From positions 34,056 through 98,055 of the IMG/VR virus record IMGVR_UViG_3300049846_001717: a DNA stretch of 64,000 nucleotides; one strand, written 5' to 3'. The notes beneath the pieces are model-generated. The model was not told where the DNA came from and ran no database searches. It was given only the letters and a program-made list of their open reading frames with translations. Origin of the DNA: a virus. Position 1 is the stretch's first letter. The number at the start of each line of letters is the position of its first letter. Made by a program: the position numbers and the translations under genes. Shown here in pieces: positions 1 through 64,000 of the stretch.

Positions 1-93
1 TTGAACCATCACTTATCGAAAGGTAATGAGCCTCTCAGTTGACATGTTCACCAGCTGTGTGAACACCGCTTCTTCCAATTGAGCGACACCGGC
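1..93 (-). tRNA. possible partial or unusual tRNA (cut by window start)
   Basis: A tRNA-like 5' end is seen on the minus strand (acceptor GCCGGTG at 87-93, D-arm-like GCTCAATTGGAAGA), and a T-loop-like GGTTCAA sits at the window edge. Between them is a hairpin GTTCAC/GTGAAC and a long variable-arm-like stretch. The loop does not give a clean anticodon (no U33) and the 3' acceptor is outside the window, so type is not assigned. Confidence 0.35.
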
Positions 94-97
94 ATTT

Positions 98-247
98 CTA
101 TTTCTTCTTTGCGACGTACTTGTGATTTGGATGAAACCACGTGCAGGCACACGGTTTACCAATCGTGCTATGACACTGACCTTCACTTAAGTGGTGATAT
201 TTGGCCGTATGACCACAATCACACTTCACGTTCTTTGGAATCGTCAT
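98..247 (-). CDS. 49-residue Cys/His-rich protein
   Basis: ATG at 247, stop TAG at 98. The product carries CDCGH near residue 9, then further Cys/His residues (CH, CAC, H), consistent with a small zinc-binding protein. It fills the gap between two tRNA-type sequences. Function unknown; nothing beyond metal binding can be inferred. Confidence 0.5.
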   Translation of the reverse strand: MTIPKNVKCDCGHTAKYHHLSEGQCHSTIGKPCACTWFHPNHKYVAKKK

Positions 248-248
248 A

Positions 249-331
249 TGCGGATGAAGGGAGTCGAACCCTTAACCTATTCAGTACTAGATCCTAAGTC
301 TAGCGCGTACTGCCAATCCCGCCACACCCGC
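249..331 (-). tRNA. tRNA-Leu(UAG)
   Basis: Acceptor GCGGGTG pairs with CATCCGC; anticodon loop CTTAGGA between CTAGA/TCTAG gives UAG; T-loop TTCGACT; a 13-nt variable region fits a class II tRNA. No CCA is encoded. Confidence 0.9.
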
Positions 332-546
332 GTATCGTACGTTTTTGGTAGAACGTACAAACTATCCGAGAGATGCCCCTCCGGCCAATCCATTTTGACG
401 GAATGGATAAACCGTGTTGTTTCCCCGCTACCAAATGATGGTCCTGTCTATCGGATGCCTTGTCAGTGCGCCGTCATTACGGCGTGCGTCAGAATCGATG
501 AACGTTTCCTAGGACATTCATAAACCCCTCGGCCCTTACTCCTATA
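332..546. other. non-coding spacer with hairpins
   Basis: No CDS seen. The minus strand shows a 7-bp stem ATCCATT/AATGGAT around a 7-nt loop CCGTCAA (anticodon-like GUC but with C33), and a hairpin GTACGTT/AACGTAC at about 336-357. No acceptor or T-arm was found, so this is not called as a tRNA. Confidence 0.4.
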
Positions 547-575
547 AGTATACTACATCACCGCGTTTTTGGCAA
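547..575 (-). promoter_or_regulatory. promoter for the leftmost tRNA segment
   Basis: TTGCCA, 17 bp, TATACT on the minus strand. It overlaps the 3' end of the BCS1-like gene and points into the tRNA-Leu segment. Same layout as the promoter at 11592-11620. Confidence 0.65.
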
Positions 576-1935
576 GCCCCGGTCGATTTTTCAGTTTATT
601 CCGAAATCGAAATATTGGAGTTTGCTGTTCCACCGGGGTCGGTTCAACCGTGGTCGGTGGGGTTGCCACGAACTCGACGGGTTGAAGGGCTTCCGTTACC
701 GTATCTCGCATCATTATGAACAGTTCACCCTGTGCGGCCGCCATGCTGATCTCTCGTTCCTTGTACTTCTGGCTGAACCGTTCTGCGCCGTCGGTATCAC
801 CAGGAAAGAACTTCAAATAGAGCTTGACGAGTTGTTGCCGTGATGCGTTGTCCACCAGAATCCGTCGGTCAATGCGACCAGGTCGAATCAACGCCGGATC
901 CAAATGTTCGATATGGTTGGTGGTCATGATGATGATACGGGGCGAATCGGACACCATAACACCATCGATGGAATTCAAGACTTCACTGAACGAGGCCGTG
1001 CGCTTCTTTGGCGCGTCCTCTTTCTTATCACCAGAAGAGGGTTCGGGCTCTTCGTTCATCAAAATCGTTGACGACCGCGAACTCATACCCAACAACGTGG
1101 CGTCTACATCTTCAATCAAGAGGATGCTATTACCCGGCAAACTACTCAACGACACATCCATTTTCATCATCTGTTCCGACGTATATCGGCAGATGGTCAT
1201 ATTGAGTTCAGATGCCAACGTTCGAACCAACGTGGTTTTACCGTTGCCCGGCGGGCCATATAGGATGTAGCCGCGGCGAAATGGCACACCCAATCCCAAA
1301 TACCAATCTTTCTTTGCAAGAAACTGACGAATGTCTGTGGCCAACATGTCGATGGTATTGTTGTCATCGATGACCGTTTCCTTGCTTCGTTTTGCGGTAT
1401 ACCCGACGACCACCCATCCGTTTTGTGACGTCCATTGCATGACCGGAACCGTGTCCGTTCGCAACGATGCATTGTATGCATCCGTCATGTGTTTGAGAAA
1501 CGATTCCACAATCTTTCGACTGTTGCGACCCGTTCGGGCCAGATGGATCTTTCGAACTTCCATTGTCGATTCTTTATTGGCTTTTTCCGAGGAGAACGAC
1601 ACGAAGATTCGTTTTCCTTCATGAAGAATCTTGAACGAACCGGTTTTTGGACGAAGACGGGGCGTATAGACGTAGGTACCGTTTTTCTGTCGTGTGTAAT
1701 CCCATGTGGTGTTCATCACGTTGATCCGTCGATCCGTGTGATGATTATCGAAATACCAATTGACGACTACGCTGACTTCCAGTTCGGTCGAAAATCGAAA
1801 GTACGAGAATGCTCTAGACCAATATTTGCTAAACGTCGATTTTGCCAGTGTAACGGCCGTACCCATCAATCCAAGAACAAAGCCACCTTGGAACAGTGGA
1901 TTCTGCGTCAATCCTTCAAATAACGGTAACGTCAT
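553..1935 (-). CDS. BCS1-like membrane AAA ATPase
   Basis: 460 residues. A hydrophobic segment lies at about residues 12-28, followed by a ~190-residue region resembling the BCS1 N-terminal domain, then an AAA module with Walker A GPPGNGKTT and Walker B ILLIEDVDA and a sensor-like TTNH. Family members are ring ATPases that move or unfold proteins at membranes; the phage role is unknown. Start ATG overlaps the upstream stop (ATGA), so it is the last gene of a four-gene operon (2397 to 553). It could act in virion maturation or host-membrane takeover, but this is inference. The C-terminal ~60 residues are Pro/Thr-rich and probably flexible. Confidence 0.85.
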   Translation of the reverse strand: MTLPLFEGLTQNPLFQGGFVLGLMGTAVTLAKSTFSKYWSRAFSYFRFSTELEVSVVVNWYFDNHHTDRRINVMNTTWDYTRQKNGTYVYTPRLRPKTGSFKILHEGKRIFVSFSSEKANKESTMEVRKIHLARTGRNSRKIVESFLKHMTDAYNASLRTDTVPVMQWTSQNGWVVVGYTAKRSKETVIDDNNTIDMLATDIRQFLAKKDWYLGLGVPFRRGYILYGPPGNGKTTLVRTLASELNMTICRYTSEQMMKMDVSLSSLPGNSILLIEDVDATLLGMSSRSSTILMNEEPEPSSGDKKEDAPKKRTASFSEVLNSIDGVMVSDSPRIIIMTTNHIEHLDPALIRPGRIDRRILVDNASRQQLVKLYLKFFPGDTDGAERFSQKYKEREISMAAAQGELFIMMRDTVTEALQPVEFVATPPTTVEPTPVEQQTPIFRFRNKLKNRPGLAKNAVM

Positions 1936-2099
1936 TGGTCCGTGTGTGTAGGGTTTTCAAATTCAGGAGCACCAAGCTCTGCCGCGAATTCCGGATCCAC
2001 CGCGGCTAATTGTCGATGGGCCGACACTTGTAGGAATATTGACTCTCGTTCTTTTTCAGTCATATCGTCTACATCGATATATTTGATCATATCGAACAT
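1932..2099 (-). CDS. small hypothetical protein, 55 aa
   Basis: ATG at 2099 overlaps the stop of the upstream zinc-ribbon gene by one base (TAATG), and its stop overlaps the ATPase start (ATGA), which fixes the frame and start. The product is acidic and helical with no recognised domain. A longer TTG start at 2120 is possible but less likely. Confidence 0.65.
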   Translation of the reverse strand: MFDMIKYIDVDDMTEKERESIFLQVSAHRQLAAVDPEFAAELGAPEFENPTHTDQ

Positions 2100-2245
2100 T
2101 AGTAACAGCCACCACACCAACTTTGATGATAACTATGACGGTCTTCCCATTCAACCGGCCGTGGTGCCGGACGTCGTTCTCGGTATTCTGCAACCCGTCC
2201 ACACCCGGGACATTCGTATACCGTGATGAAGTACCAGCATTTCAC
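2099..2245 (-). CDS. zinc-ribbon protein, 48 aa
   Basis: GTG start at 2245 overlaps the upstream stop (GTGA). The product shows ECPGCG near residue 11 followed by a YRERR-type basic stretch and a C-terminal CGGC, a two-knuckle zinc ribbon of a type common in phages. It lies between another zinc protein and a helical peptide in the ATPase operon. Role unknown. Confidence 0.7.
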   Translation of the reverse strand: MKCWYFITVYECPGCGRVAEYRERRPAPRPVEWEDRHSYHQSWCGGCY

Positions 2246-2397
2246 GGCTTTTGATGTTTGTTTTTGGGTCGATGATGACAGCTTGAACACTTTTCCCCCG
2301 GCCGTACTTTGGCCATATCACATGAACACCACTGACTTCGAGCACCTTTCGGGGTGGTTTTCTTCACCCGATTTTCTTTTTTGAGCGGATATTTCAT
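2242..2397 (-). CDS. small zinc-binding protein, 51 aa
   Basis: ATG at 2397, stop TGA at 2242. The N-terminus is Lys/Arg-rich (MKYPLKKENR), followed by WCSCD and CSSCHH, four Cys plus His able to bind one zinc. First gene of the ATPase operon; begins two bases from the 3' end of tRNA-Arg. Function unknown. Confidence 0.65.
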   Translation of the reverse strand: MKYPLKKENRVKKTTPKGARSQWCSCDMAKVRPGEKCSSCHHRPKNKHQKP

Positions 2398-2398
2398 A

Positions 2399-2472
2399 CG
2401 CCCCCGGCAGGATTCGAACCTGCACTAATGGAGATTAGAAGTCTCCCTGACTGTCCTGTTGCCGACGGGGGC
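2399..2472 (-). tRNA. tRNA-Arg(UCU)
   Basis: Acceptor GCCCCCG/CGGGGGC, anticodon loop CTTCTAA in stem GGAGA/TCTCC, T-arm GCAGG-TTCGAAT-CCTGC. All arms are canonical. Confidence 0.93.
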
Positions 2473-3145
2473 TTATTGTAATAGTTCGAGTTGACCTCGG
2501 AGTACGTCTTTCAACCGGACTTTCTTATCCGATCGATGATCGGTGACGATACCGTCCTGTTCCCGATACGTTCGAATCTTATCGCCTCGCATTCCCGAAC
2601 CTACAAGCTGTTTGCGGTCACCATCGGCTTGCCGTTTCGATTGTTCGGCCATATACGTGGCTACTCGATGTTCCAACAGTTCACGAGCAGTACGACGATT
2701 CTGATGTTGACTCTTCTCTGCGGCTTTCGCTTCGATCTTTGTTGGTTCGTGCCGCATGATGACACATGATTCAGTCTTGTTACGATGTTGACCGCCGGGG
2801 CCGGAATCCTTAGTGGTAAACGTCGTAATGTCTGATTCCTTCAATCGCCATGACGCAGGTTCTTTGATCTCAAAGACGGCTACGGTGACGGTTGATGTGT
2901 GAACCCGACCACGACGTTCGGTGGGCGGAATACGTTGCCATCGATGACCACCTGATTCATTCATCAATAATCGGAGCTTTGAATCGGTGCCTTCGATGAT
3001 CAGGTCAAAGACTACCTCGGTTCTCCGAAATCACGGACGCGCCGAGACGAGAGGCAAACGACAGATAGATGTTGGCTTGGTTGGACACGAGCAGTTTTGC
3101 ATCAGTGCCACCTTCACCAGGTCGGATTTCTACGAGGTATTTCAT
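2473..3145 (-). CDS. short class-I peptide-release factor with prfB-type +1 frameshift
   Basis: Two frames join into a ~223-residue protein. The first (46 codons from ATG 3145) ends in CTT-TGA; the second runs to 2473. At the junction the minus strand reads GAGGT-AGT-CTT-TGA-C: a Shine-Dalgarno-like GAGGT three bases before CTT-TGA-C, the layout of the bacterial prfB programmed +1 frameshift. Skipping T3007 gives a continuous release-factor sequence: IRPGEGG, SGGHRWQRIPPTE, and GPGGQ, the peptidyl-hydrolysis motif. PPT at the tripeptide position is the RF1-type PxT motif (UAG/UAA), not RF2 SPF. The usual domain 1 (~100 aa) is absent, so it resembles shortened release factors. Start may be 3157. 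It abuts tRNA-Arg. Confidence 0.8.
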
Positions 3146-3168
3146 CGAAATTCTCATTAAAGGAAAGT

Positions 3169-3244
3169 GCTCCTAGTGGGACTCGAACCCACACTTGACG
3201 GCTTCTCGAACCGTTGACTCTGCCTGAGATTGGTCTACAGGAGC
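3169..3244 (-). tRNA. tRNA, probably Leu(GAG) with short variable arm
   Basis: Acceptor GCTCCTG/TAGGAGC and T-arm GTGGG-TTCGAGT-CCCAC are canonical. The best anticodon stem ACGGT/GCCGT leaves loop TCGAGAA, read as GAG but with C33 instead of U33. The variable arm is only about 5 nt, unusual for Leu, so the amino-acid call is tentative. Confidence 0.7.
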
Positions 3245-3288
3245 ATTAATGTCGGTTTTGAGAGAACCGACAAACTCGTATGACTCGC

Positions 3289-3558
3289 TTAGGCGATCGT
3301 CCATTCGGAAATGGAGCGGCCCTTTGCAGCGGGACGGCTCGAGTACGTATACCCGACCTGTTCGAAGCCATTGCTGAATGCAGCATTGATGAAGCTCAAA
3401 CGAGTACGGACCTTCATTTCATCGATGCCGTTCTTGCCGAGGTAGTTGTGCGCGTCATCGGCCGTTACAACGCCCGACGAACGACGATTTGCGAGGCTAC
3501 GTAGATAGCCACGGAGGCCCGATACCATCTTTTCACGCTTCTGATTTGACATAGACAT
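3289..3558 (-). CDS. helical DNA-binding-like phage protein, 89 aa
   Basis: ATG at 3558 has AAGGAG six bases upstream, which selects this start over an upstream one. The basic N-terminus, central LSFINAAF and C-terminal RPAAKGRSI resemble small phage proteins with a winged-helix or HTH look, but no family is firmly recognised. It has its own promoter (3608-3636). Possibly a regulator; unproven. Confidence 0.65.
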   Translation of the reverse strand: MSMSNQKREKMVSGLRGYLRSLANRRSSGVVTADDAHNYLGKNGIDEMKVRTRLSFINAAFSNGFEQVGYTYSSRPAAKGRSISEWTIA

Positions 3559-3607
3559 TAGTGTCTCCTTGATTACAATGTGAAGGTGATTCTCCACATC
3601 ATACCGA

Positions 3608-3636
3608 AAGATAGTTCACATGTCGTCTTCTGTCAA
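3608..3636 (-). promoter_or_regulatory. promoter of the 3289-3558 gene
   Basis: TTGACA, 17 bp, TATCTT on the minus strand, about 50 bases upstream of the start codon. Confidence 0.7.
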
Positions 3637-3665
3637 GTCGTTGATATTACCTAGATTGTAGACAA

Positions 3666-3739
3666 TGCACTCGGTGGGACTCGAACCCACAAGATTTCGC
3701 TTCTGAGACGAAAATGTCTGCCAATTGCATCACGAGTGC
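3666..3739 (-). tRNA. tRNA-Leu(CAG), short variable arm
   Basis: Acceptor GCACTCG/CGAGTGC, anticodon loop CTCAGAA in stem TTCGT/GCGAA, T-arm GTGGG-TTCGAGT-CCCAC. The anticodon reads CAG, but the variable arm is class-I length, which is atypical for Leu. Confidence 0.8.
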
Positions 3740-3742
3740 GTA

Positions 3743-3816
3743 TAGCGCTTATGGGAATCGAACCCATCATCAACTGATTGAAAGTCAGTGGTCCAGAACC
3801 GATAGACGGAAGCGCC
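3743..3816 (-). tRNA. tRNA-Glu(UUC)
   Basis: Acceptor GGCGCTT/AAGCGCT, anticodon loop CTTTCAA in ACTGA/TCAGT, T-arm ATGGG-TTCGATT-CCCAT. Confidence 0.92.
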
Positions 3817-3887
3817 GTGCAGGGTTGTTGTTCGCTAGTCATCGGCCGATGGCATCGCTCCCGCCAGTAACTCCCCAAACTGGCTCA

Positions 3888-3960
3888 TAGCTCTAACGGG
3901 AATCGAACCCGTCTTTGCGCCTTGAGAGGGCGCCGTCCTCGCCGATAGACGATAGAGCCA
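3888..3960 (-). tRNA. tRNA-Glu(CUC)
   Basis: Acceptor TGGCTCT/AGAGCTA, anticodon loop CTCTCAA in GCGCC/GGCGC, T-arm ACGGG-TTCGATT-CCCGT. Confidence 0.9.
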
Positions 3961-3976
3961 TACATTAATACATAGT

Positions 3977-4050
3977 CGAAGTGGCGAGATTTGAACTCGC
4001 ATGATGTCCTGTATCCGAAACAGGCGACTTGCCAATTAGTCCACACTTCG
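3977..4050 (-). tRNA. tRNA-Pro(CGG)
   Basis: Acceptor CGAAGTG/CACTTCG, anticodon loop TTCGGAT in CCTGT/ACAGG, T-arm GCGAG-TTCAAAT-CTCGC. Confidence 0.88.
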
Positions 4051-4149
4051 ATTTGGTGTAATAAACCATCCGGCGGCGAATTCTGCCCCACAACCACCGA
4101 CGCTAGACCGAGAGGAGTTGCCATGCCGTAGGTAAAGAATCTCGGATCT

Positions 4150-4275
4150 CCCACGAGTTTAGCTGAGCACCCGGCATTGGGAGTGGACTAAGTTGCCCGT
4201 ATCGAAGGCGAGAAACTGGATTCGACCGACACGACCTCGGTATACAGTGACTAACGCGTGCTAAACTCGTATCCA
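4150..4275. ncRNA. structured RNA candidate with tmRNA-like signature
   Basis: An 11-bp inverted repeat (acgagtttagc at about 4155, gctaaactcgt at about 4262) encloses the plus-strand sequence ctggattcgacc, very close to the conserved 5' segment of tmRNA (CTGGATTCGACGG). The order could fit a permuted tmRNA, but no tag reading frame ending in Ala-Ala and no clear T-arm were found. No CDS is supported here. Confidence 0.3.
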
Positions 4276-4347
4276 TTGCATGTTTCTGCGGTCTTCATAT
4301 CTACTACACCAATTACTTGGAAACTTCAAACGTTATTCCAAATAAGT

Positions 4348-4421
4348 CGGAGTGGTGAGAATCGAACTCACTCGAATACCCTGATTCCAAGTCAGGGAGG
4401 CTCCCGGCGCCTTTCACTCCG
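4348..4421 (-). tRNA. tRNA-Pro(UGG)
   Basis: Acceptor CGGAGTG/CACTCCG, anticodon loop CTTGGAA in CCTGA/TCAGG, T-arm GTGAG-TTCGATT-CTCAC. Confidence 0.92.
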
Positions 4422-4498
4422 ATACTACTCTAGATAGATCTTCACTACTTCTCCGATATTCCGCCTCGGGCAATGTCGCCTCGGTACCGTGCGTTCCG

Positions 4499-5185
4499 CT
4501 ATGCCGCATCCTCGTGAAGATCAAAATCGGACTCCAACATCGCTGCGCCGTACTTATTCTGCATTTTCGGATTTCGGGAGTTGTCCTTGTTGTGCTGACT
4601 CCATCCCATCGACTTGCTGACCTTCCCGTACAGACCACCCTTGAAAATCTTGTTGTGCAACTCCTGGTGCCGGCTATCGTAGGTCGTGTCCGGAATCCAA
4701 TGATGGGTGATGATGTTCGGCGTGATCGCCAACACGAACCAATAGTCATGTTTGACGAAGTAGCCTTTCTTGTCGATCTTTTTCTTGTACGGAAATCCGA
4801 CGTAGTCGGACCACTCACGATATTGAAAATACGACTTCAACTTCTCGCTCAGCGATTCGTATTTCTCGACTGTGATCCATCCCAACTTCTGGTTCCGAGG
4901 TTCCAACTGGCCGGTACGCCAGTTCATCCACAGAAAATCCTCACGACGCGAGAACTGATCGCTGTTGACCAAATCCAACGCCTGCCGAATGTCTCGAGCA
5001 TCCGTGCGATTGCGGATGTCTTCCCGCAACACGAATCGCCGTGTCCATCCGTTCTGATAATGCTCCACCGGTTCCCAGTGTCCTGCGCTTTCGTCACGCG
5101 CCCATCGGTTTCGGCGCGTCTTTTCGTACTCCGCCCACAACTTCCGCAACTTCTTTTCTTCTTCGTCCTTATGTGTACGTTTCAT
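4499..5185 (-). CDS. hypothetical protein, 228 aa
   Basis: ATG at 5185 is preceded by CGAGG; a longer start at 5209 lacks this site. The protein is highly charged, with a basic N-terminus (MKRTHKDEEEKK) and a Trp/Tyr-rich centre, and ends in an acidic tail. No domain is recognised and no membrane segment is seen. It lies between tRNA genes; a role in nucleic-acid binding is possible only from its charge. Confidence 0.75.
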   Translation of the reverse strand: MKRTHKDEEEKKLRKLWAEYEKTRRNRWARDESAGHWEPVEHYQNGWTRRFVLREDIRNRTDARDIRQALDLVNSDQFSRREDFLWMNWRTGQLEPRNQKLGWITVEKYESLSEKLKSYFQYREWSDYVGFPYKKKIDKKGYFVKHDYWFVLAITPNIITHHWIPDTTYDSRHQELHNKIFKGGLYGKVSKSMGWSQHNKDNSRNPKMQNKYGAAMLESDFDLHEDAA

Positions 5186-5204
5186 AGAACCTCGTAAAGA
5201 AAGT

Positions 5205-5277
5205 GCCAACTCTCGGAATCGAACCGAGCCATGCGGCTCTTCAGACCGCCGTTCCGCACCACGTAAACTTAGTTGGC
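5205..5277 (-). tRNA. tRNA-Phe(GAA)
   Basis: Acceptor GCCAACT/AGTTGGC, anticodon loop CTGAAGA in GCGGT/GCCGC, T-arm CTCGG-TTCGATT-CCGAG. Confidence 0.92.
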
Positions 5278-5417
5278 TTGGAGCGGGACCGGCTTTTCAT
5301 TCCGTCAAGGGCTCCCGCTGGACCTGTATATGTGAATGATGGGCGGTCTTTTGACGGGCCGTTCACAAGAGGCGCCCTGAATCTCGTTACTGAGCCGATT
5401 TCACCCATCAAAATGGT

Positions 5418-5490
5418 GTTCGTATGGTAGTCGGGACCACGCATAGTGGGCATCGGTCATCCTCCCACAGCTAATCACTACCATACGAAC
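5418..5490. ncRNA. 14-bp-stem structured RNA between tRNAs
   Basis: gttcgtatggtagt (5418-5431) and actaccatacgaac (5477-5490) form a perfect 14-bp terminal stem around 45 nt that contains a second stem GTGGG/CCCAC. Size is tRNA-like, but no T-arm is present. Confidence 0.5.
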
Positions 5491-5494
5491 AAGT

Positions 5495-5570
5495 CCGCCC
5501 AGTAGGAGTTGAACCTACGTGCAACCAACTAGCCTTTCTACCGTGTATCAGACGGAGGGCATATGGGCGG
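5495..5570 (-). tRNA. atypical tRNA, probably Ile(GAU)
   Basis: Acceptor CCGCCCA/TGGGCGG and T-arm GTAGG-TTCAACT-CCTAC are clear. The likely anticodon loop CTGATAC in CCGT/ACGG gives GAU, but there is little room for a D-arm. The same odd layout recurs at 6079-6153. Confidence 0.65.
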
Positions 5571-5598
5571 TTATCTGAGTTACATGCGGATATACTTC

Positions 5599-5627
5599 AA
5601 TCTACTACGATCCATCTTGTGTGGCAA
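5599..5627 (-). promoter_or_regulatory. promoter inside the tRNA array
   Basis: TTGCCA, 17 bp, TAGATT on the minus strand, just downstream of tRNA-Thr(GGU); would serve tRNA-Ile, tRNA-Phe and the genes to the left. Confidence 0.6.
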
Positions 5628-5699
5628 GCTCCCACCCGGTTCTGACCCGGGCTCTCTGCTTTACCAAAGCAGAATGTCAACCACGATCACTATAGGAGC
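5628..5699 (-). tRNA. tRNA-Thr(GGU) with unusual T-loop
   Basis: Acceptor GCTCCTA/TGGGAGC, anticodon loop TTGGTAA in CTGCT/AGCAG. The T-stem CCCGG/CCGGG is intact, but its loop is GTCAGAA instead of TTCRANY. Confidence 0.75.
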
Positions 5700-5719
5700 G
5701 TTCGTGAAACCATTGTAAA

Positions 5720-5790
5720 GCTCCATATGGGAGTTGAACCCATTTATCCCGCTTACGAGGCGGGTACATCACCCTTTATGCTTATGGAGC
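5720..5790 (-). tRNA. tRNA-Thr(CGU)
   Basis: Acceptor GCTCCAT/ATGGAGC, anticodon loop CTCGTAA in CCCGC/GCGGG, T-arm ATGGG-TTCAACT-CCCAT. Confidence 0.92.
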
Positions 5791-5831
5791 ATGTGGCTGT
5801 GAGATTTTGCACGTTCCCACATTTACTCTCC

Positions 5832-5911
5832 TCGACTGCTTCTTCGGAGTACCATCGAACCGCGGGCGTGTTCTGCCATTGAACTATATGTGTACGAGAA
5901 GCTGGGCACGG
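5832..5911 (-). tRNA. degenerate tRNA-like sequence (Gly-like D-arm)
   Basis: TATAGTTCAATGGCAGAAC is a typical tRNA-Gly D-arm and a T-loop-like GGTTCGATGG follows, but acceptor pairing is short and no clean anticodon loop could be set. May be a decaying or interrupted tRNA. Confidence 0.35.
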
Positions 5912-5967
5912 ACTGGCACTAAGTATTCCATATTATTCCACACCGCGTGGCACCGTCTTCAAACTAC

Positions 5968-6002
5968 TCATACGAGGAATTGAACCTCGATCTCACCCTC
6001 AC
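5968..6002 (-). tRNA. tRNA 3'-half remnant
   Basis: A perfect T-arm CGAGG-TTCAATT-CCTCG with adjoining acceptor-like bases lies directly next to tRNA-Thr(UGU), with no anticodon or D-arm of its own. It looks like a fragment left by deletion or recombination. Confidence 0.4.
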
Positions 6003-6074
6003 GCTAACGGTCAGATTCGAACTGACGGCATCCTCATTACAAGTGAGGTGCATTGGCCTCTATGCTACGTTAGC
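6003..6074 (-). tRNA. tRNA-Thr(UGU)
   Basis: Acceptor GCTAACG/CGTTAGC, anticodon loop CTTGTAA in CCTCA/TGAGG, T-arm GTCAG-TTCGAAT-CTGAC. Confidence 0.93.
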
Positions 6075-6078
6075 AAGT

Positions 6079-6153
6079 CGGCCCGACTGGAGTTGAACCA
6101 GTGTGCACCGTCTAACCTTTCAACCGCTTATCAGGCGGAGGGTATACGGGCCG
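6079..6153 (-). tRNA. atypical tRNA, probably Ile(GAU)
   Basis: Acceptor CGGCCCG/CGGGCCG, T-arm ACTGG-TTCAACT-CCAGT, anticodon loop CTGATAA in CCGC/GCGG. It shares the core CCCTCCG..CTGATA..CGGT with the copy at 5495-5570, and like it has no obvious D-arm. Confidence 0.65.
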
Positions 6154-6300
6154 GTAGCCGCCTTTTACTGTGGGCCTTCCCACACCGGCTCATGGCCGGA
6201 GGTACTCTACGGTTGCCTAATTGGTTGAATGTGGCCAGGTCACTGATACGTAGGCACAGCCCTTTCGGGCATCAATACGCACTTCCTCACTGCACATTCA
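6154..6300. other. spacer with hairpins, no CDS
   Basis: Contains stems GTGGG/CCCAC (4-nt loop) and CCGGC/GCCGG close together on the minus strand, again tRNA-arm sized but without acceptor or T-loop. No reading frame is supported. Confidence 0.35.
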
Positions 6301-6374
6301 TGGACACCACGGGAATCGAACCCGTCACATCGTCATTGCGAATGACAATCGCCACCCTTGGTACATTGGCGCCC
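6301..6374 (-). tRNA. tRNA-Ala(CGC)
   Basis: Acceptor GGGCGCC/GGTGTCC, anticodon loop TTCGCAA in TGTCA/TGACG, T-arm ACGGG-TTCGATT-CCCGT. Confidence 0.85.
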
Positions 6375-6445
6375 GAGCCCGCAACCGGCGATGTCCCGGC
6401 GAGTTGACCTCCCTTCAACTCTTTCATGCGGCGGATTATTTCAAC

Positions 6446-6566
6446 GGCGATGGCAGGATTCAAACCTGCATTCGTGTAACTCAAAGCGCTTTGAGAAAGA
6501 CCATACGGCCACCATGCATAGCAACCGAACGTTCGAACCACGTCTTATCAGTTAGATGACACCGCC
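6446..6566 (-). tRNA. 121-nt tRNA with large insertion in anticodon region
   Basis: Acceptor GGCGGTG/CATCGCC, a good D-arm, and T-arm GCAGG-TTTGAAT-CCTGC are present, but about 60 nt separate CGTG and CACG where the anticodon arm should be. That stretch holds TTCGAA and a perfect hairpin CTCAAAG/CTTTGAG. It could be an intron, an oversized arm or a broken gene; the anticodon is unclear. Confidence 0.55.
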
Positions 6567-6569
6567 AAA

Positions 6570-6640
6570 TGGACCGAGTGGGAATCGAACCCACGAGTGC
6601 GCCATGCCATGGCGCCAGTTTCCCGTTAGCTTACCGGCCC
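6570..6640 (-). tRNA. tRNA-Ala(GGC)
   Basis: Acceptor GGGCCGG/TCGGTCC, anticodon loop ATGGCAT in GCGCC/GGCGC, T-arm GTGGG-TTCGATT-CCCAC. Confidence 0.85.
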
Positions 6641-6660
6641 GAACAATGCTTCTAATTTCA

Positions 6661-6731
6661 TGGACCCGGGGAGAATCGAACTCCCATTATCTCGGTGCAA
6701 GCGAGATGTCCTCCCATTAAACGACGGGCCC
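6661..6731 (-). tRNA. tRNA-Ala(UGC)
   Basis: Acceptor GGGCCCG/CGGGTCC, anticodon loop CTTGCAC in TCTCG/CGAGA, T-arm GGGAG-TTCGATT-CTCCC. Confidence 0.92.
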
Positions 6732-6839
6732 AAATATCTAAACAAACTGGACTGCCTTGTGGAACACCAGTCCGCCCTCCATGTTATTTTTCTCGACTTT
6801 CATCGGCCACCTATTGATGGGGCAATCCATTTAGACAAC

Positions 6840-6913
6840 GCACCGTAGAGGAATCGAACCTCTCTATCACTGTTTAACAGACAGTCGTAATCTACCAGAC
6901 ATACCAACGGTGC
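6840..6913 (-). tRNA. tRNA-Asn(GUU), copy 1
   Basis: Acceptor GCACCGT/ACGGTGC, anticodon loop CTGTTAA in ACTGT/ACAGT, T-arm AGAGG-TTCGATT-CCTCT. Confidence 0.92.
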
Positions 6914-6941
6914 ATAATTCATTACATTTTCTACGGTTAAA

Positions 6942-7021
6942 TCACCGGGTGGGAATTGAACCCACGTAGGCTTGCGCCACTGATTAACAGTCAGTTGCCT
7001 GAACCATTAGGCTACCGGTGA
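6942..7021 (-). tRNA. tRNA-Asn(GUU), copy 2
   Basis: Acceptor TCACCGG/CCGGTGA, anticodon loop CTGTTAA in ACTGA/TCAGT, T-arm GTGGG-TTCAATT-CCCAC, with a slightly longer variable region than copy 1. The two Asn genes are neighbours but clearly diverged. Confidence 0.88.
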
Positions 7022-7325
7022 GTAACTACCTCTTGACCCCATTAAACGATTCGGTTCTAAACCGAGGGAACTCTTGCGAGAAGAAGTACAGATCGTGTGT
7101 CGTGTGTAAATGGTGGACCCTGGGATTTCTCAATCCCACAAGTAACGTAACCTCGGGACACGACTCCCATTACGGTGCTTGACATGAAACATTCTTGGAG
7201 CCCTTAATTCATGTGTCGTGCGACAGTGGAGGCCCGTGTTCAACCTACTTCAAGGCACGACCCTTGATACAGTGATTGACTCGGTCTTGTAAAATCTTCT
7301 TAGGACTCTACACACAGGCCATATA
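7022..7325. ncRNA. tandem tRNA-like hairpin elements and a tRNA 5'-half remnant
   Basis: No CDS. A D-arm-like CGTTTAATGGGG beside hairpin TCGG/CCGA (7030-7065) looks like a tRNA 5' half. Then two elements share the 7-bp terminal stem GTCGTG(T/C)/(A/G)CACGAC: 7099-7164 (66 nt, inner hairpin 7121-7138) and 7215-7261 (47 nt). Their flanks at 7158 and 7255 are similar for about 29 bp, so they arose by duplication. Confidence 0.45.
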
Positions 7326-7395
7326 ACCGCACTCGGATTCGAACCGAGATTCAGAGGGTCAAAGCCTCTTGTCCTAAACCGTTGGACGATGCGGC
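7326..7395 (-). tRNA. tRNA-Gln(UUG)
   Basis: Acceptor GCCGCAT/GTGCGGT, anticodon loop CTTTGAC in AGAGG/CCTCT, T-arm CTCGG-TTCGAAT-CCGAG. Confidence 0.88.
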
Positions 7396-7398
7396 AGT

Positions 7399-7470
7399 TG
7401 CTCTTCTAGGGATCGAACCTAGAGTTTCCTGGGTCAGAGCCAGGCGTGTTGCCAGTTACACTAAAGAGCA
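7399..7470 (-). tRNA. tRNA-Gln(CUG)
   Basis: Acceptor TGCTCTT/AAGAGCA, anticodon loop CTCTGAC in CCTGG/CCAGG, T-arm CTAGG-TTCGATC-CCTAG. Its first ten bases are also the last codons and stop of the HNH gene to the right. Confidence 0.92.
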
Positions 7471-7793
7471 AAATGTTCTTTTCTATGACAGTTGGAACAT
7501 AGTACAATACATTTTTCAACTTCTTGTAAAATTCTTGTCTTACCCCACGATCCCGCAGAAACCATTGATCCGATGTTACCGTGTTTAATGTTTGGATCTG
7601 TATGATGAAAATCTAGACATGCCGGATGTGATTCGGGGCATCGTTCACATTTCAATGTAGACTTGAATTGTTTCCACCATTCTTGCATTTCCTTACGACG
7701 GGTCTGTTTTCTTTGCAAGTACGAATCTTTATTGTTCAGATAATGTTGTTTGTTATACTGATCTTTCTGTTTTTTGGACCACTTATTTGACAT
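7461..7793 (-). CDS. HNH homing-type endonuclease, 110 aa
   Basis: ATG at 7793 with GGAGAG five bases upstream. After a Lys/Gln-rich helix come CERCPE, the core DFHHTDP and a second metal-site pair CSNCHRKEH, the usual zinc-stabilised HNH layout. Such free-standing nucleases cut DNA near their insertion site and spread within phage genomes. The stop codon lies inside tRNA-Gln(CUG), suggesting insertion next to the tRNA. Confidence 0.85.
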   Translation of the reverse strand: MSNKWSKKQKDQYNKQHYLNNKDSYLQRKQTRRKEMQEWWKQFKSTLKCERCPESHPACLDFHHTDPNIKHGNIGSMVSAGSWGKTRILQEVEKCIVLCSNCHRKEHFAL

Positions 7794-7860
7794 AATACTC
7801 TCCAATTTTGAGAGGTTGTTATGTATAAGTAGTCTGACCCAAACAGTTTCAGTCAGATAA

Positions 7861-8046
7861 TTACAACTCACTACATGGGATACAGAATGGTGCTGCGACC
7901 TGACGTTTCTTTTCTTCATCGAATCCAACGTCAATGAATTCGATTTTGTCTTCCGGGATGAAATCCGAACAGTTGACGCAAATCCACGAAATCTGTGATT
8001 TACCGTTTTCGATGACCTGCTTCACATTGCGTTTACGAACCAACAT
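7861..8046 (-). CDS. small four-cysteine protein, 61 aa
   Basis: ATG at 8046 with GAAAGG upstream. The protein has CVNC and CIPC spaced about 30 residues apart, a possible zinc ribbon. It stands alone between the HNH gene and tRNA-Met. Function unknown. Confidence 0.65.
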   Translation of the reverse strand: MLVRKRNVKQVIENGKSQISWICVNCSDFIPEDKIEFIDVGFDEEKKRQVAAPFCIPCSEL

Positions 8047-8072
8047 ACGACCTTTCTACGTTAAAGTTGATA

Positions 8073-8145
8073 CCAGTGATGGGTGCCGACCCCATTTCAA
8101 TTCCGCTTATGAGGCGGACGCCGATGCCGACCGGCTTCCCACTGG
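8073..8145 (-). tRNA. tRNA with CAU anticodon and atypical T-loop
   Basis: Acceptor CCAGTGG/TCACTGG, anticodon loop CTCATAA in TCCGC/GCGGA. T-stem ATGGG/CCCAT is intact but the loop reads GTCGGCA. Could be elongator Met or a lysidine-type Ile tRNA. Confidence 0.72.
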
Positions 8146-8184
8146 CGTAATGCTATTCCACCCAGGGTATTGCAGAGTAACAGT

Positions 8185-8263
8185 GGTGTGGGAGGGATTC
8201 GAACCCACAGGCCGAAGCGCCGGTTTTACAGACCGGTGTTAATTCCAACATAACTTCCACACC
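8185..8263 (-). tRNA. tRNA-Tyr(GUA)
   Basis: Acceptor GGTGTGG/CCACACC, anticodon loop CTGTAAA in CCGGT/ACCGG, long variable arm, T-loop TTCGAAT. One T-stem pair is mismatched. Confidence 0.85.
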
Positions 8264-8693
8264 ATAGATATGTGAGTGCAGTCTCGTTCACCAGTTCCCT
8301 GCACTTTCGTTTCACACGTTACGTCACTACAAAGAGTGATGGATTTTGTTTTCTCACGTTCTCAGAGGAGTATCAGTCCTCTGAGTGCTAAGACATATGA
8401 CACAACCTACTCTCTAGAATTCCTTTGTGCCACTTCCGGTTCCATCAACCGGTCGTCTTGTGTGTTGAATTACGTGGTGATGATCCCTCGTTACGAATCG
8501 CACGTAACATTGCAATTTAGATGAGTCGCCACCGTCAATCAACTAGTATGTACGCTGAAAGTGGCCAGCATTTATTTGGTCTGCACATTTAAGACTCTCG
8601 CCCAAACTACTTCCCGGCCTTTGCCGCCTTACGGGTATCTCCGGTTTTCGCCTCATCACCTAGTCATTGCCCAGGTATACTACGTAATTCAAG
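8264..8693. ncRNA. 430-bp structured spacer, no CDS
   Basis: Holds a strong hairpin CTCAGAGGA/TCCTCTGAG with a 7-nt loop CTGATAC, the same loop as the Ile(GAU) genes, a 7-bp stem AGTGCAG/CTGCACT, and a G/A-rich folded-looking stretch at 8570-8690. It resembles a structured RNA near phage tRNAs (GOLLD- or intron-like), but no family is recognised. Confidence 0.35.
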
Positions 8694-8766
8694 GGTGATA
8701 TACCGGTATCGATCCGGTACTCGCGGAGTCACAGTCCACTGTGCAGGCCACTACACTAATATCACC
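8694..8766 (-). tRNA. tRNA-His(GUG)
   Basis: Acceptor GGTGATA/TATCACC, anticodon loop CTGTGAC in GTGGA/TCCGC, T-arm ACCGG-ATCGATA-CCGGT. Confidence 0.85.
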
Positions 8767-8772
8767 ATAGGT

Positions 8773-8854
8773 GCAACCCCTAGGCCATCAGTTATTCACC
8801 GGCTGGGATGACTCCGCGCAGTGCCGGTCCAGATGCTCTCGTTGTCAGGGTTGC
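8773..8854 (-). ncRNA. tRNA-sized RNA lacking a T-arm
   Basis: Terminal 7-bp stem GCAACCC/GGGTTGC encloses 68 nt with a 6-bp stem ACCGGC/GCCGGT. No T-loop is present. It sits between tRNA-His and tRNA-Lys. Confidence 0.4.
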
Positions 8855-8878
8855 TGGAGAGCCCACGCTATGCTACAT

Positions 8879-8951
8879 GCTTCGGCTGAGATTCGAACTC
8901 AGAAGACTTCCGATTAAGAGTCGGATGCTTTACCTGATAAGCTTACGAAGC
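8879..8951 (-). tRNA. tRNA-Lys(CUU)
   Basis: Acceptor GCTTCGT/CCGAAGC, anticodon loop CTCTTAA in TCCGA/TCGGA, T-arm CTGAG-TTCGAAT-CTCAG. Confidence 0.92.
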
Positions 8952-8991
8952 GTAGGAAGGTTGTTTACGGTCTAACCTACAAAGACCACAT

Positions 8992-9064
8992 GCCTCGGGT
9001 GGGACTCGAACCCACAACTTACCGCTTAAAAGGCGGCTACTCTGCGCTATTGAGTTACCAAGGC
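8992..9064 (-). tRNA. tRNA-Lys(UUU), copy 1
   Basis: Acceptor GCCTTGG/CCGAGGC, anticodon loop CTTTTAA in CCGC/GCGG, T-arm GTGGG-TTCGAGT-CCCAC. Confidence 0.92.
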
Positions 9065-9069
9065 GTTAT

Positions 9070-9140
9070 GCTTCCGGCCGATCCTGACACGGCAACGTGC
9101 TGTTTAAAAGACAGCTGTGATTCCTTTTCACCACGGAAGC
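9070..9140 (-). tRNA. tRNA-Lys(UUU), copy 2, odd T-arm
   Basis: Acceptor GCTTCCG/CGGAAGC, anticodon loop CTTTTAA in GCTGT/ACAGC. The T-arm is GCCG/CGGC with a non-standard loop (TGTCAGGAT). Confidence 0.72.
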
Positions 9141-9347
9141 GCTGGTGCCTCAATGTCGCGGTCACGTTGAGGCGCCGTGAGTGTGCAATATTGCATTTCT
9201 GGGACCGCTCACACACGGTCGTGCAATACTGTCCGCTGCTTCTTCGATTAACCAGTTTTGATGCCCGAAATAAATCCGACGTTCGTTATAGGAACGTTCG
9301 GGAAGCAGACTATCGACCTGAACAGAAGTCGGCTCGTACTGCCTAAT
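9141..9347. ncRNA. spacer with three folded elements, one tRNA-sized
   Basis: Hairpin GCCTCAA/TTGAGGC, then an imperfect stem CCGTGAGTGTG/CACACACGG, then 9236-9308: a 73-nt element with 7-bp terminal stem CTGCTTC/GAAGCAG, an anticodon-arm-like CGTT-loop-AACG and no canonical T-loop. No CDS. Confidence 0.4.
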
Positions 9348-9418
9348 GCCCACGGAAAGATTCGAACTTTCTCGGAGAGTTTCGTAGACTCTAATGCTAT
9401 CCGTTACATCACGAGGGC
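9348..9418 (-). tRNA. tRNA-Arg(ACG)
   Basis: Acceptor GCCCTCG/CGTGGGC, anticodon loop CTACGAA in AGAGT/ACTCT, T-arm GAAAG-TTCGAAT-CTTTC. Confidence 0.92.
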
Positions 9419-9501
9419 GTTGACGGTGTTTAGTGTGGTTCGCCGTCACCACTCAATATACAACATCTGTCTTCAGTTGTCAAGTAGCAAACTTCAAAAG
9501 C

Positions 9502-9596
9502 GGAAACGATAGGAATTGAACCTACAAGTGCTTATTAGGCACCGACTGTTTTCGAGACAGCTTATCGCACCAATGATCGCGTTTCCAGATTGCAGC
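9502..9596 (-). tRNA. tRNA-Ser(CGA)
   Basis: Acceptor GGAAACG/CGTTTCC, anticodon loop CTCGAAA, long class II variable arm, T-loop TTCAATT. Confidence 0.92.
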
Positions 9597-9603
9597 AACA
9601 AGC

Positions 9604-9663
9604 ACCAACTTTGTATGCATCCGGTGTGCATACCCTTTAATTCGGCTCCCGTCAGGGGTTGGT
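9604..9663 (-). ncRNA. tRNA-like RNA without T-arm
   Basis: Terminal stem ACCAAC/GTTGGT encloses a perfect 7-bp hairpin GTATGCA/TGCATAC with a 7-nt loop CACCGGA. There is no T-loop. About 60 nt, between two tRNA-Ser genes. Confidence 0.4.
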
Positions 9664-9701
9664 TAAAGCTCGACGCCCTCCCCATTCTTGTTACTACAAA
9701 C

Positions 9702-9787
9702 GGAAAGTAAGGGATTCGAACCCTTTCCCCGAATTAACGGGGCTGGTTTAGCAAACCAGTGTAGCGCACCGACTCTACCGACTTTCC
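9702..9787 (-). tRNA. tRNA-Ser(GCU)
   Basis: Acceptor GGAAAGT/ACTTTCC, anticodon loop TTGCTAA in CTGGT/ACCAG, class II variable arm CCCCG/CGGGG, T-loop TTCGAAT. Confidence 0.93.
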
Positions 9788-9790
9788 TTC

Positions 9791-9829
9791 GCCCGAAGAG
9801 GGACTTTCACCCTCTCTTTCCGTTCGGGC
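9791..9829 (-). ncRNA. 39-nt double-stem element (armless tRNA-like)
   Basis: 7-bp terminal stem GCCCGAA/TTCGGGC plus a 5-bp stem GAGGG/CCCTC with a 7-nt loop TGAAAGT; nothing else fits. It may be a mini tRNA-like element or just the terminator of the small gene at 9840-10004. Confidence 0.4.
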
Positions 9830-9839
9830 AGGACGGAAG

Positions 9840-10004
9840 TTACTTTGTAGCTACCCGTTCTGCGTGCTGACACGCTTTACGATATGCCTCTACGGCTCGT
9901 TTGATTCGTTTTACATCTTCCGGCTTTGCAAACTCGTCGATCATCGTATAGATTTTCTTACGCGCCACAACTGCCTTATGTACTGCCTGCTCTCCGGCGG
10001 TCAT
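9840..10004 (-). CDS. small basic helical protein, 54 aa
   Basis: ATG at 10004 preceded by GAGG; stop TAA at 9840. The protein is alpha-helical and Lys/Arg/Ala-rich (VARKKIYTMIDEF, KRIKRAVEAYRKA). No family recognised; possibly nucleic-acid binding. It sits among tRNAs. Confidence 0.6.
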   Translation of the reverse strand: MTAGEQAVHKAVVARKKIYTMIDEFAKPEDVKRIKRAVEAYRKACQHAERVATK

Positions 10005-10104
10005 ACAACCTCATTAAGTTGGAGTCCAGAACGAGTTGCGGTCATGAGCCTTCTCGTATCTCCGCTCGATGGAGCGGTATTCTTCATTTAAACTATCCGG
10101 ACAT

Positions 10105-10175
10105 ACCCTCGGAGGGAATTGAACCCCCTATACTTGGTTCGAAGCCAAGCGTGATATCCGGTCCACTGCGAGGGC
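10105..10175 (-). tRNA. tRNA-Arg(UCG)
   Basis: Acceptor GCCCTCG/CGAGGGT, anticodon loop CTTCGAA in CTTGG/CCAAG, T-loop TTCAATT. Confidence 0.92.
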
Positions 10176-10215
10176 GTAGTTTGTTACACTTTGATCAAAA
10201 CGTTCACCTACAACA

Positions 10216-10287
10216 TGTCCGACAGGATTCGAACCTGCAACAACTCGTTTTGGAGGCGAGCACCATTAGCCAGTTTGGTTCCGGACA
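10216..10287 (-). tRNA. tRNA-Trp(CCA)
   Basis: Acceptor TGTCCGG/TCGGACA, anticodon loop CTCCAAA in CTCGC/ACGAG, T-arm GCAGG-TTCGAAT-CCTGT. Confidence 0.9.
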
Positions 10288-10525
10288 TATACTACGATGG
10301 GAGGCGGGCTGGGCACGGGCCGTCAATCGATGCGTCCATCGACGGTGAGCATTCGCGAAAATACTCACTTCCCGATATTAGTTTGTAACGTACAACACCG
10401 TCCCGACACTCCACTAACTTTGAGACGCGTCCACACTCGGACCACAAGGCATAGCTGGGGTCGCATCGCCTTGACGGGGAGTAGGCACCCCGTTCTCGTC
10501 TCCACTGCGGATCTTACGATCCAGA
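10288..10525. other. spacer with hairpins, no CDS
   Basis: Shows stems CCGTC/GACGG (10320-10346) and ACGGGG/CCCCGT (10473-10492). The sizes again resemble tRNA arms, but no acceptor or T-loop is present. Confidence 0.3.
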
Positions 10526-10600
10526 GCCGCTAACCGGATTCGAACCGGTACTTCTACATTGGCAATGTAGCGTGCTCAATCCGTTGAACACTATAACGAC
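10526..10600 (-). tRNA. tRNA-Gly(GCC)
   Basis: Acceptor GTCGTTA/TAGCGGC, anticodon loop TTGCCAA in CTACA/TGTAG, T-arm ACCGG-TTCGAAT-CCGGT. Confidence 0.9.
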
Positions 10601-10608
10601 TTACTTAC

Positions 10609-10679
10609 GGTGTATGCGGGTATCGATCCCGCTTCCTTCCCGTGACAGGGGAAGATCCTAGCCAGTAGACGAATACACC
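10609..10679 (-). tRNA. tRNA-Asp(GUC)
   Basis: Acceptor GGTGTAT/ATACACC, anticodon loop CTGTCAC in TTCCC/GGGAA, T-arm GCGGG-ATCGATA-CCCGC. Confidence 0.92.
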
Positions 10680-10683
10680 AACG

Positions 10684-10741
10684 TATCAAAAAACAAGAAA
10701 CCCCATTCACGGTTTTCAAGGCCGGTGAAGGGGGTTTCGGG
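10684..10741 (-). terminator. intrinsic terminator
   Basis: Near-perfect stem GAAACCCC..TTCAC / GTGAA..GGGGTTTC, followed on the minus strand by TTGTTTTTT. It ends the transcript carrying the 40-residue gene before the tRNA block. Confidence 0.85.
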
Positions 10742-10762
10742 AAAACTTCGGGCGGTTACTGC

Positions 10763-10885
10763 TTAGTTTGCGCCGCCACCCATCCCATCCCCTTCGATTG
10801 TATCTTCAATACTGCGCGTACCGAAGGCTTGCTTCGATGCGGGCATTGTATTGACTTTATACTGCCAAGTGGTATGGGTAAACAT
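10763..10885 (-). CDS. 40-residue hypothetical protein
   Basis: ATG at 10885 with AGGA eight bases upstream; stop TAA at 10763. The product ends in a Gly-rich tail (DGMGGGAN). Promoter at 10967-10995 and a strong terminator at its end make it a single-gene unit. Function unknown. Confidence 0.6.
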   Translation of the reverse strand: MFTHTTWQYKVNTMPASKQAFGTRSIEDTIEGDGMGGGAN

Positions 10886-10966
10886 AGGGAAATCCTAGGA
10901 GTTGGGTGATTCTGGACTATACATAGTGAGCACGTTCAGAAAACGGTCACTTTCTTCATATGGTGA

Positions 10967-10995
10967 AGTCTAACACATCGGCCGCCGTTTGGCAA
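10967..10995 (-). promoter_or_regulatory. promoter of the 40-residue gene
   Basis: TTGCCA, 17 bp, TAGACT on the minus strand, upstream of 10885. Confidence 0.6.
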
Positions 10996-11014
10996 GCGTC
11001 AGTTTTAACTAGTT

Positions 11015-11084
11015 GGCCCGGAGGGATTTGAACCCCCGCACTTTCCATTATGAGTGGACCGCTCTGACCGCTGAGCTACGGGCC
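11015..11084 (-). tRNA. tRNA with CAU anticodon (Met or Ile2)
   Basis: Acceptor GGCCCGT/CCGGGCC (one mismatch), anticodon loop CTCATAA in TCCA/TGGA, T-loop TTCAAAT with a five-pair stem. An initiator-specific mismatch at 1-72 is not present. Confidence 0.88.
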
Positions 11085-11088
11085 AATA

Positions 11089-11445
11089 TCACCCGATTGG
11101 AATATTCGGGGATTTGGATTTGAGTACGTCAATGACACGATCAAAGCCCCATCGACCGAACATGATGCCACAACATAGGAACAACAACCAGAACATCGGC
11201 CAGGTCCAGACCTCATCCATATTACGAACAGACCGAACGATGCCGGTAAACAACACCGTACATGAAATGCCAAATGCCATCATTTTCGTCGCACTGGGCC
11301 GCCCATCAGTTCCGAGCAGGTCCGCGAGGGCCAAGATTTGACGCCATCGGGCGTAGATCCATCGAAACACCGGACCGCCACGACTATATGGTCGTTGTAC
11401 GGAAGGTACTTCAATGGTCTGTTGTCCAACTGGTCGATAGGTCAC
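11089..11445 (-). CDS. two-TM membrane protein, 118 aa
   Basis: GTG at 11445 has GGGAG six bases upstream and is preferred to TTG at 11451. A soluble ~55-residue N-terminus carries LLGTDGRPSATK, followed by two hydrophobic segments at about residues 57-75 and 82-102 and a short basic tail. Layout resembles phage inner-membrane accessory proteins; no family is firmly recognised. Confidence 0.7.
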   Translation of the reverse strand: MTYRPVGQQTIEVPSVQRPYSRGGPVFRWIYARWRQILALADLLGTDGRPSATKMMAFGISCTVLFTGIVRSVRNMDEVWTWPMFWLLFLCCGIMFGRWGFDRVIDVLKSKSPNIPIG

Positions 11446-11490
11446 GTTCAACTCCCGTGTGGGGAATGTAACCGACTATGACCGTTTTAT

Positions 11491-11580
11491 ACTCCCGGTG
11501 GGACTCGAACCCACATATTGCGTATCTCAGACGCTGACCGTATCATAAGTACGGGGGCTTAACCATTAACCGACAGGAGC
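11491..11580 (-). tRNA. tRNA, Ile(UAU) or Leu(GAG), ambiguous
   Basis: Acceptor GCTCCTG/CGGGAGT and T-arm GTGGG-TTCGAGT-CCCAC are clear. Two candidate anticodon arms follow each other: CCGTA-CTTATGA-TACGG (UAU) and GCGT-CTGAGAT-ACGC (GAG). Either it is Ile(UAU) with a long variable arm or Leu(GAG) with an extra arm. Confidence 0.75.
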
Positions 11581-11591
11581 GTACATCCATA

Positions 11592-11620
11592 AGTATACCC
11601 TATGGATGATTATTTGGCAA
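11592..11620 (-). promoter_or_regulatory. promoter of the main tRNA array
   Basis: TTGCCA, 17 bp, TATACT on the minus strand, 12 bases before the first tRNA. Same sequence style as the promoter at 547-575. Confidence 0.75.
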
Positions 11621-11652
11621 GCGTGGATTTTCTAGCCATGTCCAGCTTGTCA

Positions 11653-13275
<1,623 letters not shown>

Positions 13276-13304
13276 TTAGAAACCTTTGAGGGAAGTAATA
13301 CTGA

Positions 13305-13333
13305 AATCTATATTACCAGTTGTTATCTGGCAA
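13305..13333 (-). promoter_or_regulatory. groEL promoter
   Basis: TTGCCA, 17 bp, TAGATT on the minus strand; leader of about 26 bases before the groEL start. No heat-shock CIRCE-like repeat was seen. Confidence 0.7.
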
Positions 13334-13688
13334 GAGCAGTGATGTATTCGAACTGTGCTTTGTTTTCGATAATCACCGTTCGCTGCTTTACATCGAACTT
13401 CATCGGAAACAATTCACCTGACGGCACAACGATGGTAGTTCGGGCTTTCGTTGGTCGAGATACCTTGTTATTTCGTCGATATTTGTAGTAACTACTCTTC
13501 ATCGTTGCAATTCGCTTCGTCTTGTTGTCTTCCGAAACGTTATAGAGACCTGACTTGACTGGATTGTTGAGAATGCCGGTGACGAATTTATCGACTACGT
13601 CTTCGACTGATTGATTATCAGCCCGCGCATCCACCAACTTGTAAATCACATCCATATCTTCGTGAGCAACTCTTGGCTTCTTTTTCAT
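13323..13688 (-). CDS. hypothetical basic protein, 121 aa
   Basis: ATG at 13688; no strong ribosome site, so the start is uncertain. The protein has a helical N-terminal half and a basic centre (KYRRNNKVSRPTKAR), then a beta-type C-terminus. Its 3' end overlaps the groEL promoter. No family recognised. Confidence 0.65.
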   Translation of the reverse strand: MKKKPRVAHEDMDVIYKLVDARADNQSVEDVVDKFVTGILNNPVKSGLYNVSEDNKTKRIATMKSSYYKYRRNNKVSRPTKARTTIVVPSGELFPMKFDVKQRTVIIENKAQFEYITALAR

Positions 13689-13701
13689 TGAAATGATTGG
13701 A

Positions 13702-14037
13702 TTAAGGGAATTCTAGCAGATAGTGACGCAGTCGATGGCACGTTGCACATCGTAGTTCACACTTGTCGAGTTCTTTCTTGAGTTCTTCCCATCGGAAGAT
13801 GTACTTACCACTGATCTTGAATTCTTTTACCGTGGGATCCATATGGTCAAAATCGTAACAGACCGGATGGAAGGTTTTCTTGCAGTCCACGCAGATGCCG
13901 CCGAGATAAGCAACGGCTTTGATTTTGACCTCGGCGGACCTTGTAGCTTTGATACAGGTCGAACATTTGACACGAGTGTCGTGGTACTTGGGCTTAGGAA
14001 TGTATTCCTTGCCACAATCACATCGATATAGTTTCAT
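13702..14037 (-). CDS. HNH endonuclease, 111 aa
   Basis: N-terminal zinc knuckle (CDCGKEY, CSTC), then CVDCKKTFHPVCYDFDHMDP, the HNH core, and a closing pair CATCHRLRH. This is the second free-standing HNH in the window and has the same architecture as 7461-7793 with an added N-terminal ribbon. Likely a homing endonuclease; target unknown. Confidence 0.85.
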   Translation of the reverse strand: MKLYRCDCGKEYIPKPKYHDTRVKCSTCIKATRSAEVKIKAVAYLGGICVDCKKTFHPVCYDFDHMDPTVKEFKISGKYIFRWEELKKELDKCELRCATCHRLRHYLLEFP

Positions 14038-14081
14038 GCGACTCCATATAGAGAATCCAACCTCTATACGTATCGCCGAAA

Positions 14082-14333
14082 TTACGCGGAAATGACCATT
14101 GTTTGATCACCACAAGTCAAATTGATTGACTGAGTGATTTCCTTGGCAACTTCGTGGAGCGTGGCGAAATCCGTCATGTCAAGATCGCCATACCAGAAAT
14201 CACCTGACTCGGTAGTTGAGAGCACCGAATTCGGGTAAACCGTCTCGGTGAGTGGATGAATGATGCGTCCCTGGGTCAGCCCCTTGGACTTCATGGAACG
14301 GCTGGCCTGGTCCTGCACGTGTTCGTCGTACAA
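14082..14333 (-). CDS. hypothetical protein, 83 aa
   Basis: TTG at 14333 follows GAGGTG that spans the upstream stop, so this start is preferred over longer frames overlapping the neighbour. Soluble, mixed charge, no recognised motif. Last gene of the ABC-transporter operon, so it may serve that system. Confidence 0.55.
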   Translation of the reverse strand: MYDEHVQDQASRSMKSKGLTQGRIIHPLTETVYPNSVLSTTESGDFWYGDLDMTDFATLHEVAKEITQSINLTCGDQTMVISA

Positions 14334-14334
14334 T

Positions 14335-14664
14335 TTACACCTCGTTAATGAATGTTGCGTAGTGAGTGATGCAGAGCGGCGGTTTGCCGTCATGTTCTTT
14401 GCGTCGGATGCCGAATTTTCCACAGACCATACAGGTACGAGCGGTTTCTTGAAGAATCGATTTAGCAAACCGTTTGAAGATTTCTGAATGGGGTGATGTA
14501 CCATCATCTTCCAGATACAACACCCCGTCCTTGATTTCCACCCGCGTCAATCGTACTTGTAACGTCTGTACTGCATCACGAATGACGTCAACGGTATGGG
14601 CCCATCCCGGTGGCAACGTACCGAGTGTGTGATGGGTTTGAAGATAGCTCTTGATAGTAGACAT
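14335..14664 (-). CDS. hypothetical protein with possible zinc site, 109 aa
   Basis: Start ATG overlaps the stop of the ABC ATPase gene (TAATG). The C-terminal third has CMVCGKFG and CITHYATF, a possible treble-clef. Coupled translation with the ATPase suggests a linked role. Confidence 0.7.
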   Translation of the reverse strand: MSTIKSYLQTHHTLGTLPPGWAHTVDVIRDAVQTLQVRLTRVEIKDGVLYLEDDGTSPHSEIFKRFAKSILQETARTCMVCGKFGIRRKEHDGKPPLCITHYATFINEV

Positions 14665-15494
14665 TACGCCAACGTCTTGAATCGAGTTTTGATCTCACGA
14701 ACCGTGTCAGCGAAATTCGGCTGTTTGTCCGGTTCGGGATGCCAACAAATGTTACGTTCGATCAGATTGTATTCTTCCACGATTCGAGCACCGGGAATCG
14801 ATGATCCATCGGGATTGTGATCTCGACCCAACAACCAGATATGATCGGCAACTGACACGGCGGCCGTAACGTCGTGGGTGACCACAACAATCGTGTTGAA
14901 ATCCGCAACGTTACCTAGTGCATGGATCATATCCATAACCTGTCGTTGAACAATCAAGTCCAGTCCAGAAAACGGTTCGTCCATGGACAAGAAATGTTCG
15001 GAACACATCATCTGCTGGGCGATGGACACTCGTTGGCGCTGACCACCCGACAACTGTGCCGGATATACGTCTCGCTTATCGGTCAGTCCAAATCGTTCAA
15101 GGAACGATTGAATTTTGTCTCGAAGCGCCGCGCCCTTCAATCCTGCTTGTGCACCAGCAATAGCAAGATTGTCATAGACTGTACGCCAATCGAACAACAG
15201 ATAATTCTGTGGCACCTTGCCAACGAGGCCTGCTCGTACCGGCACGCCGTCCGGTCCCAACAAGACTTCACCCGATGTGGGCGCCCGAAGACCCGTGAGT
15301 ACCTGTAATAGCTGGGTTTTGCCGATGCCACTGGGTCCGAGCAATCCAATGATCTGTCCTTGTGCCATGTCCGGCCGTTTGATATCCCGAACGGTTAGAT
15401 TGACATCACGAAGGATCGGATTACCACCCAACGTCAAATTGACATTGCGGACTTGGAGAATGGTGGCGTCATATTTGTATGCAAAGTCACTCAT
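14664..15494 (-). CDS. ABC transporter ATP-binding protein (nitrate/taurine-type)
   Basis: 276 residues. Walker A GPSGIGKT near residue 53, Q-loop VPQNY, signature LSGGQRQRVSIAQ near 145, Walker B FLSMDEPFSGLD near 170 and H-loop VVVTHDV are all present, so it should hydrolyse ATP. Closest in style to the NitT/TauT/SsuB importer ATPases. Two bases separate it from the permease gene, with which it should form the transporter at the inner membrane. A complete ABC importer is very unusual in a phage. Confidence 0.93.
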   Translation of the reverse strand: MSDFAYKYDATILQVRNVNLTLGGNPILRDVNLTVRDIKRPDMAQGQIIGLLGPSGIGKTQLLQVLTGLRAPTSGEVLLGPDGVPVRAGLVGKVPQNYLLFDWRTVYDNLAIAGAQAGLKGAALRDKIQSFLERFGLTDKRDVYPAQLSGGQRQRVSIAQQMMCSEHFLSMDEPFSGLDLIVQRQVMDMIHALGNVADFNTIVVVTHDVTAAVSVADHIWLLGRDHNPDGSSIPGARIVEEYNLIERNICWHPEPDKQPNFADTVREIKTRFKTLA

Positions 15495-15495
15495 A

Positions 15496-16287
15496 TTACT
15501 TACGTCCTGCTGTAGTTAGTGACGCGTGTGGACAGAGTTGCCGTTTGAGATAGACGAAGAATCCATCCTGCAACAAGCCGAACAATAGAAACATGAGTTG
15601 AATGGCGAAGATGATTTCGAGATTCAAATGTCGTTCTTGATTTGCAAGAACCACACCTACACCACCCTCGTATCGAACCAATACCTCAACACTGGTCAAC
15701 ATCATCCAGACCATTGCGGCATTGCCTCGAATCAAGTCAAGCATTTTGTCCAGTGTGCCTAGTACGAGAACTTCCCACACAATATGCCACTCCGACATGC
15801 GAAGGGTTCGGGCGTGTTCGAATCGTTCAGTCGGCACATTTTGAAGTACATCATCCACCGACGGCAACAGGAATACGACACCGAAGAAGGTCAGAAGGAA
15901 GATTTTCAACTCATGTCCGTCGGCCGCGAGGAAATTAAAGAGCAATCCAAGGCCTGCCATTGCGAGAAATCGACCCAGCGAAATGGCTTTGACAATCGGA
16001 CGAAACACTGGCAGTGCCGTAAGATACCCGAGCGCCAGTGAAATACCAACGACAAGGCCCACCGCTTCGAAATTTGTCCATAGACTACTGAGCATGGACG
16101 CGGCGAAGCTCGTGTTATCCAGTTCAAGACTCCATAACTGAGTCCATGTAACGAGAATGGCCCACGGAGACGGAAAAATCGCCGGGAGCAACGTCCAGGC
16201 CAGCAGAAATGCGGCCAGCTCGACCATGGCGATCTTAGTGAATGTTACTTTGTTGATGCTTTGATTTGGAACAAACCATCCACGCAT
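15496..16287 (-). CDS. ABC transporter permease (NitT/TauT-type)
   Basis: 263 residues with about six hydrophobic segments. The cytoplasmic EAA-type loop is seen as FEHARTLRMSEWHIVWEVLV, the part that docks on the ATPase. ATG at 16287 is chosen because it places the first membrane helix correctly; a GTG at 16338 would add 17 residues. It follows the binding-protein gene and precedes the ATPase gene, the normal importer order. Confidence 0.88.
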   Translation of the reverse strand: MRGWFVPNQSINKVTFTKIAMVELAAFLLAWTLLPAIFPSPWAILVTWTQLWSLELDNTSFAASMLSSLWTNFEAVGLVVGISLALGYLTALPVFRPIVKAISLGRFLAMAGLGLLFNFLAADGHELKIFLLTFFGVVFLLPSVDDVLQNVPTERFEHARTLRMSEWHIVWEVLVLGTLDKMLDLIRGNAAMVWMMLTSVEVLVRYEGGVGVVLANQERHLNLEIIFAIQLMFLLFGLLQDGFFVYLKRQLCPHASLTTAGRK

Positions 16288-16350
16288 TATGAAACTCGGA
16301 ATGAGGCGGTGTAGTGGGGCCGTGGAATACGACCCCACTCACCAACCAGT

Positions 16351-18168
16351 TTACTTGCCTTCGCCGATGACGATTTCGACACGGCGATTGAGAGCACGAC
16401 CCTCGCTGGTGTTGTTGTCAGCACGCGGCGCACGTGATCCCATACCAAGAGCACGGAGTCGGCCCGGCGGGAAGTCCGACGGCGACTTCTGTTCCAACCA
16501 CTCCTGTACCGCATTGGCACGAAGCTGTGACAACGCCTCGTTCGTCGCATCACTGCCCACATTATCCGTGTGTCCGTTGATCTGGACATAGGAACCACGT
16601 GCGATAACCAAATGATTGTACAGTTCATTCAATACACGGATCGACTGCGGCGTGAATTCTGCCGATCCGGTTCGGAACGTGATGGTATACGAACCACGAG
16701 CGAACACATTGGTCATCTGTGCGGCGCCTGAGTACGTAACCTGTTCGGCCGAGGCGGTAACCGTCGGCGTCATGGCACGCGCCGCATTCACCGCGCCGAG
16801 ATAGACCACCGATTCCAACGGTGGATAACTCGGATACAAATTCGGATACTGCTGAACTACGATATCACCGAACGTAATGTAGGTCGCGGCGAACGAACCA
16901 TTACGAAGACCCGTCTCCAGGCCGAAGGCATCGATGTTGTCCGCGAGATTGGCAACACGACTTCCGCCGAGTTCCACCATCAATCCCTGTACGTCCTTCT
17001 CTACGACGCCCTTGAAATACTTCTCCCAATACTTGTAATCATTTTCGGCGTAAAGGGCGGCCGACGCCTTCATTGCGGCCGTGAGAGCGGACGGATAGGC
17101 ATTGATCTGATCCGCGGCTTCCCACGTTGCGGCCAACATTTCGGCCACCGCCTGAGTATTCTCCACCGCCACCTTACGGATCATAATGACCGTAGTCGGC
17201 ATCTGCAACGTCCACTGACGGGTAGACGCGATATTCACCAGTCCACCCTTTTGACGGGCCACATTCACATCGCCCGGCGTCCACGTTACCGTGCCGTCAA
17301 CACAAACACGCTTCCGTTCACCGGTACGCTTACCTTCCCGTACCACAGGACGTTCTTCGCAGTAGCCAGCAATGTACTTGGCCGGCGCATCAAGGAAGTC
17401 CTTCGCGTTGACCCAGTTCACAGCGTCCGGATCATAGGTGGTCATGTCCGGGTTGTTTCGAAGGTCATTTGCCTGACTATATCGCATTGCGATATTCCAG
17501 TCACCATCGGGTACATAACCCGAAATCAATGCACCACGCATCGACTGTGGATTATCACGCCAAATCTGCGGTCCCATCAACTTGTCTTCACCGTGTGAGT
17601 AGCCGATGATACCAACAACATTGGCTACGTATTCCGGTCCAATCTTCTCCAACTGTGGATTGATGCCAGCAAGAAAAGCGCCGGCACCGTCACCCATGAT
17701 GGTGACAAACGCCACACCATCCGACTGCGCGGCCCGACCTGCTTCGAGATCGGTCGCGTACTTCAATAGATCCTGCTGCATCTTCGCGACGTCATCCTGT
17801 CGGCGGAGAGACACGTTGACTCCTCGACGTTCGGCGATACTACCCTTCATCGGCACCGCGCCACCAAGGGCACCGATGAGTGCAGCGTTGCCGTTCCACG
17901 CCCAGATTTCACCAGGAATACGAGGCGTGGATAGAGCCGCCGGCACCGAGCTTGGGAGCGGGAGCTGTGCGACCTGTGGTCGGACTCGACGAGTCGTGCC
18001 TGAATCGGTCAACGCCTCGGCCGCGATACGGTTCGGCACCAGCGATGCCATGGTCTGTCCAAGGTATCCGCGTTCCGCGCCGAACTTGATACCGGCGCCG
18101 ATGAGGGCGAGGACGGCGATGAGCCCAAGATTCTTGAGCAACTTGTGAGCCTTCGGAGTTAATGCCAT
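16351..18168 (-). CDS. solute-binding domain fused to OmpA peptidoglycan-binding domain
   Basis: 605 residues. A signal-anchor helix lies at about 10-30, then a ~430-residue periplasmic solute-binding-like region, then an OmpA-family C-terminus from about 490 with TFRTGSAEFTP, the NGHTDNVGSDATNEALSQLRA core and LNRRVEIVI. OmpA domains hold peptidoglycan; binding domains deliver ligand to ABC permeases. Together it would tie the transporter to the cell wall. Related fusions are annotated in bacteria as phosphate ABC substrate-binding/OmpA proteins, but ligand here is unknown. Gene order with permease and ATPase supports one complex. Confidence 0.88.
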   Translation of the reverse strand: MALTPKAHKLLKNLGLIAVLALIGAGIKFGAERGYLGQTMASLVPNRIAAEALTDSGTTRRVRPQVAQLPLPSSVPAALSTPRIPGEIWAWNGNAALIGALGGAVPMKGSIAERRGVNVSLRRQDDVAKMQQDLLKYATDLEAGRAAQSDGVAFVTIMGDGAGAFLAGINPQLEKIGPEYVANVVGIIGYSHGEDKLMGPQIWRDNPQSMRGALISGYVPDGDWNIAMRYSQANDLRNNPDMTTYDPDAVNWVNAKDFLDAPAKYIAGYCEERPVVREGKRTGERKRVCVDGTVTWTPGDVNVARQKGGLVNIASTRQWTLQMPTTVIMIRKVAVENTQAVAEMLAATWEAADQINAYPSALTAAMKASAALYAENDYKYWEKYFKGVVEKDVQGLMVELGGSRVANLADNIDAFGLETGLRNGSFAATYITFGDIVVQQYPNLYPSYPPLESVVYLGAVNAARAMTPTVTASAEQVTYSGAAQMTNVFARGSYTITFRTGSAEFTPQSIRVLNELYNHLVIARGSYVQINGHTDNVGSDATNEALSQLRANAVQEWLEQKSPSDFPPGRLRALGMGSRAPRADNNTSEGRALNRRVEIVIGEGK

Positions 18169-18198
18169 TTGAAACTGTTCTCCTATTGGAGTGAAAGA

Positions 18199-19197
18199 TT
18201 ACTTCTTGACGGAAAGGAAATCGGAAAGTGCTGCGTCCGGAGTTGATACAACCAACTGGGCAGGAACATTCGACGGGGTTCCGGCAGTCAGGAGACCCTG
18301 ACTTCCCATCGTACCCAACTGCTTCTTAAGGTCGGCAAGACCTTCGTTACGAAGGGCTCGCTTGTTCAGGTCAATAGACCCAGCGGCCGTTCGTGACGTT
18401 TCTACGAGGATTTCGAGCTTCGCACGCTTCTCATTGTACTGCGTACGGATTCGATCGGTCGCGGCGTCATACATTTCACGCTTGGCACCACCCGCAAGAA
18501 CGGCCGAGATCTTGTTGTTCGCGGAACCCATCGCCTGGGCCGCCGCATGTCGCTGCGTCTCCAGCTGAACCTGTGTCTTGGTCGTGCTGATTTCGTAGTC
18601 CACACGCTTCAGCGCTTCGATGAGGTCTGCAATACCACTGTCCAGATCGACGCTCATTTCGGCCAGTTCATCACTGGCTCGCTTGATGGCCGCGGCGTTT
18701 TCCAACGCGGCGTTCACCGAGAGGTCTTCTTCCACCGATGTACCAGCAGCGGCGTGATCGCGAATGCCGGCTTCGGCCTGACTCTGATATTCCTTGATAT
18801 TCTTCCGATACGCGGCGACCTGCATATCCAACGTACGCTTGGCGCCCTGTACTTCGGAAATCGCTTCCACCAACTTCGCCCGCTGGTCGATGGCGAACGC
18901 AAGGAAGGACTGCATGATGGACACCGGGTCCAAATCAATGACGAGACTCGTCATCCATCGGCTGATCATCTGAAAGAGATACCAGGCCGTGTCACTTGTC
19001 ACGATCTTGTAAATCAGACCCAGTCCCGCCAACAGACCACCCAACATATAGATGTTGGTGGCGGCGGTGATGAGAATCGGAAATACGAGATTGATCAATA
19101 GTGCGGCCGGTACGGCTAACACAGCGAGTAGAATGTAACCCGCTTTACCTTCCGGACGCTTCCAAAAGGACGTAGTGTTCGTATCAGAAGTGTTCAT
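18199..19197 (-). CDS. membrane-anchored PspA-like coiled-coil protein
   Basis: 332 residues. Two or three hydrophobic segments lie at about 17-75, followed by a long heptad-rich region (about 90-280) with the composition of PspA/IM30 proteins, and a short tail. PspA-like proteins bind and protect stressed inner membranes. The start overlaps the next stop (ATGA) and it directly precedes the OmpA-fusion gene. A role in stabilising the membrane around the transporter is inference. Confidence 0.7.
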   Translation of the reverse strand: MNTSDTNTTSFWKRPEGKAGYILLAVLAVPAALLINLVFPILITAATNIYMLGGLLAGLGLIYKIVTSDTAWYLFQMISRWMTSLVIDLDPVSIMQSFLAFAIDQRAKLVEAISEVQGAKRTLDMQVAAYRKNIKEYQSQAEAGIRDHAAAGTSVEEDLSVNAALENAAAIKRASDELAEMSVDLDSGIADLIEALKRVDYEISTTKTQVQLETQRHAAAQAMGSANNKISAVLAGGAKREMYDAATDRIRTQYNEKRAKLEILVETSRTAAGSIDLNKRALRNEGLADLKKQLGTMGSQGLLTAGTPSNVPAQLVVSTPDAALSDFLSVKK

Positions 19198-19817
19198 GAA
19201 ATGAGATTGGCTGAAATGAGGTCGCGGTCGTGTTCAAGTTGAGACGCCACTACATTCGCCGCCATCTGTAGTTGCGCTTGTTTCGTACGAAGTTCAGCAT
19301 CGATCGATTGACGCTGGGATTCTGCCGTAGCCACCTTCACTCGAAGTTCGGTGATGGCCACTTCCAACTTTGCCCGTTCTGCGTTCAACGTATTGATTTC
19401 GGTGGTCTTCGCCGTAATCTGGTCGGTCAGTAGATTGGACAAACTGGACTGTAGATGTTCCGTTGCTGACTTCAGCAACCGGATTCGATCGGTGACCGAA
19501 TCGAGAATCTGTTGTGCCGTGAGCGATCGGAGGCGCATCACGCTCTTCATCGCGGTTCGTGCTCGGACATTTGGATCGGCGATGTCCTGTGCCAGATCAC
19601 CATTCATCGTGACGAAATCGGTATATCCGGGAACCGAAGACTGATTGATCTTGTCTTGGATGATTCGTAGCGCCCGGTCATCCATTGGAACACTAGACGT
19701 CGTTGCGGCCGTTACCGTTGGCGGTAACGTCGAGGAAGGAATAGACGAAACAGGCTTCGGAGCCGGCACATCATCCGTCACTAATCCCTGATCACGAAGA
19801 AAATCTCTGATACCCAT
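19194..19817 (-). CDS. coiled-coil protein, 207 aa
   Basis: A Pro/Ser/Thr-rich N-terminal linker (about 15-50) precedes a long coiled coil (about 100-205). The extreme N-terminus MGIRDFLRDQGLV may be an amphipathic helix. Coupled to the PspA-like gene by ATGA. Likely a soluble partner of it. Confidence 0.7.
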   Translation of the reverse strand: MGIRDFLRDQGLVTDDVPAPKPVSSIPSSTLPPTVTAATTSSVPMDDRALRIIQDKINQSSVPGYTDFVTMNGDLAQDIADPNVRARTAMKSVMRLRSLTAQQILDSVTDRIRLLKSATEHLQSSLSNLLTDQITAKTTEINTLNAERAKLEVAITELRVKVATAESQRQSIDAELRTKQAQLQMAANVVASQLEHDRDLISANLIS

Positions 19818-19839
19818 ATAACTCGTTGTTGAAGTGAAT

Positions 19840-20063
19840 CATGTAAAACTGAGTGATCCGACTATACTGTAGTGTTGTGAGCAAGCGACGGTTCAAAAAT
19901 CAACAGTCAACATGCAAATGACAATGTCAGTATACGGAAAAACCCCGTGTCAATCAAAATCTGAGTGATGGGATACTCGTAGGTCAACGACATTCCGCCT
20001 CGAATATTTAAGAGCCGTTGCTCTCCAAGACTGCAATACACCCGAATCACTCAGTTTTACATG
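19840..20063. repeat. 18-bp perfect inverted repeat flanking 188 bp
   Basis: catgtaaaactgagtgat at 19840-19857 is repeated inverted at 20046-20063. The enclosed DNA has no CDS but holds the promoter at 19929-19957. It could be a miniature element, a double operator or an RNA arm pair. Confidence 0.75.
19929..19957 (-). promoter_or_regulatory. promoter of the coiled-coil/ABC transporter operon
   Basis: TTGATT, 17 bp, TATACT on the minus strand, about 110 bases upstream of 19817 and lying between the arms of the inverted repeat. Confidence 0.6.
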
Positions 20064-20066
20064 ACG

Positions 20067-20648
20067 TTAGATCATGCGTTCGGCTTGAAGTACCGCCAAT
20101 TCCGCATCGGATAGCAGAATGGTTGTAGTCGCGTTGAGAGACTCCAACGCATCCTGCAACAGATCAATGTTCTTTTGTAGAGTGTGTGCCATTTCCGCCG
20201 CAGCGTTGATGGTGTCCTGTGACAGGACCGAATACGACGCAATTTCCGGCGATGCGCCGTAGGATAGGGACTGGGCATTTCGGGCAGCTTCAACGCGAGC
20301 GCGGAGCTGTTCTTCGGTCGGCACCACTGATGCCATAGCGAGGGACCGATACGTGGCCAGGCGACCCGCAAGAGCGGCCTGACGCGTGAGAAGGTCCGTA
20401 ATGCCTGAGGTGGCATTGGCCTGACCAATTTTGATACGAACGATTTCCAACGTGGAACTGAGCGTCTCGTACTGCGCGATCGCCGCACGATGCTTTTCTT
20501 CGGCCTCACGAACCTGTGTTAGAAAATCAGGATCGTGGATATTGAACCGGACCATCGACGACTGCGACTCACGTTGCAGTTCCTGCAGACGAGCGGCAAT
20601 ACGGTTACGAATCTTGGCGGCGCGGCGGAGCGAAACGGTCTGTGTCAT
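20067..20648 (-). CDS. coiled-coil protein, 193 aa
   Basis: ATG at 20648 with AACAGG upstream. Nearly all helical, with basic N-terminus (SLRRAAKIRNRIAARL) and two long heptad regions, PspA-like in composition but without membrane helices. It begins its own transcript (promoter 20694-20722) just before the ABC cluster and may belong to it. Confidence 0.7.
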   Translation of the reverse strand: MTQTVSLRRAAKIRNRIAARLQELQRESQSSMVRFNIHDPDFLTQVREAEEKHRAAIAQYETLSSTLEIVRIKIGQANATSGITDLLTRQAALAGRLATYRSLAMASVVPTEEQLRARVEAARNAQSLSYGASPEIASYSVLSQDTINAAAEMAHTLQKNIDLLQDALESLNATTTILLSDAELAVLQAERMI

Positions 20649-20693
20649 GAAACCTGTTGGGTTGATGTTGCGGATTGTGGTTCGAATGATTGA

Positions 20694-20722
20694 AGTCTAG
20701 TACCGAACGTCTAGAAAATCAA
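20694..20722 (-). promoter_or_regulatory. promoter of the 20067-20648 gene
   Basis: TTGATT, 17 bp, TAGACT on the minus strand. Confidence 0.65.
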
Positions 20723-20748
20723 GTCCCTTCTAACTGTACACATTGTGT

Positions 20749-20907
20749 CTATTTGAGCTGTTTTAACCATTTCAGTACAATAGCCCGAGCTACTTCTCTG
20801 GTCAAATCATATTTGGCCTGTAACGCACACCGGAGCGTGCCTACGGTAAGCTTTTCAGATGCGTGCAAGTTATCCAAAAACTCGAAGTATTGTGTATCGG
20901 TGTTCAT
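20749..20907 (-). CDS. small helical protein, 52 aa
   Basis: ATG at 20907, stop TAG at 20749. Amphipathic, with a possible HTH-like pattern (LTVGTLRCALQAKYDLT). It follows the metallopeptidase-like gene within ten bases. Function unknown. Confidence 0.6.
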   Translation of the reverse strand: MNTDTQYFEFLDNLHASEKLTVGTLRCALQAKYDLTREVARAIVLKWLKQLK

Positions 20908-20914
20908 ACAAGAC

Positions 20915-21229
20915 TCAGTTGGAAATATTGTCAGCCAATCTGCACAGAATGTTTCGAACCTGTCGTGGGGTCAACTTGGCAACGATTTTGCTTTCCATAC
21001 GAAGGATCCACGCTTCCGATGCCTCAGGATAGAAATAGTGCAGCGTTTCATGTACTAGGGTAGAAATAATCTCATCCCGTGGATCAAGCCAGATTTCCGT
21101 TGGGAAAATATTCGTATAAACGTGGCCCCGAGAATTTCGCATCTTTCGGAACGATATTTTATGACCGTCGGCCAGAAATCTATACAGCCGTTGTGTATAT
21201 CGATCGACATAAGGCTTGGTTACCGTCAT
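20915..21229 (-). CDS. small HExxH metallopeptidase-like protein, 104 aa
   Basis: ATG at 21229 has GGAG eight bases upstream. The motif LVHETLHYFYPEASE gives HExxH with a downstream Glu, the zinc site of SprT/ImmA-type peptidases. The domain is short, so catalysis is not certain. The neighbouring small genes give no hint of its substrate. Confidence 0.7.
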   Translation of the reverse strand: MTVTKPYVDRYTQRLYRFLADGHKISFRKMRNSRGHVYTNIFPTEIWLDPRDEIISTLVHETLHYFYPEASEAWILRMESKIVAKLTPRQVRNILCRLADNISN

Positions 21230-21540
21230 GGACGAATCTCCGGAAGAAGAACAGCCCATAGATATCAGTGGTCCAGCCTTACCACCCAAAGTAGTAAAAT
21301 CTACTATCAGATTGTACAAATTCTAGAGAATTGTGCCTCACAGAGGTTTTAACTCTTTATCGGTGGTCTTTAATGTATGGAGAGTTGTTGGAATGTTAGC
21401 ACATTCTTTCTTTGGCCGCACCTTTCTTTCTTGGAGCCGGGAAAGACGCGCAGGCGGGAGTCGAGAATGTAAGAACTCAATATTACATACTCGGAACCGG
21501 CCACAAACAAAGCGTCTAGAACGTAAGTTGTGGTTATGTT
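21230..21540. other. non-coding interval
   Basis: No CDS is supported. A TTGTAC-17 bp-TACTAC stretch at about 21292-21320 could be a weak promoter for the metallopeptidase gene, and GAATGTAA/TTACATAC at about 21467-21491 is a short inverted repeat. Confidence 0.3.
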
Positions 21541-21807
21541 TTAGTGCAACTGGCTAACTTCGGACCGCATCCACAATGACCATCCAGCGTCGGGAATCTT
21601 CACCGACCATAAGGTATCATCGTGTGTGGACCGGGACCAGCCATCCAGCGCCGGTAGAATCGTGGCGACCTCATCGGTCCACGCGTGTTCCACCAGCCAT
21701 TCGTTCATATGGTGTACCAACTTACTACGGGTCGGGGCCACAAATGTTTCCGTGGTGCCGTCCTGATGTACAGCGCCGCCGACATAGATACGTTGGGTTT
21801 CAGTCAT
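21541..21807 (-). CDS. hypothetical protein, 88 aa
   Basis: ATG at 21807 lies five bases after the upstream stop. Soluble, Trp-rich and rather acidic. No recognised domain. Last gene of a run of small membrane-associated genes (24766 to 21541). Confidence 0.65.
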   Translation of the reverse strand: MTETQRIYVGGAVHQDGTTETFVAPTRSKLVHHMNEWLVEHAWTDEVATILPALDGWSRSTHDDTLWSVKIPDAGWSLWMRSEVSQLH

Positions 21808-21812
21808 ATCAG

Positions 21813-22190
21813 TTACTTCTGCCAATTTTCGGTGGGTTCATCATCGTCCTCATCCGGCATTTGCATGATTTTGTCGAACACAGATTGAATCGTTTCGATC
21901 TCATCTTTACTGAGCGGACCATCCGGATCGGCAGACATTTGTTGTAACAGCTCGTCAAAGCTGTTCGCTTGGTATTTGCCGTCAGCACTACGCCAGATTT
22001 TGGTATTTGCGCCATTCAGCTCCATACCAACGTCCGCAACCAATTGTTGGGTCAGCATCTCCACGTTCAACAATCGGGAGATGATTTCTGGCGTCTTGGA
22101 TGTTTCCTTGGACAACAACAGGATAGCGATGAACAACACGCCGAATCCAAACAACATCACCATCAGCAATGCTAATGTATCTGTAGACAT
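21813..22190 (-). CDS. single-TM protein, 125 aa
   Basis: ATG at 22190 with GAGG upstream. A hydrophobic helix at about 6-26 leads into a cytoplasmic or periplasmic helical domain and a very acidic C-terminus. Function unknown. Confidence 0.7.
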   Translation of the reverse strand: MSTDTLALLMVMLFGFGVLFIAILLLSKETSKTPEIISRLLNVEMLTQQLVADVGMELNGANTKIWRSADGKYQANSFDELLQQMSADPDGPLSKDEIETIQSVFDKIMQMPDEDDDEPTENWQK

Positions 22191-22227
22191 ATGTCAACCT
22201 CGTTGAATTGATGCATATAACTATCAG

Positions 22228-22389
22228 TTACGCTGGGTCAAATATGCTGTATAGAATGCGTGTGGCGTAATACGAAATGATGGGTAATACATCTTGCGAT
22301 GCAAAAACCAGTGGAATGATGATGATCGCGGTTCCCATCCACCACAAATTTCGTTGGATAAACGGGCGAGCGGTGGATATAGATACCAT
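22228..22389 (-). CDS. small membrane protein, 53 aa
   Basis: ATG at 22389 with AAGGAG upstream; stop TAA at 22228. One hydrophobic helix with IIIIPLVF and a second weaker one. It sits between two other membrane-protein genes of the same run. Confidence 0.65.
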   Translation of the reverse strand: MVSISTARPFIQRNLWWMGTAIIIIPLVFASQDVLPIISYYATRILYSIFDPA

Positions 22390-22392
22390 AGG

Positions 22393-22761
22393 TTACTCCT
22401 TGTCGAGAGATTCGTTTGCGATCAACGTTTCAATCTTGGTTTGTAGGGTTCGCACGGTATCCGTCAACTCGACGATTTTGTGTTCATCCGAGTCGGAGAT
22501 CGCGTACGCTTCCCAATACTTCTTCTGCCATTTGGCGGCCGCACGACGAGCTGCATCAAGTTCATCACGTAATGCATCGACTTCCAATTGATGGGTTTTA
22601 TCGATTTCTTGACGTAGTGCCGTGATTTCTGACTTATGTTCTTCCGTTTCTTTCGTCGGTCGTGAGGCGATCCATTTTTCAAAACCTTTGACGATTACTG
22701 CGCCAACGGCGGCCGCGATGGCCGCTAACACTTCCGGTGATGCAGATTGAAGACTTGACAT
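22393..22761 (-). CDS. TM plus coiled-coil protein, 122 aa
   Basis: ATG at 22761 preceded by GGGAGCC. Hydrophobic helix at about 10-28, then a continuous coiled coil. Layout resembles phage membrane tethers or spanin-like partners, but no lipobox is present. Confidence 0.7.
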   Translation of the reverse strand: MSSLQSASPEVLAAIAAAVGAVIVKGFEKWIASRPTKETEEHKSEITALRQEIDKTHQLEVDALRDELDAARRAAAKWQKKYWEAYAISDSDEHKIVELTDTVRTLQTKIETLIANESLDKE

Positions 22762-22843
22762 CAATGGCTCCCATCCATCTGATGAACATAACGTCTATAA
22801 ATATCAAAACGTGATAGGAACCCGTAATAACTACTATGAACTA

Positions 22844-23116
22844 CTATTCAATAAAATCCGTCACCACACGTGCCGCGGCTTTGCCCACCGTTTTGAATGT
22901 GGCGAGTGGTGTTAGTGTGTCGTTGACTTTGCGTCGTGCTTCATATTGTCGCTTGCCCACCACTTCAATCGTACCAATTTCCTTGCCATTCAAGAACACC
23001 ACTCCGGTATTCGGAATGTCCGGTGCGACTTCAATACTCACATGTAGATGTTCGTAAATGCCATGATCCTTGACCACGCCATATTGAATGTAATGATCTC
23101 CAAATTTCTTTAACAT
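22844..23116 (-). CDS. hypothetical protein, 90 aa
   Basis: Start overlaps the upstream stop by one base. Beta-rich N-terminal half (VVFLNGKEIGTIEVV), helical C-terminus. No family recognised. Confidence 0.65.
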   Translation of the reverse strand: MLKKFGDHYIQYGVVKDHGIYEHLHVSIEVAPDIPNTGVVFLNGKEIGTIEVVGKRQYEARRKVNDTLTPLATFKTVGKAAARVVTDFIE

Positions 23117-23445
23117 TATGATTTATCCGGAAGAGGAAATAGCCACCACATAGTGCCTGCCTTATCAGCGTATGCCCACAGAATCGTGCCGGGCAATTCA
23201 TATTGAAACACAGGAATTACCTCGGTTGGAATAGAGGGTCTATAGATCATACGATTCGATGTATTCAATGGAATGAACCGAGCGAGTTCACCGACATACC
23301 ATTTACTATGGAGACTTATACGTATGTCTTTTTGTATGCGAACGATGGCTGGCAACGGTACTTCGAGGGGAACATCACTGTGGATCATGCTATTGACCAA
23401 TACATTGATTATATGTTTGGATGAGATCGTATCGAAGGTTGACAT
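23116..23445 (-). CDS. hypothetical protein, 109 aa
   Basis: ATG at 23445 begins one base after the stop of the upstream membrane gene, which fixes the start. No signal or TM. Contains SIPTEVIPVF and a Trp-rich C-terminus (TMWWLFPL). Function unknown. Confidence 0.65.
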   Translation of the reverse strand: MSTFDTISSKHIINVLVNSMIHSDVPLEVPLPAIVRIQKDIRISLHSKWYVGELARFIPLNTSNRMIYRPSIPTEVIPVFQYELPGTILWAYADKAGTMWWLFPLPDKS

Positions 23446-23446
23446 A

Positions 23447-23992
23447 TCAAATCGCCCCGTCGGTGTCTTCACCCGGCCCGTCCGTCAGATATAGGTCTTC
23501 TGGTAACAGGGTACCATCAAGGGCGGATCGCAATGGATTCTGTCGAGCATCAGTTCGCGTGTTCGTTTGTTTATGTAAGATGTCGAGTGTCGCGGCAGCA
23601 ATGGAAATCGGATTATCCGACAGCGTCTCCCGGCCGGCGGCCGTACGAATCGATTCCACTTCTGCCGCATGTTGAGTTTGTAGTTGATCTAACATCGACT
23701 TGGTTATTTTTGAAATATTCGCGCGCAGTTTCTGCTCATGAATTTTACGAATTGTGTGCATGATGTTCACGGCCACCAAATCAATGGTGAACAATGTCAT
23801 CAACATAACCATAACAATGGATAACACCGACCGTGGAATGACCGACCATGCATAATATATTATATACACTGGCGGCAGAACATACCAAATGGATTGTATG
23901 ATCAGTTTGGCCCACAACGTGAGATTTTCTTTCCGGGTTTCATGCGGCCATAGCATAACACGAAGTTCGGGCCACGAGATTCGCAGGTTCAT
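23447..23992 (-). CDS. membrane protein with helical tail, 181 aa
   Basis: Two hydrophobic segments at about 26-50 and 54-78, then a long charged helical C-terminal domain ending in acidic DGPGEDTDG. Start overlaps the upstream stop (ATGA). Unknown role in the same membrane-gene run. Confidence 0.7.
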   Translation of the reverse strand: MNLRISWPELRVMLWPHETRKENLTLWAKLIIQSIWYVLPPVYIIYYAWSVIPRSVLSIVMVMLMTLFTIDLVAVNIMHTIRKIHEQKLRANISKITKSMLDQLQTQHAAEVESIRTAAGRETLSDNPISIAAATLDILHKQTNTRTDARQNPLRSALDGTLLPEDLYLTDGPGEDTDGAI

Positions 23993-24183
23993 ACCAACCC
24001 CAAGAGTTTACGTTCAAGCATCGTATATTTCTGTACCACGGTGCCGGAACCGTCTCGAACGAATTCTCGAAGTTCGGCCAACAGTTTGGCGTTCTGTTCA
24101 TCTGCCGTGGTAGATGTGCCGACGGAAGTATACGACGAATTCGTCGAATCCATCGTATAGTAGGTGATTTTATAATCGGTCAT
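23989..24183 (-). CDS. hypothetical protein, 64 aa
   Basis: ATG at 24183 with GAGGAG upstream; overlaps the preceding stop (TAATG). Ser/Thr-rich centre and helical C-terminus. No recognised domain. Confidence 0.65.
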   Translation of the reverse strand: MTDYKITYYTMDSTNSSYTSVGTSTTADEQNAKLLAELREFVRDGSGTVVQKYTMLERKLLGLV

Positions 24184-24338
24184 TAATACTCTCCTCGAAA
24201 GAACATCACTACGTAGGGAATCCAGTTCCATGCCACCGGATGCAGGTCTGCACGTGGGATATGGTCACAATACACCAACCCCCATGCTATACAATATCCC
24301 GTGGTTATATACCAGCCTATCAGAAATATGAATGTCAT
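24183..24338 (-). CDS. small membrane protein, 51 aa
   Basis: ATG at 24338 overlaps the kinase-like stop (ATGA); stop TAA overlaps the next start (TAATG). One N-terminal hydrophobic helix followed by a Trp-rich second hydrophobic stretch. Function unknown. Confidence 0.65.
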   Translation of the reverse strand: MTFIFLIGWYITTGYCIAWGLVYCDHIPRADLHPVAWNWIPYVVMFFRGEY

Positions 24339-24766
24339 CCAAAATATTCAGTGTCGAAAAAGACGAATCGATTGTTGTGAAATCCTACATTTCCTGGCCC
24401 AATGTCGAACAGAGACAACTTATCCGACAACCGGTGAATCGCAGACGCATGACGAAGATATTGACTATCCGTCAACACCGTCACACGTTGTTGTACCAAT
24501 ACGCCGTCAATCAACGTCGTATAGGGCACATGATCTCGATATTTGGACCGTCGGACGGATTGAATGAAGTACAGTTCATCCTCTAATGGTTGATGTGCAC
24601 CATCCCATCGGGTCTTCAATACCCAGTGGTCATTCATTACACAATACCGACTGACCCCAGCTGCAAATTCGGTGAATCCTAATCGTTGTAATGTTGGATC
24701 GGCCACCGGATCCGACGACTGTCGAACATGGGGCGCAGCCGAACGAACGTGAACAGGTAAGTACAT
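24335..24766 (-). CDS. protein with kinase-like C-terminal motif, 143 aa
   Basis: Near residue 125 it reads LFDIGPGNVGF followed by VFFDTEYF, a D-x4-N plus D pattern like the catalytic loop and metal-binding Asp of small kinase or phosphotransferase folds. The rest is short for a full kinase and no P-loop is seen. ATG lies six bases after the -10 box, so the mRNA is probably leaderless. Assignment is tentative. Confidence 0.55.
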   Translation of the reverse strand: MYLPVHVRSAAPHVRQSSDPVADPTLQRLGFTEFAAGVSRYCVMNDHWVLKTRWDGAHQPLEDELYFIQSVRRSKYRDHVPYTTLIDGVLVQQRVTVLTDSQYLRHASAIHRLSDKLSLFDIGPGNVGFHNNRFVFFDTEYFG

Positions 24767-24772
24767 GAAGGA

Positions 24773-24801
24773 AAGATAGTGGAAGGAACGAACGAAATCA
24801 A
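24773..24801 (-). promoter_or_regulatory. promoter with leaderless start
   Basis: TTGATT, 17 bp, TATCTT, then six bases to the ATG at 24766. Confidence 0.7.
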
Positions 24802-24825
24802 GAGCAGTTTAACTGTGTCAAATGC

Positions 24826-25080
24826 TTAGATCACACATTTGAACTGATCGGCTATAATATTTTTCCGTACTGGAAAGGACGCACGATGTATAAGTCGATT
24901 ACCATCCCGGCTCTGCACAGAATCCTCCACAATATAGTTTGGAATCTTATTGGTGAACACGTTCGCCACATAGTTGATCGTGCCGCTACCCAGGTAAAAC
25001 TCCACGTAACACCGGCCATCCGTCACATACAGATCGTACGGTAACACACCGGCGCTACAAGCAATGATGTATTCAGTCAT
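24826..25080 (-). CDS. tandem-family protein 1, 84 aa
   Basis: Last member (3' end) of the tandem array. It shares the family pattern: short N-terminal strand (M-x-x-Y-x-I), a central aromatic strand, a GV-type turn with 'IP' near residue 45, and C-terminal FPVRKNIIADQF. Stop overlaps nothing; start overlaps the upstream stop (ATGA). No known domain; the fold looks all-beta. Confidence 0.75.
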   Translation of the reverse strand: MTEYIIACSAGVLPYDLYVTDGRCYVEFYLGSGTINYVANVFTNKIPNYIVEDSVQSRDGNRLIHRASFPVRKNIIADQFKCVI

Positions 25081-25331
25081 GGTAATATGATTTCAAAGTC
25101 TGCCGCCGTGATACCAGGTCTGACCGGAAAACTCACGACATATCGTCGTAGACCGGCGATCGGGCTAACCTCATATAGTTGCATCTCAAGATCCGGGATT
25201 TCACCAAAGTCCACGTTCGCAACGGACCAGATGGTACCCGTATCGATTTCAAATTCCAAATAGCACCGATTGTTGTAAACTTCTATATCCGATGGCGGAT
25301 TGTCGGTACATGCAATGGGATAGGGTTTCAT
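25077..25331 (-). CDS. tandem-family protein 2, 84 aa
   Basis: Family hallmarks: MKPYPIAC start, RCYLEFE strand, IPDLEM turn and C-terminal FPVRPGITAADFE. ATGA-coupled on both sides. Function unknown. Confidence 0.75.
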   Translation of the reverse strand: MKPYPIACTDNPPSDIEVYNNRCYLEFEIDTGTIWSVANVDFGEIPDLEMQLYEVSPIAGLRRYVVSFPVRPGITAADFEIILP

Positions 25332-25573
25332 TGGAGCACAATGTAAAAGTCCGCCGACGTCACTTCGGGACGAAGACTAATCGTCACAATGACGTCACTT
25401 GGTGAACGCGTGATCGTTTTGACTTGGTCCGGGATATCAACCCAATCAATCCCCGCGATCGAATATAAACACGGATTCCCCGTCAGCGGTTTGGTCCATC
25501 GCAGATATAACGTGTGAGTACCCACGGACATATAGTCAGGACGAATGCCGCATACAATTTTGTATTTGCTCAT
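25328..25573 (-). CDS. tandem-family protein 3, 81 aa
   Basis: MSKYKIVC start, YSIAGIDWVDIP centre, LRPEVTSADF end. The central SIAG-x(4)-DIP signature is the best-conserved part of the family. ATGA-coupled. Confidence 0.75.
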   Translation of the reverse strand: MSKYKIVCGIRPDYMSVGTHTLYLRWTKPLTGNPCLYSIAGIDWVDIPDQVKTITRSPSDVIVTISLRPEVTSADFYIVLQ

Positions 25574-25830
25574 ATGATATGATATGTAAAATCATCCAAT
25601 GTAATACCGGGACGAAGTCGTAAGATTGCGGTCATGTCGATGCCACGCGACTTGGATACATACGTCATTCCAAACGAGTTGGAGGGAATATCACGCCAAT
25701 GAACACCCGCGATCGACGCCAATGGATCCACGCCAGGGGCTAGATGCAGCCATTCAATAATCAGTAGATTCTCTTCGGTTCTGATACTGATCGGATACCG
25801 GGTCATGAGAATTTCGTAACGACCGTTCAT
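25570..25830 (-). CDS. tandem-family protein 4, 86 aa
   Basis: Carries SIAGVHWRDIP and LRPGITLDDF. Overlaps its neighbours by 1-4 bases. Confidence 0.75.
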   Translation of the reverse strand: MNGRYEILMTRYPISIRTEENLLIIEWLHLAPGVDPLASIAGVHWRDIPSNSFGMTYVSKSRGIDMTAILRLRPGITLDDFTYHII

Positions 25831-26087
25831 TAGTATAACCGAAATTGAAAATCGGATAGTGTCACGCCAGTACGAAGATGCAGCATCATCTGCAAATGTC
25901 CCGTGTCATCGTACTGTTGTTGTCGTATCAATCGGGACTCCGGAATTCGATGTATCGGCACTTCGGCAATCGACAGTAATGGTTCTATCTTTGATGATAT
26001 GTTGAACCATGACAAGATCAAGTATCCATTTGTCACCTGACAATGATCCGGCATGTGTTTGACGACAATCGTGTATTTGCCGATCAT
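25830..26087 (-). CDS. tandem-family protein 5, 85 aa
   Basis: ATG at 26087 overlaps the upstream stop (ATGA), which sets the start inside a longer open frame. SIAEVPIHRIP centre and LRTGVTLSDF end. Confidence 0.72.
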   Translation of the reverse strand: MIGKYTIVVKHMPDHCQVTNGYLILSWFNISSKIEPLLSIAEVPIHRIPESRLIRQQQYDDTGHLQMMLHLRTGVTLSDFQFRLY

Positions 26088-26347
26088 ACGACCACCATTG
26101 TGAAATCGTACTGGGTCACAGTTTCTCGAAGGTATACGAACATTGTAATTTGTACACTCCCGTCGGCAAATGCCACACGACGGACGAATCGACAATGTCG
26201 AGGAATATGCGTGAACGGCACTCCAGCGATCGTCACGGCCGGAAATGTACGATCCGGTAATCGTTCCCAATTCAAAATTAATTGATGTTGCCACACCGCC
26301 CATCGATCGATGGCGTGTGACGTGCGAATTTCATACGGACCATTCAT
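26084..26347 (-). CDS. tandem-family protein 6, 87 aa
   Basis: ATG at 26347 set by ATGA overlap. TIAGVPFTHIP centre; end LRETVTQYDF is more diverged than in its neighbours. Confidence 0.72.
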   Translation of the reverse strand: MNGPYEIRTSHAIDRWAVWQHQLILNWERLPDRTFPAVTIAGVPFTHIPRHCRFVRRVAFADGSVQITMFVYLRETVTQYDFTMVVV

Positions 26348-26604
26348 ACAATTTTCACGATGAAATCGTCGTTGGTCAATCCCACACGGAGGTTCAGAAT
26401 CATGACAGAATTCACCAGACCGTCCGAACGGAGGGCCGTGTGTGTTCGATACACGGAGAACGGAATGTCCATGACAGACACACCGGCAATGGAAAGCACC
26501 GGTACGGTAGGATCGGATAATGCGAACCACATCAACTTCAATTGCTGCTGATCTACCCAACCTTGTGTCGGCGATATCGTACATCGAATCTCATAAGGCT
26601 TCAT
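26344..26604 (-). CDS. tandem-family protein 7, 86 aa
   Basis: ATG at 26604 set by ATGA overlap. SIAGVSVMDIP centre and LRVGLTNDDF end. Confidence 0.72.
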   Translation of the reverse strand: MKPYEIRCTISPTQGWVDQQQLKLMWFALSDPTVPVLSIAGVSVMDIPFSVYRTHTALRSDGLVNSVMILNLRVGLTNDDFIVKIV

Positions 26605-26883
26605 ACCAGCTCCATAATGAAATCCGCCGTCCGGATTCCCGGTCGCACCGGAAAGGCAACCAGCCATCGATAGTGATAGGGGGAGCCGTTCGAGCAGACG
26701 ACCCCGTCGCGGAACGGCGATTCGATCCACACCACATCCGGAATATCCGTAATTGGAATACCACACACTGTGCGCCGGACACGGGCCAGACCGTGTGGAC
26801 CACCATGTGAGATACATCACGCCGCTGATAATACTGGTGGCATGGGGTGACCGGGTACACCGGACCGGATATCGTGCGGTCAT
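26601..26883 (-). pseudogene. tandem-family protein 8, frameshifted
   Basis: From ATG 26883 the family sequence is clear up to CPAHSV, then jumps to another frame where CGIPITDIP and FPVRPGIRTADF continue to a TGA at 26601. The break falls in a GTGTG tract at about 26762-26768, as if two bases of a GT repeat were lost compared with neighbours. It may be a true pseudogene, a phase-variable or frameshifted gene, or a sequencing error. Confidence 0.7.
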
Positions 26884-27143
26884 ACCACCACCAATTCGAA
26901 ATCCTTCGACAGAACTCCCGATCGCACCGGAAAGCCGAGAGTCCATCGATATCGATTGGGTACGCCAAGGATCAGAGTCTCATCACACTGTACACCCGGG
27001 ATATCTTCGATCGGGATCCCACAGACCGAGATCGCCGGACACCTTACTTGGCCCGTGAAATACCAAATGAAATAGACATTGTCGTTGAGCTTATATCGGG
27101 AGTCCGGCAGTCGGATACACCGGACCGGATATCGTGCGGTCAT
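26880..27143 (-). CDS. tandem-family protein 9, 87 aa
   Basis: MTARYPVRC start identical to member 8, SVCGIPIEDIP centre, FPVRSGVLSKDF end. Recent duplication with 8 and 10 is suggested by shared codons at the start and end. Confidence 0.75.
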   Translation of the reverse strand: MTARYPVRCIRLPDSRYKLNDNVYFIWYFTGQVRCPAISVCGIPIEDIPGVQCDETLILGVPNRYRWTLGFPVRSGVLSKDFELVVV

Positions 27144-27397
27144 ACAATCCTCACTTCGAAATCCTCTGGCATCACGCCGGCCCGGACTGGAAAACCCACC
27201 GTCCACCGATGTGAGTCCGTGATCACGCTGGATTGCGGATCTTCATGGCACCACACCCGTGGAATATTTGCAATCGGAACATCACAAACCGTGAGTGCCG
27301 GACACGGGCTGCGAAATTTAGTCCACCACACGAAATAGATACAGTCTTCGAGCTTATATCGAGTATAGGGGACTTGGGTACAATGGAGAGGGTACAT
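27140..27397 (-). CDS. tandem-family protein 10, 85 aa
   Basis: TVCDVPIANIP centre and FPVRAGVMPEDF end; TTTAGG lies upstream of the ATG. A ~100-bp gap without a CDS separates it from member 11, the only sizeable gap in the array. Confidence 0.75.
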   Translation of the reverse strand: MYPLHCTQVPYTRYKLEDCIYFVWWTKFRSPCPALTVCDVPIANIPRVWCHEDPQSSVITDSHRWTVGFPVRAGVMPEDFEVRIV

Positions 27398-27500
27398 ATT
27401 TACCTAAATGTGTATAACAGTTCTGGCTGATTTTACCTATCGCCTACAGGAAAACGGACTAGGTCGGGGTATTCGCAATGCGATCCTGTTTGGGCCCTAT

Positions 27501-27785
27501 TTATTCAACACCGAAATCCTGGATGGTCAAGCCCTCACGGATCGGAAATCTGATTTTGATGCCGATCCGATCCTGAACGGCCCGATCCTGAACGGCGAAC
27601 TCCGGCAGGCCGTCAATGTAGTATGTGATCTCACATCGGGGGATCTGATCCACAATCCGGCCACAGACCGTCACGATCCATGCGTCGTTTGGCTTCATAC
27701 CCAACACGATCTCGGCCCATCCCTCACAAAATGTGCATCGCCACAGGCTCGTGCCGATGATGCGTACTGGATATTTGACTACCAT
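27501..27785 (-). CDS. tandem-family protein 11, 94 aa
   Basis: MVVKYPVR start, TVCGRIVDQIP centre, FPIREGLTIQDF end. It contains a short direct repeat (AVQD-R-AVQD-R) from a small in-frame duplication. Confidence 0.72.
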   Translation of the reverse strand: MVVKYPVRIIGTSLWRCTFCEGWAEIVLGMKPNDAWIVTVCGRIVDQIPRCEITYYIDGLPEFAVQDRAVQDRIGIKIRFPIREGLTIQDFGVE

Positions 27786-28018
27786 GAGAAATCCTTAAAT
27801 TGAACGCCGGGCCTCACATTGAAGAAGAAAATATAGCCGGAGTGATCGGTCGAGGGCCGCCAGGTGCCGCGTGGGATCAGGTTGGCATCGACATCACAGA
27901 CGGTCAGGATGATCTCATGTGGATCGCCGATATGTTCGATCAGGATGGCGGCGACGCCGTTAAAGACGTCCATTTCAAGGATCCGCTTATTGCAGACGAC
28001 CGGATATTTGGCTACCAT
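27779..28018 (-). CDS. tandem-family protein 12, 79 aa
   Basis: MVAKYPVVC start, TVCDVDANLIP centre, FNVRPGVQFKDF end. Overlaps member 11 by seven bases. Confidence 0.75.
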   Translation of the reverse strand: MVAKYPVVCNKRILEMDVFNGVAAILIEHIGDPHEIILTVCDVDANLIPRGTWRPSTDHSGYIFFFNVRPGVQFKDFSW

Positions 28019-28266
28019 GTGAAATCATCCGCGCCGACGCCGGATCGGACCGGAAATGCGATGGTGACCGTATTGGTGCCGTAGATATTCCAATTCGGGA
28101 TATCAACGAATGACACGCCACACACGGTCAATTCGATCTTATTCATGAGCCGTGCGGCCAAATGCACCATGATGTGCGTGCGTTCGACGCCGCGACTGAA
28201 TGAGGTCTTGACCGTTTGTGAGACGCCCAGAATGGGGTGATTGGCAACGATCGTGTACTGTTTCAT
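28012..28266 (-). CDS. tandem-family protein 13, 84 aa
   Basis: MKQYTIVA start, TVCGVSFVDIP centre, FPVRSGVGADDF end. Overlaps member 12 by seven bases. Confidence 0.75.
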   Translation of the reverse strand: MKQYTIVANHPILGVSQTVKTSFSRGVERTHIMVHLAARLMNKIELTVCGVSFVDIPNWNIYGTNTVTIAFPVRSGVGADDFTW

Positions 28267-28613
28267 TACATGTCCAGTGCTTCCCGATCCGGGTAGCGGG
28301 CCTCGCTCGAGATATGGGAGAACATCGGCAGGTCGATGGCCTCGGCCAACTGGCCTCGCAGGGCGATCAGGTCCGCCAGATGTTTGTCGAACTTGACCAG
28401 ATGCGCTCGTGCCTTCGCCGAATCACTGGCGGATGCGGACAGGTTGGCATCAAAGGTATTTTCGTCGCCGCGCCGAGCTGACTCGGATGCCATCTGATCC
28501 GTTTCGATAGACCAGGTCAGGCAGGCATCCAGCTTCCCTGCGGCTTCGTGGAGATAAGAGGCCTTCGAGGTCATGGCCGAGATCAGTTTCAGGTCCGGAT
28601 AGGATCGGGGCAT
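28266..28613 (-). CDS. helical protein inserted in the tandem array, 115 aa
   Basis: All-helical, Ala/Ser-rich, not related to the flanking family. Start overlaps the upstream stop. Function unknown. Confidence 0.7.
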   Translation of the reverse strand: MPRSYPDLKLISAMTSKASYLHEAAGKLDACLTWSIETDQMASESARRGDENTFDANLSASASDSAKARAHLVKFDKHLADLIALRGQLAEAIDLPMFSHISSEARYPDREALDM

Positions 28614-28861
28614 TAGTACACTTCCTCGTATTCGACGTTGGTGAAGCCCAGATCCGTGAAGACCTGCTTCAACAGTTCGTGTGACTCTTCCTGATCGATG
28701 GAATATCGCTTGTTGTTGACCATGATGGCAACGCGGCCGGCCTCATCCTCGATCCGGATGGGGGTTGTCATTCGTGCCCGCAACGCGATCAATTCGGCTC
28801 GATCATCGTTCTGGGCTTTGATGTTGGCGGCGTTGATCGCCGTACGCTTGGGATTGGACAT
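28613..28861 (-). CDS. hypothetical protein, 82 aa
   Basis: Helical N-terminus (ELIALRARM), short beta stretch (GRVAIMVNNKRYSI), acidic C-terminus. Not a member of the tandem family. One-base overlap with the neighbour. Confidence 0.7.
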   Translation of the reverse strand: MSNPKRTAINAANIKAQNDDRAELIALRARMTTPIRIEDEAGRVAIMVNNKRYSIDQEESHELLKQVFTDLGFTNVEYEEVY

Positions 28862-28863
28862 GG

Positions 28864-29118
28864 TTACACGATCTCCACTTCGAAGTCATCCTCAGTGAGG
28901 GATGGACGGACGGCAACGCTATGTTGGGGGCCTTCCATATAACGGCCGAGTGCGTCCGGGTTGATCACACTCGACATCACGGGAATGTCATCATACGCCA
29001 CCCCGGCAATGGAAATGATCCGATGTCGGCGTTCGGCGATCGAAATCCAGAACCGTCGCATTGATGCCGAGCGCTCGAACAACACTCGGCCCGTTGCTAC
29101 GATCTTGTACTTAGGCAT
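28864..29118 (-). CDS. tandem-family protein 14, 84 aa
   Basis: MPKYKIVATG start, SIAGVAYDDIP centre, VRPSLTEDDFEVEIV end. Members 14-17 form a closer subgroup sharing KYKIVATG and FE(V/I)EIV. Confidence 0.78.
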   Translation of the reverse strand: MPKYKIVATGRVLFERSASMRRFWISIAERRHRIISIAGVAYDDIPVMSSVINPDALGRYMEGPQHSVAVRPSLTEDDFEVEIV

Positions 29119-29380
29119 TGACGATCTCCACTTCGAAGTCCTCGAGCGTGAGGGATGACCGGATGGCCAACGCCGGCTCGCCGTTGAAGGTAACGGTCCT
29201 GCCGAACATGCCACGCCTTCGGAAGGAGAAATCCCCTACTTTGGGAATGTCCTCCCACAGAACACCAGCCACCGAAATGATTTTGTCGTGGTGAACGGCC
29301 GGCGCGACCCATACCCGTTCACTTCTGACGGATGGTTCGATCTTGATAGGGCCAGTGGCGACGATCTTGTATCTAGGCAT
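29111..29380 (-). CDS. tandem-family protein 15, 89 aa
   Basis: MPRYKIVATG start, SVAGVLWEDIP centre, SSLTLEDFEVEIV end. Overlaps its neighbour by eight bases. Confidence 0.78.
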   Translation of the reverse strand: MPRYKIVATGPIKIEPSVRSERVWVAPAVHHDKIISVAGVLWEDIPKVGDFSFRRRGMFGRTVTFNGEPALAIRSSLTLEDFEVEIVNA

Positions 29381-29645
29381 TCACGATCTCCACTTCAAAG
29401 TCATCGGCCGTGAGCGACCAGCGAACGGCGACGTATTGCCACGGACGGCCCACCCGATCTTCATCACGCCGACCCAACCACGGCGGCGACTCCAATGACA
29501 GAAGTTCGGGAATATCTTCCCACATCACGCCCGCCACCGAAATGATCCGGTAATCTACCCTGTCCGGGTAGATCCACAGTCGGTTCACATTGTCGGAATA
29601 TGCAAAGGACACCGGGCCAGTGGCCACGATCTTGTACTTAGCCAT
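29373..29645 (-). CDS. tandem-family protein 16, 90 aa
   Basis: MAKYKIVATG start, SVAGVMWEDIP centre, WSLTADDFEVEIV end. Confidence 0.78.
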   Translation of the reverse strand: MAKYKIVATGPVSFAYSDNVNRLWIYPDRVDYRIISVAGVMWEDIPELLSLESPPWLGRRDEDRVGRPWQYVAVRWSLTADDFEVEIVNA

Positions 29646-29904
29646 TGACGATCTCGATCTCGAAGTTCTGCTGCGACAACATGGGTCGGACTGCCACGCC
29701 CTGCCGGTCTACGTAGCCTGTGACATCGCGGCCATAGACCCTTTCATGGCCGTTCAACGTGGGGATCTTATCCCACGGCACTCCAGCGATCGACAGAATA
29801 CGAACGTCGGCCGATTCCGCCTCGATCCACGTGCGTTCTGATGTGCTCGTGAATCGGAGCTCACCGGTGGCGACGATCTTGTACTTACGCGTCCGGATCG
29901 TCAT
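29638..29904 (-). CDS. tandem-family protein 17, 88 aa
   Basis: ATG at 29904 gives RKYKIVATG near the start; SIAGVPWDKIP centre, PMLSQQNFEIEIV end. First translated member of the array; overlaps the zinc-ribbon gene by 20 bases. Confidence 0.75.
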   Translation of the reverse strand: MTIRTRKYKIVATGELRFTSTSERTWIEAESADVRILSIAGVPWDKIPTLNGHERVYGRDVTGYVDRQGVAVRPMLSQQNFEIEIVNG

Positions 29905-30130
29905 CGTCCATCCCCTCGAAGTCCTGCTCATCGAACGGGACGAACGGACTGCACTCCACGCACTCGTCCGAATCGATCTCGAAGGGCACGCCGCATTCGG
30001 GACAAACTTCCGTCAACGAGTCGAACAGATCCGCCAGTTCGGCATCATCCGGCAACTCGGCCGGCGACGGGCCATCGCCCACTTCCTCGAGCAAGGCGTC
30101 AGACAGTTCGATATCGGTCTTTTTCGGCAT
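29885..30130 (-). CDS. acidic zinc-ribbon protein, 81 aa
   Basis: Very acidic, with CPECG and CVEC about 15 residues apart (one zinc site) and a DDDDPDA tail. Opens the operon part that leads into the tandem array. Role unknown. Confidence 0.75.
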   Translation of the reverse strand: MPKKTDIELSDALLEEVGDGPSPAELPDDAELADLFDSLTEVCPECGVPFEIDSDECVECSPFVPFDEQDFEGMDDDDPDA

Positions 30131-30152
30131 GGGAAGGAATTCAGTGAAAGGG

Positions 30153-30359
30153 TTATCGCGTCAGCTCGAGGATAGCTCGAACCCCACGGATGGTCCGCTC
30201 GAGCACATACGACTCGATCAGTCGGGTGACCACGCGCTCCAGCAGTGCCTCCTGCTCGGGATACGACGGCACGGGCTCGACCTTCTGCTCGCAGATGGCG
30301 AGATAGAGCATTTCCATCGTCTCGCGCGACTGCTCCAGTTCCCGCAGCAGTTCGGTCAC
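30153..30359 (-). CDS. helical protein, 68 aa
   Basis: GTG at 30359 overlaps the upstream stop (GTGA). Glu/Leu-rich helix pattern, probable coiled coil. No family recognised. Confidence 0.6.
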   Translation of the reverse strand: MTELLRELEQSRETMEMLYLAICEQKVEPVPSYPEQEALLERVVTRLIESYVLERTIRGVRAILELTR

Positions 30360-30451
30360 ACGTTCGGGACTGGATGCACTGGCCCGATCCCATCGACTTC
30401 CGGCGTCGGGACCGTCTCAGCGTGGTCGCGGATTTCCTTGAGCGTGAGCAT
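30356..30451 (-). CDS. 31-residue peptide
   Basis: ATG at 30451 overlaps the previous stop (TAATG) and its stop overlaps the next GTG (GTGA), so it is tightly coupled in the operon. Pro-rich C-terminus. Function unknown. Confidence 0.5.
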   Translation of the reverse strand: MLTLKEIRDHAETVPTPEVDGIGPVHPVPNV

Positions 30452-30522
30452 TAGAGCATCTCCATCATGTAGGCGACTTCCTTCTCCAACTCGGTCATCT
30501 GCGCGATCTCGGACTGCGACAT
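30451..30522 (-). CDS. 23-residue acidic peptide
   Basis: ATG at 30522 with GGAG upstream; helical, Met/Glu-rich; stop TAA overlaps the next ATG. First reading frame after the promoter at 30551-30579, so it may be a leader peptide. Confidence 0.5.
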   Translation of the reverse strand: MSQSEIAQMTELEKEVAYMMEML

Positions 30523-30550
30523 AGGGACTCCGGGATGAAGGGATGAATCA

Positions 30551-30607
30551 AAGGTAGGATATACGAAGTTTCGTGGCAAGCGTGAGAAGGGTGTTACAAT
30601 CCACGGC
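30551..30607 (-). promoter_or_regulatory. boxed promoter of the tandem-array operon
   Basis: TTGCCA, 17 bp, TACCTT, with a variant box CCGTGGATTGTAAC (30593-30606) upstream of the -35. Leftmost clear copy of the box in the window. Confidence 0.65.
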
Positions 30608-30643
30608 GTATCGCCTAACCCGTTGCCAGGTCAGGCGATACAC

Positions 30644-30976
30644 CTACTTCGTCGCGTCGATGAGGTCGGCGAGGGCCCGAAGGAACATCGCTTCCTCCTT
30701 CCCATTCGTCAGCCCCATCGAAATCAGGTCCTCGATCGCGAACGGGTCACCTTTGGAGTGGATCTCTTCGAGCGTGACGTGTGAATGGAACTCGATGCCG
30801 CCGTCGTCCGTCTTGCGACAGGTGACGATCGGCTCGGACATCGAGCCGTGGCTCGAGAAGATCTCATCGAGATCGATGTACTTGGCGGCCGGCGGCGCCT
30901 TGGGCACGTAGGTCTTGACGTGCGAGACCTGACGAGGCCGGGCGGGCTTGGCCTTCGGCCGGTTACGGCTGACCAT
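30644..30976 (-). CDS. hypothetical protein, 110 aa
   Basis: Basic, Pro-rich N-terminus (KAKPARPRQ), then a soluble mixed domain. Start overlaps the upstream stop (TAATG). No family recognised. Confidence 0.68.
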   Translation of the reverse strand: MVSRNRPKAKPARPRQVSHVKTYVPKAPPAAKYIDLDEIFSSHGSMSEPIVTCRKTDDGGIEFHSHVTLEEIHSKGDPFAIEDLISMGLTNGKEEAMFLRALADLIDATK

Positions 30977-31158
30977 TACTTGGCCCTCCGGCTGATCTGG
31001 AAGGTGACCGCATCGGCCGCCTCCATCACGGTGTCGCCCTCGCCGTACGTGCCATCCTCGGCGGTGACGGCGTACCGGCCCGTCTTGGGGTCCTGCCCGA
31101 CCTCGGCGACCTCGGCGACCTCGGGGACGCCATGGCGCACAACCATCGTCTTGCTCAT
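30976..31158 (-). CDS. hypothetical protein, 60 aa
   Basis: Short repeat VAEVAEV near residue 14 and DGTYGEGDTVMEA; beta-type. First gene of a two-gene unit with promoter 31191-31218. Confidence 0.65.
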   Translation of the reverse strand: MSKTMVVRHGVPEVAEVAEVGQDPKTGRYAVTAEDGTYGEGDTVMEAADAVTFQISRRAK

Positions 31159-31190
31159 ATTCGATGCAACTCCGAAAAGGGGTTAACTGA

Positions 31191-31218
31191 AAGATACCAC
31201 AGCCAGAGCGAAAGTCAA
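31191..31218 (-). promoter_or_regulatory. promoter, no box
   Basis: TTGACT, 16 bp, TATCTT; no adjacent copy of the repeated box. Confidence 0.6.
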
Positions 31219-31272
31219 GCGTCTAATTGGGCCGCTCGAGGGGTCCAGAGGGACGGCCGGCCGCGTTTCAAT

Positions 31273-31305
31273 GGGCCTGGTGACCAGCCAGGCGCAGCCA
31301 GGCCC
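31273..31305 (-). terminator. GC-rich terminator hairpin
   Basis: Stem GGGCCTGGCTG/CAGGCCC-type on the minus strand, directly after the 31305 stop; no long U-tract. Confidence 0.5.
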
Positions 31306-31388
31306 TAGCCCAGAACGGCCAGCCATCCAAGGGCGGCCAAGATCAACAGCGCGTAGATCGTGGCTTCGAACCGAGGCCGCCGGCTCAT
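31305..31388 (-). CDS. 27-residue membrane peptide
   Basis: ATG at 31388 overlaps the upstream stop (ATGA). MSRRPRF then one hydrophobic helix: a typical tiny phage membrane peptide. Confidence 0.55.
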   Translation of the reverse strand: MSRRPRFEATIYALLILAALGWLAVLG

Positions 31389-31582
31389 GGCCGGACCTCC
31401 ATGGCGATATGCAGGTTGTCGCGGGTGAGCTGCTCGGCTTCGATGGCCGCCGCGGCGTCCTGGGGCGTGTCGTAGTCGCCGGTCAGGATTCGTTCCGTCG
31501 AATCGTAGCCATCCCATCGCTCGACCCGACGCAGCCGGCCGTCTTCAATCAGCTCATAGATGCAGAAGACGATGCGGGCCAT
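31385..31582 (-). CDS. hypothetical protein, 65 aa
   Basis: Beta strand then helix (TPQDAAAAIEAEQ), acidic. Start overlaps the upstream stop. Resembles small phage domains of unknown function. Confidence 0.65.
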   Translation of the reverse strand: MARIVFCIYELIEDGRLRRVERWDGYDSTERILTGDYDTPQDAAAAIEAEQLTRDNLHIAMEVRP

Positions 31583-31743
31583 TATGCGTCCCCGAAGTCA
31601 CACGGTGTGCCGAAATACTTGCTCCGTCCACACTTGGGACAGAGATCGAGCTTGTAATACACGACCTCGGCGAGTTGGTGGATGATCCACGCTAGCAGTG
31701 CGAACGGGCGCAGAGCCTTGGCCTTCATCTGATTGTACGTCAT
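31582..31743 (-). CDS. small zinc-knuckle protein, 53 aa
   Basis: ATG at 31743, stop TAA at 31582. N-terminal hydrophobic helix (ALLAWIIHQLAEVV), then CPKCGRS and a third Cys. Possibly membrane-associated. Confidence 0.6.
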   Translation of the reverse strand: MTYNQMKAKALRPFALLAWIIHQLAEVVYYKLDLCPKCGRSKYFGTPCDFGDA

Positions 31744-31749
31744 ATGAAC

Positions 31750-32055
31750 TCAACGAGGCGTGAGAAGGAACGATGCGACCGTGATCTCTTCGTATGAAGC
31801 GAACGTGTCCACGAAGCTCGAGAGTCGGAGATTCAACACCAGGATTCGTCCATCCTCGAGCAGACCGGCGACGCCATTACCAGTCGGTGCTCCGGCGTAA
31901 CGATTGAATACACGTTCACCCTCACACTTGAGCATGTTGAGCTTCTTGAGCGTGACGTTCTCGACCAACGCCACCGGCCCATCGGCGAACAAGTCCGCCA
32001 CGGTTTCGATACGACGAACATCGAAGTTGCCCTTGGATACGTCAATGACCTTCAT
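31750..32055 (-). CDS. hypothetical protein, 101 aa
   Basis: ATG at 32055 with CGGAGT upstream, the standard leader of this region. Mixed alpha/beta with KGNFDVRRIETV. No recognised family. Confidence 0.68.
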   Translation of the reverse strand: MKVIDVSKGNFDVRRIETVADLFADGPVALVENVTLKKLNMLKCEGERVFNRYAGAPTGNGVAGLLEDGRILVLNLRLSSFVDTFASYEEITVASFLLTPR

Positions 32056-32081
32056 GCGTCTACTCCGTTGGGGATATGGAG

Positions 32082-32138
32082 AATATAGGGGATTGAGCCG
32101 ATAAGGCAATACCCACGAATTTTCGTTACAATCGACGG
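32082..32138 (-). promoter_or_regulatory. boxed promoter
   Basis: TTGCCT, 16 bp, TATATT with box CCGTCGATTGTAACG at 32124-32138; a 20-base leader ends in CAACGGAGT before the start. Confidence 0.75.
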
Positions 32139-32142
32139 CGGA

Positions 32143-32367
32143 TCACGACTCGGCCGCATCCCGAAGGTCGTAGGCCGCGTGCCACAGCTTGTACAGGTCC
32201 ACCATCGACGGAATATTCCGCAGATTCATATAGCCGAGAACACCCTCGACGATCACCGTACTATACGAGCCTGCCTCGAGTCCCTCGTACACTTGACCGC
32301 TCATGAACACGACGGCGAAGAAATTGATGCCGCAGGTCACGGCGTAGACATAGGGTTGCCATCGCAT
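32143..32367 (-). CDS. small membrane protein, 74 aa
   Basis: One or two hydrophobic helices near the N-terminus (YAVTCGINFFAVVFM). One-base overlap with the upstream gene. Confidence 0.65.
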   Translation of the reverse strand: MRWQPYVYAVTCGINFFAVVFMSGQVYEGLEAGSYSTVIVEGVLGYMNLRNIPSMVDLYKLWHAAYDLRDAAES

Positions 32368-32672
32368 CAGAACGGCACCTCACGTGCGGCGATGGCCGAT
32401 TCCATCGCTCGAGTGATGTTGCGGGCCCCGACCGGGTTACCGCTGTGAACAGTGTAGCTCGGCACGTTGAATTCGGGGTTGGTGTAGGCCTGTTCCTCGA
32501 TCCATCGGGCTACATCGTAGCCGGTGCCGGCCCGATACGAGCCCAGGTCGTGATCGAAGCTGATGAACGTGATCTCGCCCGTCTTGAGCAGGCCGATGGC
32601 TTCGTGGGCGGTGTGACACCGAACATCGAAGCCATCCGGCGTGACCCGTTCATCGTCAAGGTAGAGTCGCAT
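32367..32672 (-). CDS. cyclic-phosphate-processing receiver-like protein, 101 aa
   Basis: MRLYLDDERVTP start, an acidic pocket DDE, central ISFDHDLGS and TGYDVARWIEE, then VHSGNPVGA: the pattern of the receiver-like family linked to cyclic-phosphate RNA ends. Family knowledge suggests nucleotide or RNA-end processing or sensing rather than phospho-relay. In phages it could act in RNA repair or in handling cyclic nucleotide signals; that is inference. Confidence 0.72.
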   Translation of the reverse strand: MRLYLDDERVTPDGFDVRCHTAHEAIGLLKTGEITFISFDHDLGSYRAGTGYDVARWIEEQAYTNPEFNVPSYTVHSGNPVGARNITRAMESAIAAREVPF

Positions 32673-32740
32673 CAGAACACGAGCACCCAGACGGTGACGG
32701 TGAAGGTCCAGAACAGGAGGGCGGACCAGAAGCGTTTCAT
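32672..32740 (-). CDS. 22-residue membrane peptide
   Basis: ATG at 32740; almost entirely one hydrophobic helix with a Lys-Arg N-terminus. Stop overlaps the next start (TGATG). Confidence 0.5.
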   Translation of the reverse strand: MKRFWSALLFWTFTVTVWVLVF

Positions 32741-32741
32741 A

Positions 32742-32975
32742 TCAGTCCATCTCCCAATAAGCGGAACCATCCTCGAACGTCCAGTAGACCCGGCGATTGC
32801 CACACTCACACCGCGCGTCGATGCCGTTCCATCCGGCACAGTCCTCATCACAGCCCGAATCCCCGAGATCGACGGTGCCTTCACCGAGGTCCGGCATCGC
32901 CTTGAGAACATCCGTGATCTGCTTGGGCGTGAAGCCTCGCAGTTCCAGTTGGGTGATAGCCTGTTCGGTGGTCAT
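32742..32975 (-). CDS. hypothetical Cys-containing protein, 77 aa
   Basis: Leaderless start: ATG is six bases after the -10 box. Helix (GFTPKQITDVLKAM), then CDEDC and CECG, a possible zinc site. Confidence 0.65.
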   Translation of the reverse strand: MTTEQAITQLELRGFTPKQITDVLKAMPDLGEGTVDLGDSGCDEDCAGWNGIDARCECGNRRVYWTFEDGSAYWEMD

Positions 32976-32981
32976 GGATTG

Positions 32982-33010
32982 AATCTAGTGGACGGGTACG
33001 CGTCTGTCAA
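32982..33010 (-). promoter_or_regulatory. promoter with leaderless start
   Basis: TTGACA, 17 bp, TAGATT, six bases, ATG. No box. Confidence 0.7.
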
Positions 33011-33492
33011 TAGGCCGGATAGGCTTTTGCCATCGCCTGGAACTGAGCGGCGAAGAACCACATGACCTGCTTGGTGCCACACTGGATCCCATCGAATGGG
33101 GCATTACGAACCATAATCGTCGTGATATCCCACGGCGAGGGCTGACAATTGCCTTCATTGTGAGTGTGGATCGTCGGCTGGGGCTTGCCGTCACGATCCA
33201 GACACGACCGTTCGACGTCCGGAATCGTGCGGCGGCCGGCCGCCGTGTAGACCTCGACATCGTGGATCGTGATCTGATCGATGCCGTTGGTGAGTGGCCG
33301 CTTCGTCCAGTCCACCACACACCAGAGCAGCTCTCGTTCGCCCGAGTAGACGCGATACAGATCACCGATCTCCTTCAAGGCCGACCGGTCGAGCTCGATC
33401 ATGGTGACGGTGAACGGCAGCGACTGTTGGGCCTGGGCCGGCGTGGTCACGAGCCCGAGGACTACGATGAGGACGAACAGGAGGTTTTTCAT
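33007..33492 (-). CDS. exported JAMM-like metalloprotease, 161 aa
   Basis: A clear signal peptide (LLFVLIVVLGLVTT, cut near AQA-QQ at about residue 21) precedes a domain with IHTHNEGNCQPSPWD: H-x-H-x7-S-x2-D, the zinc motif of JAMM/MPN+ peptidases. Four cysteines could form disulphides, fitting periplasmic location. Phage MPN domains occur in tail-tip (NlpC-MPN) proteins, but a free exported one is unusual. Start is leaderless. Confidence 0.68.
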   Translation of the reverse strand: MKNLLFVLIVVLGLVTTPAQAQQSLPFTVTMIELDRSALKEIGDLYRVYSGERELLWCVVDWTKRPLTNGIDQITIHDVEVYTAAGRRTIPDVERSCLDRDGKPQPTIHTHNEGNCQPSPWDITTIMVRNAPFDGIQCGTKQVMWFFAAQFQAMAKAYPAY

Positions 33493-33498
33493 ATCAGA

Positions 33499-33547
33499 AA
33501 TATGGGGGAATGACCAATATTTGGCAATAGGTCGTTACAATCGACGG
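33499..33547 (-). promoter_or_regulatory. boxed promoter with leaderless start
   Basis: TTGCCA, 17 bp, CATATT, six bases, ATG; box at 33533-33547. Confidence 0.7.
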
Positions 33548-33600
33548 GGTTGGTGGGCCGGCACCACCCGACCCACCCCATCGGAGCGCCCCCCGATGGA

Positions 33601-33816
33601 TTAGAACATGTTGCGGATCACGATGAGGTTGTACGCGACGTAGAACCAGCCGAAGAACATGTGCAGGATGGCCCAGAGGATGGAGCCGTTGGCCTTCCAG
33701 CTCAACGCGAGCGCGAGCGCGTGACCGATCGTGCCGAGTTCGCTGCCGAGTGACGCGGATTCCGCACCGACTCGCCAGTTGGTACCGTTCTTGGTCTTGC
33801 CGTTGATGTGCGGCAT
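33601..33816 (-). CDS. membrane protein, 71 aa
   Basis: Two C-terminal hydrophobic stretches (ALALALSW, ILHMFFGWFYVAYNLIVI). One-base overlap with the upstream gene. Unknown. Confidence 0.65.
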   Translation of the reverse strand: MPHINGKTKNGTNWRVGAESASLGSELGTIGHALALALSWKANGSILWAILHMFFGWFYVAYNLIVIRNMF

Positions 33817-33956
33817 CAGTTGCTCCGCTTGAGGTATTCGACGGGGATCTGCACCGACCGAAGGGCCTTGGCGATCACCGTGACGAAAGCCTCCGGCTTG
33901 CCGATGTCGCCGATGGCGAACTTGATGGCTCTCACTTGTCCCCCTTCGCCGTACAT
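33816..33956 (-). CDS. hypothetical protein, 46 aa
   Basis: ATG at 33956 has AAGGTGA upstream; an alternative GTG at 33938 also has a purine-rich site (AAGGGGG). Small alpha/beta protein, no motif. Confidence 0.55.
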   Translation of the reverse strand: MYGEGGQVRAIKFAIGDIGKPEAFVTVIAKALRSVQIPVEYLKRSN

Positions 33957-33960
33957 GTGG

Positions 33961-34581
33961 TCAGTCACCTTGCGGCGTCTCCCGGAGCCGGTCGAGCAGG
34001 GCGGCGAGGGCCGCGTTGTGCGCGTCATTGTCGCGCTCGATGAAACACCCCGAGCACTCCCCGTAAGGACACGACGGTTCGTGCTTCACGCCGTCGCCGG
34101 ACTTTCGCATCCCCTCCACGATCCCGGCGATGCGCTCCCGTTCGGCGCGGCGACCGCGCTCGTACTCCACGGCGGCGACGGCGGCGCGGTAGGCGTCGCG
34201 GGCGTGGTCGTACTGCTCGCCTGTTTCCGCCGGACCGTTCGGATGCGACTCGACGTGCAATCCAGCGTACACGTAGTCGAACGCCCGCGACGTGACCGCC
34301 TCCCACGCCTCGCGCTCGGTCGCCGCGTCTGCGCTCGCCGTCAGTGGCTCGCTCCCGCTCCCCTCGACCGAGGCGCGGGGGGCAAGATGCGCGGACGCGG
34401 GGTTGCCGGGGCAGCCGTTGGAGATGCACAGCCCGTTGATGAGTTCGAGCTTGCAGAACTCGCAGTCCTTCCTCTCGTCACTCGGTTCACTCGGCACGGT
34501 CGGCGCTGCCGGGATGTACGTCTGCGAATCCTGATGCACCGGATAGCGCAACGGGTCCGGCTTGTTCGTCTCACTCGGCAC
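33961..34581 (-). CDS. GC-rich helical protein with Cys pairs, 206 aa
   Basis: GTG at 34581. N-terminal CEFCKLE and a later CPYGECSGC could bind zinc. The C-terminal half has a basic-acidic helix (VEYERGRRAERERI) nearly identical to the protein at 35669-35986, from a 71-bp identical DNA stretch. Function unknown. Confidence 0.62.
   Translation of the reverse strand: MPSETNKPDPLRYPVHQDSQTYIPAAPTVPSEPSDERKDCEFCKLELINGLCISNGCPGNPASAHLAPRASVEGSGSEPLTASADAATEREAWEAVTSRAFDYVYAGLHVESHPNGPAETGEQYDHARDAYRAAVAAVEYERGRRAERERIAGIVEGMRKSGDGVKHEPSCPYGECSGCFIERDNDAHNAALAALLDRLRETPQGD
34128..34198. repeat. 71-bp direct repeat, copy 1
   Basis: Identical to 35818-35888; both lie in the reading frames of paralogous genes and encode the same helix. 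High GC compared with most of the window. Confidence 0.85.
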
Positions 34582-34602
34582 GGTCGGCCTCGGGGGTGAT
34601 CA

Positions 34603-34761
34603 TCAGAGCGTCACCCCGATACGCTTCCCCGCCATCAGGCGGGCCGTGCGGGACAGCTGGACCTCGACCTCACGCTTGGCCTGCTCGAGACGGACGGTCG
34701 CGAACTGCTTGCGAAGGGCGGTCATCACCTGCGTCTGCACCTGCGTGGCCTTGGTCTGCAT
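34603..34761 (-). CDS. helical basic protein, 52 aa
   Basis: ATG at 34761 with GGAGCTTCGACA upstream; stop TGA at 34603. Continuous amphipathic helix rich in Gln, Arg and Thr. No family. Confidence 0.6.
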   Translation of the reverse strand: MQTKATQVQTQVMTALRKQFATVRLEQAKREVEVQLSRTARLMAGKRIGVTL

Positions 34762-34791
34762 TGTCGAAGCTCCGTCAGAGGGTGTGAATGA

Positions 34792-34848
34792 AAGATACTA
34801 CGAACGGCCCAGAAGTCAATACCCCAAAAATTTCGTTACAATCGGGGT
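34792..34848 (-). promoter_or_regulatory. boxed promoter
   Basis: TTGACT, 16 bp, TATCTT; box variant CCCGATTGTAACG at 34834-34846. Confidence 0.65.
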
Positions 34849-34967
34849 CGTGGGCCTCCGTACACGGTCCCGGTCGTAGCGACCGGAGTGCATGACCTTC
34901 CTGTGTTCACAGCATCGACACCACACATCCCATCCACCCCTCCGTCAACCCAGTTTCTATCGCTCAT
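34836..34967 (-). CDS. possible small protein, 43 aa
   Basis: ATG at 34967 follows GGAGGGGGG, an exceptionally strong site, but the product is low in recognisable features. Another frame of the same DNA gives a Cys-rich peptide (WCRCCEH) that looks equally protein-like, so the frame is unsure. Confidence 0.35.
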   Translation of the reverse strand: MSDRNWVDGGVDGMCGVDAVNTGRSCTPVATTGTVYGGPRPRL

Positions 34968-35223
34968 AACTGCCCCCCCTCCGGTGCTTGGTGACATAGC
35001 GTGCCCTCCACTTGTCAATCCGGTAGACGAGATTAATCCCGTTCATCCCCGGCGCGTTCGGTGATACAGCCATCACAATGACAAGTGCCATCGGTCCGAG
35101 GAGCGTGCCGATCAACGGCATCGCGTTCGTGATCGAGCATTCCCACCGCGCCGATAGAAGCCAAGCCAGTACGCCGCACAGAAGCCACGCGGCAAAGAGG
35201 CCAGCGTCATCGTACCCGTTCAT
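34957..35223 (-). CDS. membrane protein, 88 aa
   Basis: ATG at 35223 lies inside the upstream gene's last codons. Two hydrophobic helices (about 7-25 and 35-55), basic C-terminus. Part of a GC-rich run of overlapping genes to 37.3 kb. Confidence 0.68.
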   Translation of the reverse strand: MNGYDDAGLFAAWLLCGVLAWLLSARWECSITNAMPLIGTLLGPMALVIVMAVSPNAPGMNGINLVYRIDKWRARYVTKHRRGGSYER

Positions 35224-35413
35224 CGTCCACCTCGTCAAAAGGGGTGAGGTCGCTCGGGGTGACGATGGCACACTTGGCCGGGTTGTCGGCGAGGTGGATG
35301 ATGACGACGGCGCGGTCCATCGGGCTGTCGGCGATGACGTCTACAGCTTCCAGAGGCGTGACGCCCCAGAAATCCGCGATTCTGGGTTCCGGGGTGTATC
35401 GGAACTTCGACAT
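35207..35413 (-). CDS. hypothetical acidic protein, 68 aa
   Basis: Soluble alpha/beta protein with AVVIIHLADNPAKCAIV. Overlaps the next gene by 17 bases. No family. Confidence 0.65.
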   Translation of the reverse strand: MSKFRYTPEPRIADFWGVTPLEAVDVIADSPMDRAVVIIHLADNPAKCAIVTPSDLTPFDEVDDERVR

Positions 35414-35462
35414 GTCTACTTCTCCTTTTGTGACAGGGTGAGCGTGGGGCGGTCAACGGACG

Positions 35463-35672
35463 TCATGCGAATCTCCGCTTTAGCAAGTGGAATACCACGA
35501 CCAGCGCCACCAGCAACCAGAACAGGGGCCACATGACCGCGCCCATCAACCAGAAAAGCGCCGACTTGCCACCATCGTCGCGCATTTCGTCCTCATCCCA
35601 CACGATGCCGAACGCCAGCGTGGCGCACGCAACGACGATGTAGGTAACCAACTGCCAGAAAACGGTGGTCAT
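35463..35672 (-). CDS. membrane protein, 69 aa
   Basis: Two hydrophobic helices separated by an acidic loop (WDEDEMRDDGGK). ATG at 35672 overlaps the upstream stop (ATGA). Confidence 0.68.
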   Translation of the reverse strand: MTTVFWQLVTYIVVACATLAFGIVWDEDEMRDDGGKSALFWLMGAVMWPLFWLLVALVVVFHLLKRRFA

Positions 35673-35986
35673 GCCTCCCCCTCCCGGAGCCGGTCGAGCA
35701 GGGCGGCAAGAACTGAATCCACCGTCCCGCAATGGCAGAACGACGAATACTGCTCGCACACGTCGCACACGCCGTTCGTGTATTCGGGCCTGCGCTTCAT
35801 CCCCTCCACGACCTGAACGATGCGCTCCCGTTCGGCGCGGCGACCGCGCTCGTACTCCACGGCGGCGACGGCGGCGCGGTAGGCGTCGAGGTACTCATCG
35901 CAGGTTCGACAGCGAATCGCCCCGCTCCCATTGCAGACCTCGCAGGTCATGCGGTTCGATACCGCCTCCCGCTCCGCGTCGCTCAT
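35669..35986 (-). CDS. Cys-rich helical protein, 105 aa
   Basis: Paralogue of the C-terminal half of 33961-34581. CEVCNGSG and CRTC form a DnaJ-like CxxCxGxG knuckle near the N-terminus; later CDVCEQ and CHC. The shared helix VEYERGRRAERERI is in the middle. Possibly a zinc-binding adaptor; unproven. Confidence 0.65.
   Translation of the reverse strand: MSDAEREAVSNRMTCEVCNGSGAIRCRTCDEYLDAYRAAVAAVEYERGRRAERERIVQVVEGMKRRPEYTNGVCDVCEQYSSFCHCGTVDSVLAALLDRLREGEA
35818..35888. repeat. 71-bp direct repeat, copy 2
   Basis: See copy 1 at 34128-34198; complete identity over 71 bp indicates recent duplication or gene conversion. Confidence 0.85.
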
Positions 35987-36285
35987 GCGTCCTCCAGCAA
36001 CGCGGCGAGCGCGGCGGGGATGTTGTCCGCGTTCACGGTGGCCCCCGCGTCGAGCCACACCACGGTGCCCCACTTGTGAAGCGTCACGTCCTCCCGCTCC
36101 TGCATCGTCGCCACGGCCAGCGCGAGCGCGGCGGCGCGGCGCAACGGTCCGCGCGCAATCCCCATCCTGTCGCCTTCGGGATAGGCTTCCCGTGCGGCGA
36201 ACGCGGCCAGTGCCTCCGCATCCTCGCGCAACTGCTCCGGCGTGGCGTCCCGCAGCGCGTCGGCGAGCGGCGCGTTGATTGTCAC
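35983..36285 (-). CDS. Ala-rich helical protein, 100 aa
   Basis: GTG at 36285 with GGAGGAC upstream overlaps the next stop (GTGA). Helical, with LREDAEALAAFAA. No family recognised. Confidence 0.6.
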   Translation of the reverse strand: MTINAPLADALRDATPEQLREDAEALAAFAAREAYPEGDRMGIARGPLRRAAALALAVATMQEREDVTLHKWGTVVWLDAGATVNADNIPAALAALLEDA

Positions 36286-36644
36286 GCGTCCTCCGTAAGT
36301 AGTTCGCGCCCCGCGTTCAGCACCGCATCGAACGCATCCCGATGCACCTCGGTCGGCGTCTCGTCGTTTGCAGGCACGGCGTCCATCGCGTCCCAATGCG
36401 CGAGGATGGCTCTCAGCGCGGCCCGGTAGCGGTCGGCGCGTTGGCGTTCCTCGTCGTGCATCTGCTTGACCATCGAGTAAATGGCCAGCGCGGCGCTTGC
36501 CGCCTCGTAGGCCGCGAGCAGGGTGCGGAGGTCGGTGATGTTCACGATGACTTGCGAGAGCGGGTCGAACCCGTATCCCGCATCCTCCTCGCCGTTGGAA
36601 ATCGCCGTGAGGCGCGCCACCGTCTCGCTGATCCCGTCGCTCAT
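36282..36644 (-). CDS. helical protein, 120 aa
   Basis: Mostly helical; the motif ADRYRAALRAILAHW resembles the helices of the neighbouring paralogues. ATGA/GTGA coupled. Confidence 0.62.
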   Translation of the reverse strand: MSDGISETVARLTAISNGEEDAGYGFDPLSQVIVNITDLRTLLAAYEAASAALAIYSMVKQMHDEERQRADRYRAALRAILAHWDAMDAVPANDETPTEVHRDAFDAVLNAGRELLTEDA

Positions 36645-36991
36645 CGCGCACCCCCACGCAGGGCGGCGGTGAGAGCATCACGCATCGCTGTCGCGTGCGA
36701 ACGCGGAGCGTGACCGTCGCCGCCCGGACCAGACACCGAGCGGAAGAACTCTGCGACAGCGACCTCCACCATCGCCTCCGTCACCTCCGGCGCGGGGGCG
36801 GGGAGGGCGGATTCGATGCGGTCGGCCAGCGAGCGCACCTTCGCGTTGAACTCCGCCATGCCGAACGCGGGGTCCGTGTCCGTCTCAATCATTTCGCGCA
36901 AGAATGTCACATCGTCCGCACTGAACTCCCCCCGCTCACGCGGGTCGGGGGTGGGCGGGGTGCAGAGGGTGTCGGGAGTGCGGTCACGCAT
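36641..36991 (-). CDS. hypothetical protein, 116 aa
   Basis: Pro-rich N-terminus, two helical segments, and a Gly/Pro linker. Coupled by overlap. Unknown. Confidence 0.6.
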   Translation of the reverse strand: MRDRTPDTLCTPPTPDPRERGEFSADDVTFLREMIETDTDPAFGMAEFNAKVRSLADRIESALPAPAPEVTEAMVEVAVAEFFRSVSGPGGDGHAPRSHATAMRDALTAALRGGAR

Positions 36992-37322
36992 TGGAACCTC
37001 CGGTGATGGTCAGGCGAGCCATCAACAGCGCCGCGGCCTCGGCGTCGTCAGTGTACGCTGCGATATTTCCGATGGTGAACCCCTCGTGCTCCACATCCAG
37101 CCACGCGGGGGTGCCCTCGCGGTAGCGCGGGCACGTCAGCGCCACGTCCAGCACCGCGGCGAGCTCGGGCGTCATGTCACGCCACAGAGACTCGTCTCGG
37201 CCGTCAAGCGCCGGATTGAGCCCCGCGAGACAGTGGAGCACGGTCCCGTCGATGGTGAGGTTCGAGTGCCCCTCATCCTCGCGGAGACAAAGAACACAGG
37301 TCGTGCAGGCCGGCGTCGTCAT
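36984..37322 (-). CDS. zinc-binding-like protein, 112 aa
   Basis: ATG at 37322 has CAGGAG upstream; an ATG at 37346 fused to the previous stop (TAATG) is an alternative. CTTCVLC near residue 6 plus later CLAG and CPRY suggest a metal site. Confidence 0.6.
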   Translation of the reverse strand: MTTPACTTCVLCLREDEGHSNLTIDGTVLHCLAGLNPALDGRDESLWRDMTPELAAVLDVALTCPRYREGTPAWLDVEHEGFTIGNIAAYTDDAEAAALLMARLTITGGSNA

Positions 37323-37345
37323 CGTGTGCTCCTGTACCGTGGTCA

Positions 37346-37510
37346 TTAAGACTGTTCCATGCGCTTGTGTGAACCATCTCGACGCGGTTTGATGTACCGT
37401 GACTGATCTGCTCGAGAACCCACCGGCCTCGTTGGCTTGGCGACCGGCTGAAAGGTCGGCGTATCGTCGTATTCGGCCTCGAGCGCGTCGAAATCGATCT
37501 TGGAAGTCAT
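37346..37510 (-). CDS. basic-tailed peptide, 54 aa
   Basis: Leaderless start. Acidic N-terminus (DFDALEAEYDD), basic C-terminus (SRYIKPRRDGSHKR). Unknown. Confidence 0.6.
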   Translation of the reverse strand: MTSKIDFDALEAEYDDTPTFQPVAKPTRPVGSRADQSRYIKPRRDGSHKRMEQS

Positions 37511-37516
37511 GGGTTG

Positions 37517-37545
37517 AGTATAGTTGGTCATGAAACAAAAGTCAA
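37517..37545 (-). promoter_or_regulatory. promoter with leaderless start
   Basis: TTGACT, 17 bp, TATACT, six bases, ATG. A box-like CCCGTATTGTAAC lies at 37598-37610 in the opposite orientation. Confidence 0.68.
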
Positions 37546-37628
37546 GCGAGAAAATGTCTAATTGGATCAAATGTGAGCAATAGTGGACCGAAACTCCCCG
37601 TATTGTAACAAATCTCCACAAATGAGAT

Positions 37629-37805
37629 TTATAGAAGTTCGATACGAGTCCGCACGACGACCTGTTCGAGAAGCTCCACTTCCTCGGTCGGAGCAGTCCG
37701 CTTCAGCTCCTCGGCGTGCAGCTTCGCTTCGTTGTAATATCCGAAGATAGTGTGCACGTTGCGGCCGACGTAGCCGACAAGGAAACATCCGGCTCGATTG
37801 GTCAT
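37629..37805 (-). CDS. hypothetical protein, 58 aa
   Basis: ATG at 37805, stop TAA at 37629. N-terminal FLVGYVGRNVHTIFGYY then a charged helix. Second gene after 38060; no family. Confidence 0.6.
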   Translation of the reverse strand: MTNRAGCFLVGYVGRNVHTIFGYYNEAKLHAEELKRTAPTEEVELLEQVVVRTRIELL

Positions 37806-37808
37806 CGG

Positions 37809-38060
37809 TCAGTTCTCCATGTCGATGTAGGTATTGTGTCGGGTGAGCATCCAGAGGTCTGCATCGAGCGTCGGATTATGCTCACGAACCTCGTCGAAGA
37901 TCTCGTTGTCGGCACGGACCATCGTGTGATTCGCGTCGCCCCATGTCACATTGTTGGCGCATTCCTCGATGACCTCGATTTCCGCGTGCGAAAAGACATC
38001 GCTCGCGCGGACAAAGGTGATGGTGTGAACGAGAGGCATTTTCTTGGCACGACGGGTCAT
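37809..38060 (-). CDS. hypothetical protein, 83 aa
   Basis: ATG at 38060; basic N-terminus then a soluble acidic domain. Promoter with box upstream (38087-38136). Confidence 0.65.
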   Translation of the reverse strand: MTRRAKKMPLVHTITFVRASDVFSHAEIEVIEECANNVTWGDANHTMVRADNEIFDEVREHNPTLDADLWMLTRHNTYIDMEN

Positions 38061-38086
38061 AAGAAACTCTGTTGAGGTATGACTGC

Positions 38087-38136
38087 AATATATATCAGTT
38101 CCCAAAAATAAGGCAAGCGTTCGTTACAATCCGTGG
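38087..38136 (-). promoter_or_regulatory. boxed promoter
   Basis: TTGCCT, 18 bp, TATATT; box variant CCACGGATTGTAACG at 38122-38136 just beyond the -35. Confidence 0.65.
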
Positions 38137-38151
38137 CCTTTCGGCCTGGTC

Positions 38152-38436
38152 CTAGATATACCAGCCCTCCATCGGATCGATCTCCGGTTCCTCCTGGTCG
38201 TCATCGTACCCGAAGTTGTCGTCCCAGGCTTTCCGGAGCTCCTTCTCGAGCTCCAGCGTCATCGCCTGCTCGTACTCCTCGGCGGTGATGAAGCCGTACT
38301 GGATCCAGTGGGCCGCCTCGGGGACATGGAGGAAGAACGCCGAGGCCGGGACCGCCGCGCGGATCCGGTCGTTGAACGCCGCGATGTGGTTCGAGACCGG
38401 GATCGAGGCGAGCGTGGCGACGGCGAGGCAGGTCAT
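38152..38436 (-). CDS. acidic protein with signal-like N-terminus, 94 aa
   Basis: ATG at 38436 with GGAG upstream. The first ~20 residues are hydrophobic (LAVATLASIPV) and may be an anchor; the tail is strongly acidic (DDDQEEPEIDP). Confidence 0.62.
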   Translation of the reverse strand: MTCLAVATLASIPVSNHIAAFNDRIRAAVPASAFFLHVPEAAHWIQYGFITAEEYEQAMTLELEKELRKAWDDNFGYDDDQEEPEIDPMEGWYI

Positions 38437-38461
38437 GAGGAGCTCCGGTTGGGGTGACCGA

Positions 38462-38518
38462 AATATGCCACGGGACCGCCGCCGTGGCAACTCCCACAGG
38501 TTTCGTTACAATCGACGG
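38462..38518 (-). promoter_or_regulatory. boxed promoter
   Basis: TTGCCA, 17 bp, CATATT; box at 38504-38518, directly after hairpin GGTGGTGAC/GTCACCACC of the upstream unit. Confidence 0.7.
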
Positions 38519-38547
38519 ACGGTGGTGACCTTTTGAGTCACCACCGG
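38519..38547 (-). terminator. terminator hairpin before a box
   Basis: Minus strand GGTGGTGACTCAAAAGGTCACCACC; followed by CCGTCCGTCGATTGTAACG. No U-tract, as for most of these hairpins. Confidence 0.6.
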
Positions 38548-38552
38548 CGAAC

Positions 38553-38924
38553 TTACTTCAACATCTCGATCACCGACTGCAGCGCCATGTACTCCGGGGA
38601 AAAGATGCCCATCGCCGCATCGTATCCGGAAATGAAGGCGACGATACTGAACATCACACCACCGAAAAGGCCCAGAATGATACGCCACTCTCCGTAGGGG
38701 TCGTCGCCGCACGTCGAATAACTCTTGGTGAACTTGACGCAGAGAACCACCATCACGATGCTGACGATGAAGAGGAAGGCGGAGTACACGCCGAAGGCGA
38801 ACTCGCCACGCACGAGGATGAGCCAGAGGCCTTCGACGGTGGAACCGAACTTCGCCGCAAGCACGGAGAGAATATCCTGCACGTTCTTGGCGATGGTAGT
38901 GGTAACGCTGGTGGTATCGAACAT
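38553..38924 (-). CDS. three-TM membrane protein, 123 aa
   Basis: Hydrophobic segments at about 45-65, 82-100 and a weaker one at 30-42. Central loop TCGDDPYGEW. Own boxed promoter. Unknown role; could modify the host membrane. Confidence 0.7.
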   Translation of the reverse strand: MFDTTSVTTTIAKNVQDILSVLAAKFGSTVEGLWLILVRGEFAFGVYSAFLFIVSIVMVVLCVKFTKSYSTCGDDPYGEWRIILGLFGGVMFSIVAFISGYDAAMGIFSPEYMALQSVIEMLK

Positions 38925-38955
38925 CGTGATTTGTCCTATGAAAGGGTATGTGAGT

Positions 38956-39012
38956 AATATAGACCATATGAAGGATAAGTCAATCCTCTTGATTTTTCGT
39001 TACAATCCGTGG
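38956..39012 (-). promoter_or_regulatory. boxed promoter
   Basis: TTGACT, 16 bp, TATATT; box variant CCACGGATTGTAACG at 38998-39012. Confidence 0.7.
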
Positions 39013-39028
39013 CCTTTCGGCCTGGCGG

Positions 39029-39562
39029 TCAGAACGACACCACCTTGCCGAGGGCCTTACGGACCCTGGTCCGGCCGGCCGCACCGGAGTTCGACATCAT
39101 CCAGAGTGCCCAGTCGAGCAGCGTGAGCGGGATACCCGTCTTTCGGTCCTTGAACCCCATCGGGTGCGGCATCCCATTGAGGGCCGTCCGCAGGTCCGAG
39201 TCGTTCGCCAGACGCCAGTTGAGTTCGTCGCTGGCCGTCCGCTCCCGGTCGTGCTTGGCCGCGAGCACCATCTTGCGACGGTCCCGCTCGAGAGGCGAGT
39301 CATTCGACTCCTTGGCGGCCTTCCCGACGCACACGTTCCCGACGATGAATTCCTTGCCGTTGGCGTCACGGATGATGCAGCACTCGGCGATCCCCTGCGA
39401 GCAGTAGGCGCAGGTGCCCATCGGCTGGCCGGGAGCGCCGACTTCGCACGTGACCCCTGGGAACTTCGGATCGATGTACTTGATCGGCCCCACGCGATAC
39501 TCGACCCCGACGCAGCGGAAGGGGGCGACACCGAGGCCAGCACGCTCGAACGGATGGGTCAC
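39029..39562 (-). CDS. treble-clef zinc protein, 177 aa
   Basis: GTG at 39562 with GGAG ten bases upstream. CAYCSQGI, CCIIRDANGKEF, VGNVCVGKA form a zinc-binding treble-clef-like motif seen in many phage proteins; the rest is helical and basic. Probably binds nucleic acid; specific role unknown. Confidence 0.68.
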   Translation of the reverse strand: MTHPFERAGLGVAPFRCVGVEYRVGPIKYIDPKFPGVTCEVGAPGQPMGTCAYCSQGIAECCIIRDANGKEFIVGNVCVGKAAKESNDSPLERDRRKMVLAAKHDRERTASDELNWRLANDSDLRTALNGMPHPMGFKDRKTGIPLTLLDWALWMMSNSGAAGRTRVRKALGKVVSF

Positions 39563-39588
39563 AAGAGGCTCCAGTAGGGTGTGAATGA

Positions 39589-39644
39589 AATATAATAATA
39601 CCAGGGACACTGGCAACAGCGAATTTTTCCGTTACAATCGACGG
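39589..39644 (-). promoter_or_regulatory. boxed promoter
   Basis: TTGCCA, 16 bp, TATATT; box CCGTCGATTGTAACG at 39630-39644; leader ends CTGGAGCC. Confidence 0.75.
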
Positions 39645-39669
39645 TGCGTCCACGAGGACGCTGGTTCAT

Positions 39670-39852
39670 TTATTTTACGAGTTTCCGGATTCTCGACTTC
39701 ACTCGGTTCACATCACGGTCGATCTCATCCCACGACCGGTCCTCACCCAGCTCGAACTCGACGGCCAGCGACATCAGTGCATCCATCAGTTGGTCGAGTG
39801 ACATTTCCTGGATGGGGATGGTATACCCAGGAATGTAATGTTGGATGGCCAT
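39670..39852 (-). CDS. hypothetical protein, 60 aa
   Basis: Helical with MDALMSLAVEFELGEDR, basic tail. Single-gene unit with own boxed promoter. Confidence 0.68.
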   Translation of the reverse strand: MAIQHYIPGYTIPIQEMSLDQLMDALMSLAVEFELGEDRSWDEIDRDVNRVKSRIRKLVK

Positions 39853-39879
39853 GTTGAGACTCCGTGGAGGTGTGACTGT

Positions 39880-39927
39880 AATATAATAAAAGATGTGGTC
39901 AGGTCAAGCGGTCGTTACAATCGACGG
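39880..39927 (-). promoter_or_regulatory. boxed promoter
   Basis: TTGACC, 16 bp, TATATT; box CCGTCGATTGTAACG at 39913-39927, after hairpin GGTGACTCAAAAGGTCACC. Confidence 0.75.
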
Positions 39928-39980
39928 ACGGTGGTGACCTTTTGAGTCACCATTAAGGGCCACGCCCGCCGTCGTACGAC

Positions 39981-40292
39981 TTAGATACCGGTCCGCATCA
40001 CGGCATCCTCGAGCTCCGCCTTCGTGGCCTTGACCGTGTTGCCCGACCGATCGTTCTCGGCGACGAGGACGAGGTCGCCGAAGATCGGCGAACCATAGTC
40101 GTTATGGTAGGTCAACGGCAGGTTGAGTGCGATACCGTCCTCGTTGCAGTAGATACTGATCATGATGCCCGGTCGTGCGGTCGGGACGCGATCGGCCGTC
40201 TCGATATAGCCACCGACGATGGCCTGCATTTCCTCGAGCGTCGGCACGCCCTCGTGGAACTCGGTCACACCATTCTTGATCGTCGCGTACAT
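39981..40292 (-). CDS. DUF3846-like protein, 103 aa
   Basis: EMQAIVGGYIE near residue 25, YCNEDGIALNLP near 55 and GDLVLVAEND near 82 match the DUF3846 pattern found across phages and plasmids. Function of the family is unknown. Own boxed promoter. Confidence 0.75.
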   Translation of the reverse strand: MYATIKNGVTEFHEGVPTLEEMQAIVGGYIETADRVPTARPGIMISIYCNEDGIALNLPLTYHNDYGSPIFGDLVLVAENDRSGNTVKATKAELEDAVMRTGI

Positions 40293-40319
40293 CGTCGTAC
40301 TCCGTTGGGGTGTGACTGT

Positions 40320-40367
40320 AATATAGGGCCATTCTGAAATAAGTCAAGCGGTTGTTACAATCGACGG
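40320..40367 (-). promoter_or_regulatory. boxed promoter
   Basis: TTGACT, 16 bp, TATATT; box CCGTCGATTGTAACA at 40353-40367. Confidence 0.75.
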
Positions 40368-40374
40368 TGACGCG

Positions 40375-40696
40375 CAAGAAAAACGGCCATTCCGTCGAAT
40401 GGCCGCTTTCCCGGCGGTGGTTCCTTGCCGCCTCGCTCTTCCCGTATGACCCTTAGACTTATGTTTCGCGGCGTCACGAGTCTTGGCGCCTTCTGCTCGA
40501 TCTAGCTCGGAGGGACTGCGATTTCAGTCAATACGTAAAGAACTGGTGATTCCTCTTTTGTTGGTACACTTTATTTTTTCGTTCCGATATTTTTACTGTG
40601 CCTCGGAACGGGCGGCCCGACTACTCTGGTCAGTTCCTACAGATTCAATATCTCATTGATGTACCCGTTGGTGAGGGGTGTCAGTTGAGGTTTACG
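40375..40696 (-). ncRNA. ~320-nt non-coding transcript
   Basis: Promoter at 40702-40730 and a strong intrinsic terminator at 40378-40406 (GCGGCCATTC/GAATGGCCG then TTTTTCTT) bound an interval with no credible CDS. Internal stems include CGTTCCGA/TCGGAACG and GGCGG/CCGCC. Best read as a stable small RNA; no known family recognised. Confidence 0.6.
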
Positions 40697-40943
40697 ACAG
40701 GAATGTACCACGGGGACGAATGAAAGTCAAGAGGCGTGACGCTTCGTGTTCACGCTCGAGATGATCGACGAGATCCAGTGCGAGCTCCTTCGCCACCGTC
40801 ACGTTGTCCTCTTTCATGTGTCGGATGCACCGGTTGAGGTCACGGATCTGCTTGCGGAGTCGCTTGATCTTCCGCACGTGCTCCGGGTACTTCATGAGCC
40901 GCTTCTCGTCCATCAACTTGTCCGCACGTTCTCGAGCGTTCAT
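40692..40943 (-). CDS. basic coiled-coil protein, 83 aa
   Basis: Highly charged helix throughout (KIKRLRKQIRDLNRCIRHM). Start overlaps the upstream stop (TGATG). Likely nucleic-acid or protein binding; unknown. Confidence 0.65.
   Translation of the reverse strand: MNARERADKLMDEKRLMKYPEHVRKIKRLRKQIRDLNRCIRHMKEDNVTVAKELALDLVDHLEREHEASRLLTFIRPRGTFLS
40702..40730 (-). promoter_or_regulatory. promoter of the small RNA
   Basis: TTGACT, 17 bp, TACATT; overlaps the last codons of the 40692-40943 gene; no box. Confidence 0.7.
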
Positions 40944-41179
40944 CAGATCCTCTCGATCAGGAGATCGGCCTTGAGCAGTTCCGGCGTGGTCATGCGGAGT
41001 CCCTGCTTGCGGAGCGCCTTGAGCCGACCCACGAGCGTGGTACGGATGGCCGGCATCGCGTCACGCTCATTCTTGACCTTGACACCGTAGACGAACGTGC
41101 TGATCACATCGATCGACAGATCGATCGTCTGCTTCGTCTTGATCTCGCGGGGCTGTTCGATCGTCACCTTGAAGTTCAT
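40943..41179 (-). CDS. hypothetical protein, 78 aa
   Basis: Basic, N-terminal beta strands then a helix with Leu/Arg. Leader of the standard length and CTGAGCAGC before ATG. Unknown. Confidence 0.65.
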   Translation of the reverse strand: MNFKVTIEQPREIKTKQTIDLSIDVISTFVYGVKVKNERDAMPAIRTTLVGRLKALRKQGLRMTTPELLKADLLIERI

Positions 41180-41205
41180 ATGCTGCTCAGTTGGGGTATG
41201 GGAGA

Positions 41206-41234
41206 AAGCTACTGCGGTTCGGTCAGGAAGTCAA
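41206..41234 (-). promoter_or_regulatory. promoter, no box
   Basis: TTGACT, 17 bp, TAGCTT; lies at the 3' end of the SprT gene. Confidence 0.62.
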
Positions 41235-41669
41235 GCGGTCCCATTCGATCATCCGTTCGTGGATAGGCAGGTGCCGGCACTTCGGGCACGCCCCACGGAT
41301 CCGGCGGTGACGCTTAACTGTGAAGTTACAGTGACGACATGTACCGACGACAGTACGTTCGACATTCATTACGCCACACCGTTCTCCCGTATCGCCGAGA
41401 GCGATGGCCTTCGCCCGCCACACTGCGTCGTGCCCGTGGCCATGACCGACGATGGCATGTGCGAGCTCATGCGCCACGACCTGGGTGGCTCGCTTGAGGC
41501 CCATCGGAAGCACGTGCACCGAAACTTCGATGGTCTTACGGTCGTATCGGCAGACCCCGAGTCGTGTCTTGTTCGTGTTGAATCGGAAGCGCCACCCGAC
41601 GAGGTTGTGGCGCTTGATCTCGGCTTCGGCGAGCTTGGTCACGGTGCGCTGCAGGGCAAGGTTTTCCAT
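41223..41669 (-). CDS. SprT-family zinc metallopeptidase, 148 aa
   Basis: VAHELAHAIVGHGHGHDAVW gives HExxH plus a third His ligand; a C-terminal zinc ribbon follows (CRHCNF, CPKCR). SprT/SPRTN proteins cut proteins bound to DNA; phage members are common. Full-length for the family. Leaderless start. Confidence 0.88.
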   Translation of the reverse strand: MENLALQRTVTKLAEAEIKRHNLVGWRFRFNTNKTRLGVCRYDRKTIEVSVHVLPMGLKRATQVVAHELAHAIVGHGHGHDAVWRAKAIALGDTGERCGVMNVERTVVGTCRHCNFTVKRHRRIRGACPKCRHLPIHERMIEWDRLTS

Positions 41670-41675
41670 GTCCGT

Positions 41676-41734
41676 AATATACAGTGATGTCCGATTAAGT
41701 CAATAGTGACTTTTGATTTCGTTACAATCCGTGG
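41676..41734 (-). promoter_or_regulatory. boxed promoter with leaderless start
   Basis: TTGACT, 16 bp, TATATT, six bases, ATG; box variant CCACGGATTGTAACG at 41720-41734. Confidence 0.72.
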
Positions 41735-41737
41735 CCC

Positions 41738-41962
41738 TTAGCTCGTGCACAACCGGCACGAGCAGACCACTGGCGGACTGAACCCCACCGCGGCATTCAT
41801 CGGATCCTCTTCGGCGGCGAGCTTGCATCCGGCCTCGCGCATTTCCGTCTCCTGTTCCGTGATGTGCCGGTTGTAGTCTCGGCACTGCTGTGAACAGAGG
41901 ATGTCCCCATGTGGCTCGCCGTCCGTCTCGACCCAGGTTCCGCAGATGATGCACCGTTCCAT
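41738..41962 (-). CDS. zinc-finger protein, 74 aa
   Basis: CIICGTWVETDGEPHGDILCSQQC is a DUF2116/MYND-like knuckle with four Cys; a second CSC-RLC pair closes the C-terminus. Probably metal-binding adaptor. Confidence 0.7.
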   Translation of the reverse strand: MERCIICGTWVETDGEPHGDILCSQQCRDYNRHITEQETEMREAGCKLAAEEDPMNAAVGFSPPVVCSCRLCTS

Positions 41963-41974
41963 GTTCGATGGTCC

Positions 41975-42115
41975 TCAGCAGGCGTTGGCCGCGCGGTGGT
42001 ATTCCTTGGCGATTCGAAGCAGACGGATCGATTCGTCCTCACGACCGGCAGCATTCTCCAGGTCGGCCCACCGAAGGTATTGGTTCCCCAGTCGCTCGAG
42101 TTGATCGCGGGTCAT
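41975..42115 (-). CDS. helical protein, 46 aa
   Basis: ATG at 42115, stop TGA at 41975. TPR-like pattern (LRWADLENAAGREDESIRLL) though too short for a repeat domain. Confidence 0.6.
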   Translation of the reverse strand: MTRDQLERLGNQYLRWADLENAAGREDESIRLLRIAKEYHRAANAC

Positions 42116-42116
42116 G

Positions 42117-42314
42117 TTAGGCCTCCAGGCCACAGGCGGTGAGGAACTTGTTCCGGTCGAACCGCGGGTTCTCCCGCTCGAGATCGTCGGCCACTTCCTC
42201 GACCGTGGTTTCCCACTGATCCTTCGCGCCGGCCTGACGTTCGTCGTTCGACGGCAGGTGAAGACGGGAGGACCGAAGGGCCGAGGCGATGAGTTCGTAA
42301 TCCTTGCGAGTCAT
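42117..42314 (-). CDS. hypothetical protein, 65 aa
   Basis: Soluble helical protein with YELIASALRSSR and DLERENPRFDRNKFL; the pattern is common in phage early proteins. Function unknown. Confidence 0.68.
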   Translation of the reverse strand: MTRKDYELIASALRSSRLHLPSNDERQAGAKDQWETTVEEVADDLERENPRFDRNKFLTACGLEA

Positions 42315-42341
42315 TCGATACTCCGTGTGGGGTGTGAAAGA

Positions 42342-42394
42342 AATATAATAGACTCTGGCGGGCTGGCAACAGCAAGTTTCGTTACAATCGACGG
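42342..42394 (-). promoter_or_regulatory. boxed promoter
   Basis: TTGCCA, 16 bp, TATATT; box CCGTCGATTGTAACG at 42380-42394; leader ends CACGGAGTATCGA. Confidence 0.75.
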
Positions 42395-42406
42395 ACCATC
42401 GTGAGA

Positions 42407-42550
42407 CTATCTCACGATGATACGGGCGTCATACCCATCGTGATCGATGAGCGACCGCCGAACTTCCTCGATCGTGTATCCCGTGAACCACACCGTATCG
42501 ATGTGGCGACCGTTCAGATACACGGTATAAGCACGAGTGTTGGGTTTCAT
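42407..42550 (-). CDS. small DNA-contact-like protein, 47 aa
   Basis: ATG at 42550, stop TAG at 42407. YTVYLNGRHIDTVWF strand pair then TIEEVRRSLIDHDGY helix: the small 'beta-beta-alpha' layout frequent in phage proteins. Unknown. Confidence 0.6.
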   Translation of the reverse strand: MKPNTRAYTVYLNGRHIDTVWFTGYTIEEVRRSLIDHDGYDARIIVR

Positions 42551-42750
42551 ATGGCCCGTCCGATGATTTTGATCGTGGTACGGGGCGAGTTCAGGCCGAG
42601 GCTTTCACGTGCGATGATCTTGGCGTAATCGCACCGAGTCCGCACCAGATCTTCGGCATACTGCTCCGATTCGGTATCGACGGTGAATACCTCGGCCGTT
42701 TCGGCGACTTCGCCTTCGTGTCGATGGCCGCCGACGACGATGTAGAACAC
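42547..42750 (-). CDS. hypothetical protein, 67 aa
   Basis: GTG at 42750 just after the upstream stop with AAGGTGG before it. Beta strands with VGGHRHEGEVAE. Unknown. Confidence 0.58.
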   Translation of the reverse strand: MFYIVVGGHRHEGEVAETAEVFTVDTESEQYAEDLVRTRCDYAKIIARESLGLNSPRTTIKIIGRAI

Positions 42751-42751
42751 G

Positions 42752-43069
42752 TTAGTCCACCTTGAGCGAGAGGTACGCGGGACCGACATCGTACATCACC
42801 GTACGACCCTTCCGCGTCTGCGTCACGAACCCGGCCTCGGTCGCGGCGGAGAAGATGTACGCACCCCATCCCCGCACCGACGAAGTGTTCTGCGAGTTGA
42901 TCCCGAAGACGTCCTGCAGGATCTGGGCACGGGTGCGGGGACCGTTGACGTAGAGGTAGAACGTGATCCGACGAAGACGGGACTTCGGGTTCGACGGCGA
43001 CTTGGCGAGGTTCAGGCCGTTGTGCTTGATGAAACCGAAGGGGCGGTTCGTGCGACGGGTCGGGTACAT
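42752..43069 (-). CDS. winged-helix-like protein, 105 aa
   Basis: Basic N-terminus, then a wHTH-type pattern: LRRITFYLYVNGPRTRAQI.., AATEAGFVTQTRKGR. Possibly a transcription factor; own boxed promoter. Confidence 0.65.
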   Translation of the reverse strand: MYPTRRTNRPFGFIKHNGLNLAKSPSNPKSRLRRITFYLYVNGPRTRAQILQDVFGINSQNTSSVRGWGAYIFSAATEAGFVTQTRKGRTVMYDVGPAYLSLKVD

Positions 43070-43095
43070 TGTAGCTCCGTGTCGGGTGTGAGTGT

Positions 43096-43164
43096 AATAT
43101 AATAGGGTCTATCGGTCTGGCAACAGCGAATTTTGCAAAATCCGATTTTCGTTACAATCGACGG
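43096..43164 (-). promoter_or_regulatory. boxed promoter
   Basis: TTGCCA, 16 bp, TATATT; box CCGTCGATTGTAACG at 43150-43164, 26 bp beyond the -35, the widest spacing type. Confidence 0.72.
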
Positions 43165-43193
43165 AGTGCCAGGCACCCCGACGGAGTGCCCTT

Positions 43194-43412
43194 TCATCGA
43201 GTCCTCAGACAGGAGATGTCGGTGTCGTAGATGATGTAACAGACCACGCCTTCCGATCGGTCGTACACCTTCCGAAGCGCGCTGTCCTCGAACCGTTGGA
43301 CCGCGTGGGATCGACGCGTCGGACCATCGACGAACTTCGGGATCGTGATCGCGGCGAGGATGCCGATGATGACGACGACGATGAGCCACTCGAGCGGTGG
43401 GAGATTCTTCAT
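43194..43412 (-). CDS. pilin-like single-TM protein, 72 aa
   Basis: Residues 7-30 read LEWLIVVVIIGILAAITIPKF, cut here to its key features: a Glu near the start of the helix, IVVVIIGILAA and TIPKF, closely like the N-terminal helix of type IV pilins and pseudopilins. The usual Gly cleavage site before it is missing. C-terminal domain is short with two Cys. It may mimic pilin or simply be a membrane peptide. Confidence 0.65.
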   Translation of the reverse strand: MKNLPPLEWLIVVVIIGILAAITIPKFVDGPTRRSHAVQRFEDSALRKVYDRSEGVVCYIIYDTDISCLRTR

Positions 43413-43447
43413 ACGGTACGGTCCTCATTGGTGGAGTTCATAGTCGT

Positions 43448-43500
43448 AATATACCACATATGCTGAAGAAGGCAACAGCGAGTTTCGTTACAATCGACGG
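43448..43500 (-). promoter_or_regulatory. boxed promoter
   Basis: TTGCCT, 16 bp, TATATT; box at 43486-43500, immediately after the terminator at 43505-43545. Confidence 0.74.
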
Positions 43501-43504
43501 GAAC

Positions 43505-43548
43505 ACGCACGACAACGGGCACCAGCCTCGTGCCGATGCCCGTTGCGT
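43505..43548 (-). terminator. terminator hairpin of the RNA cluster
   Basis: Minus strand AACGGGCATCGGCACGAGG..TGGTGCCCGTTG stem, ending the non-coding transcript from 44163. Confidence 0.65.
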
Positions 43549-43549
43549 T

Positions 43550-44158
43550 TCTTTAATCTCGGATTCTTAGGATTGACTACCCGCGGATCACCGAGCCAAA
43601 TCCGATCCCATTGTAGTATGGGCCTGCTCAGTAGACTGCGGCGCCTACTGAACGATTGAGTGACGGTTTCTCGATCTACCGCCAACGTCCTGCATTGTGA
43701 AGTCTGCCCCTGCGGGGACTTGAACCCCGATTCTTTCGATATCACCGTACTCGCTCGCGCTTCTGCAGAGCCCTTCGAGCTTTCGGTATTAATGAGACTG
43801 TGGGGGACGATCCCACCTACCCACGGCACTAGCCGATATATCGACCGAATCGATACGGTCATAGGGTTGCTCCAACCGTTTCGAGGACGGTTTCAGAGTC
43901 TCACTACAACTTAGTGTTCGGGTTAGGCGGCGTTCCCTTGACCACTTCGGGATTGCTCTTACCTCCATGTCCCACTAGCCTGAGCGGTAGTGTGGTGGAC
44001 CCGATCGGACCACCCGAACACCTACAAGTTACTGCGTGGTGTTTCGATTGTCAAGTGTGACGGATGGCTCGAAAGACTCACGGCCGCCGCGCTTACCCCA
44101 TCCCCTTTCCGTTTCTTTCAACGGGTGTCTAGTGGGTTCCGTTCACACCTATCACACT
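43550..44158 (-). ncRNA. 600-bp non-coding RNA cluster with tRNA-like elements
   Basis: A boxed promoter (44163-44190) and the terminator at 43505 bound DNA with no credible CDS. It contains a canonical T-arm CGGGG-TTCAAGT-CCCCG (43709-43725) without a matching 5' acceptor; a 111-nt element (43793-43903) with 7-bp terminal stem TGAGACT/AGTCTCA, a T-arm-like GTGGG/CCCAC and a hairpin ACCGT/ACGGT; and a 10-bp stem gtgttcgggt/acccgaacac (about 43914-44024). Confidence 0.5.
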
Positions 44159-44162
44159 GGTA

Positions 44163-44229
44163 AATATATAGTGGAGACTGCCAGTGGCAACAGCGAGTTT
44201 CACCCTTGACTTTTTGTTACAATCGACGG
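44163..44229 (-). promoter_or_regulatory. boxed promoter of the RNA cluster
   Basis: TTGCCA, 16 bp, TATATT; box CCGTCGATTGTAACA at 44215-44229. Confidence 0.72.
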
Positions 44230-44258
44230 AAATCAGATTTCTCCGATTTCGTTGGACG

Positions 44259-44783
44259 TTACTTAACGGCCCACTTGAACCACGCCGAACGAGCCTCGTC
44301 CTCGGGCAGAACATTGAGGATCACACCCCCGGCCGCCCACGACGGCACGTACTCCGCCTGCAACACCTCACGAAGTCGAGTCGGTTCCATCGAACGAGAT
44401 GAGAGAATCTGATTGTCGGGCATGAGCACCAACAGCTTGGTGCTCAGTTCCTTTCTGAACACACGCTCGAGACGAATCTGCTCCTTGCGCAGCACCTGTT
44501 CGTGTACGAGGTTGTCGATCACATCCTCGGCGGACTCGGACTGATGGACGAACGGCGAGCCGTCCTCGTCGAGGATGTCCGTGACGACTGGCGGCAGTGA
44601 CTTCGCGTAGGCCACGAGATCGGCACGAACAGGGTTCGAAATGCTGAGTTCGGTGGGTCCGCCGCGACCGTAGTTCCTCGCGGACCCCGCCAGCTTTCCA
44701 TCGATCAAGATGGAGGCGCGGAACGCGTACGTTTCCTCGGAGAGCGATGGGAAGTGTCGGAAGTTTCTCAGGCTGACATTCAT
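44259..44783 (-). CDS. hypothetical protein, 174 aa
   Basis: Soluble alpha/beta protein; N-terminal half beta-rich (ASILIDGKLAGSARNYGRGG), central acidic helix, C-terminal Trp-rich. Resembles DNA-nick or substrate-modulating phage proteins only in size; family not recognised. Single gene with own promoter. Confidence 0.72.
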   Translation of the reverse strand: MNVSLRNFRHFPSLSEETYAFRASILIDGKLAGSARNYGRGGPTELSISNPVRADLVAYAKSLPPVVTDILDEDGSPFVHQSESAEDVIDNLVHEQVLRKEQIRLERVFRKELSTKLLVLMPDNQILSSRSMEPTRLREVLQAEYVPSWAAGGVILNVLPEDEARSAWFKWAVK

Positions 44784-44808
44784 TGCGGCTCCATGTGGGT
44801 ACGACAGA

Positions 44809-44856
44809 AATCTATATCAATGATTATGGAAGTCAAGCGATTGTTACAATCGACGG
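44809..44856 (-). promoter_or_regulatory. boxed promoter
   Basis: TTGACT, 16 bp, TAGATT; box CCGTCGATTGTAACA at 44842-44856. Confidence 0.72.
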
Positions 44857-44865
44857 GAAAACCAA

Positions 44866-45180
44866 ATGGGCCATCCTCCGTATTCCAGAGGATGACCCAT
44901 ATCGCTGAATCGGGCGGGCCCATGGTCCCATTTCGTCCATCACTGGCCCGACACTCTAGCGTGGCGACACCGCTGTTCCATCCTAGCCACATCACATTGT
45001 CCCCGTGGGACAAATCCCATGGCTTCGGTTTGCCGTGAAACCCGACACCGACCTTGCGCCATCGATTTATATACCGATATGGGCATTAGCGGTGACAATC
45101 TTGTGTCACTCGACTTCGATCCAACATCGCTTTACCCACTACCTCGATCCGTCGGCTACGAGGGGCTCATCGGTTCCCAC
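44866..45180 (-). ncRNA. ~315-nt non-coding transcript
   Basis: Promoter 45187-45215 and a terminator hairpin at 44869-44900 (GTCATCCTC/GAGGATGGC then TTTGGTTTT) enclose no supported CDS. Internal stems include CCATGGGATT/AATCCCATGG-like pairs near 45005. Same size and layout as the RNA at 40375-40696 but no obvious sequence match. Confidence 0.55.
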
Positions 45181-45186
45181 ACTACA

Positions 45187-45235
45187 AGTATATAGCGGTG
45201 ACGCAGGGAAGTCAAGCGGTCGTTACAATCGACGG
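45187..45235 (-). promoter_or_regulatory. boxed promoter of the second small RNA
   Basis: TTGACT, 17 bp, TATACT; box CCGTCGATTGTAACG at 45221-45235. Confidence 0.74.
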
Positions 45236-45239
45236 AAAG

Positions 45240-45285
45240 TGAAACGGGACGCTTCCCCGGATGAGGTAGAAGCGCCCCGACTGAT
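45240..45285 (-). terminator. terminator after 45366-45605 gene
   Basis: Stem GGGCGCTTC/GAAGCGTCCC followed by GTTTCACTTT, then the box. Confidence 0.68.
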
Positions 45286-45365
45286 TTGGCCGATCAGTTT
45301 ATCCGTTTCGTGGATTAGTCGTCGGAGTCATTCGCTATCGCAGGGCGACTCGGGAAGTAAACCCA

Positions 45366-45605
45366 TTACTTCGGTGCCAACATTGCCATGAAATCCGAGA
45401 CGAGTCGGTTTCGAACGGCTTCGGTGATCCACACCGTGTAGACGTTCTGATCGTCATCCACGAACACGAGCTTGGTGTTGCCGTTCGGCTTCTGCTTGAG
45501 GACGACGACCTCGACCATCGTGTGATCCAGCGCGACCACCTGATTGATGTGTCCACTGACCGCCGAGTCGAGAGACACAGGGACATCTTGGCTGATCTTG
45601 AGCAT
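45366..45605 (-). CDS. hypothetical protein, 79 aa
   Basis: ATG at 45605 with GAGGA upstream; longer frames to 45842 run through tRNA-like DNA and are rejected. Beta-rich with KLVFVDDDQNVYTV. Unknown. Confidence 0.65.
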   Translation of the reverse strand: MLKISQDVPVSLDSAVSGHINQVVALDHTMVEVVVLKQKPNGNTKLVFVDDDQNVYTVWITEAVRNRLVSDFMAMLAPK

Positions 45606-45859
45606 TTGCTGAATTCCTCGAATGGTGATCTCGTTCACCAAGTAGACGGTTCGAGTTGAACGCCCCCGAACGAGCGTGAAATTAGTTGACCGACTTGCTG
45701 AATTTGTAGCTTCACGAGCAAGATTATCACTCTTGTGGGATATACCCAAATCGGCTTGACGGCGATGAACCCGTTGTTCCGATAACCCGATCCGATGAGC
45801 TGACCGTGATGGACTTCGAACCCCCACATCACTTTCCGGCATTTGTCTACACGGTCAAT
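45606..45859. other. spacer with tRNA-like fragments
   Basis: No CDS supported. A T-loop-like GGGGGTTCGAAGTCC at 45808-45826 has short acceptor-like pairing CCGTG/CACGG; it may be a truncated tRNA. Confidence 0.3.
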
Positions 45860-45931
45860 AGCTCTTACGGGAATCGAACCCGTCTCTGCTCCTTGAAAGG
45901 GAGCCGTCCTCTACCGATAGACGAAAGAGCC
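45860..45931 (-). tRNA. tRNA-Glu(UUC), second copy
   Basis: Acceptor GGCTCTT/AAGAGCT, anticodon loop CTTTCAA in GCTCC/GGAGC, T-arm ACGGG-TTCGATT-CCCGT. Confidence 0.9.
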
Positions 45932-45938
45932 CTGCAAT

Positions 45939-45998
45939 GGTCAGTGAAGGATTTGAACCCTCGAGCGCCTGACGGGCGATTCCGGCTTACGCCTGACC
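45939..45998 (-). tRNA. 60-nt tRNA-like gene lacking a D-arm
   Basis: Acceptor GGTCAG/CTGACC and T-arm GAGGG-TTCAAAT-CCTTC are clear, but only 29 nt lie between acceptor and T-arm, room for one arm (CGCC/GGCG, possible anticodon GUC with C33). Confidence 0.5.
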
Positions 45999-46009
45999 GT
46001 GGTGGTGTG

Positions 46010-46045
46010 GGGACTGGTGACCTATCAAGTCACCAATCTTATTTT
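46010..46045 (-). terminator. hairpin with A/T tail
   Basis: Stem TTGGTGACTT/AGGTCACCAG on the minus strand at 46018-46038, between the non-coding RNA and the tRNA pair. Confidence 0.45.
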
Positions 46046-46235
46046 ACTTCCGTCACACCCCGGAAGGTCTGATCTAGGCTCAGACTTTGAAACCCTATCG
46101 ACATTTTCGTTCTTCGACAGTATACGCCGCTGATGGTCGCGGATCACCTTGGGTTTGATTTTACGTCCCAACCCTGAGACGGATATAGGGAACGGTACCT
46201 GTCGGCTTCGAAGGCATAACGACTTCCCGCCCCAC
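46040..46235 (-). ncRNA. putative non-coding leader RNA
   Basis: Between the promoter at 46242-46270 and the tRNA genes there is ~200 bp with no convincing CDS; a hairpin AAAGTCTGA/TCAGACCTT lies at 46065-46094. Confidence 0.35.
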
Positions 46236-46241
46236 ACCTTC

Positions 46242-46270
46242 AATCTACCCTCATGCCTCCGAAAAGGCAA
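46242..46270 (-). promoter_or_regulatory. promoter of the tRNA-Glu unit
   Basis: TTGCCT, 17 bp, TAGATT; no box. Confidence 0.65.
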
Positions 46271-46279
46271 GTGGGTCGA

Positions 46280-46585
46280 TTACTTCCGGCCCGTCGCCGC
46301 CCGATACGCGTCGGCGATCAGGAGCACCAGCTCGATCGTCTGGAACTGATCGGGCACGTAGTCGTCGAGCAGCGTCTTGAGGCGCGTATCGTGGTTGACG
46401 TTACCATCGGCGTCATCGAAGACCCACTGATCCGTGAACCACGGACCGACCCTATCGCCGTCCTGCGTGAGATAGGTCAGACCCCTGGGCACGAACGCGA
46501 TCTTGTTATGGAACTTGGCCACCTCGGGCGGCATCACGATCACGACGACCTTTGCGGCACGGGGACGAGCGGTAGAACGGGGCAT
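46280..46585 (-). CDS. hypothetical protein, 101 aa
   Basis: Basic N-terminus (RSTARPRAAK), then a soluble alpha/beta domain. Ends just before the tRNA-unit promoter. No family. Confidence 0.66.
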   Translation of the reverse strand: MPRSTARPRAAKVVVIVMPPEVAKFHNKIAFVPRGLTYLTQDGDRVGPWFTDQWVFDDADGNVNHDTRLKTLLDDYVPDQFQTIELVLLIADAYRAATGRK

Positions 46586-46607
46586 GAGGAACTCTCGGAA
46601 AAGGGTT

Positions 46608-46880
46608 TTATGGCAGAGGAAGGATCATGATGCCGTCCGTATTACAGACGGTACTCGATGTGGCACGTTTGCCGCACTGATTATCCACACCACCACCGAA
46701 CGACTTGGCGATCTTCACTATCGTGCTTCTACGGCCGTATCCACCACCGATCAGTTTATGAACGCTGATGTGAGTGATGCGACCGACGGCGATGGCACCG
46801 CTCTGATTGTAGACGACCTCTTGGTCCACTTCGAGTGGACGACCGAGAACATCGACGGCGGCATCAGTGGCGGATTTCAT
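46608..46880 (-). CDS. hypothetical beta-rich protein, 90 aa
   Basis: LEVDQEVVYNQSGAIAVGRITHI looks like an SH3/KOW-type small barrel; two Cys near the end. Leaderless start. Confidence 0.64.
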   Translation of the reverse strand: MKSATDAAVDVLGRPLEVDQEVVYNQSGAIAVGRITHISVHKLIGGGYGRRSTIVKIAKSFGGGVDNQCGKRATSSTVCNTDGIMILPLP

Positions 46881-46886
46881 AGAAGA

Positions 46887-46935
46887 ATGATAGTGTGGGG
46901 CGTCCTAGAAGTCAAGCGTTCGTTACAATCGACGG
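46887..46935 (-). promoter_or_regulatory. boxed promoter with leaderless start
   Basis: TTGACT, 17 bp, TATCAT, six bases, ATG; box CCGTCGATTGTAACG at 46921-46935, following a long hairpin (GTCACCGTG/CGGTGAC). Confidence 0.72.
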
Positions 46936-46937
46936 AC

Positions 46938-46978
46938 ACCGTCACCGCATCCTCTAGGGGGACACGGTGACGGGCGGG
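46938..46978 (-). terminator. terminator hairpin after the AAA+ gene
   Basis: Minus strand CCCGTCACCGTGTCC..GATGCGGTGACGG stem, directly before the box. Confidence 0.62.
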
Positions 46979-46992
46979 ACGGGAAACCGATT

Positions 46993-48189
46993 TTACGGCG
47001 TTTCCTCATCCCACGGCAGATCCGACATCTGTTCCTCGGCCATGTCGAACGGCGTGGACTTCGCGCCATCGACCGGGATGTACTTCTGCGCCATCTTGCG
47101 GACGAACGACCGCGGGGACGTTGCGCCACCGGCGTCACTGTACTGCGGGTACACCGTGACCTCGAGCGCGTCCACGAGCGAGAAGCCGTCGTACAGCAGC
47201 TCCGACAGCTCGATGGTGGTGCGCGTCGAGACACCATCGGGGATGTTCGATTCCTCACCGGCGGCCTCGGTACGCGTGGCGACGGCGATGTTCACGACCG
47301 CCTGCAGCAGTCGGTCCTCCACACCATCGGCGAACCGTTCCCGCAGGAGTTCCAGCTCATCGTCGCGGCCGAGCGGTTCCACTTCCACGATGCTGAATCG
47401 GTCGGCGAGGGCGCCGTCGAGCACGCGCGTGGCGGTGTACTGCGACCCGATATTGGCCGTCGCGATGAACGTCACGCCGTCCGCAACGTCGATCGTCGGC
47501 GTCTTGGGATCCTCGTCCACGCGAAGGAACCGCTGCTTCTGGTCGAGGACCGGCATCAGGAGGTTCCACGCGTCGGGATGGGCACGCGTCAGCTCGTCGA
47601 GCAGGACGATGGCGTTCGGCGTCTGGATCGCCTTAGCGAAGTACGACAGCGCGGTGAAAGTGCCCTCACCGGCGGCGAAGTGCGTGTTGCCGATGATGAC
47701 CGAACGCGGGTCCTGTGTGGACCCGAGCGGAATGTTGAAGAGCGGACGGTCGAGCACCTTGGCGAGCGTGAACGCGAGCACCGTCTTGCCGGTGCCCTTC
47801 GGTCCCGTCACCATGATGTTCTTGCCGCGAAGGACGGAACGAACAGCGAACCGCCACTTCACATCGCTCATCTTGTACTCGGTGGGCCGGATCGCCGACG
47901 CGTTCGTGATGAACTTCACGATCTCGGCGTGGTCGGTGTCGCCGGCACGCGTCGGCGTGGTGAGCTGTTCGTTGAACTCGGACACGGGGCAGTTGCGCCA
48001 CTGGGCGCCACCCGCCGGCATCTTCGTCAGCTTGACACAGCCGGTATTCTCCACGGCGCGGCGCAGCTGATGATTCTCGAACACGGACGTCACATCCTTG
48101 CCGTCCGGCGTGATGGCGAGGTAGTCGCCGGCATCGCTCTTCGTGATACGAACGACGGTGTTGAAGGCGAGCGAGATCTTCTCGGACAT
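46993..48189 (-). CDS. CobS/MoxR-like AAA+ ATPase, 398 aa
   Basis: Walker A GPKGTGKTVLA near residue 140, Walker B AIVLLDELTRA near 205, sensor-1 FIATANIGSQY near 250 and arginine ALADRFSIVEVEP near 270: the CobS/MoxR pattern. Such ATPases work with VWA-domain partners to remodel proteins or insert metals. The VWA-containing gene lies 1.1 kb upstream, supporting a CobS-CobT-like pair; 'cobS/cobT' genes are known in large phages with unclear roles. Confidence 0.9.
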   Translation of the reverse strand: MSEKISLAFNTVVRITKSDAGDYLAITPDGKDVTSVFENHQLRRAVENTGCVKLTKMPAGGAQWRNCPVSEFNEQLTTPTRAGDTDHAEIVKFITNASAIRPTEYKMSDVKWRFAVRSVLRGKNIMVTGPKGTGKTVLAFTLAKVLDRPLFNIPLGSTQDPRSVIIGNTHFAAGEGTFTALSYFAKAIQTPNAIVLLDELTRAHPDAWNLLMPVLDQKQRFLRVDEDPKTPTIDVADGVTFIATANIGSQYTATRVLDGALADRFSIVEVEPLGRDDELELLRERFADGVEDRLLQAVVNIAVATRTEAAGEESNIPDGVSTRTTIELSELLYDGFSLVDALEVTVYPQYSDAGGATSPRSFVRKMAQKYIPVDGAKSTPFDMAEEQMSDLPWDEETP

Positions 48190-48242
48190 TGATTGGGCTC
48201 CCTAGAAGCCTTGAGGTAACTACGACTTACGATGAATGACGA

Positions 48243-48299
48243 AAGGTATAGCGGTCCCCTGGTAAAGTCAAGGGGGTCAAACGGACCGATTGTAACGAA
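48243..48299 (-). promoter_or_regulatory. promoter of the AAA+ gene with inverted box
   Basis: TTGACT, 17 bp, TACCTT; the box CCGATTGTAACG (48285-48296) is in the opposite orientation to all other clear copies. Confidence 0.7.
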
Positions 48300-48911
48300 A
48301 AATCGGGTATTGCTCAAAATGATGACATTGCCGTAGTGCTGTTGGAGTAGCCGCGATAAATATGATAGTATTATCGCTCACCAACCCTTCGACTCCGCAT
48401 CCTCATTATCTGAGAGAGATCTATCGATCCCCCCTCGGACTTGCACCGAGATTGTACGGGTTAAAAGCCCGCAAGATTAGCTACGGATACAGATTCGTGT
48501 GCGCTCTACACCTACACTACGGCAATATCGACATCTCAAAAAACACTGCTTTGAAACATCCAACCTACCACATCTTTCAACACATAGTAATCACAATATA
48601 ACCGAGCTGCTGAATCCGGTGCACAGGGGCCGGGCTAGGTACGTGTGACTGACTCCATTCGCACAGTCGGGCGGCACTTGAAGGGTGTGCCGTGCCCTAT
48701 CGTCGATCGTTACGTCATGGGAATGATTCTCCAGGGTTCCTACTTGGCTGGCCGAGGCGTTCGGGCCGCCGTCCTACACTCACATCAGATCGGTCGAGCA
48801 GGGGACTCGACATGCCGATCATTGGTACGATACTATCTGTGGCGCGGTGACGCGCGCGTCCACTCGTACCTACTGGTGCTCCGCTTGGACTGAGCCGAGC
48901 CGTGTGAGCGG
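48300..48911. ncRNA. 600-bp gene-free interval with a tRNA-like element
   Basis: No credible CDS. 48426-48490 holds an anticodon arm CGGG-CTTTTAA-CCCG (Lys UUU) and T-arm CTCGG-TGCAAGT-CCGAG on the minus strand, but acceptor pairing is poor. The rest (48600-48900) is GC-rich and folds locally. Probably a third RNA cluster. Confidence 0.45.
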
Positions 48912-49271
48912 TTAGCGTGCTTGCGGCACCTTCAAGTAGTGAATGAACGTGCCGTACTTCTTGGCGGCCATCACGGTCGTATCGCTGACGGGCACGGGTC
49001 GATCGCCGGTCCAGTCCCATTGCGTACAGTTGACGAGATTGCCGAAATACCATCGCATGTTCGGGGCGAGCTTGGACTTGGCGCCGAAGATATCGCCGGC
49101 GTCACACCGACCGGGCAGTGCATGACGAGCGACGAAATACATCACTTCGGGCGTGCCATCCACGGTCAGGATGATCTTGTCGAACTTGCGACCGGTTTCG
49201 ATATAGGGCTGACGCGCTGGGTCGATTAGACCCAGCAACGTCTGCAGCAACTGATTGTGATTCTCGAGCAT
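48912..49271 (-). CDS. hypothetical protein, 119 aa
   Basis: ATG directly follows the stop of the VWA gene (GGAGAATAAATG), so the two are translationally coupled. Alpha/beta, with KIILTVDGTPEVMYFV. Likely works with the VWA/AAA+ pair. Confidence 0.7.
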   Translation of the reverse strand: MLENHNQLLQTLLGLIDPARQPYIETGRKFDKIILTVDGTPEVMYFVARHALPGRCDAGDIFGAKSKLAPNMRWYFGNLVNCTQWDWTGDRPVPVSDTTVMAAKKYGTFIHYLKVPQAR

Positions 49272-51332
49272 TTATTCTCCCGTCAAAAGACGATTGAGCG
49301 TGCGGACGATGCCGTTGACCTGGTCCGCCTTCACGAACGCCGCCGACTTGCCGTACATCTGACGGAACCCGGCGTGCGTGGTTTCGTGGTCACTGATGAA
49401 ATACGACAACACGTTGATATCCGCGAGGCGGAACTGGTTCATGAGACGGCGCGTGTGATCCCACGCCGGCTGACCGCTGTACGAATACGACCGACTCTTG
49501 TGGATGAACTGGAACATCGGTTCGCCGTCGGACAGATTGATGAAATACTTCGTCCCCGCGGCCTTGCCCATCGCCAGCAGCTCATCCTTCACCGCCTCAA
49601 AGCACAGGCCTTCCGGCGTGCCACCTGCGACCGAGATATACGGCACGACCGACCGCAACTGATTGAACGTGTGCCGGCGCGAATCGTAGAGAATCGCGAG
49701 GTTCGCCGCTTCGTGATCGGCATCCCGCACCGCGACCACGCAGTTGAGGGTCCGCGTCTTTTCGGCGGCGTAAGCAATCGCCACGGCCACCGCCATCGCG
49801 TTGATGTACTTGTCCCCGTCCATCGATCCCGACAGGTCAACGTCGATCCAGACGGTGCAGGGTTCCTTCCGTTCCACGAACGTATGCGAGAACACCGAGG
49901 ACTGGCCGTAACCGAGGCCGGCGATCAGGCGCTTGTCCAGCCGGCCCGACTGCTGACGGGTGAACGTCAACGGCGATTCGTCCTGCGTCACCGCGATTCG
50001 TGCCGCGAGGATCTGACCCATCCGCATCCCCTGCGACAACGCCTTCACCGAGTCGGGATTCTTGTTCCCGCCACGATAGTTCCGCGTGTAGGAGAACGGG
50101 AACACCTTCGACTGCGCCGTCTTCGCGGACACATCCCGATAGATGATGACCTTCGCCTTGACGTCCTTGGCAATGAAATCGCCGTCAACTTCCTTGATAT
50201 CCGCCTTCGTATCCGAGAGCTGATCGAGCTGCGCCTGGACCTCGGCGGACGCCTTCTTCTTGTCGGTGTCGTGGTTGAGGAACTTGCGCTGCCGATCGAT
50301 GGCCCGGCCGACACGACCGAAATCCATATTGGGCAAATCGCCGATCTGGTTGCCGTCCTTCCCCTCACCCTTGCCCTTCGTCGGCCTGTTCTGGTTCTCG
50401 TAGGTGAGGCTATGCTTGAGCATGATCTCCACGATCTTCACCGCATCCACGAACAACGACGGCAACTGATCCGCGGTCGCGGCGGACGGATTACGGAACG
50501 GGAACATCTTCCACTTCGGGTCCGCATCGCCACGACCCTCCAGGCCCTTCGGCGTGAGGTTGGCGATCTTGCGGATCTCCGCGAGGCCCGGCATGACGGC
50601 GGGATTATAATGCTTATTCGTCATATTGATGACGAACAGCATATAGTTCTCGACGCACAGGGTGTGGAACCGCGGATCCTGCATCGCCTTGTCGATATCG
50701 GCGGAATGCCAATACTTGTCGTACATCGAATCGTAGTAGGGCTGGTAGCCCGGCGCCGACTGGTACATCCAGTAGTCGATGCGACGATCCTCGAGCACGT
50801 TCATCGCCATCTGCACGAGCTCGTACACCGAACCCTTCTCATTGGCACCGAGCGCCGACGCGGCGACCGGCGCGGCCGCCGGCCTCATCGGAATACCGAG
50901 TCGATTCGCGTCCGATTCGATCGACGTCTTGAGCTCCCGCACAAACGCCTCGAAGAGCGCGGACATCTCCGGCAGGAACTTGAACACGTAGTTCGACAGG
51001 AGACAGTGCGCCGCTTCGTGCAGCGCCGTGCCGACGAGCGAGTCCATGCTCGTCGGGTCCGTATCGGCCGAGATCACGATGGTCTTGCCGTCCGTGTAGG
51101 ACTGCTGACCACCCGAGAACACGACCGGATATTCCTGACCCGTAGCGATCTTCACGAACCCGGCGACCGAGCGCTGAATGCTGCGCAGATGCTCGAGGTA
51201 TTCGATGGACCCTTCGCTCACCTTCGACTGCAGGCCGGTGCCCGACTTCCCCATCCAATAGGACGAGTGCGAGGCCTTCACCGCGTCGGCCTTCGCCTTG
51301 AGGCGGGCCGCGATATGGGGGTTGCTATTCAT
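49272..51332 (-). CDS. CobT-like VWA protein with HExxH motif, 686 aa
   Basis: N-terminal metalloprotease-like motif TALHEAAHCLLS near residue 95 (HExxH), a long central region with acidic and charged linkers (about 300-400), and a C-terminal VWA domain with the MIDAS motif DVDLSGSMDG near residue 495 and SDGEP near 610. CobT and similar VWA proteins bind CobS/MoxR ATPases. The added HExxH suggests proteolysis of a substrate presented by the AAA+ ring. Leaderless start. Confidence 0.85.
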   Translation of the reverse strand: MNSNPHIAARLKAKADAVKASHSSYWMGKSGTGLQSKVSEGSIEYLEHLRSIQRSVAGFVKIATGQEYPVVFSGGQQSYTDGKTIVISADTDPTSMDSLVGTALHEAAHCLLSNYVFKFLPEMSALFEAFVRELKTSIESDANRLGIPMRPAAAPVAASALGANEKGSVYELVQMAMNVLEDRRIDYWMYQSAPGYQPYYDSMYDKYWHSADIDKAMQDPRFHTLCVENYMLFVINMTNKHYNPAVMPGLAEIRKIANLTPKGLEGRGDADPKWKMFPFRNPSAATADQLPSLFVDAVKIVEIMLKHSLTYENQNRPTKGKGEGKDGNQIGDLPNMDFGRVGRAIDRQRKFLNHDTDKKKASAEVQAQLDQLSDTKADIKEVDGDFIAKDVKAKVIIYRDVSAKTAQSKVFPFSYTRNYRGGNKNPDSVKALSQGMRMGQILAARIAVTQDESPLTFTRQQSGRLDKRLIAGLGYGQSSVFSHTFVERKEPCTVWIDVDLSGSMDGDKYINAMAVAVAIAYAAEKTRTLNCVVAVRDADHEAANLAILYDSRRHTFNQLRSVVPYISVAGGTPEGLCFEAVKDELLAMGKAAGTKYFINLSDGEPMFQFIHKSRSYSYSGQPAWDHTRRLMNQFRLADINVLSYFISDHETTHAGFRQMYGKSAAFVKADQVNGIVRTLNRLLTGE

Positions 51333-51338
51333 ACGGGT

Positions 51339-51367
51339 AAGTTACCTAGATTTGGGTCAAAAGTCAA
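51339..51367 (-). promoter_or_regulatory. promoter with leaderless start
   Basis: TTGACT, 17 bp, TAACTT, six bases, ATG; box CCGTCGATTGTAACA lies at 51409-51422, 41 bp upstream of the -35. Confidence 0.68.
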
Positions 51368-51422
51368 GGGGTCACCCGTAAGATGGTGCCCGGCAATCAC
51401 TTACGTTTGTTACAATCGACGG

Positions 51423-51470
51423 ATTTTGGGGTTCGGCCAGTCCAGCACCGAACCCCAACCCCGAAATCCG
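51423..51470 (-). terminator. terminator after rIIB-like gene
   Basis: Long stem TTGGGGTTCGGTGC/GGCCGAACCCCAA followed by ATCCGTCGATTG box. Confidence 0.72.
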
Positions 51471-51472
51471 TA

Positions 51473-52528
51473 TTACGAGAGATCCTCGATCTCCTGCTCG
51501 AGCTCGTCCGCGAGATCCTCATCGTCCATCTGCTCATCCGAGAGGTTCGTCGCGTCACCACCGAGGGCGATGATCTGGTTGATGCGGTCGGCGCGATCGA
51601 GGATCCGCGCCTCGACCTTCGCGAGCACCTTGCGCTTGCGCTCGAGTTCGGCGGTGTTGTCCACCGCCTTCACACCGACACCGTTCGCCAGATCCTGCGG
51701 GGTGTAGACTTCCTTGTGCGGGAGCTTGGCGAAGTCCCCGATCTCCGCGATCGGCGTGACCACGGCGGCGCGACCCTTCTGGTTGTTGTAGTCGGACGGG
51801 ATGCTGACCACGTTCGCCGGGTTGACGAGCATGACGAGCAGGCGGTGCGACCCACGACCCGCCCACGTGCTCGCGTACTCATGCGAGGCGAAATGGAGGC
51901 CGTACGAGCACGTGCGGTCACGGTCATCATCGACCGCGTTGCGCGGCATCGACACCTGCAGTTCGCCGTCCACGATCTGCATCGTGACGTTCCCGGCGGT
52001 CTTGGCGGTCGCGTACTCCGCCTTCTCCGCGTCGGTCATGAGCGACACCGGCTTGTAGAACACGCGACCCGAGTGGATATCGCGGTACGACTCCTGGACC
52101 GACTTGTACGCGACGATGTTGCCGTCGAGATCGATGAGGAACCCGTTGGCGACGCAGAACAGGAGCAGTTCGTTGCGGGCCGCGGCGGACGGGTTCTGCT
52201 CCACCTTCCGGAGAAACTTGAAGATGGGATCCGCCGAGTGACCGGCATCGATCATCGCGAGCACCTTGCTCGTGATCGCCGGGGAATACGGCGTCCCCTT
52301 GAAGGTGATCAGGTCGTTGACGAGAGCGAAATCCTTGTCGGTCGCGAGGAAGTTCCGCACCGAGGTCCGCAGGTCGGACAGCGCCGGGATGGCACCGAAG
52401 TCCTCGTTCTTGAGCGCGTCGAGGATCTTCGCGTAGTTAGGGTGGTCGGTCGGGATGACCGAGAGGACGCCGGCGAGGAACAGGGAAATACCGGCGGGGG
52501 TGATGAGGTACGCGGGCTTGCTGGACAT
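51473..52528 (-). CDS. rIIB: rIIB-like protein, 351 aa
   Basis: Residues about 115-240 carry the rIIB core: NGFLIDLDGNIVAYKSV, VDDDRDRTCSYGLHFAS and VMLVNPANVVSIPSDY. Helical N-terminal third and a charged coiled-coil tail with ILDRADRINQII. In T4, rIIB with rIIA counters lambda Rex exclusion and affects lysis timing; molecular role unknown. ATG at 52528 has CGGAGC upstream. Promoter lies in the end of rIIA. Confidence 0.85.
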   Translation of the reverse strand: MSSKPAYLITPAGISLFLAGVLSVIPTDHPNYAKILDALKNEDFGAIPALSDLRTSVRNFLATDKDFALVNDLITFKGTPYSPAITSKVLAMIDAGHSADPIFKFLRKVEQNPSAAARNELLLFCVANGFLIDLDGNIVAYKSVQESYRDIHSGRVFYKPVSLMTDAEKAEYATAKTAGNVTMQIVDGELQVSMPRNAVDDDRDRTCSYGLHFASHEYASTWAGRGSHRLLVMLVNPANVVSIPSDYNNQKGRAAVVTPIAEIGDFAKLPHKEVYTPQDLANGVGVKAVDNTAELERKRKVLAKVEARILDRADRINQIIALGGDATNLSDEQMDDEDLADELEQEIEDLS

Positions 52529-52574
52529 TGTGTTGCTCCGATTGTGGGAAAGAGAATGGAACGGGGTTATCTGA

Positions 52575-52603
52575 ATACTAACGCATCGACGCGATATAGT
52601 CAA
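52575..52603 (-). promoter_or_regulatory. promoter of rIIB
   Basis: TTGACT, 17 bp, TAGTAT, inside the 3' end of the rIIA-like gene; no box. Confidence 0.6.
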
Positions 52604-54803
52604 GTACCACCTGCCGGTTTCCCGGCACGTTATGGCGGTAGCTATTCGCCCACATGGTTCCGATGAGCTGAAACATGGGAAACTCGTCGATCACGGACCG
52701 ATACGCCTCCGCCATCGTCTGCGGCGGCGTCTTGAGCGTCATCGACTTATGCACCTTCGCCTGATTGGCCGGATCCCGACGCAGGAACCGATTCACCAGT
52801 TCCATCGTCTTGTCCGACTTCGCGGTGTGCGTCCGTTCGCAGACCGTGTGCAGATTCGCGAACAACGGATGCACCTTGCCCAACTGCCAATGCTTGTACG
52901 CCAGCTCATCGAAGTAGATCGCGTCGGCATTGAGCGAGGAATAATAGTAAAACACCGTTTCCCTATTATTCTGCATCCACGATTTCACTTCGGCCTCGAG
53001 CGTGTCCGGCAACGACTTCCACACCGTCGCGTCGAAGTTCGGGATCTCCGCCGACTTGATCCCGTACACGGCCTCCGTGGCACCGAGGATCTTCAGCTGT
53101 CGCGCCAACACGATCATGTCGGTCATGTAGTCGAGACTGATATACCCGTACCGATTGGAGTAGGTGTCCAACGTGAGCGGAACGTAGTAATACATCTTAG
53201 CGCCCGTCGGCACGTTGACGCGAGACTCCCATCGCTGGCTTGCCGTCGAGAACCGATACAACGTGTCCTTGCCGACGCCCCGCAACGACGGCGGCACCTT
53301 GTACCCCGTGAGGGCCGAGGCCTTCACGATGAGATCCGCCGGCATCCCGCCGAAGAAATCCTGAATCTGCGCGTCCGTGATCTTCGTGGACTTGATGATG
53401 ATGGCGTGACCGACCTTGTGCCCGTACCGTGCGGTACGACCGCCCATCGTCTTGTTGACGAGCCGATCGTAGAGCAACGCCTTGGTCGCCGTGACGGTGC
53501 CCTTCGTCAGGTCATCCCGCACCACCACCGTCTCATTGCCCGGCCGCATCGAGATCTTGTCCACCGTCCGCTCGATGATCGCGGACTTGTCGCTGTTCTC
53601 CGTACCGTACACCGTGATCGTCGCCGAGGGGTCCAACGCCTTGAGCGCCTTGAGCGACCGCACCACGCCTTCCGTGTGGTTCACCGTAGACTGCTTCCAC
53701 TGCATCGTCGGCACCACCGACGCCAGGTGCGGGATCTCATTGAACGCCAACATCATCGTGAGCGCCTCCCATTCCGTCGCACACGCCGCGCACGACTTGG
53801 AGACTTCGACTGCCAGCTCCGGCAGTAACGTGGCGATCGCCCGACGAATGGCGTCCACCGTGCGGTCGGTGTATTTCAGATTATCACGCGATGGCACGAT
53901 ATCGACCGACCCGACCGGCAGGAACAGATCGATATGGTTGTACGAGAAGAAATATCGCTTCTCGTAATCGCCGTGATGCACCGCGCGGGGGAACATGGCG
54001 TCCGTCACCTGCACCGTGTACGGCACATTGCCCATGATCACGGTGAGATTGCCGGCGTTCCCGTACGGGTAGTGCGGACGGCGCGGGCGCTCCATCTTCC
54101 GCAGACCCCACCCACCGGCACGAAACTGATACGCGACCGGCTGAATCGGCGTGTGCGTACCTTCGACCGTGAGTGCGATGGGGAAATGCGGCGCGTACTT
54201 ACGCGCGGCCTGATGCACCTTGTCGAGATCGCCACGACGGATGGGGATACGAATGGTGACGCCGGTGTGCGCCATCGTCGGCGTGGACTGCACGTGATCG
54301 AGGCGCGGGACACTATCGGTCCCGATCGCCGCCATGAACAGATGCGACTGTCCATCCTTGCGGGCTTCCACCGTCCACGTTGCACCACCGTTGTAGCAGA
54401 ACGCCGTCTTGGAGCCGAGGCCGAAACCACCAACCTCATCGTTCGATCCGCTCTTGGTGCTCTCACCGTAGGACGTATAGACGTTCCACACGGTTTCCAT
54501 GTCCATGCCGATGCCGAAGTCCTGGAACACCAGCTCCGGTGCCATCGTCGTCGGCAGACTGAGCACCGGCGCCGTGAAGTCCGGCGACTTGACCAGCTGC
54601 TCGATCGTCATCCCACGGACCCGTGCGAGCGCGAGATACGCGTCGTACATATTCGTGAGATATTCTCGCACCATCGCGTCGATAGGATCGGCGTAGAGGC
54701 CGGAGAGCACCGTCATGATATGTGCACCGGCCTTCACCGTGAACGCACGACTGGCCTGCATCCCTGCGGCCGTGACCTTCCGAGCTTCCGTGATGATCTG
54801 CAT
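52578..54803 (-). CDS. rIIA: rIIA-like GHKL ATPase-fold protein, 741 aa
   Basis: N-terminal GHKL (Hsp90/MutL-type) nucleotide site: DAMVREYLTNMYDAYL near residue 45, FQDFGIGMD near 95, and GGFGLGSKTAF near 125. Length and neighbouring rIIB match T4 rIIA. These proteins are membrane-associated modulators of lysis and exclusion. AAGGAAC precedes the ATG at 54803. Confidence 0.86.
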   Translation of the reverse strand: MQIITEARKVTAAGMQASRAFTVKAGAHIMTVLSGLYADPIDAMVREYLTNMYDAYLALARVRGMTIEQLVKSPDFTAPVLSLPTTMAPELVFQDFGIGMDMETVWNVYTSYGESTKSGSNDEVGGFGLGSKTAFCYNGGATWTVEARKDGQSHLFMAAIGTDSVPRLDHVQSTPTMAHTGVTIRIPIRRGDLDKVHQAARKYAPHFPIALTVEGTHTPIQPVAYQFRAGGWGLRKMERPRRPHYPYGNAGNLTVIMGNVPYTVQVTDAMFPRAVHHGDYEKRYFFSYNHIDLFLPVGSVDIVPSRDNLKYTDRTVDAIRRAIATLLPELAVEVSKSCAACATEWEALTMMLAFNEIPHLASVVPTMQWKQSTVNHTEGVVRSLKALKALDPSATITVYGTENSDKSAIIERTVDKISMRPGNETVVVRDDLTKGTVTATKALLYDRLVNKTMGGRTARYGHKVGHAIIIKSTKITDAQIQDFFGGMPADLIVKASALTGYKVPPSLRGVGKDTLYRFSTASQRWESRVNVPTGAKMYYYVPLTLDTYSNRYGYISLDYMTDMIVLARQLKILGATEAVYGIKSAEIPNFDATVWKSLPDTLEAEVKSWMQNNRETVFYYYSSLNADAIYFDELAYKHWQLGKVHPLFANLHTVCERTHTAKSDKTMELVNRFLRRDPANQAKVHKSMTLKTPPQTMAEAYRSVIDEFPMFQLIGTMWANSYRHNVPGNRQVVLDYIASMR

Positions 54804-54829
54804 GAAGTTCCTTGTTGGGGTTATGTCGG

Positions 54830-54882
54830 AACGTAATCGAATGTAGGGCGGTTGGCAAGCTCAGATTCGTTACAATCGGTGG
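54830..54882 (-). promoter_or_regulatory. boxed promoter of rIIA
   Basis: TTGCCA, 17 bp, TACGTT; box variant CCACCGATTGTAACG at 54868-54882. Confidence 0.7.
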
Positions 54883-54893
54883 GGTCTATATTC

Positions 54894-55262
54894 CTATCGG
54901 AACATATCCCATTCCGGTGGATAGATCACATTCGAGAGGCGCGGCTGGAACAATGGCGCGATTTCGGCATCTGTGAACCCCGCGAAACCACACGCGATCC
55001 GTGTGAGGAAGAACGTTCGATCCGGCGTCATCATCGCGACGAACATGAACGTACGCACATGGCGAGCAATGTCCTCGAGCGTCAGGCCCACCCCAGGCTC
55101 AGAGCACGTGGGCAGTGCATAGCTTTCGCCGGATATGCCACGTTCCTGTCCCCAGGTCGCACCACAGTTCTCGAGCGCGAACTTTGCGGCGCCGGCGCCG
55201 TGGATGCCAAGTAGATTGGATCCGAAGACGAAGATTTGACCAGGTTGCCACTGGTGCGTCAT
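54894..55262 (-). CDS. macro-like protein, 122 aa
   Basis: IFVFGSNLLGIHGAGAAKFA near residue 10 and ESYALPTCSEP near 45, with a later TRIACGFAGF: a widespread phage/bacterial family with a macro-domain-like pattern (ADP-ribose-type ligand suggested, not shown). ATG at 55262 overlaps the next gene (ATGA). Confidence 0.72.
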   Translation of the reverse strand: MTHQWQPGQIFVFGSNLLGIHGAGAAKFALENCGATWGQERGISGESYALPTCSEPGVGLTLEDIARHVRTFMFVAMMTPDRTFFLTRIACGFAGFTDAEIAPLFQPRLSNVIYPPEWDMFR

Positions 55263-55531
55263 GGAAGCTCCTCGATCACGCCGGCGACACGGAACACGAC
55301 CCACTCGCCATTTCGTGGCGGCAGCGGGTTCATCGCGTTCGCCCAATACTTCTGTTGCCGCTGGATCATCTTGGTCATGTAGGTACGATATCTGCGTGCC
55401 GGACCGCTCTTGCTGTAGAGTCGGATCCCGTGCAACGGTCCCGTACGATCACCGTTGGGGTCGAGGTTGTAATAGCCGACGCCGTAAATCGTCATCGTAC
55501 CATTGACGATATCCTTGGTATCGATCTTCAT
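55259..55531 (-). CDS. hypothetical protein, 90 aa
   Basis: Beta-rich with TMTIYGVGYYNL and basic centre. Overlaps both neighbours. Unknown. Confidence 0.66.
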   Translation of the reverse strand: MKIDTKDIVNGTMTIYGVGYYNLDPNGDRTGPLHGIRLYSKSGPARRYRTYMTKMIQRQQKYWANAMNPLPPRNGEWVVFRVAGVIEELP

Positions 55532-56052
55532 CAGAGCACCTTTTTGATGGACGGAAGGAACGGGACGAACTTCTTGGCTTCGTGCAGCATCATCGTCGCT
55601 TGGATGAATCGATCATCCTTTTTGTGAACGGGGAGGTCCACCATGCGAGCGAACAGGAGACCCCCTCGAGCACGACCCGTGATGTTGACCGCGAGCAGGT
55701 CGAAATCTGTGCGTCGATACGCCTTGTAGAGATCACTCTTGCGAGTCGGACACATATGGAGTGACCCCTTCCCATCACGAAGCGTGAGCGTCTTGATCTC
55801 CATCGTGTAGGTCACGCCGTTGTAGACGAAGGAAACGTCTCCACCGTGACCATCGGCGTTGTCCGGCACTCGGCGAATATCCACGATATCCGGCTGTCGG
55901 TCGAGGTATTCGATGACACGATTCTCGGAAATGTATCCCTGAATCGTGTAATACTGGATGGCGCTACGGATCGCTGATTCGTGCAGTCGATTCAGTTCTC
56001 GGATTGGGATTTCGGGGAACCGAGGGGAGCCGTAGATCTTGTTGAAGTTCAT
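55531..56052 (-). CDS. PD-(D/E)xK nuclease-like protein, 173 aa
   Basis: GGDVSFVYNGVTYTMEIKT gives D-x(13)-E-x-K, the metal site of restriction-endonuclease folds, preceded by a helical N-terminus. Could be a nuclease active on host DNA or a Holliday-junction-type enzyme. Leaderless start. Confidence 0.65.
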   Translation of the reverse strand: MNFNKIYGSPRFPEIPIRELNRLHESAIRSAIQYYTIQGYISENRVIEYLDRQPDIVDIRRVPDNADGHGGDVSFVYNGVTYTMEIKTLTLRDGKGSLHMCPTRKSDLYKAYRRTDFDLLAVNITGRARGGLLFARMVDLPVHKKDDRFIQATMMLHEAKKFVPFLPSIKKVL

Positions 56053-56058
56053 AGACGG

Positions 56059-56118
56059 AAGGTACTGGGTGGTGTAACGATTGTCAAGTGCTACTTGACG
56101 TTTCGTTACAATCGACGG
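56059..56118 (-). promoter_or_regulatory. boxed promoter with leaderless start
   Basis: TTGACA, 17 bp, TACCTT, six bases, ATG; box CCGTCGATTGTAACG at 56104-56118. Confidence 0.74.
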
Positions 56119-56127
56119 CGACCATCA

Positions 56128-56379
56128 TTACAGATGAGGATTGTAGTATCGGGCGACGTCACGCGGGAGCACACTCCCAAATTCGTCCTCACGTTCGGTA
56201 TATAGTGCACCGGCACGCTCCACACCGTCCCGTCCCCCGAGCGTATTACGGAATTCGTTGATCAGATTCACCGAATCTTCCAGGTCGGCGATCATACGTT
56301 TGATCTCGTTCCGCTCCCGTCGAAGGGCGCGCAGCATCGCGTTCTTATTCGGCTTTCGCCGATTGACGATGTAGGTCAC
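56128..56379 (-). CDS. helical basic protein, 83 aa
   Basis: GTG at 56379 overlaps the upstream stop (GTGA). Basic coiled-coil N-terminus (RRERNEIKRMIADLED). Unknown. Confidence 0.62.
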   Translation of the reverse strand: MTYIVNRRKPNKNAMLRALRRERNEIKRMIADLEDSVNLINEFRNTLGGRDGVERAGALYTEREDEFGSVLPRDVARYYNPHL

Positions 56380-56552
56380 TTGTTCGACTCCACGATCTTC
56401 TCCGCCCCTTCCTGCAGGGCGAGGCGAACGAGCTCCCGCATGTCGGCGAGATCGATGGGATTGCGACCCGTCTTGAGCTGCATCATGTAATTCTTGACGC
56501 GAGGGGAATCGCAGACGTCTCGCACGATGTAGTCGGGCACGAAATTCTTCAT
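56376..56552 (-). CDS. hypothetical protein, 58 aa
   Basis: ATG at 56552, stop TGA at 56376. Helical, with PIDLADMRELVRLAL. Between the gp88-like gene and a basic protein. Unknown. Confidence 0.62.
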   Translation of the reverse strand: MKNFVPDYIVRDVCDSPRVKNYMMQLKTGRNPIDLADMRELVRLALQEGAEKIVESNK

Positions 56553-56566
56553 ACTGGTGTCTCCGG

Positions 56567-57286
56567 TTATTTGACAAACCCACTGGTGTCACGCTTCGCC
56601 TTGCCCTTCGCCTTGAGTCCGACGATGACGCCGGTATCATCGAGGAATCGCAGGTCCGACTTGTCACCGTCAATGACGGGATGACCGAGGTAGACCTTCG
56701 GCACCTTATGGAATACGGCCGCGACGTTCATCCCATTCTTGAGCGCGGCGATGGCGGCGGGTTCGTTGGACTCCGCGAGGGAGAACGTCAGGTGGTAGTT
56801 CTTCGGAAGATTCCGACGATTCACGATTTTGGTGTAATCGTAAAACTGCACGTCAGGGAACAGCGTCATGAGATTACGAACGGACACGATGCTACCGTCC
56901 TTCATCGTATACTCAATGGGAATCGTCTCCCACCGAATGTCACTGGTCCCGTTCAGTCGGATGGCCGGGGTGAGTCCGTGCTTCGCGGCGAGCTTGACGA
57001 AGTTCGTGATCTCTTTGGCGAGATCAATCATGAACATATCCCGATTTTCGTAAAACATTTTCGTCTTACGAATACGGGCCTTTTGTATCACATTCGTCGT
57101 CTCGCCCGGCTTGAAGATACCGCCACGACCGGCGGTATTGAGACAGGCGGCCGAGCACCCCGCCGTCGCCATGGGACACACATTGTACCCCGACAGACGA
57201 GCCGGCGCAAGGTGGAGAATGGCGGTCAGGTATCCGAACCCCTGGCCCTTCATCGTCTTAGGGTTGCCCGTGGTGAGTAGAGTCAT
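56567..57286 (-). CDS. gp88-like protein, 239 aa
   Basis: KGQGFGYLTAILHLAPA near residue 13, NVCPMATAGCSAACL near 35, and IRLNGTSDIRWE near 95: the gene-product-88 family of phages, which has conserved Cys residues that may bind a metal cluster. Enzymatic role unknown. Leaderless start. Confidence 0.85.
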   Translation of the reverse strand: MTLLTTGNPKTMKGQGFGYLTAILHLAPARLSGYNVCPMATAGCSAACLNTAGRGGIFKPGETTNVIQKARIRKTKMFYENRDMFMIDLAKEITNFVKLAAKHGLTPAIRLNGTSDIRWETIPIEYTMKDGSIVSVRNLMTLFPDVQFYDYTKIVNRRNLPKNYHLTFSLAESNEPAAIAALKNGMNVAAVFHKVPKVYLGHPVIDGDKSDLRFLDDTGVIVGLKAKGKAKRDTSGFVK

Positions 57287-57292
57287 ACACCA

Positions 57293-57349
57293 AAGATACA
57301 CGAGAACGGGATGGAGTCAAGCGCTCGAGATTTTCGTTACAATCGACGG
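57293..57349 (-). promoter_or_regulatory. boxed promoter with leaderless start
   Basis: TTGACT, 16 bp, TATCTT, six bases, ATG; box CCGTCGATTGTAACG at 57335-57349. Confidence 0.74.
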
Positions 57350-57352
57350 GTT

Positions 57353-57583
57353 TTACCGAATATGTGCCCGCTGGACGAGAAACCCGATTACGGATGTCTT
57401 GGTGGACAGCTTGACGATCAGATGACTGTCCTTGCTCGCGACCATACCCAGCGGAGTCGAGATTACCTGATTCGGTGCCACGGGGACGTCGCGGGTGAGC
57501 TTGACAGGCGGAGCGCACCACATCCGACCATCGGATACGTTACGATGCACCGGCCACACGCGCGTCCCCGTGGACACCTTCAT
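57353..57583 (-). CDS. hypothetical basic protein, 76 aa
   Basis: Beta-rich, basic, with Pro-spaced strands. Three bases from the upstream gene. Unknown. Confidence 0.62.
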   Translation of the reverse strand: MKVSTGTRVWPVHRNVSDGRMWCAPPVKLTRDVPVAPNQVISTPLGMVASKDSHLIVKLSTKTSVIGFLVQRAHIR

Positions 57584-57586
57584 CGG

Positions 57587-57826
57587 TTACGCCTCGGCCG
57601 CGACCTTCGCCGGGCGACCACGATGGGTGATCTCGAACATCGCCGGCTTGGCGGTGAGACGGAGATCCGACGCGGGCTCGCCGGCCTTGGCCTGCGGACG
57701 GACGGTGACGAGGCCATCCTTGACGTTCACGACCACGACGCGCGAACCCTTGGAGATGGTCTGGCGGGGGGAAGTGCCGGTGCGGAGCGACTGCGTGGTA
57801 CGAAGGACCTGCTGCGGCTTGAACAT
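57587..57826 (-). CDS. hypothetical basic protein, 79 aa
   Basis: ATG at 57826 with CAGGAG upstream. KGSRVVVVNVKDGLVTV suggests a small beta-barrel; Arg/Lys-rich. Unknown. Confidence 0.65.
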   Translation of the reverse strand: MFKPQQVLRTTQSLRTGTSPRQTISKGSRVVVVNVKDGLVTVRPQAKAGEPASDLRLTAKPAMFEITHRGRPAKVAAEA

Positions 57827-57868
57827 GCGAACTCCTGAGAAGGAAGGGTGGTTTGGACTACGCCCATA

Positions 57869-57933
57869 ATCTAATACGACCGGCGGAAAAGTCAATAGGG
57901 AATTGTAATTCCAGCTTTTGTTACAATCGACGA
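57869..57933 (-). promoter_or_regulatory. boxed promoter
   Basis: TTGACT, 16 bp, TAGATT; box CGTCGATTGTAACA at 57919-57932. Confidence 0.72.
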
Positions 57934-57942
57934 GGGACGCTG

Positions 57943-58266
57943 TCAAAGCCGTCCGATCACCATTTCCACGAAATCCTTCGATTCCTTCAAGTTCGCGTTG
58001 TATTCCGTACGAAGACGCCGGATGAGCTCGATCACCGGATAATACCAGTTGCCTCGCTGGAAGAATGACCCACTCGTCATTCCGGGCGTCCGCAACCGAA
58101 TGGCTTCGGCGGCCACGAACGACTCGGCTTCGTCACGATGGGTGGTCAACGACTTAGCCCGTGACGCCGTGAGCCGGCGGAATTCCGCCAACTGCAGTTC
58201 GTAGACCTCGGCCGCGACGTTCTTCGTCGCCAGGATCCAGAGTCGGGTACGTTCGTCAGAGTTCAC
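57943..58266 (-). CDS. helical protein, 107 aa
   Basis: Charged helical protein with AEFRRLTASRAKSL and a C-terminal basic helix. Overlaps its upstream neighbour by 11 bases. Unknown. Confidence 0.66.
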   Translation of the reverse strand: MNSDERTRLWILATKNVAAEVYELQLAEFRRLTASRAKSLTTHRDEAESFVAAEAIRLRTPGMTSGSFFQRGNWYYPVIELIRRLRTEYNANLKESKDFVEMVIGRL

Positions 58267-58474
58267 GCAGACGTCTCCGCGATTCGATGAGTTCGGTGGC
58301 GAGGACCGCCGGCGCGATCAGCGTGATGCTGAAAAAGATGATCTGCTTCCAGCTCGCGGTGCCGGCCCACACCATGAGGGCCAGTGGCGAGGTCGTGAGC
58401 GTGAACATCATGGTGGAGATCACCAGCATCCATGAGATCAGCAGGAAGAACTCCCACACCACGCGCTTCAGCAT
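58256..58474 (-). CDS. two-TM membrane protein, 72 aa
   Basis: Hydrophobic segments at about 8-28 and 42-62; basic C-terminus. Start overlaps the upstream stop region. Confidence 0.68.
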   Translation of the reverse strand: MLKRVVWEFFLLISWMLVISTMMFTLTTSPLALMVWAGTASWKQIIFFSITLIAPAVLATELIESRRRLREL

Positions 58475-58647
58475 GATAGATCCTCGAGCATCTGCTCGAG
58501 TTGAGTGTTGAGCTTCATGAGCCGCTTCCGCTGGGCATTCGTCGGTTCATCGGTGGGGGACTTCGCAGAAGTGTACCCCGCCTGATACGACAGTTCAGCG
58601 ATGGCCTGTACGAGGCCCAGAATCTTGTTCGCCGTTGCTCGGGTCAC
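58468..58647 (-). CDS. helical protein, 59 aa
   Basis: GTG at 58647 overlaps the upstream stop (GTGA); stop TGA at 58468. Helical with a Pro-Thr linker in the middle. Confidence 0.6.
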   Translation of the reverse strand: MTRATANKILGLVQAIAELSYQAGYTSAKSPTDEPTNAQRKRLMKLNTQLEQMLEDLSC

Positions 58648-58865
58648 GACAGCACCCCCTGTTCCCGCAGGTACGACTCGAACAGCGGGATCATGTCGCG
58701 GGCCGTCTTGGCCTTGAGGCCGGTGATCGACTTGACCTGCGAGAACGCCGAGGCCCCACGACCCTTCATCCCGAGCGCCTCGAGCTTGAGCCGACCCTTG
58801 AGCGAGAGAAGGGCGAAGGCGTTGATCTGGTCCGGCGAAGTGAGGATGATTCCGTTGTCCGACAT
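58644..58865 (-). CDS. hypothetical protein, 73 aa
   Basis: LLSLKGRLKLEALGMKGRGAS resembles small phage proteins of unknown function; helical throughout. Boxed promoter upstream. Confidence 0.68.
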   Translation of the reverse strand: MSDNGIILTSPDQINAFALLSLKGRLKLEALGMKGRGASAFSQVKSITGLKAKTARDMIPLFESYLREQGVLS

Positions 58866-58891
58866 TGTTTAGCTCCGTTGGGGATATGGGA

Positions 58892-58948
58892 AATATATGG
58901 ATTTCCCATTCGGTGGCAATAGTGGGAAATTTTCGTTACAATCGATGG
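58892..58948 (-). promoter_or_regulatory. boxed promoter
   Basis: TTGCCA, 16 bp, TATATT; box variant CCATCGATTGTAACG at 58934-58948; leader CCCCAACGGAGCTAAACA. Confidence 0.75.
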
Positions 58949-58954
58949 ACTTCG

Positions 58955-59221
58955 TCACACTTCGGTGATCTCGAAGTCCTCGAGCGTGACGTTCTCACGG
59001 ACCCGAAACCAGATGCCGGGGTTGTGATTCATCTCCCTGTATTCGTGAAACATCTTTCCACAGATCGAAATGATACGTCCTTGCGGCGACGGCATTGCCC
59101 GATACTCTTTCGGCACGAGTGTGGAATAGATCCCGATCGTCCAAAACTCGTGCAACGGGTTGTAGGTTTTATACAACACCGTGCCTTTCGTCACGGTGAC
59201 GGTGTATTTCGGCTTTGTCAT
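58955..59221 (-). CDS. tandem-family relative 18, 88 aa
   Basis: MTKPKYTVTVTKG start, SICGKMFHEY centre and VRENVTLEDFEI end match the array at 24.8-29.9 kb, showing the family is also dispersed. ATGA-coupled to the next relative. Confidence 0.72.
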   Translation of the reverse strand: MTKPKYTVTVTKGTVLYKTYNPLHEFWTIGIYSTLVPKEYRAMPSPQGRIISICGKMFHEYREMNHNPGIWFRVRENVTLEDFEITEV

Positions 59222-59499
59222 TTTTCGATGATCTCGAAATCTTCCAATCGAACGTTGTCCCGAACCCGGAACCATCTACCGGTGTGAAAATCCACGAATC
59301 CTGTTTCTCGTCGGTATTCATCGAGGGTCTTTCCACAGACCTGCAGGATTCGGCCGGATGGCTGCAGGATTCGGCCGGATGGCGATCTGGCGGACAATAG
59401 ATCCGGCAGCGTTGCAATCGTCCAAAACCTATACGTGGGATTATACGTCCGATATAGATCGGTACCACAAGTAACGGTAATGGTGTATTTCGGCTTCAT
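59218..59499 (-). CDS. tandem-family relative 19, 93 aa
   Basis: MKPKYTITVTCG start, QVCGKTLDEY centre, VRDNVRLEDFEI end. It contains a fresh in-frame 18-bp tandem duplication (SGRILQ-PSGRILQ) at about 59340-59377. Leaderless start. Confidence 0.72.
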   Translation of the reverse strand: MKPKYTITVTCGTDLYRTYNPTYRFWTIATLPDLLSARSPSGRILQPSGRILQVCGKTLDEYRRETGFVDFHTGRWFRVRDNVRLEDFEIIEK

Positions 59500-59505
59500 G
59501 TGAGT

Positions 59506-59554
59506 AATATACCGTGACCTCGGTCAAAGTCAAGTATTTCGTTACAATCGACGG
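59506..59554 (-). promoter_or_regulatory. boxed promoter with leaderless start
   Basis: TTGACT, 16 bp, TATATT, six bases, ATG; box CCGTCGATTGTAACG at 59540-59554. Confidence 0.75.
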
Positions 59555-59555
59555 G

Positions 59556-59585
59556 TTCGGGGCCTCACAAATCTGCGAGGCCCCT
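59556..59585 (-). terminator. terminator hairpin before a box
   Basis: Minus strand GGGGCCTCGC/GTGAGGCCCC stem ending the ATPase gene. Confidence 0.68.
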
Positions 59586-59591
59586 TGCCTT

Positions 59592-60479
59592 TTAGAGTCG
59601 GGGATCGTCCGCGAACGCCGTCACGCGAGCCATCATCTCCCATTCGGTCGGGAAGGTGAGGACGTACCCGGCGATCTTGCCGAGGAGACGGAGCGAAACG
59701 GCCGGGATCTGGGTGTAGTGCTTCTCCACCCACGCGACCACTTCTTCCTGCTGACCTTTGGTCAGTCCCTTCTGGATGAGGATACCGTGCTTCCGCGTCA
59801 TGTGCGAGATCCACGCCACCACATCCTCACGCGAATGCAGCTTGAGGTCGAGGTAGACGGCGCGGTCCATGATGGCGCGGTAGTGGACCGCCGCACCCTT
59901 GCGGTCGAGCAGCGCCTCGCCCTGCAGGTCCTTATTCGTGATGAAGATCATCGACCCCTTATACTCGAACTCGGGTTCGATATCCCCAAGCGCCGCCGTC
60001 TCGGACAGCCACGAGATCTTGCGGGTGTCGCCGGTGTCGAGCGCCGCCTTCAGGAGGTTCATGGAATCTTCATCCTCGTACACCGAATCGGTATCGTCCA
60101 GGAGGATGACGTCGTTCTCGCCCTTGAACTTGTAGAGAAGCTTATACAGGCTGATGGGCGTCATCTTGCCGTGAACGTACGTGAAATTGATCTTGTTGCG
60201 TTCCTTCGCCTGATAGAGCAGCGCCTTGATGGTGTGGGACTTACCGACACCCGGCGCCCCTGAGATCACCAACCCACGGGTGCTCCCCTCGATCGCGGTG
60301 ACCGCGAGCTTATACATGACGGAGAACCGCTCCGAGATCTTCGTGATGCGTTCCGCGGGCGTCTCGGTGGACTTGGCGTTGATGATTCGCATGAGCTCCG
60401 CGACCTCATTTGCCGAGGGGCGGCCCCGACGACCTGGGACACCCGCCTTCGCTCGCAACGCCTTGATATCGACCGTCAT
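59592..60479 (-). CDS. AAA-family ATPase, 295 aa
   Basis: ATG at 60479 with CGGAG upstream. Walker A GAPGVGKSHT near residue 75, Walker B DVILLDDTDS near 125, sensor FITNKDL near 185. Resembles DnaC/loader-type phage ATPases that act as helicase loaders or AAA proteins of unknown role; the assignment to replication is only suggestive. Confidence 0.85.
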   Translation of the reverse strand: MTVDIKALRAKAGVPGRRGRPSANEVAELMRIINAKSTETPAERITKISERFSVMYKLAVTAIEGSTRGLVISGAPGVGKSHTIKALLYQAKERNKINFTYVHGKMTPISLYKLLYKFKGENDVILLDDTDSVYEDEDSMNLLKAALDTGDTRKISWLSETAALGDIEPEFEYKGSMIFITNKDLQGEALLDRKGAAVHYRAIMDRAVYLDLKLHSREDVVAWISHMTRKHGILIQKGLTKGQQEEVVAWVEKHYTQIPAVSLRLLGKIAGYVLTFPTEWEMMARVTAFADDPRL

Positions 60480-60548
60480 GTTTTCTCCGTTTAGGTAATA
60501 TGGGGAATATAATCGATTATCCGACAAAGGGAAGTCCCGTTACACGTT

Positions 60549-60563
60549 CGTTACAATCGACGG
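60549..60563 (-). promoter_or_regulatory. box after terminator
   Basis: CCGTCGATTGTAACG box next to stem TAAGGGCAATTGAATTGCCCTTA (60565-60587). Downstream TATATT at 60508-60513 is present but the -35 is poor. Confidence 0.6.
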
Positions 60564-60564
60564 T

Positions 60565-60588
60565 TTAAGGGCAATTCAATTGCCCTTA
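60565..60588 (-). terminator. terminator hairpin
   Basis: Perfect stem AAGGGCAATT/AATTGCCCTT, followed by AAACCG and the box. Confidence 0.75.
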
Positions 60589-60592
60589 TTCC

Positions 60593-60673
60593 TTATCGCC
60601 AGCCGTAGCCGGACTCGAGCGGTCCAAGTTCACCGTTCTCGAGCACCTCGCGCCACTCCCAGTAGTTCGACAT
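60593..60673 (-). CDS. 26-residue peptide
   Basis: ATG at 60673 inside the end of the next gene; product is Trp/Glu-rich. Start signal weak; low-to-moderate support. Confidence 0.4.
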   Translation of the reverse strand: MSNYWEWREVLENGELGPLESGYGWR

Positions 60674-60803
60674 CGGCGGATAGCCGAGATCCCGCCGAAC
60701 GGCGATTCAGCTCCTTCGCGTAGGCGTCCCGATTGCCGGGGAAGAGCATTCCGGCTCGAAGTTGTGCGTCCGTCAGTGAACGCGGGTCGTTGGCGTCGGA
60801 CAT
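60630..60803 (-). CDS. hypothetical protein, 57 aa
   Basis: ATG at 60803 after GGAGGAGAACTA. Helical, with SLTDAQLRAGMLFPGNRDAYAKELNRR, shown here in two parts: LTDAQLRAGM and NRDAYAKELN. Overlaps the tiny frame at 60593. Confidence 0.6.
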   Translation of the reverse strand: MSDANDPRSLTDAQLRAGMLFPGNRDAYAKELNRRSAGSRLSADVELLGVARGARER

Positions 60804-60805
60804 GA

Positions 60806-61006
60806 TTAGTTCTCCTCCTTGAACGTCTCGGCCCATTCCTCGGGCGTGATGCCGGTCATGATGAACTCGCGGTCATCCGCCGAGACGTTCCACATGACGT
60901 CCTGGATCTTCCGGCCGCTCTGCCAGGCCTCGAGCTGTTCCGGCGTGACGTTGATCTCGCGAGTGTTCGTCTGGCCAGAGAACGGGCTGGTGCGGGTCAC
61001 CTTCAT
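60806..61006 (-). CDS. small phage protein, 66 aa
   Basis: TSPFSGQTNTREI start, then ELQ-type WQSGRKIQDVM and SADDREFIMTGITPEEW: a pattern recurring in many phage early proteins. Function unknown. Confidence 0.72.
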   Translation of the reverse strand: MKVTRTSPFSGQTNTREINVTPEQLEAWQSGRKIQDVMWNVSADDREFIMTGITPEEWAETFKEEN

Positions 61007-61035
61007 CGTATTGGACTCCGTTGGGGTATGACCGA

Positions 61036-61063
61036 AATATACTACGGGACTCGCCCGTGGCAA
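61036..61063 (-). promoter_or_regulatory. promoter, no box
   Basis: TTGCCA, 16 bp, TATATT; leader CACCCCAACGGAGTCCA-like before the start at 61006. Confidence 0.7.
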
Positions 61064-61072
61064 CAACGAATG

Positions 61073-61327
61073 TTATTGATCCCGTTCCGTGATCTCAAAG
61101 TGGTCCGGCATGACGTTATTCCGTACACAGAACCAGGTCCGTCCGTTATGCTTGGTCGGGTCCAAGTCCATTAACGATCGGCCACACAATTCCAGTATCG
61201 TTCCCGTCTCGTCACCACGCGCGGCGCTCGAGAGGCGCGCCGCCGTCGAGATCACTGAACCGTAAAAGCTATGATGACACCGGAACAGTCGGGTACCGGG
61301 AGTCACGACGATGGAATATTTCTTCAT
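61073..61327 (-). CDS. tandem-family relative 20, 84 aa
   Basis: MKKYSIVVTPG start, ELCGRSLMDL centre, VRNNVMPDHFEI end: third dispersed member of the array family, closest to the 59-kb pair. Confidence 0.7.
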   Translation of the reverse strand: MKKYSIVVTPGTRLFRCHHSFYGSVISTAARLSSAARGDETGTILELCGRSLMDLDPTKHNGRTWFCVRNNVMPDHFEITERDQ

Positions 61328-61593
61328 AGAGGCAGCAACGTCCGACCGATCAGGACGATCCGATCCTTCGGCACGCCAATGTTCATCAGGGTACGAATGA
61401 ACGCACGAGCGCGAGAGGCGGTATCGAACTCGACTCGGTCGATTCCGGTGTCCGTCACATTCCGTTCGAATCCGACATTCTTGTAGCGCACGCCGTCTCG
61501 AACGTCGAACATGATTTCCTCATACGACTGACCGACGTGCGGTGGGAACCAGTGTTCGATCTGCACATCGTACTGATAGCAGTGACAGGTCAT
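61324..61593 (-). CDS. hypothetical protein, 89 aa
   Basis: YQYDVQIEHWFPPHVGQ start and a beta/alpha body with FDTASRARAFIRTLM. ATGA-coupled to relative 20. Unknown. Confidence 0.66.
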   Translation of the reverse strand: MTCHCYQYDVQIEHWFPPHVGQSYEEIMFDVRDGVRYKNVGFERNVTDTGIDRVEFDTASRARAFIRTLMNIGVPKDRIVLIGRTLLPL

Positions 61594-61619
61594 GATTTTA
61601 CTCGGTTGGGGATACGTAC

Positions 61620-61673
61620 AATATAGAACGATTCGTGGAGAAAGTCAAATTCCGCGTTTGTTACAATCGACGG
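61620..61673 (-). promoter_or_regulatory. boxed promoter
   Basis: TTGACT, 17 bp, TATATT; box CCGTCGATTGTAACA at 61659-61673, part of a palindrome gttacaa..ttgtaac. Confidence 0.74.
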
Positions 61674-61830
61674 ATTTGTAACGAGTTTAGGAGGTTTATA
61701 AGCCGCTTGAAGCGCCGAGCGACATCGCACGCACCGCTTCGATATATAACGTCGCCCCGAACAAACGGCAACTAGTTTCCACGGATTGTAACGATTGTGT
61801 AACGAGCACCCCAACCCCTTGTCCCATAAG
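61674..61830. other. box-rich non-coding interval
   Basis: Carries three extra box cores in the plus orientation (ttgtaacgag at about 61675, gattgtaacg at about 61785 and tgtgtaacga at about 61795). A Cys/Arg-rich open frame on the minus strand exists but has no good start. Confidence 0.5.
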
Positions 61831-61966
61831 CGTTTAAGCGGTATCTTGTCAGGTTCAATGTGAAAGGGGATCTATATTTTAGATGATGTAAAACATTCCA
61901 AGTCGATATCCGATATGCGCTTATACGATTTTCCACAATACGCGATCGGTAGGGTTTTCTCCGACA

Positions 61967-62100
61967 CGGGAAATCCCCTAGGGGAAACCCTTACACGGAT
62001 GTCGGAGAAACCCTCACACGCGCGTAAGGGAAACCCCGACCGGGGTGTAGGGGAAACCCTTACATGCGCGTCGGGGAAACCCCTAGGGGAAACCCGTAAG
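61967..62100. repeat. five ~22-bp iteron-like repeats
   Basis: Units of the form GGGGAAACCCTTACACGCGCGT at about 61980, 62003, 62025, 62048 and 62070, with spacing near two helical turns and partial inverted symmetry (GGGAAACCCC). Confidence 0.72.
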
Positions 62101-62107
62101 GGAGTCA

Positions 62108-62280
62108 AAAAGACACAAGCGAAGAAATCCCGAATGTCACAAATCGACACAAGCGGGTCGGTCCGTGCCGAAACGACACAAGCACGCCACGCGAAACGCC
62201 ACAGTCCCGGGCGATTAGTGGACCGATCGGGGTGGCGGGTCAAAAGGTCACAAGCAAATTGAGATCCGAAACGCCACAAG
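62108..62280. repeat. six short cacaagc repeats
   Basis: Copies of (G/C)(A/C)CACAAGC at irregular 25-40 bp spacing, directly after the iteron-like block. Confidence 0.6.
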
Positions 62281-62339
62281 CAGCGAACCCCATATAGTAC
62301 GTCAGAATATGACGGCTATATGGGGTTTCGTGTAGGCAT

Positions 62340-62520
62340 GGGAAGATGCTGAATTAGGCTGGGGTGCCTAGGGAAGATGCTGAATTAGAATCTCCGCTGG
62401 GCAGGAGATGCTGAATTAGGCTATGGGGTAGCAGTCAGGCTGACGCGAAATTCAGCGGGTCCACCCTTCCGAGGTGACGATGCTGAATTGGGCCGTCCCC
62501 ATAGGATGCTGAATTAGAAC
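62340..62520. repeat. five gatgctgaatta repeats
   Basis: Near-identical 12-mers at about 62347, 62378, 62407, 62480 and 62504 in an otherwise gene-free stretch; the last overlaps a stop codon. Confidence 0.72.
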
Positions 62521-62585
62521 AGCACCCACCAGATCACGAACAGAACGATGACCGCCTGCCAGAATAGCCGACGTCGTACGGTCAT
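62514..62585 (-). CDS. 23-residue membrane peptide
   Basis: ATG at 62585; Arg-rich start (MTVRRRLFW) then a hydrophobic helix. ATGA-coupled to the next one. Confidence 0.5.
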   Translation of the reverse strand: MTVRRRLFWQAVIVLFVIWWVLF

Positions 62586-62644
62586 CGCTTACCCGATTTG
62601 GTGACAAAGAAATAGATGATCGTACCTACGAGCAATAGAGTCAT
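62582..62644 (-). CDS. 20-residue membrane peptide
   Basis: ATG at 62644; one hydrophobic helix and a Lys-rich end (KSGKR). Confidence 0.48.
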   Translation of the reverse strand: MTLLLVGTIIYFFVTKSGKR

Positions 62645-62648
62645 GGAA

Positions 62649-62831
62649 TTATCCAAAGAGAATGTAGAAGCCCAAGTAGTACGCGATCACCCAGAGCACG
62701 AGCAGTCCCAGCCGTGCCCACCGGGTGGACCGGGATTCCACCCGTTCGTAGAATCCAAGGCACCACGACTGTTCCAGTGCCCCGATGAAACAGGCCACCA
62801 TCGCGATGACCGGAATGATGACCTGTATCAT
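62649..62831 (-). CDS. two-TM membrane protein, 60 aa
   Basis: Hydrophobic stretches at about 3-18 and 42-58 separated by a charged loop. ATGA overlap upstream. Confidence 0.65.
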   Translation of the reverse strand: MIQVIIPVIAMVACFIGALEQSWCLGFYERVESRSTRWARLGLLVLWVIAYYLGFYILFG

Positions 62832-63178
62832 GACTTCAAGCTCTTGCGAATCTTGAGCATCTCCGCCTCGGTGATCGGCTGACCCTTGCTATACCACTGG
62901 CCATCGTGCTCGAACAGGATCTTGAAGTGCCAACCCTTGCCCTTGCCAGACTTCGCCGTCTTTGCGGCCTGCAATTTGGCGGCCTTTTTGGCGACCCTCG
63001 CTTCCTTTCGTGCCTTCTTTTCCTCAGGCGTGACCACAGGCGCAGCCACAGGCTGTTTCGGAGGGTCCGTCAGGCGGGCGACGCAATGATCGCACAGTCC
63101 GGCGGCCGAATCGATCGCAACCTTCATATCCGACTTGCACCAAATGCAGCGAATCCACTTCGTGTTGACCTTGGCCAT
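62828..63178 (-). CDS. zinc-ribbon protein with Lys/Ala linker, 116 aa
   Basis: CIWCKSD and CDHCVAR near the start form one zinc site; then a long Lys/Ala-rich helix (about 55-90) and a small C-terminal domain GWHFKILFEHDGQWY. Likely nucleic-acid-binding. Confidence 0.7.
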   Translation of the reverse strand: MAKVNTKWIRCIWCKSDMKVAIDSAAGLCDHCVARLTDPPKQPVAAPVVTPEEKKARKEARVAKKAAKLQAAKTAKSGKGKGWHFKILFEHDGQWYSKGQPITEAEMLKIRKSLKS

Positions 63179-63378
63179 TATTCGGGATCCAGTGGAAGAA
63201 GTTCATCGACAACCGTAGTAGTCCGTTTGACCACTCGGTGTGGGGCATGCCCCGGCAAATCCTCGTCAAACTCGGCGGCCAGGGATCGGGCCGATCGTTC
63301 GGTCATGAACGATCCGCTCTGGCCATGTCGAAGTTGTACGTAGAAGGTGACCGTCGTACCGGTACGAGCGTGCGTCAT
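63178..63378 (-). CDS. hypothetical protein, 66 aa
   Basis: Beta strand then basic helix; TVTFYVQLRHG. Start is leaderless (five bases after the -10 box). Confidence 0.62.
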   Translation of the reverse strand: MTHARTGTTVTFYVQLRHGQSGSFMTERSARSLAAEFDEDLPGHAPHRVVKRTTTVVDELLPLDPE

Positions 63379-63383
63379 ACCGA

Positions 63384-63412
63384 AAGATACCCAGATCGCC
63401 CCCGGAAGTCAA
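63384..63412 (-). promoter_or_regulatory. promoter with near-leaderless start
   Basis: TTGACT, 17 bp, TATCTT, five bases, ATG; no box. Confidence 0.7.
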
Positions 63413-63444
63413 GGGGGTATGAGTACATGTTACATAACAGGAGA

Positions 63445-63684
63445 TCACCCCGAATACGAGCGATATCGCACACAGGACGTGACCGTTTGGTCATAACCCA
63501 ATATCAACCCATAACCATTACATAGATTTGAGCGAAAATCAGGCAGCCCATCGACGTTCACAAGAGTCCCATAGGCGACTACGCTCGTGCCCATGAGTAT
63601 ATGACGCAAAAACACCTGCGCATATGCCACGAAATTTACTATAGGTTCATAGCAAAAGGGGCAGTGGCGCGTCTTCCGCGGCAC
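63445..63684 (-). CDS. possible zinc-knuckle protein
   Basis: An open frame with HCPFCYEP near its start; the probable start is GTG at about 63684 after GGAAATGGGG, or GTG at 63708. C-terminal half lacks clear features. Moderate support only. Confidence 0.4.
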   Translation of the reverse strand: MPRKTRHCPFCYEPIVNFVAYAQVFLRHILMGTSVVAYGTLVNVDGLPDFRSNLCNGYGLILGYDQTVTSCVRYRSYSG

Positions 63685-63750
63685 TACCCCATTTCCAATC
63701 GTGAACACCAGATGTGGTCGGCTACTTTCTACATTTAGTACAACACAATT

Positions 63751-64000
63751 TCAAGCTCTATACCACCCTGGCACATGCAGATATCCCTGTTCGTCGGCAT
63801 AATCTGCCGTGGCCGTGCGCCCCATGCCTACTAGGATCTGATATTTGGTATCATGCCAGACTAGGCTGGTGTACCCCGGTTCCCCGAACAAGGCATCCTT
63901 GGTCAGGGGCAGGGCCGGATCATAATAAAATGCCAGCGGGTTGACGGGACCACCACGGTACAAGCGGAGGTGCCGGCTCGGTTCGGATCGTAGGGCGTTG
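63751..64000 (-). CDS. partial CDS at window end
   Basis: Open frame through the window edge, ending LHVPGWYRA. YDPALPLTKDALFGEP and YQILVGMGR are seen; soluble. Start lies beyond 64000; no family recognised. Confidence 0.5.
   Translation of the reverse strand, partial: NALRSEPSRHLRLYRGGPVNPLAFYYDPALPLTKDALFGEPGYTSLVWHDTKYQILVGMGRTATADYADEQGYLHVPGWYRA

What the first reader, a model, noticed from the sequence alone, without database searches (positions are those of the whole stretch)
40375..45180. Two ~320-nt non-coding transcripts with own promoter and terminator
40375-40696 and 44866-45180 lie between clear promoters and intrinsic terminators and hold no CDS. Similar length, but no sequence match. 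Early-region, probably abundant small RNAs, possibly host RNA-polymerase or mRNA regulators (6S-like in size).
Basis: partly seen in the sequence, partly recalled or inferred. Interest (0 to 1): 0.65.

Follow-up and report, generated by a model that had tools for sequence, protein, structure and literature searches.

The report
Two orphan early phage small RNAs
A large T4-like phage carries two (in fact at least three) stretches that look like small RNA genes with their own start and stop signals and no protein; they are real as DNA features, but nothing shows that they resemble 6S RNA or any other known RNA.

Summary
Observation confirmed in silico. Both stretches lie on the minus strand of the early region of a distant T4-like, tRNA-rich phage contig (98 kb). 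A (~40695 to 40376): sigma70-type promoter TTGACT-17-TACATT, no codon bias in any sense frame, 16-bp terminator stem plus U5. B (~45180 to 44858): TTGACT-17-TATACT, no coding signal, 15-bp stem plus UUUGGUUUU. Stems of at least 12 bp number 13 in the window against 1-3 in shuffles; A's and B's rank second and joint third.

Without the terminator hairpins, A and B fold no better than the phage's coding RNA. They match no Rfam family (E<=5, 6S included), no phage or plasmid record, no relative found, and not each other. "Two" undercounts: a ~650-nt unit C (43.5-44.16 kb) has the same layout, and two further non-coding stretches hold tRNA or tRNA-like sequence. A starts with a likeness of this phage's mRNA leader and has no terminator upstream of it, so it may be a decayed gene or a 3'-UTR RNA; B shows neither feature and is the better stand-alone RNA gene.

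Best reading: lineage-specific early phage small RNAs acting in trans, target unknown. "6S-like" and "abundant" are unsupported.

The parts
40702..40730 (-). promoter of A, TTGACT-17-TACATT with TG before the -10; lies in the 3' end of the 83-aa gene 40692-40943
   Evidence: sequence
40376..40695 (-). unit A, predicted ~320-nt RNA without CDS
40654..40685 (-). part of A that resembles the phage's mRNA leader (ACAGTCACACCCCAACGGAGTACGACGATG); its ATG is followed by a stop after three codons
   Evidence: shuffle p 0.003, tested after it was noticed
40377..40412 (-). terminator stem of A, followed by UUUUUCUU
40353..40367 (-). upstream element (CCGTCGATTGTAACA) of the next promoter, just after A
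45221..45235 (-). upstream element CCGTCGATTGTAACG, 5 bases before the -35 of B
45187..45215 (-). promoter of B, TTGACT-17-TATACT
44858..45180 (-). unit B, predicted ~320-nt RNA without CDS
44866..44900 (-). terminator stem of B (15 bp), then UUUGGUUUU
44163..44190 (-). promoter of unit C, TTGCCA-16-TATATT
43505..44155 (-). unit C, third non-coding unit of the same layout (~650 nt), with an internal promoter-like site at 44054-44026
43706..43772 (-). tRNA-like T-arm and acceptor inside C (weak, below the family cut-off)
   Evidence: mascRNA-menRNA model, 24.5 bits, E 0.12
43512..43546 (-). terminator stem of C (15 bp)

Best explanation
A and B are two independent small-RNA genes of the early region of a distant T4-like phage. 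Shown by sequence: host-type (sigma70) promoter, no protein, strong intrinsic terminator, each read on the minus strand like the genes around it. Inferred: early after infection the host RNA polymerase makes RNAs of ~320 nt from them, which act in trans. A, with a largely unpaired A-rich stretch and a U5 tail, would most likely pair with host or phage mRNA, possibly on an Hfq-type chaperone; B, more closed and without long free stretches, would more likely bind a protein or act as a decoy. Their sequences are specific to this phage lineage, as expected of fast-evolving takeover genes. The case is better for B than for A.
For: Promoters and strong terminators at both ends; no codon bias and no tblastx match; B is insulated, lying between two terminators, with an element-bearing promoter and without the mRNA leader; A has unpaired stretches at 40601-40590, 40579-40568 and 40565-40554; a third unit C has the same layout. 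Known jumbo phages make comparable RNAs (PMC4848604; PMC8545117).
Against: No expression data. No conservation: no homolog in phages, plasmids, Rfam or the one related lineage. No excess structure outside the terminators. No target signal among phage translation starts. A resembles an mRNA leader.
Confidence: 0.5

Rival explanations
1. Remnants or spacers: the places of lost early genes. Promoter and terminator survive and may still be used, but the RNA has no function of its own.
For: A's first ~45 nt align with the phage's mRNA leader (p 0.003), with GGGT in place of GGAG and a stop three codons after the ATG; no excess folding; no conservation.
Against: No trace of a former reading frame by codon model or tblastx; B and C lack the leader; the terminators are among the longest stems of the window; phages tend to lose useless DNA (general knowledge).
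Confidence: 0.27
2. A is not a gene of its own but the 3'-UTR part of the 83-aa gene upstream (40692-40943), made by read-through and processing as well as from the internal promoter.
For: No terminator between that gene and A; the A promoter lies in the gene's 3' end and lacks the upstream element that other early promoters have. phiKZ makes an RNA of this type from the PHIKZ298 3' UTR (PMC8545117).
Against: A has a promoter of 9/12 matches with extended -10 of its own; does not apply to B.
Confidence: 0.13
3. The stretches encode very short proteins missed by the codon model.
For: Small starts exist (A: ATG AGA TAT TGA; B: ATG AGC CCC TCG TAG).
Against: No sense ORF of >=20 aa scores above zero; no good ribosome site.
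Confidence: 0.05
4. 6S-like RNAs that bind host RNA polymerase.
For: Only that they are small, probably early and non-coding.
Against: No Rfam 6S match at E<=5; ~320 nt; predicted folds are branched, not a rod with a central bubble.
Confidence: 0.03

Closest known systems
misc_4 RNA of giant phage phiR1-37 (PMC4848604)
   Same: stand-alone RNA of ~297 nt between genes of a large virulent phage, without ORF, function unproven
   Different: seen by RNA-seq; here only DNA signals. No sequence relation shown (misc_4 itself was not compared by name; no phage record matched A or B)
phiKZ ncRNAs found by Grad-seq (PMC8545117)
   Same: small phage RNAs; the PHIKZ298 3'-UTR RNA resembles the rival reading of A
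   Different: ~100 and ~180 nt and confirmed on northern blots; A and B are longer and unconfirmed
Stable RNAs C and D of phage T4 (from memory, not tested)
   Same: non-coding, non-tRNA RNAs of a T4-like phage with unknown role
   Different: those lie in the tRNA cluster and are shorter; A and B lie 30 kb away from the tRNA array with promoters of their own
6S RNA (RF00013)
   Same: small non-coding RNA
   Different: length, predicted fold and sequence family all unlike
GOLLD and ROOL ornate large RNAs
   Same: occur in phages rich in tRNAs (from memory)
   Different: larger; no Rfam match in this region

Membership tests
6S RNA (RF00013) | match to the family covariance model | tested here: not met
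   Rfam scan of 40300-46300 at E<=5 lists only tRNA, mascRNA and snoZ163 matches
6S RNA (RF00013) | rod with a large central bubble, about 180-200 nt | tested here: not met
   A and B are ~320 nt; minimum-energy folds are branched; single-sequence predictions only
6S RNA (RF00013) | binds sigma70 RNA polymerase | not testable with these tools
   needs pull-down
GOLLD / ROOL | match to the Rfam models | tested here: not met
   no match at E<=5
tRNA / tmRNA | tRNA-like domain | tested here: not met
   no ARAGORN or Rfam call inside A or B; unit C has a weak one
trans-acting phage small RNA | own promoter and intrinsic terminator | tested here: met
trans-acting phage small RNA | no protein encoded | tested here: met
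trans-acting phage small RNA | transcript is made | not testable with these tools
   no RNA data at hand
trans-acting phage small RNA | complementary to a target | tested here: inconclusive
   no excess over shuffles for 70 phage translation starts; host unknown

The most novel reading that the evidence does not exclude
A, B and C are members of a lineage-specific set of early phage RNA genes, clustered near noncanonical tRNA-like RNAs, that bind host machinery (ribosome, tRNA or RNA polymerase factors) during takeover.
Probability: 0.1. Interest if true: 0.6.

Novelty: new member of a known kind. Interest (0 to 1): 0.3.

Why it matters
If expressed, B (and C) would be cleanly delimited small-RNA genes of a virulent T4-like phage, a class known mostly from transcriptomes and with few known functions. 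Their defined ends would make deletion and pull-down tests simple once a host is at hand. As it stands this is an orphan prediction of an ordinary kind.

Tried and rejected
(1) 6S, GOLLD, ROOL or any Rfam family: no match. (2) Exceptional structure: the z of about -3 vanishes without the terminator hairpin. (3) Homologs by DNA in phages, plasmids and related contigs: none. Relatives were sought in viral contigs by five single proteins and two alignments and in genomes by one alignment; only three contigs of one related lineage came up, too far for RNA comparison. The SprT-like hits are other phages that share that one protein, at most two others. (4) Hidden CDS or decayed ORF by codon model and tblastx: none. 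(5) Similarity of A and B to each other or to other non-coding gaps: none. (6) Antisense action on phage genes: no signal; B's one outlier (gene 46608-46880) pairs with promoter DNA, its longest run being 11 bases against CGCTTGACTTC. (7) The 15-base element in viral contigs: ten single, apparently chance, hits.

Full report
Setting. The window is bases 34056-98055 of a 98-kb virus contig. It comes from a distant T4-like phage: RIIA and RIIB (52578-54803, 51473-52603), a T4 nrdC.10-like protein (59592-60479, 41% identical to Vibrio phage VH7D), GroEL (11653-13272), and, left of the window, a baseplate wedge protein and a tRNA nucleotidyltransferase. There are 30 tRNAs at 0.2-11.6 kb and one at 45.9 kb. 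Megablast finds no similar DNA in 50,697 phage records. The early region (27-62 kb) is mostly minus-strand, with short genes and high GC3. The only relatives found are three contigs of one lineage, chiefly IMGVR_UViG_3300044998_000260 (105 kb, 'G001'), with an AAA protein 61-63% and RIIA 44-46% identical.

Observation. Both units run on the minus strand. A: -35 TTGACT at 40730, -10 TACATT ending 40702, start ~40695, stem 40412-40377 and U5. B: -35 at 45215, -10 TATACT ending 45187, start ~45180, stem 44900-44866, tail UUUGGUUUU. Promoter-like sites are enriched (22 against 5.6 +/- 2.2); terminator-like sites by a loose pattern are not (11 against 10.3). With a strict rule (stem of at least 12 bp, loop 3-8) the window has 13 and mononucleotide shuffles 1-3; A's stem is second, B's and C's are tied third. 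A codon model trained on 30 early genes gives every ORF of at least 20 aa inside A and B a negative score except one 29-aa antisense ORF.

The pair is not alone. Unit C (promoter 44190-44163, terminator stem 43546-43512, ~650 nt, no codon bias) has the same layout, with a second promoter-like site inside (44054-44026) and a T-arm/acceptor tRNA-like piece at 43772-43706 that Rfam scores as a weak mascRNA match. Non-coding stretches 45606-46279 (tRNA-Glu plus a 61-nt D-arm-poor tRNA-like piece) and 48190-48911 (a tRNA-Lys-like piece, by eye) lie close by.

Structure. As a whole A and B fold 3 sd better than shuffles, but this comes from the terminator: without it A has z -1.55 and B -0.85, against -0.98 +/- 1.11 for coding stretches of the same phage. 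There is thus no evidence for an elaborate fold. A has largely unpaired A-rich segments between 40601 and 40554; B is more closed.

Relatives. A and B have no match by blastn (words of 11) in phages and plasmids (the listed hits all lie on the tRNA-Glu). They have no significant match in the related contigs by blastn with words of 5, tblastx or nhmmer, nor for B in the genome search, none in Rfam at E<=5 apart from a 34-nt chance match to a snoRNA model in B, and none among the other non-coding gaps of the two phages. With relatives at 44-63% protein identity, absence of DNA similarity is expected even for a functional RNA, so this neither supports nor refutes function.

A differs from B. The first ~45 nt of A align to the leader common to the phage's mRNAs (ACAGTCACACCCCAACGGAGTACGACGATG) with shuffle p 0.003; B, C and F give 0.5-0.9 (the likeness was noticed first and tested after). 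In A the ribosome site reads GGGT instead of GGAG, and the ATG is followed by a stop after three codons. A also lacks a terminator between itself and the 83-aa gene upstream. A may therefore be what is left of a lost gene, or a 3'-UTR RNA. B lies between two terminators, has its own element-bearing promoter and no leader, and is the stronger case for an RNA gene.

Mechanism. Shown: DNA signals only. Inferred: transcription by host RNA polymerase early in infection, release at the terminator, action in trans. No target signal was found among phage translation starts, and the host is unknown. The 6S comparison fails on family, length and predicted fold. The nearest known things are the misc_4 RNA of phiR1-37 and the phiKZ RNAs, found by transcriptomics and without proven function (PMC4848604, PMC8545117; review PMC12197685).

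Incidental. The CCGTCGATTGTAACG element stands 5-26 bases upstream of the -35 of about 25 early promoters, always in sense orientation, and the relative has TGTAACGACCGTGTAACA at the same kind of place: probably a phage-specific upstream promoter element. The contig and its relative both carry a tmRNA (tags ANTALPLAA and ANPALALAA) and noncanonical tRNA-like RNAs 80-90% identical between them. These may deserve more attention than A and B.

Noticed in passing
30592-61673, minus strand (e.g. 45221-45235, 42380-42394, 38504-38518): 15-base element CCGTCGATTGTAACG in about 25 copies, one orientation only, just after 3' hairpins and 5-26 bases upstream of the -35 of early promoters (34 matches with up to 3 mismatches against 3.2 by chance). 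The relative G001 has TGTAACGACCGTGTAACA in the same kind of place. Absent from the left 34 kb of the contig. Possibly the binding site of a phage regulator.
   Followed up: partly
L003:5942-6294 (G000:C1:24842-25194) and L020:2543-2886: Both phages encode a tmRNA by ARAGORN, tags ANTALPLAA and ANPALALAA, next to arrays of more than 40 tRNAs and a CCA-adding enzyme.
   Followed up: no
5494-5570 and 6074-6151, minus strand: Two noncanonical tRNA-like RNAs without a clear D arm, 80-90% identical to a tandem pair in the relative (G001 54278-54449) although proteins are only 44-63% identical; the second is not called by ARAGORN or Rfam.
   Followed up: partly
45936-46000, minus strand: 61-nt tRNA-like piece (GGTCAG ... 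CTGACCA) directly before tRNA-Glu; the relative has a similar D-armless piece directly after its tRNA-Glu (G001 ~76425-76360).
   Followed up: partly
46993-48189 and 49272-51332, minus strand: MoxR/CobS-like AAA ATPase and a VWA/CobT-like protein near each other, conserved in the relative with the order swapped.
   Followed up: no
window 1-27000 against 27000-62000: GC content steps from about 0.46-0.55 to 0.55-0.64 and GC3 from ~0.5 to ~0.8 at about 27 kb.
   Followed up: no
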